In this document: positions 1 to 25,582 of the stretch, in pieces
Position numbering within the stretch: position 1 is the first letter of the stretch
Layout of the letters: the number at the start of each line of letters is the position of its first letter
The notes under the pieces: model-generated
Seen by the model: the letters and a program-made list of their open reading frames with translations, nothing else
Told to the model about the DNA's origin: nothing
Databases searched by the model: none
Source: a virus
Reading direction: 5' to 3' (one strand)
IMG/VR virus record: IMGVR_UViG_3300037138_000029
Coordinates: 1-25,582 of that record
DNA length: 25,582 nt
Program-made: the position numbers and the translations under genes

Positions 1-59
1 TGATATCGGGCCATCGGTTGCTGGGGGTTTCCCCCCTGTCCATTTCCACCTGGAGCCAT
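1..59 (-). CDS. Partial gene at left edge, unknown product
   Basis: Only the first 19 codons are in the window. They read Met-Ala-Pro followed by a Gly/Asn/Gln/Pro-rich stretch. The ATG is preceded by AGGAGG about 10 nt upstream and lies 3 nt after the stop of the preceding small ORF, which fits the tight packing of this operon. A low-complexity Gly/Pro/Gln start also occurs in the Cys4 protein at 15561-15914, but too little is visible to infer a relationship or a function. It would be the next late gene after the fibre-like protein. Confidence 0.45.
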   Translation of the reverse strand, partial: MAPGGNGQGGNPQQPMARY

Positions 60-62
60 CGG

Positions 63-200
63 TTAAAATCCTCCTGCTCTGGATTTTAGCGCAAACGGCT
101 CACTCTCGGGTAAGTTTGCTCTCCGGTATCCGTTGCACGCGCCAACAGGTCCGCACCCGCAACGAGAGATCGAAGGGTCGCGCCTTCTGCGTGTCTGCAT
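63..200 (-). CDS. Small Cys-rich protein, unknown
   Basis: This is a 45-residue ORF with a good ribosome-binding site (AAAGGA, 6 nt before ATG), directly downstream of the fibre-like gene and ending 3 nt before the next start. The protein is basic at the N-terminus (TRRRRDP) and has a CGCG...C cluster around residues 15-23 that could bind a metal. No family is recognised. Support comes from the ribosome-binding site and the fit between neighbours. Codon-level support is weak because the ORF is so short. Confidence 0.4.
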   Translation of the reverse strand: MQTRRRRDPSISRCGCGPVGACNGYRRANLPESEPFALKSRAGGF

Positions 201-214
201 TTTGTTCCTTTCGT

Positions 215-1621
215 TTACGTCGGCGCCGAGTACGCCGTGGCGATGCCGCCCAAAAACGTGATGCTTCCGTTGGAGCCGCCGCCGGTCAATTTCGCCAGCG
301 GAATGACCGCGGAGATGCCGGGTGTCCCGGCGCGCTCATAGTTTCCCGTCACGTTGAGGTTTCCGGTGACTACCAGCGGCGTAGCCGAGGAAGTGTCGAT
401 CACGACCGAGACGGAGCCTCCATTATTCAAGAACTCGGCAAAGGCATCGTTGTTTCCGGCCACGCTTCCCAAAACGTTTATGACCTGATGTCCGACCGGA
501 TTTGTTATGGATATAAGCCCAGTCGTAAATGTGCTGGTGGCCAGATCGAAGTTGTCCGAGAATTCCATCTGCCCGGCATCTAGCAACAGAATGCTGCCGC
601 CCGCGCCAGTCAGTGAAATCCTGGCGTCCGTGATGTCGAGCGAGCCATCGGCGCGGCCAATCAGTTTCGCTGTGGGCCAGTTCAGGGAGAGGCCTCCGGA
701 AACGTAGGCTCCTGAAAAGGTCGATCCCACCAAATCGTAGTTGTTGGCGTCGATCACGGTAATCGGCCACGATACGCCGTCGATATCCGGGACGCCCACA
801 ACGCCGGTCAACACGACCGCGTACCCGGTACTGTACCCGTGCGCTGGCACCGTGACGCGCACCGCGCCGGAGCCGTTGTTCGCCACTCCGGTGATCTGCT
901 GAGAACCGCCTACGGCAATCGTGGAGAATAGTGCGCCCGCGAAAAACCTAGACACCGTGCCGCCAGAGGTGTAAGCACCCGCGAAAGTGGACCCGCTCAG
1001 GGTGAAGTGGTTCGCGTCGAGAACGGTAATGATCCACTGACCGTTGGCATTCGGAACGCCGCCGACCAGCGCCGCGTGTACCTCGTCTCCGTTGACGTAG
1101 CCGTGGGCTGTCACAGTCAATTCGATCAGGCCGGCCGAATTCACGGCTCCCGTGACGGCCTGGGGGGATTCGGATTGCGTCCCGAGCCACGCCCCGATAT
1201 CGCCATAGGGGTCAATCACGTACACTTGCCCGTTTTGTCCAATCGCCACGATCTGGCCGTTAGCGAATAGCTGAGCGCTCGCCGGCCCCGCGCCGCCGAT
1301 GTAGAGGTTGTTCCCCCAGATTCCCTGGTACGCCGTATTGTTCGTCGGATCAACGATATCCCCGATTGTGGCGATCAGCACGCCGCTTGGACTGACGACC
1401 TGGAGCGGGTCCGGCACGGGCAACGCCCCCTGAAGAGCCGACCAGATCTGATCGAGTTGCTGCTGCACGTTCTGTAGCGCGCTACCGTTGGCGGCCCAAA
1501 GGTCGCTGTCTTGGCTCTGGCTGGTATTGTAGATGAAGGCGTTCGCCGCGGCGCGGACGCTTCCAGGGCTCTGTTGGTTCGGCGGTACGAGCGATTGCGC
1601 CGATGTGGATTGCGTCGGCAT
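215..1621 (-). CDS. Tail fibre-like structural protein with two copies of a shuffled beta domain
   Basis: A 468-residue protein, probably an exposed tail or appendage component. The N-terminal ~70 residues are Gln/Ser/Asn-rich and partly helical (LQNVQQQLDQIW), a plausible attachment or trimerisation segment. Residues ~80-150 contain Gly-rich beta strands. Residues 153-221 and 241-310 are two copies of a ~65-residue beta domain (pattern: I.ltVtaHGy..Gd.V...gv.GvpnanG.w.ItVidAn.f.L.gStF.GaY.sGG). The C-terminal third is strand-rich and ends in a Gly-rich segment with SITFLGGIATAY and a terminal PT, typical of phage fibre tips. It starts 1 nt after the preceding zinc-ribbon gene, with AGG upstream of the ATG. 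Receptor binding is inferred from position and composition only. Confidence 0.85.
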   Translation of the reverse strand: MPTQSTSAQSLVPPNQQSPGSVRAAANAFIYNTSQSQDSDLWAANGSALQNVQQQLDQIWSALQGALPVPDPLQVVSPSGVLIATIGDIVDPTNNTAYQGIWGNNLYIGGAGPASAQLFANGQIVAIGQNGQVYVIDPYGDIGAWLGTQSESPQAVTGAVNSAGLIELTVTAHGYVNGDEVHAALVGGVPNANGQWIITVLDANHFTLSGSTFAGAYTSGGTVSRFFAGALFSTIAVGGSQQITGVANNGSGAVRVTVPAHGYSTGYAVVLTGVVGVPDIDGVSWPITVIDANNYDLVGSTFSGAYVSGGLSLNWPTAKLIGRADGSLDITDARISLTGAGGSILLLDAGQMEFSDNFDLATSTFTTGLISITNPVGHQVINVLGSVAGNNDAFAEFLNNGGSVSVVIDTSSATPLVVTGNLNVTGNYERAGTPGISAVIPLAKLTGGGSNGSITFLGGIATAYSAPT

Positions 1622-1622
1622 T

Positions 1623-1796
1623 TTATCCTGCCACCACCTTGGAGAATCCGCAGATTTTACAGGTCAAGCGGCGCTTTCCTGAAGTGAAGATCGGCGGCAC
1701 GTCGTCCACCAGTTCCGTGCCGCACTCTGGGCACGCGATGCCGGTCCCACGCTTCCCTTGCGCCATCTCACGCTCGTATTGGTCTAGAGGAATCAT
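1623..1796 (-). CDS. Small zinc-ribbon protein
   Basis: A 57-residue protein with two CxxC knuckles, C22-PE-C25 and C46-KI-C49, spaced like a rubredoxin or zinc-ribbon fold. A Lys/Arg segment lies just before the second knuckle. The chosen ATG overlaps the TGA of the preceding 35-residue ORF (ATGA), implying coupled translation. The same frame is open further upstream, but that sequence looks like a shadow of the hub gene's end. Metal binding is a family-level inference and the role is unknown. It is one of at least six Cys-knuckle proteins in this late block. Confidence 0.75.
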   Translation of the reverse strand: MIPLDQYEREMAQGKRGTGIACPECGTELVDDVPPIFTSGKRRLTCKICGFSKVVAG

Positions 1797-1900
1797 TTTC
1801 GATTGTGTTGCGTGGCCAGCATGAGAGCGTGGGCGCGCTCGGGGTTGCTGGCTTCGGCCTTGTCGCAGAGCCGCTTTAGGAATTCGATCAGACGCTTCAC
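1793..1900 (-). CDS. Small helical protein, GTG start
   Basis: This 35-residue ORF fills the gap between the tail-hub gene and the zinc-ribbon gene. It starts at GTG with only a weak GGAA upstream; a CTG 9 nt further upstream with AAAGGG before it is an alternative. It ends in an ATGA overlap with the next gene. The sequence is an amphipathic, charged helix (KRLIEFLKRLCDKAE, then ERAHALMLA). No family is recognised. The overlap and helical composition support coding, but the weak start keeps confidence moderate. Confidence 0.5.
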   Translation of the reverse strand: MKRLIEFLKRLCDKAEASNPERAHALMLATQHNRK

Positions 1901-1930
1901 GTTTTCCAGTATACGCCCTTTGCATTCTCG

Positions 1931-4168
1931 TTAACGCATGGGCAAGCTGTTTGTATAGTAAATTCGCATGAAGGCCAGAACCATGAATGCCCCGATGCTG
2001 TTTGTGCCTAAGAGCAAAGATGCCTGATCTGACCGAAGCCAAAACTTACAAAGTATTTCCTGCCCTGAGGCCCCGGAAAGCGTGACCGGGATTGCCGCCG
2101 GGACGACGCTTCGGAGATGGTCGAGGCCGTAAGCCGTCAGATTGAGCGGACCGTTTCCACTGACCCTGAGATGGCATCCGTGGTAATCGTGAACGGTGGT
2201 TGTGGTGTCCTGCGCCGCCGGGACGATGCCGGTTTCGTACAGGGCGCTTGTCCCCGCCGGATTGCCGCTCAGGTCCACGTCCTGGTGGATCACGGCATCC
2301 GAAGGCAGCACCCGGCGAATTATCCCCCCCGGATTGCTTTGCGCCGGAGCGTACCACGTCTCATCGGTGGCCGTAGCAAGGTTTCGGATCGTCGCGGATG
2401 CACCTTGGCGATAGGCGCTGAACCCGTTTAGCGAATAAAGCAGCGACCCTGGTTGCTCTCCGAGAGACACGTTCCAGGACATCTCGGCATTCGGGGAATT
2501 TGGAACGGCCACGCCGTCGCCGGAGTAGACACCATTCCCGGCGGCCGGAATTGTGAACGTGTTCGGTCCCGTAACGGTCGCGGTAAAGGTTCCGTTCGCC
2601 GCCGTGTTGCCGCCGACTCCCGAGAGAGTCACGCTCAGGCCGGTTTGGAACAAATGTGGGTAGAGTTGCACCGCGGCGCCGATCTGAACCCCGGTCGTGA
2701 TGACAATTGGGTTGGTATTCGTCGCATTCGTCACCAGAACCTTCAGCGGGGCCGTGACGCGGATTACCCGGTCAAGAGAATCGTCCACGATGCCCACCTG
2801 GGTAGGCGCTCCCCAGTTGATCCGGTTCCAGTCCGGCGACTGCCAAAAGGATAGCGGGAGTGTCGGAAACGCGCCGCCCCGGTAGGAGAAAAGCCCCTTC
2901 TCGGAAGCGAGCAAGATCCTGCCGCCTGAAGACAAGAGGCATGACGGCGTGAGCACGCCCACGGAACCGTCTACGCGCTGTGGAGGCGTCCACGTGGCCG
3001 GTTGGCCCCCATTGTCGGAGCAAGCGTAGAGCGCCGAGAGCGTAGCGATGTAGCACACCTGGCCGATGGAGCACCCGTGAACCGGGATCTGCTTTCCTTC
3101 CAGATAAATCCCGTGATACGCCGCCGTAAGGGACTGGTAGGCGCTTGGGTCGGAGACGTAGACCACCGGAAAACCAGCGCCGTCCAACGTCACATAGCAC
3201 ATGCGGGACGAGTAAGCGAAGATCGCAGAGGGGAAGAATGGAGGCGTGCCGCTCAAGGATGAAGCGAGCACGTTTTGCTGCTGGGTCACGTTCGTGCCGG
3301 TCGAAGTGAGATCGCCGTCCGAGACGTTGACGACAACTCCGACATTCCCAGGAGAGGTTGGCCACGGCAGTATGGCTCCCGGGACGGCGTAGTATTCGGC
3401 CAGATTCGAGGCGGTAGTCATGACCACCTGAGCGAAGCCGCCCGGCGACATATACGAGGGGATCGACAGGCAGTCGAGGTTCACCAGCACTCCGTGGGCG
3501 CCATCCGTCGCAGTGTAGAGAATCGGGCTGAACAGTTGCGTGGTGGAATCGAACGGGCAGATCGGGCCGCTGTACCCGTTTCGTGTCGTGTACAGGAAGG
3601 CAATGCGGCGCGTTCCGGCTGTGACGACACCCGATCCCACGGTCATGTCTGCCGTGAGGGTCACTACCGCATTCGAGATGGGTTGCGCGAAGAGCTTATC
3701 CGAGTTCCCCGTGGAGGCGTTGTAGATGTATCCGGAAGTGCTGCTGTATCGGCCAGTGGCATCGCCAAATCCGAAGTACCCGCGGATGCCATCGGTGGCG
3801 AAGGACAGGTACTTGGCCCCCGTCACGGCAATGAGTCCGACGAACGAAGCGGATTGCTGACTGTACGCCTTCGCTCCCACGCCCGGAGCATAATAGACTG
3901 CGTAGCAGTCCTGCACGCCGCCGTTGTTGAAGTACCAAGGAAACAGCGAAAGAACGCCACCGTCCGCAGTGGGGAGTTGCACTACCTGCGAAGATCCGCG
4001 CCGGGTGGCCGCCTGGATGACGGACGCCGCCCCAGTGCCGATGGTGAAATCGAGATTCTGCGAATAGAGGCCGTGGGCGAGATCGAGGGCGTAGGGGTCC
4101 ACCGCTTGAGCGGACCCCTGAAACTGTACGATGTCGATTTCGCTATTGTTGCCTGGGAAGTAGGCCAC
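1931..4168 (-). CDS. Large beta-rich tail hub or nozzle-like structural protein
   Basis: A 745-residue protein of mainly beta-strand character. Repeated strand-turn units with Gly, Tyr and Phe run over residues ~40-470 and suggest a propeller. Residues 478-552 are one copy of the beta domain also found in the fibre-like protein (VTLSGVGGNTAANGTFTATV, then NTFTI and GVYSGDG), inserted before a C-terminal strand-rich region. It follows the adaptor and triple-repeat genes, where P22-like phages carry the propeller-shaped tail hub (gp10 class). That assignment rests on size, order and composition, since direct similarity could not be tested. It ends about 30 nt before the next small ORF. Confidence 0.8.
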   Translation of the reverse strand: MAYFPGNNSEIDIVQFQGSAQAVDPYALDLAHGLYSQNLDFTIGTGAASVIQAATRRGSSQVVQLPTADGGVLSLFPWYFNNGGVQDCYAVYYAPGVGAKAYSQQSASFVGLIAVTGAKYLSFATDGIRGYFGFGDATGRYSSTSGYIYNASTGNSDKLFAQPISNAVVTLTADMTVGSGVVTAGTRRIAFLYTTRNGYSGPICPFDSTTQLFSPILYTATDGAHGVLVNLDCLSIPSYMSPGGFAQVVMTTASNLAEYYAVPGAILPWPTSPGNVGVVVNVSDGDLTSTGTNVTQQQNVLASSLSGTPPFFPSAIFAYSSRMCYVTLDGAGFPVVYVSDPSAYQSLTAAYHGIYLEGKQIPVHGCSIGQVCYIATLSALYACSDNGGQPATWTPPQRVDGSVGVLTPSCLLSSGGRILLASEKGLFSYRGGAFPTLPLSFWQSPDWNRINWGAPTQVGIVDDSLDRVIRVTAPLKVLVTNATNTNPIVITTGVQIGAAVQLYPHLFQTGLSVTLSGVGGNTAANGTFTATVTGPNTFTIPAAGNGVYSGDGVAVPNSPNAEMSWNVSLGEQPGSLLYSLNGFSAYRQGASATIRNLATATDETWYAPAQSNPGGIIRRVLPSDAVIHQDVDLSGNPAGTSALYETGIVPAAQDTTTTVHDYHGCHLRVSGNGPLNLTAYGLDHLRSVVPAAIPVTLSGASGQEILCKFWLRSDQASLLLGTNSIGAFMVLAFMRIYYTNSLPMR

Positions 4169-4171
4169 TGC

Positions 4172-5560
4172 TTACCTGGGCTGCAACGCTACCGTGATCT
4201 GCACGCCCTTGCAGGACGCCGCGCTGCCGGAAGCCACCTTGACCGAGAGACGGTCGCCGGCGAGCAGGAATCGGAGCCCCAGCGCCGCGAGAGTCCCGAC
4301 GACCGTTGTGTTCGCCGCCGCCGTCAAGTCGAATGCCGCCGTCGTGAGAAGTTGGCCGCCGCCCGGCGCGGTAGTCCCCGAATCCGCGTACAACCCAAGC
4401 GTTCCGGCCTGCCCAGCTACAACCGCCTGCCGTTCGCGCACGTCGATGATTTCGTAGTCCCGATCCGCCGTCCAAACGTTCTGCGCCGCGAACCCGGTAA
4501 AATCGGCCTGCCCATGCACGTTGTACAGCGAGAATGTCTTTTCGATCCGGTCGGCGCTGGTGCAATTCAGCGTGAGAGTGACCGAGATCCCCGCAAGGGC
4601 CGTAGTCACGCCGGCAAAGGCGATGGACAGAGCCGCGCCAACCGCCAGCCGCAGGGAAGCGGCTGTAGCGGTGAGGGCACCCACCTGAACGGTATTGTTC
4701 GCCCCCTGGCAGTTGAATCCCGCAGTCAGCAGCGCCGTCCCAGCGCCCGGCGCCGTGCCGCTCGCATCGGCGGTGATCTGCATCGTCAGGCCGCCAGCGT
4801 CGGTGCCTTTGGTGGTGTGAGAGTAAGACGCTGCGGTGAGGACGTAGGGCCGGTTGGCGGTGAAGATCGCCATCGCCGCCGGAATGTCGGCATTCTGCGC
4901 GATCTCGAACGTTATCATCTGGTTCTTGAAACTTGCCGTGGTAACGGTGATTTCCACGCCGGCCAGAGCCGTGGTCGTACCGGCCACCACGATCCCGAGA
5001 CGGTCCCCGGCAAGCAGCAGCAGGTTCGGATCGTCGGAATTGCTGGTGGTCGGAGTCTGAAGGGTCAAGGTCTGAAGCGTGTCCGCAACGGCGGCGTGAC
5101 AATCCACGACGTTCGATACTGGTACTCCGGTTCCAGGAGCCTGAGTTCCGATCAAGTGCTCCACATACAGAGTCGGCTTGGAAGCGCCGGCCGTCGATCC
5201 TGGCACGTGGCAGATAAAGGTGATGTTCTCGATGTGCGCGTCCGCCGGAAGGGTGGCAAATACGCCGCTCACAATCGCCGCCGTCACATACTGGGAGTAC
5301 GAAAGGTGGTTGCGGGCCGCACGGCCCAATTCCTGAGCGAACATCGGCTGATTGGCCCCGGTCACTGCCATCATGCGGACGTAATCGTTGCCCGCCGCGT
5401 TCATGTAACGATCTTCAAATCCATTGGCGTTCGCCCACTCGATTGGGATACCGGGAGCATTTCTGGTGTTGCATGCAACTGATGGATAGGGAAGCGGAAT
5501 ATTCGGGTTCCCTGCAAACCTGGCGCGAATGGCTCCAGTGAGATCTCCTAATTTGGCCAT
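4172..5560 (-). CDS. Structural protein with three tandem beta repeats
   Basis: A 462-residue protein. After an N-terminal ~95-residue domain it has three ~105-residue repeats at roughly 98-207, 226-331 and 355-460. Each ends with the same signature: a Leu-rich strand, GDRL or GAAL, a hydrophobic strand, then ALAGV or CKGV and a final strand such as EITVTT or SVTLTL. Each also carries a G(T)..APG.G....tA.F.l..A.NTv..G.L segment. Such repeats are typical of phage head-fibre, decoration or collar-type proteins, so a virion surface role is likely. An ATG preceded by GGAGAAAG is used. The 106-bp upstream gap holds a terminator-like hairpin and an extended -10 motif, so the gene may start a transcript. 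It ends 3 nt before the hub gene. Confidence 0.85.
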   Translation of the reverse strand: MAKLGDLTGAIRARFAGNPNIPLPYPSVACNTRNAPGIPIEWANANGFEDRYMNAAGNDYVRMMAVTGANQPMFAQELGRAARNHLSYSQYVTAAIVSGVFATLPADAHIENITFICHVPGSTAGASKPTLYVEHLIGTQAPGTGVPVSNVVDCHAAVADTLQTLTLQTPTTSNSDDPNLLLLAGDRLGIVVAGTTTALAGVEITVTTASFKNQMITFEIAQNADIPAAMAIFTANRPYVLTAASYSHTTKGTDAGGLTMQITADASGTAPGAGTALLTAGFNCQGANNTVQVGALTATAASLRLAVGAALSIAFAGVTTALAGISVTLTLNCTSADRIEKTFSLYNVHGQADFTGFAAQNVWTADRDYEIIDVRERQAVVAGQAGTLGLYADSGTTAPGGGQLLTTAAFDLTAAANTTVVGTLAALGLRFLLAGDRLSVKVASGSAASCKGVQITVALQPR

Positions 5561-5579
5561 ATGTCTTTCTCCAGTGTCC

Positions 5580-5593
5580 CCCGGCTCGCCGGG
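5580..5593 (-). other. GC hairpin in leader of the triple-repeat gene
   Basis: CCCGG, a 4-nt loop and CCGGG form a compact hairpin between the extended -10 motif and the ribosome-binding site of the 462-residue protein. It has no T-run, so it is not a terminator. It could stabilise the mRNA 5' end, but that is inference. Confidence 0.4.
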
Positions 5594-5602
5594 TTCACGT
5601 TA

Positions 5603-5611
5603 AGGATAGCA
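5603..5611 (-). promoter_or_regulatory. Extended -10-like promoter motif (TGCTATCCT)
   Basis: The minus strand reads TGCTATCCT in the intergenic gap, matching TGnTAnnnT. No good -35 is seen. It lies downstream of a hairpin that could terminate the adaptor transcript, so it could restart transcription for the triple-repeat and hub genes. Weak by itself, it is listed because similar motifs precede other blocks in this window. Confidence 0.35.
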
Positions 5612-5643
5612 TGGAGTTGGCGCAGCGGATGGAATCAGAATAG

Positions 5644-5668
5644 AACGGTCGGAATCGAACCGACCATT
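5644..5668 (-). terminator. Hairpin after the adaptor gene, possible terminator, resembles a tRNA T-arm
   Basis: On the minus strand AATGGTCGG, loop TTCGATT and CCGACCGTT form a 9-bp stem (one T-G wobble) that overlaps the adaptor stop codon. It is followed by CTATTCTG rather than a clean T-run, so termination would be weak. The 7-nt loop TTCGATT over a GTCGG/CCGAC stem matches the tRNA T-arm consensus, but no anticodon or acceptor arm can be built around it. Confidence 0.45.
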
Positions 5669-6650
5669 ATCCTATCACGTAAGTCCCGAATTTGGAGCGG
5701 CGACTACGGAACGGCCCCTGTCTGCGCTGGGGGCCGCGCTGGTCCGCCATGACCTGGGCCATGTAGAACAAGTCGATGAGCGAAAGTTCTTCCGAGTGAG
5801 AGGGATCGCCGTATGCCTTGTTCCGCAAGGCATCGTGCATCGGCATCCATCCTTTCGCGCGGGCCGCTGCCGAGGCCGTGGCCGTCGCGAGGAAGTCCCG
5901 GCAGTTGTCGATGGGAATGACGTAGGCCGGATTCGTGGGGGCCGTCCCGCTGGCATAGTACGTGATCCGCAGTTGAACCGCCGAAGTGGCGCCGCGGAAT
6001 TGCAGCCGGTTGTTCGCCCAGAGATAGTTCCCAAGGCAACCGCCCGGCGCACCGTCCAGAGTGCCAGGAGAATCCGCCGGGAAGACTTCCGTGAATGGAA
6101 CCTGCGAGCCTGGATAAAATGCCCCACCCGTTCCGGCGATGCCGTCGCTGCCGCTGCCGTTTAGCGAGAATGTCTCCGCTCCTGTAACGGTGGCGAACCA
6201 ATTCCCCCATGGCGCCGGGGTCGATAGCACGCCGGAAATGGCACCCTCAACCATGCTCCCATTCGGCCCGAGATTGTGCGGGACTACGCACGTGACGTTG
6301 ATCGGCGTTGCGGTGTCGGTGGAGGCAATTGCGATGCTGGGTCCAGCCGCGCGCTCTTCAATTGTTTCGGGTTCGCTGAAATCGGTGATGTTGTAGGTCT
6401 GCGGGATCAGGACGGTGGTGTTTGCCGGGAGTACGACCAAGACGTTCGGCTGGACTCGCTTCGATCCGCCCGTGATCTTGGAGAACATGGTCCGGTAGGG
6501 TTCCCCGAAGAGGCTGCCGGAACCGGCGTTGCCGCTGCCAGTGACGCCAAGCAGGTAATTGTTGGTAAACGTTTCCCCGCCAACGACTTGCACGTCGCTC
6601 AGAAGGCCGCGCACATCATCAAGAACCGCCTGGACCGTACAAATGGCCAC
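5667..6650 (-). CDS. Head-tail adaptor/connector-like protein with inserted beta domain
   Basis: A 327-residue protein with a GTG start preceded by AGGGG 7 nt upstream. The N-terminus is a short helix (VQAVLDDVRGLLSD). Residues ~105-180 are a copy of the beta domain found in the fibre and hub proteins (INVTCVVPHNLGPNGSMVEG ... GNWFATVTGAETFSLNGSG). The C-terminal ~80 residues form helices (CRDFLATATASAAARAKGW, LSLIDLFYMAQVMADQ) and a basic tail. Helical ends around a beta insertion, just downstream of capsid-region genes and upstream of the hub, fit a connector that docks under the portal (P22 gp4 position). The basic C-terminus could contact DNA or portal. The role is inferred from context and layout. 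Confidence 0.75.
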   Translation of the reverse strand: MAICTVQAVLDDVRGLLSDVQVVGGETFTNNYLLGVTGSGNAGSGSLFGEPYRTMFSKITGGSKRVQPNVLVVLPANTTVLIPQTYNITDFSEPETIEERAAGPSIAIASTDTATPINVTCVVPHNLGPNGSMVEGAISGVLSTPAPWGNWFATVTGAETFSLNGSGSDGIAGTGGAFYPGSQVPFTEVFPADSPGTLDGAPGGCLGNYLWANNRLQFRGATSAVQLRITYYASGTAPTNPAYVIPIDNCRDFLATATASAAARAKGWMPMHDALRNKAYGDPSHSEELSLIDLFYMAQVMADQRGPQRRQGPFRSRRSKFGTYVIG

Positions 6651-6659
6651 GTTGCACCC

Positions 6660-7277
6660 CTACTGCACTTTGCCGGTTCGCATCGTTCCGAGGTCGCGAA
6701 GTCCTTGAGGCGCGCCAGGTTCGTGAGGGTCTACCTTTTGAACGAGGGGCGCGGTTTCGCGAGCTTGGTCGGCGGATGTCGAGGGCGGAAGGGAGTGGTC
6801 GATATTCTGCTCCGGCACCGGCGAGGAACCCGCGTTCACTTCGACGTAGGGGATCGTCTGGACAGAATCCGGCGCCGGGGCCAGCGGATTGGGAAGCCCA
6901 GGTCCGCCAACGAGGGGACCTGAAACTCCCTGCTGCATGAATGCCCGCGGGTCACGTCCCCAACCATCCGAAAGGCGTAGTTTTACGATTTCGGCGGTAA
7001 TGAAGAGAGCTGGGGGCTCTCCGTGCGCCTGTGCCAGGCCACGATGAACCGCGCTGAGAATAACGAGTTCCGTATCCTTGTTCACGTTGAATCCGGGCAG
7101 GGCGTCAGTCCTGCCCCCCGTGTGAACGGTCATGAGTCCGACCCCCGGAACCCCGTATTCCTTCCCGGACTTTCGCGGGTTAGTCGCTTCGTTGCGGGTC
7201 GATGGATCGCCGTGCTTCCAGCCGCACGATTGGCAACCCATAAGATTCAGAATCCCGTCACACTGTGGGCAGAGCAT
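6660..7277 (-). CDS. Unknown late protein with N-terminal zinc ribbon
   Basis: A 205-residue protein that starts directly with a zinc ribbon: C3-PQ-C6 and C15-QS-C18. Residues ~40-105 look globular and include a helix-rich stretch (DTELVILSAVHRGLAQAHG). The second half is Pro/Gly/Ser-rich and probably disordered. The ATG has AGGAG 7 nt upstream. It is 10 nt from both neighbours and so in the same transcript as the adaptor. Its neighbour at 7288-8016 has the mirror arrangement (zinc ribbon at the C-terminus), so the two may be partners. No family is recognised. Confidence 0.8.
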   Translation of the reverse strand: MLCPQCDGILNLMGCQSCGWKHGDPSTRNEATNPRKSGKEYGVPGVGLMTVHTGGRTDALPGFNVNKDTELVILSAVHRGLAQAHGEPPALFITAEIVKLRLSDGWGRDPRAFMQQGVSGPLVGGPGLPNPLAPAPDSVQTIPYVEVNAGSSPVPEQNIDHSLPPSTSADQARETAPLVQKVDPHEPGAPQGLRDLGTMRTGKVQ

Positions 7278-7287
7278 CGTTTTTCTC

Positions 7288-8016
7288 CTATTTTCGTACA
7301 GGTTGGGCCTGCGATTGGATCGCGGCGATGGCCGGCGGTATCGTAAGAAGCTGCTGTTTGCATTCGGGACAGAACACCGCGGCCAACGAAATGATCTTGG
7401 TGCAGAGCGGACAGGCGTAAGTGTCGCGGGCGATAGCGCGGTGCGACCAAACGCGCTCGAAGCCGAGCCAATCGGCCGCCAGCCGCATGGTGTCGGTGAT
7501 TTCCTGCCAGTTCTTCTGATCGTTCAGCCTTTCGCCTTCCGCGAACAGGAACTCGAAGTAGCGCGTCTGCTGGTCCGTCATCTGCGCCAGTTCTGTTCTG
7601 TTGGGGCCGGGAAGTGTCCCGTCTTCGGAGTATTTCCGAAGTTCCACCTTCATAGGCCTCAATTCAATAATCCCCGGCATCGCCCCGTTGGGCACGTTGG
7701 ACAGGCCTCCGGTCCAGTGTTTCAGGAGATCGGCAACGATGCTTTCGACCGACACCGGCTTGGAGATCCTTGGCCTCTTGGGGATGCCAGTCATGGCGCT
7801 CAGTCCCGCGATGTCCATGACTTCCTCGAACGAATCGAAAATCTGAAGCACGAACGGGTCTTCGCCGCGCGGCACAGGTTTCAACTCAAACGCGGTCGAT
7901 CTGGTGGCCCCGGCCCCTTCCCCGTTAACGCTGCTCCCGTAATTTCTCCGAATCACGGGCAGCGGCCCTGGATAGATAGACGCCAAAAACCTGCAATCTG
8001 CGATGTAGCGGGCCAT
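7288..8016 (-). CDS. Unknown late protein with C-terminal zinc ribbon
   Basis: A 242-residue protein. Residues 1-60 are mixed (MARYIADCRFLASIYPG). The middle is helical and acidic, with a conserved-looking segment around 145-195 (TRYFEFLFAEGERLNDQKNW). It ends in a zinc ribbon, C202-PL-C205 and C216-PE-C219, followed by a short hydrophobic tail. The ATG is preceded by GAGG 7 nt upstream and by a TATAAT box at 8034-8039, so it may begin its own short-leader transcript. The function is unknown. Position between capsid and adaptor genes suggests head completion or assembly. Confidence 0.8.
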   Translation of the reverse strand: MARYIADCRFLASIYPGPLPVIRRNYGSSVNGEGAGATRSTAFELKPVPRGEDPFVLQIFDSFEEVMDIAGLSAMTGIPKRPRISKPVSVESIVADLLKHWTGGLSNVPNGAMPGIIELRPMKVELRKYSEDGTLPGPNRTELAQMTDQQTRYFEFLFAEGERLNDQKNWQEITDTMRLAADWLGFERVWSHRAIARDTYACPLCTKIISLAAVFCPECKQQLLTIPPAIAAIQSQAQPVRK

Positions 8017-8033
8017 TCGATTACCTCGTTTGA

Positions 8034-8039
8034 ATTATA
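8034..8039 (-). promoter_or_regulatory. TATAAT -10 box before the C-terminal zinc-ribbon gene
   Basis: The minus strand reads GGCTATAATTC, then ACGAGG and the ATG at 8016. The predicted start site would lie about 7 nt downstream, leaving a short leader that still carries the ribosome-binding site. The box overlaps the previous gene's stop codon. No clear -35 is seen. Confidence 0.45.
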
Positions 8040-8742
8040 GCCTATCCCTTTTCGCCCAGAACGGGAAACTGACGGAGCCGCCACGCTTTCCAGGGTTATC
8101 GTTCAAAAATGCGGGAAAACAATCACAGATCACGTCCCCAATCGTTCTGTCGATTGCGGCGTCCACGGCATCCTTCCCGTCGTACTGCTCCTGCAACCGC
8201 TCTTGGAACCCGAGCCGCGTTTGTTCCTTGACGCAGGCGATAAACCATTCGGTGTCTATCCAGTTTGGCTCCCGCGGCCCACCGTCGCGCGCTGGCAGGG
8301 TCGCGTTTGTCGGGATGCGCCAGCCGGCCGCCGGGAATGGTGCTCCTGGATTGCGTTCGCTCCAGAGAGCGATCACTGTTTCACGGGAAACAGTCGGACG
8401 GTCTACCGTGTCAAAAGTGCCACGAACTTTTCCGTGCGGGCTGTCGGTGCCGTAGATCAAATCCTCCGGCGAAAGCCACTTGGTGACCACCCAGGTATCG
8501 CGAGAGCGCATTTGGCGGTCGCGGCGGTACTCCGGAGTCGGCGTTTCGATGACAACGTTTTCAGTCCCGCCGCCGATGATGGGGACCGAGACCTCGACCT
8601 TTCGGACGATGGTACGGCCCGTCTTGAATGCTGGCCAGAAAAGGGCATCGCTGTTTTTCCACGCGAAGATCGGATGGCCGTCCGGGCGGCGCCCAAGTTC
8701 AGTTCCGAGCAGGTTGTTGAAGTTGGCGATTTCTGTGTTCAT
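8035..8742 (-). CDS. Unknown late protein
   Basis: A 235-residue soluble, charged protein. The start chosen is the ATG 2 nt after the stop of the upstream exported-protein gene (MNTEIANFNNLLGTELGRRP). The same frame is open further upstream, but that stretch is out of frame with the real neighbour and looks like its shadow. There is no good ribosome-binding site, so translation is probably coupled. Visible segments include PIFAWKNSDALFWPAF, a basic patch RRDRQMRSRDTWVV and a Trp-rich core. There are no Cys knuckles, membrane segments or recognised motifs. It belongs to the group of unknowns between capsid and adaptor. Confidence 0.8.
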   Translation of the reverse strand: MNTEIANFNNLLGTELGRRPDGHPIFAWKNSDALFWPAFKTGRTIVRKVEVSVPIIGGGTENVVIETPTPEYRRDRQMRSRDTWVVTKWLSPEDLIYGTDSPHGKVRGTFDTVDRPTVSRETVIALWSERNPGAPFPAAGWRIPTNATLPARDGGPREPNWIDTEWFIACVKEQTRLGFQERLQEQYDGKDAVDAAIDRTIGDVICDCFPAFLNDNPGKRGGSVSFPFWAKRDRL

Positions 8743-8744
8743 GT

Positions 8745-9296
8745 TTAGTAACTGGCGCGGCTTGAGCACTTTAGGTTCATCGGAGGGACCGGCGATGGAG
8801 TCCCGGCCCAATACTGGTCGCTGGGAGATCCGCTCGTGTATTGCGTGATCTGAATCGCCCACACGGGATTGTTCAGCAACGGCGCATTGGTCGCCACCAT
8901 CATGCCCGCGTCAGTGTAGGTGGCATTCGCCACGCCCGCCGTGGTGATCGTGGCCGTCGATCCTGATACGCCGGTCACCTTGTAGGTGGCGTTGAGCGCG
9001 GTCGCCACGGTGGCCCCAGTGACGGTGATTTGCGCCCCGACCCACAGATAGCTGGTGGAAGTAAAGGTGATCGTCCCGACATTCGAGGAAACGACAATGT
9101 TGGTGAGGGTCCCCCCCAAGGGGAACGTCGTCACCGGCTGCACGGCCTGCGCCTGGCAGACATACTGCGGAGTCGAACTTATGTCGAACACCGAAACGTA
9201 ATTGTTTGGAGGCGGCCCGCCGACCTGATTCGTTGCCTGAGACTGGGAGAAGGCCGCCGCCGCGAAAACGAGGAGAAAACCTATGGCTTTACGCAA
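8745..9296 (-). CDS. Exported protein with signal peptide, TTG start, shuffled beta domain
   Basis: A 183-residue protein. The best start is a TTG with AGGAG 7 nt upstream, giving MRKAIGFLLVFAAAAFSQ: basic n-region, hydrophobic core and cleavage near FSQ/S. The upstream in-frame ATG at 9410 would read through a transcription terminator and is rejected. Residues 66-132 carry the beta domain shared with fibre, hub and adaptor (VGTITFTSTSYLWVGAQITV ... ATYKVTGVSGSTATI). Two Cys (46 and near the C-terminus) could form a disulfide after export. It lies directly behind the capsid terminator with its own TATAAT. An exported protein inside a virion gene block is odd, and a cell-surface or envelope role is inferred. 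Confidence 0.75.
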   Translation of the reverse strand: MRKAIGFLLVFAAAAFSQSQATNQVGGPPPNNYVSVFDISSTPQYVCQAQAVQPVTTFPLGGTLTNIVVSSNVGTITFTSTSYLWVGAQITVTGATVATALNATYKVTGVSGSTATITTAGVANATYTDAGMMVATNAPLLNNPVWAIQITQYTSGSPSDQYWAGTPSPVPPMNLKCSSRASY

Positions 9297-9314
9297 TGCG
9301 TTACTCCTGTGCGG

Positions 9315-9323
9315 ATTATAGCA
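9315..9323 (-). promoter_or_regulatory. Extended -10 promoter (TGCTATAAT)
   Basis: The minus strand reads TGCTATAAT, a perfect extended -10 element, between the capsid terminator and the ribosome-binding site (AGGAG, 9304-9308) of the exported-protein gene. The predicted start falls at or just before the ribosome-binding site. Position right after an intrinsic terminator supports a genuine new start. No -35 is visible, as expected for extended -10 promoters. Confidence 0.6.
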
Positions 9324-9332
9324 CCCGCGTTG

Positions 9333-9366
9333 AAAAAAATCGGGGTGCCCGAAGTCCAGGCACCCC
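9333..9366 (-). terminator. Intrinsic terminator after the major capsid gene
   Basis: On the minus strand GGGGTGCC, a 9-nt loop and GGCACCCC form a perfect 8-bp GC-rich stem, followed by GA and seven Ts. It lies about 48 nt after the capsid stop. This is a textbook rho-independent terminator, and it would raise capsid transcript level relative to the genes beyond it. Confidence 0.9.
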
Positions 9367-9413
9367 ATTCCCAAGAAGACAATACAGGCAAGTGGCTGAA
9401 AATAAAGCACTTA

Positions 9414-10787
9414 TCACTGCCCGGCGGGAACCGCGAGCGAATAAAATACCACACCGCACCCCGAATCGACGGAGTAGAGCTGGCGCGTATTTTGCAGGTA
9501 GAACTGGAAGCCCGCTTGCGGGTTCCCGGTGGTCGCAGAATGCCCGATGAAGATTTTCTCTCCTTCGGGGGTCTGGATGAAGTCAACCTCCGCGAGTTGG
9601 CACCAGCCGAAGTTGGAGGGGTTCAACCAGTCCACTCGGGCTTTGCCGGCGTAGCGGGACACGTGGTGCGTGACGTCGCAGAAGGGGAAGGTGTCGCCGT
9701 AGTCGTTTCCGCCCGGCGCGATGTCGATCATTTTGTCGGCCTTGCCGCGGAGCCAGTTACTAATCGTGATTCCCTGCAAGTACGCCGAAACTCGTTGCGC
9801 GGTGTGGCAGACGCCGATGACGTCGGTATAGGCTTCCTCGTCGCGGCGCTGAATCAGTTGGCTTTTTCCGGCATATCCCAGCGAAGGGGTATAGAACCCG
9901 TTCTGCCCGTTGACGGAAGGCGTGACCAGTTCATAAGCGGTCGCATAGGACAGGCCGCCCAGCGAACCGGAGCTGGTGGTCGAATTGAAGGTGTAGATTC
10001 CGTTGCGCCACGAACCGGCGGCGGCGGTGTAGGCACCGGCGGCGGCGCCGAGCCCCATGTTCGGGAACATGATCTGGTCGGTGTTGACGGGGGTGTAGGT
10101 GCTGACTCCCTTCAACGTGATGGTGTTGCTGGCGTAGTTGATCGAGGCAACGCGGGCGCCGGCGAACTGCAACACGTTGGCCGTGCTGTAGATGTCCACC
10201 AGCATGTTCTGGCCGCGGATGCGATTGGTTGCGAAGGTGGCTTCCAGGTTGTACGTCACTTGGCCGCTGGAGATCACGGGAGATCCGGTCCCGTTGGCCT
10301 GCGCCAGCGTGCCGGTGGAATCGTTGAAAAGGCCGATCTCGTTGTAGATGGCCATTTCCGAAATGCCCTTTCCCAGCGAGAACTGCAAGGCGTTGACAAT
10401 GGCCTGTTTCCTGTCCTTCGTGGCCATGATCGCACGCATGGGCAAATTGAACCCAAGGTTGTTTTCAAAGGTTCCAAAGGCCATGAAAGCCGTGCCCATC
10501 ATCGAGCCGGTGCCAAGGTCGCCGCCGTCGAGGCTGAAGGCTTGGTAGTCGCCCCCGATATACAGGAGGGCGGGAACGCGCCAGGCGAGCACGGGGCCGC
10601 CGACGCTGTAGGTTGGGGAGCCGCCGGTTGCCCCGTCACTGAAAGCCGACACGTTGTGTTTTTCGGCCTGCTTGTTGAACAGATTTGCGAAGTTTGATTG
10701 CTTTTGCGCGAGCAGGTAACCCAGTTTTTGGTTTACCTGCTCCAGCATTACCGAGGTGACATTTGCCGTTTGAGCGGTGATGCCCAT
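9414..10787 (-). CDS. Major capsid protein (HK97-fold type, probable)
   Basis: A 457-residue protein that forms the head shell. It lies immediately after portal and scaffold genes, has a strong ribosome-binding site (AAAGGAG) and its own terminator, as expected of the most abundant late product. The N-terminal segment is helical and Gln/Asn-rich (EQVNQKLGYLLAQKQSNFANLFNKQ). A long spine-helix-like region follows (~120-150: RAIMATKDRKQAIVNALQFS). An Ala/Gly-rich insertion spans ~240-300. The C-terminal half is beta-rich with GEKIFIGHSATTG. Size and position match coat proteins, but HK97 fold assignment needs a structural comparison. The 78-bp leader contains a hairpin that pairs with the ribosome-binding site. 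Confidence 0.8.
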   Translation of the reverse strand: MGITAQTANVTSVMLEQVNQKLGYLLAQKQSNFANLFNKQAEKHNVSAFSDGATGGSPTYSVGGPVLAWRVPALLYIGGDYQAFSLDGGDLGTGSMMGTAFMAFGTFENNLGFNLPMRAIMATKDRKQAIVNALQFSLGKGISEMAIYNEIGLFNDSTGTLAQANGTGSPVISSGQVTYNLEATFATNRIRGQNMLVDIYSTANVLQFAGARVASINYASNTITLKGVSTYTPVNTDQIMFPNMGLGAAAGAYTAAAGSWRNGIYTFNSTTSSGSLGGLSYATAYELVTPSVNGQNGFYTPSLGYAGKSQLIQRRDEEAYTDVIGVCHTAQRVSAYLQGITISNWLRGKADKMIDIAPGGNDYGDTFPFCDVTHHVSRYAGKARVDWLNPSNFGWCQLAEVDFIQTPEGEKIFIGHSATTGNPQAGFQFYLQNTRQLYSVDSGCGVVFYSLAVPAGQ

Positions 10788-10791
10788 TTGA

Positions 10792-10819
10792 GACTCCTTT
10801 GGGGTGGCCCGGTGGAGTC
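10792..10819 (-). promoter_or_regulatory. Hairpin covering the capsid ribosome-binding site
   Basis: On the minus strand GACTCC (upstream) can pair with GGAGTC, which contains the GGAG of the capsid ribosome-binding site, across a 16-nt loop. The 6-bp stem could reduce or time capsid translation. This is weak evidence, from complementarity alone. Confidence 0.35.
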
Positions 10820-10864
10820 CGGCGCGGGTGGCTGCGTTTTTAGGTTAAGCCGTGCGTCGAGCTT

Positions 10865-12202
10865 CTACCGGAATATCGCCTTGAATTGGCGGTCCCACTC
10901 GTCGGAGGAGATCCGCTGGGGTTGTCCATTTTTCCCCACTGGAGCCTGGGGCGATGCGGAGGGGCGGTCGGTGCCGCGCTGTTGCGGGGCTGCCTGACGG
11001 CCGCTCGGCTTGCCGGGGGTCTGTGAGGTGGCATTGACGTACTTCGCGGCGATTGACGGAAGTACGCGGTTTGCCCTGGACAAAAAATCTGCATGATACG
11101 CTTGAACACGCGGTTGCAAACTTCTGCCATCACGCGAACCTGAGTGCCAAGCCGTACCGTAGTCCTGCATGATGGCGTCAGACTGCTGCTTATGCTCAGT
11201 CCACCATTCGCTCTGTCGGAGGGTGGCCCCGACTTCATCATGAATGCTTTTTTTGATGGACCTATACGCGATATCGCTGTATTTCGCCTTGATGGGTGCC
11301 AGGATTTTATCCAGAGCCGCATCAATCTTCTGAAATTTCGGGCCGTCCAGAGAAGAGGTTTGGAAACCTTCCGAATCTCTCTGCAACGCAATGCTTTGGC
11401 GGTTATCGAAGTCAGCTCGCTCTTGCTCCCACGCGGTACGCGCTTGCGCTTGAGGGTCGGCCTGCGGCAATTCCTTCTGGTAGTGCCCCGTCAGACCCCA
11501 CTCGACCGCCTGCGCGTCTTCCAGGTGCGTTGGATTTTGAGTCTGGGCGGCCTTGGCGTAGAGGGATTCGACCAGCGATTTCCCGGTGGACTGAATGAAG
11601 TTTTGGTAGGCCGTCGGGTTGGTCTGCCGCAAAACTCCCGGTGCCATGGTCAGCATTTTCTCGAAACTGCGGGAGAATGTCGCCCGCGACTGCGGGTCCT
11701 GGTGACTCGCTCCGCTCCAAAAGTCCAGCACGCTCTTGACGGCCCGATCGCTTCCAAAAGTCCAATCGTTGTACATCGTGCGGTGGTCAAAGGCCTGTTG
11801 GCTGGCGGATTGCGCTTCGGCCGGCGTGGCGAATATCTGGCTGACTTGCTGGCTGTACTGCAATGCGCCTTGGACTCGCGGCAGTTCGGCCTTGGGCACC
11901 TGATAGAAATTGCCGTCTGGCGATAGTTGCCACGGGGACTGGTTGGCATCGGCCCTTGGCTGGGAGTCTCCCTGCGGAGCTGTGTCCTGGGTCTGCGGTG
12001 CGGTCGGCGCATCGCCGCCGGGGATTTCCTGGGAGCCTTCGGAAGGCAGCGAAGAATCGCCGCCAGCTTCGCCACCAGGAGTCTCATCGGCAGATGCCGA
12101 ATCGTAAGCGTCCCCCAAGAGCGAACCGAGGTCGAGGTCACCGGTGCCGCCGGGGGGTGCCCCCCCCCCAGCGTCTCCTAATCCTAGTGAAATTGCTGCC
12201 AT
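10865..12202 (-). CDS. Probable scaffolding protein
   Basis: A 445-residue protein directly upstream of the capsid gene. The N-terminal ~110 residues are Gly/Asp/Glu/Ser/Pro-rich and disordered. Residues ~115-390 are strongly helical, polar and coiled (AFDHRTMYNDWTFGSDRAVK, DKILAPIKAKYSDIAYRSIK). The C-terminus is Gln/Pro-rich and ends with a short basic-aromatic helix (DEWDRQFKAIF), typical of the coat-binding end of scaffolds. No protease motif is apparent. The ATG has no ribosome-binding site. Instead a CRISPR-repeat-like hairpin ends 7 nt upstream, so initiation is unusual. Function is assigned from gene order and protein character. Confidence 0.75.
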   Translation of the reverse strand: MAAISLGLGDAGGGAPPGGTGDLDLGSLLGDAYDSASADETPGGEAGGDSSLPSEGSQEIPGGDAPTAPQTQDTAPQGDSQPRADANQSPWQLSPDGNFYQVPKAELPRVQGALQYSQQVSQIFATPAEAQSASQQAFDHRTMYNDWTFGSDRAVKSVLDFWSGASHQDPQSRATFSRSFEKMLTMAPGVLRQTNPTAYQNFIQSTGKSLVESLYAKAAQTQNPTHLEDAQAVEWGLTGHYQKELPQADPQAQARTAWEQERADFDNRQSIALQRDSEGFQTSSLDGPKFQKIDAALDKILAPIKAKYSDIAYRSIKKSIHDEVGATLRQSEWWTEHKQQSDAIMQDYGTAWHSGSRDGRSLQPRVQAYHADFLSRANRVLPSIAAKYVNATSQTPGKPSGRQAAPQQRGTDRPSASPQAPVGKNGQPQRISSDEWDRQFKAIFR

Positions 12203-12209
12203 ATCTGTG

Positions 12210-12243
12210 GTTTCAATCCACGCGCCCCTCTACGAGGCGCGAA
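12210..12243 (-). CRISPR. Solitary type I-C-like CRISPR repeat (single repeat unit)
   Basis: The minus strand reads TT, CGCGCCTC, loop GTAGA, GGGGCGCG, then TGGATTGAAAC. The stem is 8 bp with one T-G wobble. The final 11 nt are the exact type I-C 5' handle (TGGATTGAAAC), directly after the stem base where Cas5 cuts pre-crRNA. The total is 34 nt, against the usual 32, with TT in place of the usual leading GT. No second copy, array or cas gene is in the window. It lies in the 117-bp gap before the scaffold gene, in sense with late transcription. It is therefore a single repeat unit, not an array. Confidence 0.75.
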
Positions 12244-12319
12244 ATTCCAAATACTGTGGAAAGGGTAACGCTTTACGCGGAGGATTGCAAGTTGTGCGTC
12301 TCGCAATGCGGTATAGGCG

Positions 12320-12640
12320 TCATTCCTCGACCGTCCTTTTTGCCACGAATTCATCGAATTCCTGCCGCGCGCCGCCGAGAGAGGAGTTGAAATAGCGCTT
12401 GCCTTTTGCCGCGGCCATGGCCCAAGCGGCATACCGAAAGTTCGTCCGCGCGCCGGTATAGTTCTCACCCGTCGCGCGCTGGCAGGCCCCGCCGCCGATA
12501 TCGACCTCGGATTCATCGAAATGGTCGCGATGTGCCAGCGACGGCAGCGGAGCGCCGATCTTTTGCGATGCGGTCGCGCCGCGCAACGCCGGGTGAATGG
12601 CGAGCGCGGTAAGGATCTTGGCGATAAATTCTTTCAGCAT
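12320..12640 (-). CDS. Small unknown protein between portal and scaffold
   Basis: A 106-residue protein starting 3 nt after the portal stop. It has no clear ribosome-binding site, so it is probably translated by coupling. The N-terminus is an amphipathic to hydrophobic helix (MLKEFIAKILTALAIHPALRG). A His/Asp/Glu-rich centre (HRDHFDESEVDIGGG) and an aromatic, basic helix (RYAAWAMAAAKGKRYFNSSL) follow. No family is recognised. It neighbours the solitary CRISPR repeat, so it is one of the small proteins worth testing for an anti-CRISPR link, but nothing in its sequence shows that. Confidence 0.75.
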   Translation of the reverse strand: MLKEFIAKILTALAIHPALRGATASQKIGAPLPSLAHRDHFDESEVDIGGGACQRATGENYTGARTNFRYAAWAMAAAKGKRYFNSSLGGARQEFDEFVAKRTVEE

Positions 12641-12643
12641 GAC

Positions 12644-15049
12644 TTATTGTACTGGCGGCGGTGGCATCTTGGGCGGCATCCCGCCGGGCGGCACCGGCAC
12701 TGGGACCGGCATTGGCTTCGGTTGCGGCGGCTGGATCACGGCCTGCACTCCGGGCGGCTCGATTCCGGCGTTCTCCAGCGCCTCGGTAACCGCCGGAGAT
12801 CCGAGATCCGATCCTTTGAGAGCAACCGACACACTGGCCTTGATCGGCGGCTTCGGCGGCGGCGCTTGAGCCTTTTTCTGGCACGCCTGCCCGTACAGTT
12901 GCAGGTTCTCGTAGCCGTTCGGGTTGCCCTGCTCCAGCTCGAAATTATTAACCAGATACTGCTGAACCAATTTCGCGCAGAAATCGAAATCGTCTTCCCA
13001 CTCCGGCTGGACGGAAGGCTGTTTCGGCCCCGGCGATCCATCCGGGTTCGCTGGACCCGGTTGCGCTTCCTTGGACGCCAAGCGCCCGATCACATCCATG
13101 CACTTATCGCGCTGGTCGAGGTGGGGGATGTGCATGCCCGGCATGTCCAGCAATTCCTTGATCTCGGGGATATTGAGCGGATCGTCAAACCCAAAAGCCT
13201 TCAGGATTTCGGGAGATTTATCCATCATCCACATTGCGAGATCGCGCCGCTGGCCCCACGTCATCGGCACGGCTTCATCGGCCTCGAAGTGATAGTGCCC
13301 CTCTTTTAGGTCTTGGATCGCCAGAGTGACCGTATCGAATTTCCCGTATTTATTGGCCGTTTGGCTGGTGAATGCCAGGACACCATCCTCATGTTCGGCC
13401 AATAGCTTGCACCCTTTTTCGTAGGTGCCTTCCCAGCATCTTCCAATCATAACCCAAGTGATGGAGAGTTGCCGGATGGCTGCGTTCGTTTTCAGTTCGC
13501 TCTGCCGGGCCGTAGGATCGTCGGTAGCGCCGCCCCAAATAACTGGAGTCAAGCCGGTACGGTCCTGAGCCTTTTGTTCCAATTGCGAGAACCACGGAGC
13601 GATCTGTTCGGAAAAGGTCAAAGGCGGCAGCCGGTAAATCAAATCTGCTAAAGTTCCCCCAGGGGGCCGAACGGCTGGGATCAAATCGCCTGGATTGTCG
13701 CGGCGCCGCGCCCAGGCGTCCATATCCACGCGAGTGGGGTCCGCAATGCCGGGTTCATTCGAGCGCGCGATGTTTTGCTGGCACTGATTCAGGATGTCAT
13801 TTGACAGATCCTGGAATTGAATCCAATCCTCGCCCAGCGGCTCGCACATGATCCGGCTGGTGGGCTCCGGCTGGCATTCTTGCCAGTGGTCGTAGATTAC
13901 CCGATTCTCCAGGTCGATTACGTGACCCTTTATTGCCGTGATCCGAAGGCCGTCCGGGAAGTTCTCTTTCAGGAGTTGCCGGTCAGCCTTCTCTGCCACC
14001 ATTTCATACATGGCTGGAGACCAATCTTCCTCGATAATCGACCAGCGATTTTCGCGCTTCGGACGAACCACGCCGATTGGCGATGCCATTGAGGAACGGA
14101 TACTCTCGCCGTACAGAAGCGATACGGATTGTTCTTCAAAGGCGCTGTCTCCATCCTTGATCGCTTGGCGCAGGGCATCCCCAAATCGCTGCAAAAGTCT
14201 TGCCTTGTGCTCTTCCCGTTCTCTCCGAATCCAAAGACATCCCGAAGCTCCCTTGCGTCCGTCCGTATCGAGCGGAACGCTTACCTCGCTTGCGTCCGTC
14301 AAATCAATTTCGATGCCGCCCTTCGGGATGCGTGTTGGCGGGAGATCCTGCGGGACATCGGCTTGCGCCGGGTCCTGATATGACGCTTGGGACATATCCC
14401 CGGTACAGCTTGGGCATGACTCTGGGCGCGCATCTCCAGAGGCCATCTCTCCGCAGTCTGGGCACTGGAACCCGCCACCGAGTTGCACTGATTCCGTGCC
14501 AGTTTGCGGGATGTCCTTCCAGCCGTATTTTGTGGAGTCCTCCACCCATTCGATCGTCAGAAAACTCGTGCCGAAATTGAACAGGCTGTATACGAGCCAT
14601 AGATTCAAAACCTGAAGTTCGCATTGCTGCCGCATGTACATGGCGGCATTGTTGGCGGCCCGTGCTCCGGCGATATCCTTTTCGTCGGACGGGTCGTTGG
14701 GAACGGCTACGGCGTTCGGGATGCGTGTCCCCAGGACTGCCATCGTTTTTCGGCAATAACCGCGGTAGTCGTTTTGGGTGTAGTCGTAGGAACCGCCGTT
14801 TCCACCGCCGGGGAAAATCGAGCCGTCTATTCCGGTGGCGTCCACCAGGCCACCGTAAAGCGCCGGCGCGAAATTCTGCAAATCCCGATAGTACAGGCTC
14901 GCTTTGTGGATCTTCCGCAGAATCCATACGCGGTCGATGTCGGATTCGTCCGCCATCTCGCTTGACATCACGCGGGCGATGGGTTTGGCTAGCTGGGCGA
15001 TCAACTGCTCTTTCGTCGGGGTCGGCGCGGCGTCTCCCAGGACTTCCAT
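12644..15049 (-). CDS. Portal protein with zinc-ribbon insertion
   Basis: An 801-residue portal, the size of P22-type portals (about 725) plus a tail. It forms the DNA-entry ring. Features include an N-terminal helical region, DRVWILRKIHKASLYYRDLQ, a Gly-rich segment ~80-90, a long helical core with WFSQLEQKAQDRTG (~480-500), and a C-terminal barrel-like helix region. A zinc ribbon (C196-PD-C199, C212-PS-C215) is inserted at ~194-218, which is unusual for portals. The last ~80 residues are Pro-rich (PKPMPVPVPVPPGG). Its ATG shares one base with the TAA of the preceding coiled-coil gene (TAATG). The assignment rests on size, order next to scaffold and capsid, and portal-like composition. Confidence 0.85.
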   Translation of the reverse strand: MEVLGDAAPTPTKEQLIAQLAKPIARVMSSEMADESDIDRVWILRKIHKASLYYRDLQNFAPALYGGLVDATGIDGSIFPGGGNGGSYDYTQNDYRGYCRKTMAVLGTRIPNAVAVPNDPSDEKDIAGARAANNAAMYMRQQCELQVLNLWLVYSLFNFGTSFLTIEWVEDSTKYGWKDIPQTGTESVQLGGGFQCPDCGEMASGDARPESCPSCTGDMSQASYQDPAQADVPQDLPPTRIPKGGIEIDLTDASEVSVPLDTDGRKGASGCLWIRREREEHKARLLQRFGDALRQAIKDGDSAFEEQSVSLLYGESIRSSMASPIGVVRPKRENRWSIIEEDWSPAMYEMVAEKADRQLLKENFPDGLRITAIKGHVIDLENRVIYDHWQECQPEPTSRIMCEPLGEDWIQFQDLSNDILNQCQQNIARSNEPGIADPTRVDMDAWARRRDNPGDLIPAVRPPGGTLADLIYRLPPLTFSEQIAPWFSQLEQKAQDRTGLTPVIWGGATDDPTARQSELKTNAAIRQLSITWVMIGRCWEGTYEKGCKLLAEHEDGVLAFTSQTANKYGKFDTVTLAIQDLKEGHYHFEADEAVPMTWGQRRDLAMWMMDKSPEILKAFGFDDPLNIPEIKELLDMPGMHIPHLDQRDKCMDVIGRLASKEAQPGPANPDGSPGPKQPSVQPEWEDDFDFCAKLVQQYLVNNFELEQGNPNGYENLQLYGQACQKKAQAPPPKPPIKASVSVALKGSDLGSPAVTEALENAGIEPPGVQAVIQPPQPKPMPVPVPVPPGGMPPKMPPPPVQ

Positions 15050-15564
15050 TATGCGACCTCGGGTGTCATCGGCTCATTCATAGAAACGCCGCTGGGTGCC
15101 GTAGGCGCCGGGGGTTTTGCGGAGCGCTTGAATGCCGGGTGCAGTTGCGTCAGGAGAGCCATGTCCATGTCGGCGCTCATTTTTCGGAGATTCTGCATTG
15201 AGCGTACCGCTCCGGCGGCAGTATCCTCGGAGCGCCTGAACTGCGCCATGTCCGGCGGCTTCTCTTCGGCGCGCGGTTCCATCAGTTTCAGGTTGAGTGC
15301 GTCGAGGCTTCTCAGTCGCTCTGACATCAGCGCCTTGAATTGGTCGCGCGAGTCGGACAACTCCAGTACGAGCCGTTCCACTTCCGCGCGCCGCTCGCCG
15401 GATATCGCTTCGGCTGAGATTCGGCGGGTTAACTCGATTTCATATCGACGCTCGCAGTCGTTCATGGCCGCTTCCATGGAGCGCTCGTGCGAGATTTTCT
15501 CCTGGAGCGCGCGTTCGAGAGCTGCGATCCTATCGGTTTGTCGAAGAATTGTCCACAGGCTCAT
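15049..15564 (-). CDS. Coiled-coil late protein
   Basis: A 171-residue protein. Residues ~8-105 form an almost continuous charged coiled coil (TDRIAALERALQEKISHERS, AEVERLVLELSDSRDQFKAL). A Met-rich helix follows (MQNLRKMSADMDMALLTQL) and then a Pro-rich tail. Its ATG overlaps the preceding stop (ATGA), and its stop overlaps the portal start (TAATG). Synthesis is therefore tied to the portal and the Cys4 protein, and an assembly or portal-associated role is likely. No family is recognised. Confidence 0.8.
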   Translation of the reverse strand: MSLWTILRQTDRIAALERALQEKISHERSMEAAMNDCERRYEIELTRRISAEAISGERRAEVERLVLELSDSRDQFKALMSERLRSLDALNLKLMEPRAEEKPPDMAQFRRSEDTAAGAVRSMQNLRKMSADMDMALLTQLHPAFKRSAKPPAPTAPSGVSMNEPMTPEVA

Positions 15565-15914
15565 GATCCCGAGTCATCCCCACTAGCCGGAGGCCCGGCA
15601 GAATCATCGTCGGCGTCTGGGCCAGACTCCTGCGATTCATCATCGGGCACGGCCTCGAAGAATTTGGCGCAAGCATCGTCCGGCTGGAAGACTCCTTCGA
15701 CCTTCGCGCAGTCGCCAGTTTCGACATCGTACATGGCACAGTCTATGCAGTGATTCTCCGCGCCCACGAATCCGGCCTCGTCTCGACTGGCCTTCGCGCC
15801 AGCAACCTTTTCCGGCGTTCCTGGGGGAGGCATCCGGCCACTGGGTGCGCTTTTCGGAACGGGGGCAGACATAGCGATTCCCGAATCGCTACCGGGCGGT
15901 GGCATTCGAGCCAT
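15561..15914 (-). CDS. Small Cys4 metal-binding virion-associated protein
   Basis: A 117-residue protein. Residues 1-50 are Pro/Gly/Ser-rich. The central motif is C56-ID-C59, C69, C82, with the signature C..C..Y......CAKVEGVF.PDDACAKFFE, a pattern seen in small phage head-region proteins that bind a metal or cluster. The last 30 residues are Asp/Ser-rich and very acidic. It has a good ribosome-binding site (AGGAG, 6 nt) and an extended -10 motif just upstream, so it opens the portal-scaffold-capsid transcript. It ends in an ATGA overlap with the coiled-coil gene. The metal type and role are not determined. Confidence 0.8.
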   Translation of the reverse strand: MARMPPPGSDSGIAMSAPVPKSAPSGRMPPPGTPEKVAGAKASRDEAGFVGAENHCIDCAMYDVETGDCAKVEGVFQPDDACAKFFEAVPDDESQESGPDADDDSAGPPASGDDSGS

Positions 15915-15932
15915 GGTGTTCTCCTGTTGGAG

Positions 15933-15941
15933 ATTTTAGCA
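15933..15941 (-). promoter_or_regulatory. Extended -10 promoter (TGCTAAAAT) for the head gene block
   Basis: The minus strand reads TGCTAAAATC, then about 9 nt to AGGAG and the ATG at 15914. It matches the layout at 9315-9323 closely (TGCTATAATC, AGGAG, start). It is in a 57-bp divergent gap and would drive the Cys4, coiled-coil, portal, scaffold and capsid genes. Confidence 0.55.
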
Positions 15942-15959
15942 CTTTTGCCGCCATTGGGT

Positions 15960-15965
15960 TAAAAT
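15960..15965 (+). promoter_or_regulatory. Possible -10 box (TAAAAT) for the plus-strand beta-helix gene
   Basis: TAAAAT ends 6 nt before the ATG at 15972, with a poor -35 (TTAGCA, 18-bp spacer) that overlaps the divergent minus-strand promoter. If real, the mRNA would be leaderless, which fits the lack of a ribosome-binding site before this ATG. Confidence 0.35.
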
Positions 15966-15971
15966 TCAGCC

Positions 15972-18083
15972 ATGTACCGAAAAACATTGCAGGCGATTTT
16001 TGCTTTTGTGGCCGTCGCTGGCGCCCAGCAGATAGACTGGATCAGCCAAGTCAGGAACAAGCCATTTTTGAGTGCGTCTGACTACAATTTCCCCGCGCAG
16101 AGGCCCGCCGTCAATCTCTCCGCGCACGGCGTCAACCAGTCGATTCCCTTGTCTCCATGCCCACTGGGGGTAAACGGCTCGGACACCGCCCACTATCTCT
16201 ACATTGCGGACAGCCCCAACTCGGAGGCGGTGCTTATCACGGGAGGCACCTGCACCAGCGGTGCTCTCAGCGGCACGATCACCGTAACGCCGAACAACGG
16301 GCACTCCGGCAACTCCTCCTGGACAATCGCGAGCGCCACCAACGGGCAGCAGGAGGCCGTGGTTGTCACCCCCGGAGGAGGGCAAGTTCTTCTGCCGCCC
16401 CAGGCGCTCACGGACTACGCCACCGTGACGCATGGCGCGTATCACCAGTTTTTAGGCCAGGGGTCTGGCGCGACGTTGGTGTCCTGTCTGCCCCTCGGGG
16501 CATCGCCCTGCTACGCCTACCAATCCGCGATTCAGTCGATGGCGTACGACGTCGATTCCTCCATCGCTTACAGCAACTTCACAATCTACGCCCAGAGCCC
16601 AATCGCGTTGAACAGTCTGACGCCTCCCGGCGGATCGAACTATCAGGGCAATCTCAAGGGCGTCAAGATCCAGGACATGAACCTGCAAGGCACCTACGCC
16701 ACCGCGACGGATGTCAACCGCTGGACCAATGTGGTGCCCTCCGCGGCCACCGTGCAGGCGTTCGGCGTCGGATTCTCCTGCGGCCAATGCTTTCGGGCCT
16801 GGATCTCGCACAACCTGATCGAGAACTTCGGCATAGGGATCTACTATGACGGCGACGAAGCAGCCATCGAAAACGAGAACCGTATCGATCTCGACGGCTG
16901 GCTGATCTACATTGACGGAACCCCGTTGTCGAGTATCTGGAGCGGTAACCAGAATGTGATCGCGGGGAACAAGCTGGCGGCCATCGAGCGCATGGGGGGG
17001 GTGGTTCTCAATGGAGCGTTGAGTACTCGCGTTCTGAACAACTACTTCGAGTCCTATTGCCCGTCAAGCGTAATGGTCAAATCGACGGCGGGATACAACC
17101 TGCAAATCGCCGGAAACCGAATTGACGATCCCAATAATTCCTCCCTGTGCGCCACCGGCGCGGCGAACTCGACCCCGTTCATTAATCTGGACGACAAGTA
17201 TAACGAAGAGATCACCGGCAACAGCATGCAGATCGGCCCCAACATTCCTCCCCCCATGGCCTTCGGGACCACCTATGCGTCCTATTCGACGCAAGATCTC
17301 TATTCGATTCACGACAACGGAACCACCTGGCCGAACCCCACTGGTTTCGCTACCCAGCTAGACGGACTCGGACCCGTCGTTTATCCGGTGCAGCCGCTTG
17401 CCGTGGTGGGCGCCGTAAAACCGTATCTCTGGAGCGCCAACAACAGCGGGGGCGGATACGACAGCTATGCCGGAAATCCCTGGGTGGCCGACGGCGTAAC
17501 CGGCCGCTACGTTCTCAGCCAAACGCTGGGCGACATCAACGCTTACTTCTATCTCCAAACGAGCGAGATCACGGGGTTTTCCGTCAATGTAACGGCGCGC
17601 TATGACGGGGTCCACTCGTCCACTTTTCTGCAAGTGCAATATCAGGGGTCGAGCCTGGTTACGCTCTACGCCAACAACCTCACTTTTTCCAACGCCTCCG
17701 AAGTGCAGACGCAGACGGCTTACGCGACCATCCCGAACGGGCAGCCGCTCAACGGGTACTTCATCGTCACGGTGAATGCGGGGCAGGCCTACATCGAATC
17801 CGTCGAAATGGCGCCCCAGCGGATATTGCCTACCGGGGGTGTAGTGGCAAGCGCCTCGACCATCACCCCGAGCGGCTTGGCTTTCCCGTTATCTGGCACC
17901 GCCGCGATCAGCACCATCAACCTGCCCTCTCTGTCTTTTGCGGGGCAGGTCTGCGCGATCCCCACCGGCATCTGGACCACCGCGACGGGCGGAAATATCG
18001 CGCTCGCTTCCACCGCGATAGTGGGGCGGCAACTCTGCTGGACCTATTTGCCGGGGCAATCCCTCTGGTACCCGAGCTACTGA
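15972..18083 (+). CDS. Exported beta-helix-like protein on the opposite strand
   Basis: A 703-residue protein with a clear signal peptide (MYRKTLQAIFAFVAVAGA, cleavage near GAQ/Q). Residues ~200-430 have short repeated strands with Asn and Gly ladders (NLIENFGIGIYYDGD, NRIDLDGWLIYIDG, NVIAGNKLAAI, RVLNNYFES, LQIAGNRIDDPNNSS), typical of a right-handed parallel beta-helix as in tailspikes and polysaccharide lyases. Residues ~490-620 look like a jelly-roll carbohydrate module. The end is a strand-rich tip with paired Cys. It is the only plus-strand gene inside the late block, with no ribosome-binding site. Catalytic residues could not be assigned. It may be a surface-modifying moron or an unusual spike. 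Secretion sets it apart from ordinary virion spikes. Confidence 0.85.
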   Translation: MYRKTLQAIFAFVAVAGAQQIDWISQVRNKPFLSASDYNFPAQRPAVNLSAHGVNQSIPLSPCPLGVNGSDTAHYLYIADSPNSEAVLITGGTCTSGALSGTITVTPNNGHSGNSSWTIASATNGQQEAVVVTPGGGQVLLPPQALTDYATVTHGAYHQFLGQGSGATLVSCLPLGASPCYAYQSAIQSMAYDVDSSIAYSNFTIYAQSPIALNSLTPPGGSNYQGNLKGVKIQDMNLQGTYATATDVNRWTNVVPSAATVQAFGVGFSCGQCFRAWISHNLIENFGIGIYYDGDEAAIENENRIDLDGWLIYIDGTPLSSIWSGNQNVIAGNKLAAIERMGGVVLNGALSTRVLNNYFESYCPSSVMVKSTAGYNLQIAGNRIDDPNNSSLCATGAANSTPFINLDDKYNEEITGNSMQIGPNIPPPMAFGTTYASYSTQDLYSIHDNGTTWPNPTGFATQLDGLGPVVYPVQPLAVVGAVKPYLWSANNSGGGYDSYAGNPWVADGVTGRYVLSQTLGDINAYFYLQTSEITGFSVNVTARYDGVHSSTFLQVQYQGSSLVTLYANNLTFSNASEVQTQTAYATIPNGQPLNGYFIVTVNAGQAYIESVEMAPQRILPTGGVVASASTITPSGLAFPLSGTAAISTINLPSLSFAGQVCAIPTGIWTTATGGNIALASTAIVGRQLCWTYLPGQSLWYPSY

Positions 18084-18145
18084 TGGTTCACCGGCGGGAC
18101 CGGAGCTGGCGCAACGGACGTTGTTGCGGGAACCTGCACGGGGAA

Positions 18146-18607
18146 TTAGGCTGTCGGCACGGAGAACGAGGTATCGAAGAAAATCCAGTGCGTTCCGTTC
18201 CATTGGATTGGAAGCACTGTCGCGCGACTCGCGCCATGGTCCACCGCGAAACCACTGTCGCAGATGAGATTTGACGGAAGCGCTACCGTGCGGCCTCCGG
18301 TGGCGTCCTGCACCAGCCTGATCCACAATCGCTGCCCGGTGGGGATTGTCGAGACGCCCGTGTAATCCAGCGTCATTGAGGCGACGTTCCCGGTGAGAGT
18401 CACGCTGATTACGTCGGCTACTGAAACGTCGATCACGAGGGCTGAAGCGTAAGAGACGGTCGCTTGCGTCAACTGCGAACCGGACGACACTGACGCGATG
18501 AAGCCCAGATTGTCTTGCGGGTTGAACAGCCCGAACGGGATGAGCATCGGCTTGCGTTCTGCCGCTTGGAAGTTTACGAGCTTGCCGAAGAAAGCCGGGC
18601 TGCCCAT
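18146..18607 (-). CDS. Fibre-tip or decoration-like beta protein
   Basis: A 153-residue strand-rich protein. The core (~75-125) has the familiar fibre/decoration pattern: SVTLTGNVASMTLDYTG, a GQRLWIRLVQDATGGRTVALP strand pair broken by Gly, then a Trp-rich end (IQWNGTHWIFFDTS). Such modules occur at the ends of phage fibres and in head-fibre proteins. The ATG is 3 nt after the mini membrane gene upstream. It converges on the plus-strand beta-helix gene with a 62-bp gap in which no convincing terminator is seen. A virion surface role is inferred. Confidence 0.75.
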   Translation of the reverse strand: MGSPAFFGKLVNFQAAERKPMLIPFGLFNPQDNLGFIASVSSGSQLTQATVSYASALVIDVSVADVISVTLTGNVASMTLDYTGVSTIPTGQRLWIRLVQDATGGRTVALPSNLICDSGFAVDHGASRATVLPIQWNGTHWIFFDTSFSVPTA

Positions 18608-18610
18608 GCG

Positions 18611-18775
18611 TTAGCCCTTCAACACGCTCAAGGCGTCTGGCCCGAGCTTCAACAAGAACGCCAGCAACCCGACCCAAAACATATCGCGGCCAATCGAGAC
18701 GATTTTTCCGTTGGCGGAAAGCGCTTCCATCAGGATCCCGACGAGCGCGATCAGAAGACTTAGGTAAATGACCAT
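18611..18775 (-). CDS. Mini membrane protein with two helices
   Basis: A 54-residue protein between terminase and the fibre-tip-like gene. It has two hydrophobic helices, ~2-19 (VIYLSLLIALVGILMEAL) and ~31-43 (DMFWVGLLAFLLKL), joined by a short basic loop (NGKIVSIGR). Size and topology fit a small holin, but this is only an option. The start is the ATG 10 nt after the terminase stop with a weak G-run upstream. A TGATACTAT motif overlapping the terminase stop could be an extended -10. Confidence 0.65.
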   Translation of the reverse strand: MVIYLSLLIALVGILMEALSANGKIVSIGRDMFWVGLLAFLLKLGPDALSVLKG

Positions 18776-18787
18776 GCCCCCATAGTA

Positions 18788-21226
18788 TCACCGTCCGAGG
18801 GAAAATTTTCGCGACTTGCGGGAGCGGCTTCCAGCGGCAGTAGCCTGGGGCCACTGCATCGCCCGGATATCCGGCGCGTTTGCCATGGTGCGCGGGGCGC
18901 ATACCGCCAGCAGCAGCACTTCAACGAAAGCCGGAGGGTCCTGGTCGCGGCGAAAGGCCCCGAGTTCGGCAATCAGACACTTGCACTCCGGGGAAATCTT
19001 CAACTTCGGCCAATCGCCGGTTACCTTTCCTTCCGTCATGCCCATGTAGCGGTGGTACTCGGCCAGGTTCTCTTCCGCCAGCTCAAACGCCCTCGATCGG
19101 TCGTATTCGAGTTTCTGGAAGTCCGGCGGTCGGAACGCCAACAGCTCGCGAAGTCGGTCCACAGCGGCGTCCCCCTCTTCCACCATCTCGGTTCGGATGC
19201 GGCCGGCGCGCAGCGTCTCGCGCGCCTGGTTGCGAGCGTCCCAATCGGCTTCCTCCGGCTCGAATGACAGCAGCGATTGCTCCATCAGTTCCGCCCAGCA
19301 GCCGACCGGCTCTATCGGGGCGAACGCCGATTTAGGAAGCAGAACATCATAAGGTTTTTGCGTGACTTCCTTCATCCGAACCACTTTTTTCCCGTTGTTC
19401 AGGTCGGCCAGGATCTTGCGCCCGAGCTCCCGGCCCGCAACGGTGGCGTCTATTCCTTCGAGAGGCAGTTCGCCAACCACGCGCATACAACCGCGCGGCA
19501 ATTCCGCCACCCATAGGGCCGCCCTGCCTGGAATGACAGCCACGAACCGGCGCATCCACGGCGCGACTGTTTGGGAGTCGATGTGAACGGCATTCGACGG
19601 TTCCCCAAGACGCGGCGAGACGCGGAACTCCGGCACAGCGGTGCGTTTGGAGGAATCGTACAGGCGCTTGAGGGCTTGGCTCATGGCGTCGGTGTCGTCA
19701 TCATGCTTCGCCGCGGCTCCCGCGGCCAGCTCAGCCAGGAACTCCCACACCCATGGGAAAAGGTCGGGATTCGGCAGAAACACGTTCCCGGCCTCGACGT
19801 ACCCGGATATCGCCGCCACGCGCGACCACTTTCCTCCCGCTGGAGGGACTGGAATTATTCCAGGGATCTCATTTTTCAGGGTGTCGATGACCGCCGGGCC
19901 ATTGGCCGTATCCTCCACCAATTTCTCCGGGCACGGATAGATTTCAGTCACGTTGCGAACGGCATCCAGAGTCTCGGGGAAGGTCCGGTGTCCGTGATCG
20001 CGCATCATCAGGTAAGCGTTGGCTCCGGTACGCGCCCACACATGCCCGGCCACGTAATCGTTTTCCGAACCGCCCTTGAAAGCCATGTCCCAGGACTGCA
20101 CCACTTGCTCGAATGCGGACGGCAACTCCACCGGCAGACGCTCAACGAACGATCCATCGGAGAGCGAGATCCGAATGGCCCGCGGGCGGCCGTCCTGATC
20201 CTTCACTCCCGCGCCGGGAGGATTGTAAAACTGGAACCACTCGCGATTGAGCCCGCTCTTGCCTCCCGCCGAAGGTTCCTGGTTGAACTGCGCCGGGTAG
20301 TGGTTCTTGTGCTCGCGCTTCGCCGTGGCGACATCCTCCGGCCCGAAGCGCGCCGGGAACATCAACTCTCCGAGATGCGTCCGGGGGTCCGGGTACGCCA
20401 GTGGGCCGATGGTGTGGGCACCCCGCCATTCCAGCGGGATGACGCATTTATCCCAGCCTCCCAATTCCTCCAAGTATTCCGTGAGATCGGCGCCGTAGCT
20501 GGAGCGCTGTTGGACGCATAACGCCACGTCAGTTCTCGGGTCGATGGAGCGGCTTGCCATTGACGCCGAATACCATTCGCGGACGTTCTGCGGGTAGGTT
20601 TCCGGTTCCTTCACCATCTTCTCAATGTCATTCGGATCATCCATCAAGCGGCAAGAACCGCCCTCTCCAAGGACGCCGCCCTCGACGGACGCGATCATGC
20701 TGAAGCCGCCCTTGTCGTTATCAAAGCGGCCCTTTTCGTCTTGGTCGGAAACGATGCTGAATTTCTTTCCCCAGCGGGCCTGATACCACTGGCTCTTAAT
20801 GAGTGCCCTAGTTCTGCGAGAGTCCCGGCGCGCTAGATTTAAACCGAAGGAAGCGGCCAGGAACTTCTCCACAACTCCCGGCGGAACGCCTTTCGACGGA
20901 ATGCCTTCCTCATCGAGCCAGCGCCACGCGCGGAACGCCACCAGGACGGTGGACTTCAGGCTGCGTGGGCTGATGTTGATGATGAGCCTGCGGATGTCGC
21001 GCCGGGCCAGAGCTTCAAGGTGCTCTACAAGGCAAGAAATGTGCCAATTATCCTGAAACGGGATGCCGGGCATAAGCGTTGGCCATGCCTGCTCCAGGAA
21101 GAATTTCAGATTGCCGACCGCGTAGTGAGCGTCGGACTCAATCTCCATCGCACGGATTGTTTCCTCGGCGCCGCGCAGCGCGGCATCGGGGGTGAGTCCG
21201 CCGGAGAACTTCCTACGCCCGGCCAT
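18788..21226 (-). CDS. terL: Terminase large subunit with long C-terminal extension
   Basis: An 812-residue packaging motor; usual length is 450-600. The ATPase has a Walker A-like segment at 82-93 (IINISPRSLKST, in place of a PPRHGKS type) and Walker B at 193-198 (RLMDDP). The nuclease domain has D380 (QSWDMAF), E438-D439 (LVEDT) and the acidic cluster 509-513 (DDDTD). All are in the expected order, so the first ~530 residues are a complete TerL. Residues ~555-780 are an extra domain that resembles a second RNase H-type fold without its catalytic Asp (PGRAALWVAELPRG, then LKISPECKCLIAELGAFR). It overlaps the preceding gene by 14 bp and has no ribosome-binding site, so it is probably coupled. 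Confidence 0.95.
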   Translation of the reverse strand: MAGRRKFSGGLTPDAALRGAEETIRAMEIESDAHYAVGNLKFFLEQAWPTLMPGIPFQDNWHISCLVEHLEALARRDIRRLIINISPRSLKSTVLVAFRAWRWLDEEGIPSKGVPPGVVEKFLAASFGLNLARRDSRRTRALIKSQWYQARWGKKFSIVSDQDEKGRFDNDKGGFSMIASVEGGVLGEGGSCRLMDDPNDIEKMVKEPETYPQNVREWYSASMASRSIDPRTDVALCVQQRSSYGADLTEYLEELGGWDKCVIPLEWRGAHTIGPLAYPDPRTHLGELMFPARFGPEDVATAKREHKNHYPAQFNQEPSAGGKSGLNREWFQFYNPPGAGVKDQDGRPRAIRISLSDGSFVERLPVELPSAFEQVVQSWDMAFKGGSENDYVAGHVWARTGANAYLMMRDHGHRTFPETLDAVRNVTEIYPCPEKLVEDTANGPAVIDTLKNEIPGIIPVPPAGGKWSRVAAISGYVEAGNVFLPNPDLFPWVWEFLAELAAGAAAKHDDDTDAMSQALKRLYDSSKRTAVPEFRVSPRLGEPSNAVHIDSQTVAPWMRRFVAVIPGRAALWVAELPRGCMRVVGELPLEGIDATVAGRELGRKILADLNNGKKVVRMKEVTQKPYDVLLPKSAFAPIEPVGCWAELMEQSLLSFEPEEADWDARNQARETLRAGRIRTEMVEEGDAAVDRLRELLAFRPPDFQKLEYDRSRAFELAEENLAEYHRYMGMTEGKVTGDWPKLKISPECKCLIAELGAFRRDQDPPAFVEVLLLAVCAPRTMANAPDIRAMQWPQATAAGSRSRKSRKFSLGR

Positions 21227-21533
21227 TCGCAGTCAGCTCATCCAGGCGAGCGCTGATTTTCTTCGCCGCGCCTTTTTTCATGCGGCCGGTTTTAGTTAGC
21301 AACGATTGGAGGAAACGAGTTGCGCTGGCAACCTGGGCAGAGGCTTGCCTGGTTCTATCCTCCAATTCCCGAGCCTGTAGAAAGTTTGCCCGCTCCTCTT
21401 CGGAATTAAAGAGATAGAACCTCGTGCATTGTCCGGTGCCAAGATCTCCTTCGTCTCCTGAAGGCGCATAACTGCCACCGATCGACTTAAGGCCAAATAG
21501 GTCGTCGCTCTCGAATTTTTGGTATTCCATCAT
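21213..21533 (-). CDS. Small helical protein coupled to terminase
   Basis: A 106-residue protein. The N-terminus is acidic (EYQKFESDDLFGLKSIGG). The centre reads CTRFYLFNSEEERANFLQ. The C-terminal half is helical and increasingly basic (RFLQSLLTKTGRMKKGAAKK). The start is an ATGATG that overlaps the upstream stop. Its end overlaps the terminase start by 14 bp. Position just before TerL and the basic helical tail would suit a DNA-binding packaging accessory, but a separate TerS candidate exists at 24614-25237. No family is recognised. Confidence 0.75.
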   Translation of the reverse strand: MMEYQKFESDDLFGLKSIGGSYAPSGDEGDLGTGQCTRFYLFNSEEERANFLQARELEDRTRQASAQVASATRFLQSLLTKTGRMKKGAAKKISARLDELTANGRA

Positions 21534-21721
21534 AAGGCTTTCCCCACGTTCATCATCCCTACGGTTCGCGGCTTTCGGAACGAAGAGTAGCGTGGCATCT
21601 TCGGGGCGCCCGCCACCCCGATGGCTGGGATCGACGGCTCTTTCGGGATGCTGGGAGCCTTCGCACCGCGCACCTTCTCGGACTGCATGGAATTGACGTT
21701 GATCGCGCCGGGGTTTATCAT
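21530..21721 (-). CDS. Small Pro-rich protein, unknown
   Basis: A 63-residue protein (MINPGAINVNSMQSEKVRG...) with Pro/Lys/Ser repeats (APSIPKEPSIPAIGVAGAPK) and a basic end. It starts in an ATGA overlap with a possible 22-codon ORF and ends in an ATGA overlap with the next gene. A competing frame through the same DNA gives an Arg/His-rich sequence and is rejected. The role is unknown. Confidence 0.6.
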   Translation of the reverse strand: MINPGAINVNSMQSEKVRGAKAPSIPKEPSIPAIGVAGAPKMPRYSSFRKPRTVGMMNVGKAL

Positions 21722-21786
21722 GCTGGAACGATTCTACCGCAAACCTTTCTGCGGCGCATGGCCGAATCCGCCCACCACGCTCCCAT
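21718..21786 (-). CDS. Possible 22-residue mini-ORF
   Basis: ATG with GAGGGG 5 nt upstream, and a TGA that overlaps the next start (ATGA). The peptide begins MGAWWADSAMRRRKVCG and is basic. The only support is the ribosome-binding site and the overlap, so it may be only a leader for the 63-residue gene. Confidence 0.3.
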   Translation of the reverse strand: MGAWWADSAMRRRKVCGRIVPA

Positions 21787-21795
21787 GCAGACCCC

Positions 21796-21948
21796 TCAAT
21801 CTTCATAAATCCTCTCGACTACTTTCAAAATGAAATTCGCCGTTTTACCGGCGATTCTCCAGACCCGCTTGACCAGCATCGTTCCCGCGCCGGTAGCGAT
21901 AAAGACCTTGGCGACTATCGTGTACGCGAGCGATAGTGCCTTGTCCAT
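21796..21948 (-). CDS. Small basic, amphipathic protein
   Basis: A 50-residue ORF (MDKALSLAYTIVAKVFIATG...) with a moderately hydrophobic N-terminal helix and a Lys/Arg-rich second helix (LVKRVWRIAGKTANFILKVV). Length and pattern suit a membrane-associated peptide. No good ribosome-binding site is seen. It fills the gap between the two-helix membrane protein and the pre-terminase cluster, and without it the gap would be empty. Confidence 0.55.
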   Translation of the reverse strand: MDKALSLAYTIVAKVFIATGAGTMLVKRVWRIAGKTANFILKVVERIYED

Positions 21949-21991
21949 TACGTCTAGTATTACATACCATTTCCTTTGCTCGCATTAAGAA

Positions 21992-22360
21992 TTACCTCAC
22001 CGATGTCGGTTCTTCCCGGAGCCGGTCGGTCAACCGCTCGATAATGTGCCGCAACTCCTCGTTGGACTTCGCCGCCGCCTGAAGCGCCGCCGTGGTGGTC
22101 TCGGCCAGTTGGATTGCCGTCGCACGTTCTGCCTGGTTGGAGCGCCAAAGGAATATCACGGCGATCATCAACGCCCCGTTCAGCGTGACTTGCTGAACGG
22201 TCGCCGGGGTCCACTCGTCTCTCGGGGCGGGAAGCTGCACGGTTGTTTGCGCGGACAGGATAGGTGGCCCCGAACAAAATGAGATCAGCGAGACAGTCGA
22301 AATCAGAATAGTGATCGCTAGCCACCAGAAGGACCGTTTCGTGAGGTAGGCGAGCGGCAT
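21992..22360 (-). CDS. Two-helix membrane protein with coiled-coil tail, holin candidate
   Basis: A 122-residue protein. Helix 1 is ~11-30 (SFWWLAITILISTVSLISF). A Pro-rich loop with one Cys follows. Helix 2 is ~61-75 (GALMIAVIFLWR). Then a cytoplasmic-looking charged coiled coil runs to the end (SNEELRHIIERLTDRLREE). Two transmembrane segments with a charged C-terminus resemble class II holins, but the long tail is unusual and no lysin is nearby to support this. It starts 6 nt after the preceding stop. Confidence 0.8.
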   Translation of the reverse strand: MPLAYLTKRSFWWLAITILISTVSLISFCSGPPILSAQTTVQLPAPRDEWTPATVQQVTLNGALMIAVIFLWRSNQAERATAIQLAETTTAALQAAAKSNEELRHIIERLTDRLREEPTSVR

Positions 22361-22366
22361 GTGGGG

Positions 22367-22687
22367 CTACTCCCCCTGGTAGTAAAACCAGTCCTTGATC
22401 TTTTGCCAGACGGTCTTATTGGCGGCAGGGACGGCCGCACTTGCAGCGGTGCCGCACAACGGCTCCGGTGCCGCTTGGATGCCGAGCGCTTGATCTGCCG
22501 CCAATTGCAATAGCAGTTCCTCTGCAGAGTCGGCAGCGGCATCGTGGGAGGCTGCCGCCTTCGTGTTGTGGGCCCGCACCGTTTCGGCTGTAGCCACGGC
22601 CTCCAGCGCTTTCGCGTGGGGAGCGGCAGCGGCTTTTTGTTTCGGAGTTTTTTGTTTCGGAGTTTGCGATTTCTTGGGAGCCTTCAT
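22367..22687 (-). CDS. Lys/Ala-rich small protein with aromatic C-terminus
   Basis: A 106-residue protein. The N-terminus is a KQK/TPK repeat region (KKSQTPKQKTPKQKAAAA) whose DNA is a short direct repeat. An Ala/Glu-rich helix follows (DSAEELLLQLAADQALGIQ). It ends with a Trp/Tyr amphipathic segment (VWQKIKDWFYYQGE) that could touch membrane or a partner. The basic start could bind DNA. No family is recognised. It is next to the membrane-protein gene at 21992-22360. Confidence 0.75.
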   Translation of the reverse strand: MKAPKKSQTPKQKTPKQKAAAAPHAKALEAVATAETVRAHNTKAAASHDAAADSAEELLLQLAADQALGIQAAPEPLCGTAASAAVPAANKTVWQKIKDWFYYQGE

Positions 22688-22779
22688 GGTCTTTGTCTCT
22701 ACTTCCCCGATTGGATGGACGCCGAGATTAACGCCCTCGGCTGGCGGAGGTTACGCAATCCGGCCATGGCGATATCCTA

Positions 22780-22872
22780 TCACGCCTGCGTGCCGACTGC
22801 CCATACCGCCAGCCATGCGAGCGCTACTCCCAGGACGAAGCCCAGCAAAAGACCAACCGCGAAGTCGCTCAT
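22780..22872 (-). CDS. Single-helix mini membrane protein
   Basis: A 30-residue peptide, MSDFAVGLLLGFVLGVALAW and on, essentially one Gly/Leu/Val transmembrane helix. It starts in an ATGA overlap with the preceding mini membrane gene, which supports coupled translation. Small lysis or membrane-modulating peptide is the natural guess, without proof. Confidence 0.5.
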   Translation of the reverse strand: MSDFAVGLLLGFVLGVALAWLAVWAVGTQA

Positions 22873-23024
22873 AGCCGATACCCGAAGACGTAGGCCAGCA
22901 GCACGATCAGCAGAATCAGCCCGAGCCCGCCTCCAAAGCCGCCGCCATACCCCCAGCGACCATAGCCGTAGTAGCCGCCTCCGACTCCGCAGAACAGCAA
23001 GAGAATCACCAGGAGTATGAGCAT
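22869..23024 (-). CDS. Small Gly/Tyr-rich two-helix membrane protein (DUF3309-like)
   Basis: A 51-residue protein: helix 1 MLILLVILLLFCGVGG, a Tyr/Gly loop (YYGYGRWGYGGG), then helix 2 LGLILLIVLLAYVF. This layout matches the small DUF3309-type proteins common in bacteria, whose function is unknown. It has AAAGGA 8 nt upstream of the ATG and an ATGA overlap with the next mini gene. Confidence 0.65.
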   Translation of the reverse strand: MLILLVILLLFCGVGGGYYGYGRWGYGGGFGGGLGLILLIVLLAYVFGYRL

Positions 23025-23036
23025 GGCGGGGTCCTT

Positions 23037-23264
23037 TTACGAACTGAGGTCGGCTTGCAGTTGCGCTATAAGATCGCTCACGGCCGCTTTGTAGGTGGCG
23101 ATGTCGGCCGTGACGGTGGCCTGTGCGGCTACGACGGCGGCATCTTGTGGGCCTGCGTTGGCAATGGCGGTAGCGAGCGTTCCCTGATCGGCTTCAAGGG
23201 TCTGCTCCGTCGCAAGGAGCCCGGCGATTTTGGTATCGGTCGGCGTTGGGGTCGTTGGGGTCAT
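23037..23264 (-). CDS. 75-residue protein from an in-frame internal start
   Basis: The ATG has an excellent ribosome-binding site (GGAGG, 7 nt). The product begins MTPTTPTPTDTKIAGLLATE, is acidic and Ala/Thr-rich, and is mostly helical. It has no stop separating it from the larger upstream frame, so either this is a separate gene whose neighbour lost its stop, or one locus makes two products. No family is recognised. The strong ribosome-binding site makes independent translation likely. Confidence 0.55.
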   Translation of the reverse strand: MTPTTPTPTDTKIAGLLATEQTLEADQGTLATAIANAGPQDAAVVAAQATVTADIATYKAAVSDLIAQLQADLSS

Positions 23265-23603
23265 GTGGTGCCTCCGATTCAGAGTATCACGAGCGGGCGC
23301 CGGTGTCTTTGCCTTTCCGGCGCCCGTGCTCAGGCCTATGCTCTGCTCTCTGTCTTCCGCGCCCTCCTTTCTTCCAACGAATTCCAAACACTTCGGGCAG
23401 TCTACCGCCAGCAGCGGCGACGGACCCTGGTACGTCAGAAGCCCTTCCGGCCCGAGCGGCTGTTCGCAAACAGCCTCCGCGGAGCCGTCCATTTTCGAGT
23501 AGTGCGTCATCAAGTTGCCTCCAAGATCCGTGGTTCGGAAGTGGTCCAGATCTACAACATCGCATAAAAGCGGGGCCAAGCGCGCAAATCTGAAGTCGCT
23601 CAT
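23037..23603 (-). CDS. Unknown protein, full-length form of 188 residues
   Basis: It starts in an ATGA overlap with the winged-helix gene. The N-terminal part (MSDFRFARLAPLLCDVVDLD) is soluble and contains one CxxC (C69-PK-C72, DCPKCLEF). A low-complexity linker (TGAGKAKTPAPARD), encoded by a strong hairpin, leads into the 75-residue C-terminal part that also has its own start. The two halves look like different proteins, so this could be a read-through fusion. The function is unknown. Confidence 0.6.
   Translation of the reverse strand: MSDFRFARLAPLLCDVVDLDHFRTTDLGGNLMTHYSKMDGSAEAVCEQPLGPEGLLTYQGPSPLLAVDCPKCLEFVGRKEGAEDREQSIGLSTGAGKAKTPAPARDTLNRRHHMTPTTPTPTDTKIAGLLATEQTLEADQGTLATAIANAGPQDAAVVAAQATVTADIATYKAAVSDLIAQLQADLSS
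23291..23331. repeat. Strong GC inverted repeat before the internal start
   Basis: GGGCGCCGG (23295-23303) and CCGGCGCCC (23317-23325) form a perfect 9-bp stem with a 13-nt loop. GAGC and GCTC flank it and could extend pairing past a 2-nt bulge. There is no T-run on either side, so it is not a simple terminator. It lies about 30 nt 5' of the internal ribosome-binding site and could protect or separate the two mRNA halves. Confidence 0.6.
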
Positions 23604-24142
23604 GTCCCCGTCTTCCTGCCCGCTCCGGCCAGAACCTCGGACTGCGCTATCCGCCTGACTTTCAACTCCCAGGCGCATGACCGGCACCATCCCGCCTTGA
23701 GCAGTCCGCCGACTTCCCGGTGACAGCGTGGGCAAGCGACCATCTCGCGTCGGCCCACGGCGACATGCTTCAACTCCGCGCCAATTGGAACTTTTCCCTT
23801 GATGTCGAAGATTGGGGACAGTAAGCGATATTCCGTCCTGGCGCCCTTCCAGGAACGGCTTATCTCTATGTGCCCACATGAGATAAGCCGTTCAATGCTC
23901 GCCGCAACTCGACGGAAATTCATACAAGCGTTCCGGCCAAGTAGCCGACTGCCCATTTTGGCCGTGGATTTGCGACGACATGCCGCCAAAATCGCGTAAA
24001 TCCTCACGTCAACAGCCTTTAGCCGCTCGTCTACCGAAACGCCCCACGGAACCATCGCGAACCGAAAAGCTGTCCCTACTGGAGGGACACCGCTGTCCCT
24101 ACTGGGGGGACACGTTGTATACCTCATACCTGGCAACTTCAT
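23600..24142 (-). CDS. Winged-helix DNA-binding protein with zinc ribbon, replication-initiator-like
   Basis: A 180-residue protein. Residues ~28-110 form a winged helix of the type used by plasmid and phage replication initiators: FAMVPWGVSVDERL, AVDVRIYAILAACR, a recognition-helix region (FRRVAASIERLISCGHIEIS) and a wing ending in TEYRLL. A zinc ribbon follows, C137-PR-C140 and C153-RS-C156. The start chosen is the ATG in an ATGA overlap with the upstream gene. The open frame extends 36 codons further, into that gene's shadow. Codons ~11-24 encode two 19-bp palindromes, so binding sites lie inside its own gene, as in lambda O. A replication or regulatory role is inferred. Confidence 0.75.
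   Translation of the reverse strand: MKLPGMRYTTCPPSRDSGVPPVGTAFRFAMVPWGVSVDERLKAVDVRIYAILAACRRKSTAKMGSRLLGRNACMNFRRVAASIERLISCGHIEISRSWKGARTEYRLLSPIFDIKGKVPIGAELKHVAVGRREMVACPRCHREVGGLLKAGWCRSCAWELKVRRIAQSEVLAGAGRKTGT
24071..24112. repeat. Two tandem TGTCCC palindromes inside the winged-helix gene
   Basis: Two 19-bp sites with a 23-bp period: TGTCCCT, ACTGG, AGGGACA (24071-24089, perfect arms) and TGTCCCT, ACTGG, GGGGACA (24094-24112, one mismatch). They sit in the 5' part of the gene for a putative initiator, the usual place for self-recognised origin iterons or an autoregulatory operator. Confidence 0.65.
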
Positions 24143-24339
24143 GCTTGCCTCGCCACTGACGCCCGAAAAGCGTCCGCGAATTCCGTGAATTCCCGTACCG
24201 CTTTGGCGTAGGGATCTTCCACCCGCCGCCGCTTGCGCCGCACTGGACACGCCTGCCGCGAGTGCAACTTACCGCACTCCCGGCAGATCTCCCGCACCCG
24301 CCGCCCGCCTCGATCTATCAGCCTCATCATGACCGCCAT
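24139..24339 (-). CDS. Small zinc-knuckle-like basic protein
   Basis: A 66-residue protein with C19-RE-C22, H26 and C31 (C-x2-C-x3-H-x4-C), then a very basic run (PVRRKRRR) and a helix (DPYAKAVREFTEFADAFRAS). This suits a nucleic-acid-binding knuckle. The ATG at 24339 has GGTGG 5 nt upstream. A GTG 18 nt further up lacks a ribosome-binding site. Its stop overlaps the winged-helix start (ATGA), so the two are probably made together and may act at the same DNA sites. Confidence 0.6.
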   Translation of the reverse strand: MAVMMRLIDRGGRRVREICRECGKLHSRQACPVRRKRRRVEDPYAKAVREFTEFADAFRASVARQA

Positions 24340-24360
24340 TCTACCACCACGAAACACATG

Positions 24361-24403
24361 CCAGGATTTTTAGGAGAAATTCTCGCACCCCTTTAAATCC
24401 TGG
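24361..24403. repeat. 9-bp inverted repeat CCAGGATTT...AAATCCTGG
   Basis: CCAGGATTT (24361-24369) and its complement AAATCCTGG (24395-24403) flank the first of the two GGAGAAATTCTC sites. It could form a stem with a 25-nt loop or be paired protein sites. It has no terminator T-run. Confidence 0.5.
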
Positions 24404-24414
24404 GAGAAATTCTC
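24373..24414. repeat. Two near-palindromic GGAGAAATTCTC sites, 30 bp apart
   Basis: GGAGAAATTCTC occurs at 24373-24384 and 24403-24414. Each contains GAGAA-A-TTCTC, a palindrome around one base. The 30-bp period is close to three helical turns, so a dimeric protein could bind both on one face. Operator or origin sites are possible. Confidence 0.6.
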
Positions 24415-24498
24415 TCGCTCCCTCCGGGTTCGCCAGCGCGGCCCGAGTTTCAGAAAGGGGGCCACACCCCCTCCGTGGAATCCCCGCCGGCGAGCGGT

Positions 24499-24531
24499 GC
24501 GTGAACGATGCGTGAACGGTGCGTGAACGAT
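24499..24531. repeat. Three tandem 11-bp repeats (GCGTGAACGRT)
   Basis: GCGTGAACGAT, GCGTGAACGGT and GCGTGAACGAT follow one another without spacer, differing at one base. The 11-bp period is about one helical turn, the signature of iteron-like protein sites. They do not belong to a convincing gene. Confidence 0.65.
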
Positions 24532-24575
24532 GCCCACGTAGGAGCGGTGCTCATTTGTCCGGCGTGGCGAGCGCC

Positions 24576-24709
24576 GGCCGAGCGCCGGCTTGCCCTTGCG
24601 CGCCTCACGCGCCTCAAGTGCTGCCATGCGCCGGCGCGGACTCAAGCACCTTGGGCGGCCGGCCGAGAGCTGGCTTGCCCTTACGCGCTTCGAGTGCTGC
24701 CATACGCCG
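24576..24709. repeat. Imperfect ~55-bp duplication at the TerS 3' end
   Basis: The segment GGCCGAG...GGCTTGCCCTT...AGTGCTGCCAT occurs at about 24661-24709 inside the TerS-like gene and again at about 24576-24632, spanning its stop. The outer copy has 9 extra bases and is in a different frame. Both copies encode a MAALEAR...KGKPALGR peptide on the minus strand. Confidence 0.6.
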
Positions 24710-25237
24710 CTCGATAGCGGTACGAGCTCCGGGCTCAAGCGCGTCAAGGTATTGCGCCAAGTGCGCTTTCATCGCGCCGGCCGGTATCGCGCCAGTGAGC
24801 GACTTGCTCTCGCGCTTATCCACAATCATGCCCTTGAGCCGCGCGAGGTCCATGAGGGTCCGGCGCGCCAGGTCGTGGTCTGGCGGTAACTCGCTCCGCA
24901 GCACCTTCTCTGGCGACGTCTCCGTGCGCGGGGACACGTGAGCAGGCGTTCCGGCCATCGCCGATTGGACGATAATCACGAGTTGAGCTTCGATCCAGGA
25001 TCGTGTGACGATGCCGTTAAGTTCATCTCTTTCAGCATCTTGCAACTCCTGGATTTCGGCAATGCGGTTTCGAACCTCGGGTTTCGCGCAAAGGATTGAG
25101 CTGTAGTTCGGCGCAAAGCCGGCCAGGCTTGCAGCCTCACGGGCAGATGAACCGGTGGCGATAAGGTTCGCGAGCATTTCCTGCTGCGGGTTAAGGTGTG
25201 TCGATTTAGACACGGTACAGGCCGGCGGGCGTGGCAT
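24614..25237 (-). CDS. Terminase small subunit-like DNA-binding protein
   Basis: A 207-residue protein. Residues ~15-65 match the small-terminase helix-turn-helix: NPQQEMLANLIATGSSAREAASLAG, followed by a short turn, then KPEVRNRIAEIQELQ. A long helical middle (DHDLARRTLMDLARLKGM) and a basic end (ARKGKPALGRPPK) follow. TerS recognises packaging sites and feeds DNA to TerL. It lies 3.4 kb from terL, which is far. A regulatory HTH protein is the alternative. The 3' end carries a duplicated segment whose second copy is out of frame. The ATG lacks a clear ribosome-binding site, and an extended -10 just upstream suggests a nearly leaderless mRNA. Confidence 0.7.
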   Translation of the reverse strand: MPRPPACTVSKSTHLNPQQEMLANLIATGSSAREAASLAGFAPNYSSILCAKPEVRNRIAEIQELQDAERDELNGIVTRSWIEAQLVIIVQSAMAGTPAHVSPRTETSPEKVLRSELPPDHDLARRTLMDLARLKGMIVDKRESKSLTGAIPAGAMKAHLAQYLDALEPGARTAIERRMAALEARKGKPALGRPPKVLESAPAHGST

Positions 25238-25250
25238 ATTGGCTTTGCCG

Positions 25251-25259
25251 ATTTTATCA
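25251..25259 (-). promoter_or_regulatory. Extended -10-like motif (TGATAAAAT) before the TerS-like gene
   Basis: The minus strand reads TGATAAAATC 13 nt before the ATG at 25237, predicting a leader of about 7 nt. It matches TGnTAWAATC seen at 9315-9323 and 15933-15941. No -35 is seen. Confidence 0.45.
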
Positions 25260-25409
25260 TGGGCCGACGGCGGGTACGGAGTTTGGGGTTCGTTCGCAGG
25301 GCTTCTTCTATCCGAATGGATTGGGAATTATATGGGGCCGGAGGGCCAGAGTCGGCCCTCCAGGTAGGTTCGCGCCGTGTCTTCGTCTGGAAAAAGTTCA
25401 AAATACCCC

Positions 25410-25438
25410 TTGACAGTAAAGCGCTTCAGTGTTAGGAT
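25410..25438 (+). promoter_or_regulatory. Sigma-70-type promoter for the rightward operon
   Basis: TTGACA (25410-25415), a 17-bp spacer and TAGGAT (25433-25438). The consensus -35 and ideal spacing make this the strongest promoter in the window. It faces away from the late block and precedes the gene starting at 25471, so it is probably the early promoter. Confidence 0.8.
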
Positions 25439-25470
25439 TGAGGAGTAGTAAGGAGCAGGAGCTAACCTAC

Positions 25471-25582
25471 ATGACACAGACACAGACACCGAAAAACGCG
25501 CGCATTACACCTACTTCAGCGAAAGCGACTTACGAACTCTACGTGAGAGATCCGAATGGTTGGGAAGATAGCTGCCCGGATT
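25471..25582 (+). CDS. Start of the rightward (early) operon, partial
   Basis: ATG preceded by AAGGAG and AGGAG motifs 8-18 nt upstream, about 25 nt after a strong promoter. The 37 visible codons begin MTQTQTPKNARITPTSAKAT and continue YELYVRDPNGWEDSC. The first codons contain a short ACACAG DNA repeat. No family can be named from this length. Confidence 0.65.
   Translation, partial: MTQTQTPKNARITPTSAKATYELYVRDPNGWEDSCPD

Follow-up and report, generated by a model that had tools for sequence, protein, structure and literature searches.

In type I-C CRISPR-Cas systems, Cas5c processes the pre-crRNA, and Cas5c together with the neighboring Cas7 clamps the 5' handle, at which point assembly of Cascade starts (PMC7684278). 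Viruses carry solitary repeat units (SRUs), of which 2,103 have been reported using the criterion of ≥90% identity over ≥90% of a known CRISPR repeat; these units are often located directly downstream of a promoter (PMC10651486). Solitary repeats that sequester Cas proteins in nonproductive complexes are termed RNA anti-CRISPRs (Racrs); RacrIF1 has been examined in detail, while RacrIC1 of a Bifidobacterium pseudocatenulatum prophage, which lies 11 nt downstream of acrIC5 and forms a bicistronic RNA with this gene, blocked type I-C immunity (PMC10651486). CRISPR repeats that potentially use host Cas proteins are also found in viral mini-arrays, which viruses employ against one another and in which repeats are accompanied by one or two spacers (PMC11656645). 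SRUs and type I-C Racrs are, therefore, already published, and the repeat described here adds one more case.

We analyzed a 25,582-nt stretch of viral DNA (positions 1 to 25,582 of the IMG/VR record IMGVR_UViG_3300037138_000029), referred to here as the window. The initial annotation had described, within positions 12203 to 12319, an 8-bp hairpin directly followed by the exact 11-nt handle of type I-C crRNAs. We confirmed both elements on the minus strand at 12210-12241. The annotated span is the entire intergenic gap, and the repeat proper, which is intergenic in the IMG/VR record, extends over 34 nt at 12210-12243 (minus strand, TTCGCGCCTCGTAGAGGGGCGCGTGGATTGAAAC), as defined by cmsearch and the identities to cellular repeats. 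Its hairpin (12221-12241, minus strand; CGCGCCUC-GUAGA-GGGGCGCG) has an 8-bp stem with one G-U pair and the loop GUAGA; it is present in the MFE and centroid folds alike, and the stem covaries in cellular repeats. The 11-nt 5' handle TGGATTGAAAC (12210-12220, minus strand) lies directly 3' of the hairpin, matches the type I-C handle exactly, and occurs once in the whole window. Stem and handle are, thus, of the kind recognized by type I-C Cas5.

For the cmsearch analysis, we used a covariance model of 11 distinct 33-nt repeats from cellular type I-C arrays or solitary cellular copies, from which the phage copy was left out. This model aligned 12243-12210 end to end with 39.8 bits and an E value of 9e-10, while the runner-up in the window reached 9.0 bits and an E value of 1.6. 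We note that the score of 39.8 bits was obtained with our own model, while the published SRU bit-score cut-off of 41.1 belongs to the database of its authors (PMC10651486). An Rfam search identified no family at threshold. Short hairpins are common, and the hairpin might have resembled a CRISPR repeat by chance; given the E values of the repeat and of the next match, we rejected this explanation, to which we assign next to no probability, in agreement with the original assessment that hairpin and handle together were unlikely to arise by chance. These results confirm that 12210-12243 is a complete type I-C repeat, beyond the hairpin and handle alone.

The comparison with cellular repeats supports the same assignment. 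The best cellular identities were 31/34 (91%) over the full length, to arrays in metagenome-assembled genomes (MAGs) titled as Bacteroidota-type (L059, L062, and L065). This identity lies within the range used to define SRUs, and the similarity extends beyond the handle, which overturns the objection anticipated in the initial annotation that the resemblance might end there. A pattern scan of 84,980 species genomes, which required an identical stem and allowed loops of 3 to 7 nt, yielded no array with an identical repeat; the sole identical copy was the phage itself inside a MAG. The repeat GTCGCGTCTCGTAGGGGACGCGTGGATTGAAAC of the Acidobacteriaceae genome G286 is identical to the phage repeat at 30 of 34 positions and shares with it the handle, a U-G wobble at the corresponding position of the stem, and a near-identical loop (CUCGUAG) with the same start, GUAG. 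It differs from the phage copy in being cellular and in lying downstream of cas5c, cas8c, and cas7c in a decayed array: on contig 27 of this genome (L199), the three cas genes are followed by one good and one decayed repeat, as if an array had been lost.

The initial annotation also held that the repeat is present once, with no spacer-repeat partner. Scanning 8262-18204 for the handle with up to two mismatches revealed no further copy, and the model search of the window yielded nothing credible as a second repeat, in support of this claim. Like a mini-array, this locus has a repeat in a viral genome that could use Cas proteins of the host; while mini-arrays have at least two repeats around a spacer, it has a single repeat and no repeat-bounded spacer. 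The statement of the initial annotation that cas genes are lacking holds for the ten proteins scanned, none of which matched a Cas protein, in a window that is a genome fragment with related records of 64-65 kb.

Other phage contigs carry more than one solitary type I-C repeat. Two or three are present per contig in L004 and L006 (one 50-kb contig), L020, and L030, where they are at least hundreds of bases apart and do not form an array; dosage is one possible reason for such multiplicity. An unrelated phage (L201; same contig as L009) has two different solitary type I-C repeats (at ~970-1013 and 3455-3486), each 13-15 nt before a start codon of apparent tail operon genes. Both are missing from L202, an 83% identical relative of L201, giving two more pairs of filled and empty sites.

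The repeat analyzed here is shared by six further contigs, five from IMG/VR and one binned in an Acidobacteriaceae MAG (isolate palsa_421). It is solitary in each of them, as it is in the window, and its surroundings are 98-99.9% identical across these contigs. By contrast, five more distant relatives, in which a 457-aa protein is 78-82% identical, have no copy anywhere in their records. The initial annotation had named absence from related phages at this site as a refuting observation; this absence applies to the five relatives at ~80% identity in the capsid-like protein, where it marks a lineage-specific gain and does not refute the idea. A search of known phages and plasmids identified no relatives of the window phage. 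Alignment with the five relatives, which have the empty site, defined an insertion of 49 nt (12205-12253, minus strand), consisting of the 11 nt TATTTGGAATT, the repeat, and one copy of CACAG. The insertion has CACAG on either side; the left copy of this direct repeat (12254-12258, minus strand) is in the probable transcript start region, as judged from its position relative to a −10-like hexamer. By parsimony over the five empty-site relatives, the alignment favors that the repeat was gained in the lineage of the window.

The insertion is located after a promoter-like motif and before the start codon of a 445-aa gene. The motif comprises a −35-like hexamer, TTGCAA (12285-12290, minus strand), and a −10-like hexamer, TACCCT (12262-12267, minus strand). 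All five distant relatives, although they have no repeat, have TTGCAW and the same 17-nt spacing in the leader alignment of the 445-aa gene, followed by TATCCT, TACCCT, or TATCAT. The resulting motif, TTGCAW-N17-TAYCMT, is present a single time in each phage in this orientation, compared with ~0.1 expected occurrences. A strict sigma-70 scan did not call it, and hence we refer to it as promoter-like. In the relatives, the start codon is located 9-11 nt after the −10-like hexamer, and the motif there looks like a promoter for an almost leaderless mRNA; the repeat would, therefore, occupy a new 5' leader. In the window, 18 nt separate the end of the motif from the repeat, which is in the sense orientation with the downstream gene and ~11-15 nt after the expected transcript start.

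The insertion would turn a nearly leaderless start into a leader of ~50 nt with a strong hairpin. We therefore considered that the hairpin affects how stable the downstream mRNA is or how it is translated, perhaps via cutting by the host Cas5. In several other phages, too, a start codon is closely preceded by a solitary type I-C repeat, in line with this idea. However, a start codon was found within 30 nt in 21 of 69 cases in the sense orientation versus 11 of 69 in the antisense orientation (p = 0.11, not significant), and we do not claim a general rule of repeats in leaders. Moreover, an ordinary stability hairpin needs no exact type I-C handle. Based on these considerations, we find a role as leader element improbable.

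A different explanation is that the repeat is an inert relic, i.e., a host-array repeat that was copied by accident, through illegitimate recombination at CACAG, into a spot where it is tolerated and has no function. The insertion is recent and lineage specific, the flanking CACAG copies point to a short-homology event, and lone stray type I-C repeats also exist in Acidobacteriaceae chromosomes. Also, the identity of the repeat among the six contigs proves nothing about its maintenance, because these contigs are 98-99.9% identical throughout. On the other hand, the stem pairing is intact even though none of the cellular repeats that we found is identical in sequence, the handle is exact, and a conserved promoter-like motif lies ahead of the repeat, which reads in the sense direction; inserting DNA into so tight a leader, in front of a gene that appears to be essential, would also be expected to be costly. 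For these reasons, we regard an inert relic as rather unlikely.

The gene directly downstream of the repeat (10865-12202, minus strand) encodes a 445-aa protein rich in Asp, Glu, and Gln that is scaffold-like by position. The start of this gene is conserved in relatives, and profile searches with the protein identified no confident family. Near the start, a G run on the minus strand (12157-12168) has a length of 10 versus 11 among the near-identical contigs; this difference would shift the 445-aa frame and may be an assembly error or variation. The 457-aa protein (9414-10787, minus strand) is the most conserved protein (79-82% identity in relatives) and is major-capsid-like by position; it had no family match, and its fold model was unusable, with a mean pLDDT of 30.5. 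Upstream of the repeat are a small gene for a 106-aa protein (12320-12640, minus strand; defined as an ORF), with homologs of 36-42% identity in three relatives, and a gene for an 801-aa portal-like protein (12644-15049, minus strand), for which synteny and a weak, sub-threshold match to SU10_portal (E value 0.0013) point to this role. Residues 194-220 of the latter form a zinc-ribbon-like CPDC...CPSC insert with a sub-threshold rubredoxin-like match. The terminase large subunit (18788-21226, minus strand) matched phrog_38 with an E value of 1.7e-62. In the tail region, the proteins encoded at 215-1621 and 1931-4168 match E1_FCCH of ubiquitin-activating enzymes (PF16190); the match of 215-1621, with an E value of 6.6e-10, is above the cut-off, and a shared small beta domain is the probable reason for both matches. 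Overall, the assignment of the repeat to a late operon in the initial annotation is plausible from the neighborhood, and the operon with the portal-like, capsid-like, and scaffold-like genes is presumably late; profile searches confirmed the terminase alone among these functions.

The initial annotation offered a second function, in which the repeat yields a crRNA with the following phage sequence as guide. With crRNA-like processing of the RNA, the guide would be at 12175-12209 (minus strand), as defined by position only. The usual type I-C PAM is TTC. In a mini-crRNA scenario (ALTERNATIVES), these 35 nt would guide the host Cascade against insertion-free sister phages, while the carrier would be spared because the repeat replaces the PAM. 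The inferred insertion-free ancestor has TTC (12259-12261, minus strand) directly before the guide, which has a chance of ~1 in 64. This weak hint was noticed after the fact, and several observations speak against it. Among 66 other solitary type I-C repeats, TTC was present ahead of only 2, and neither of the empty sites seen by comparing L201 with L202 has it; the nearest empty-site relative has ACT at the PAM position and mismatches in the guide; and the collection has no contig with the guide and without the repeat. Thus, the crRNA part of the initial annotation found no general support, and we consider it very improbable. Even less probable, in our view, is a capture event in which a repeat of a host array entered the phage through recombination at the protospacer targeted by its own spacer (TTC followed by CACAGATATGG...). 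If this were true, the PAM of the carrier would have been destroyed, and the 5' end of the operon mRNA would be a crRNA against PAM-bearing sister phages.

Instead, we favor an RNA anti-CRISPR function of the solitary unit, directed against type I-C systems, with a probability of roughly 0.6, because repeat, handle, and orientation are all in place together with a likely promoter. A transcript from the promoter-like motif would begin ~11-15 nt before the repeat. During infection of a type I-C host, the leader would fold into the repeat hairpin, which host Cas5 would bind and cut at the stem base, leaving a 5' end at 12220 (UGGAUUGAAAC...) and a handle-bearing RNA that continues into the gene. 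This RNA may then tie up Cas5 and Cas7 in complexes that lack a useful guide, and fewer working Cascades would result. The dose of the decoy would track the activity of the operon promoter. Several points count against a Racr. In the predicted fold, the handle can pair with sequence 3' of the repeat. The motif in front of the repeat is no strict sigma-70 match, and the genome scan yielded no cellular array with an identical repeat. In addition, with the repeat absent from all more distant relatives, long-term selection for it is not evident. Finally, should the operon be late, its RNA would be made only once the greatest need for an anti-CRISPR has passed, which also speaks against this function.

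The host of the phage is probably a soil member of the Acidobacteria. The sole hint is the one phage contig binned in one Acidobacteriaceae MAG, and phage contigs are easily mis-binned. In this MAG, we detected neither cas8c nor a type I-C array, which counts against a Racr. Two other Acidobacteriaceae genomes have remote homologs of the 457-aa protein (E values of 2e-10 and 4e-8). Among 300 Acidobacteriaceae genomes, 19 contain cas8c, and the 14-nt repeat end is present in 41, about half of which have real arrays; one genome, G286, has cas5c-cas8c-cas7c together with the closely matching repeat. That the candidate host family contains type I-C systems speaks for a Racr. A comparison of 460 spacers from type I-C arrays with the phage gave matches of chance length only.

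Relative to the described systems, the locus fits the published SRUs in sequence, structure, orientation, and place behind a promoter-like motif, as had been proposed; like viral SRUs, it is a full repeat that is solitary and intergenic, with no cas genes seen among the ten proteins scanned (PMC10651486). It differs from them in that five empty-site relatives here reveal the gain and its exact place between motif and start codon. Similarly to RacrIC1, it is a phage-borne solitary type I-C repeat that would be cotranscribed with a protein gene. RacrIC1, however, was shown to be active and accompanies acrIC5, whereas the phage repeat precedes a presumed structural gene as part of its 5' leader, an acr gene was not recognized, and the activity of the repeat is predicted from sequence features (PMC10651486).

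The insertion provides a rare before-and-after view of a CRISPR repeat entering a phage genome by a short insertion. Because it lies between the motif and the start codon, it would place a decoy under an existing promoter with no new gene. For a decoy located in the 5' leader of a structural operon, timing becomes a question; such a decoy may protect replicating or later-arriving genomes and not the first one. If active, the repeat would widen the range of RNA anti-CRISPRs to phages whose probable hosts are Acidobacteria, a little-studied group.
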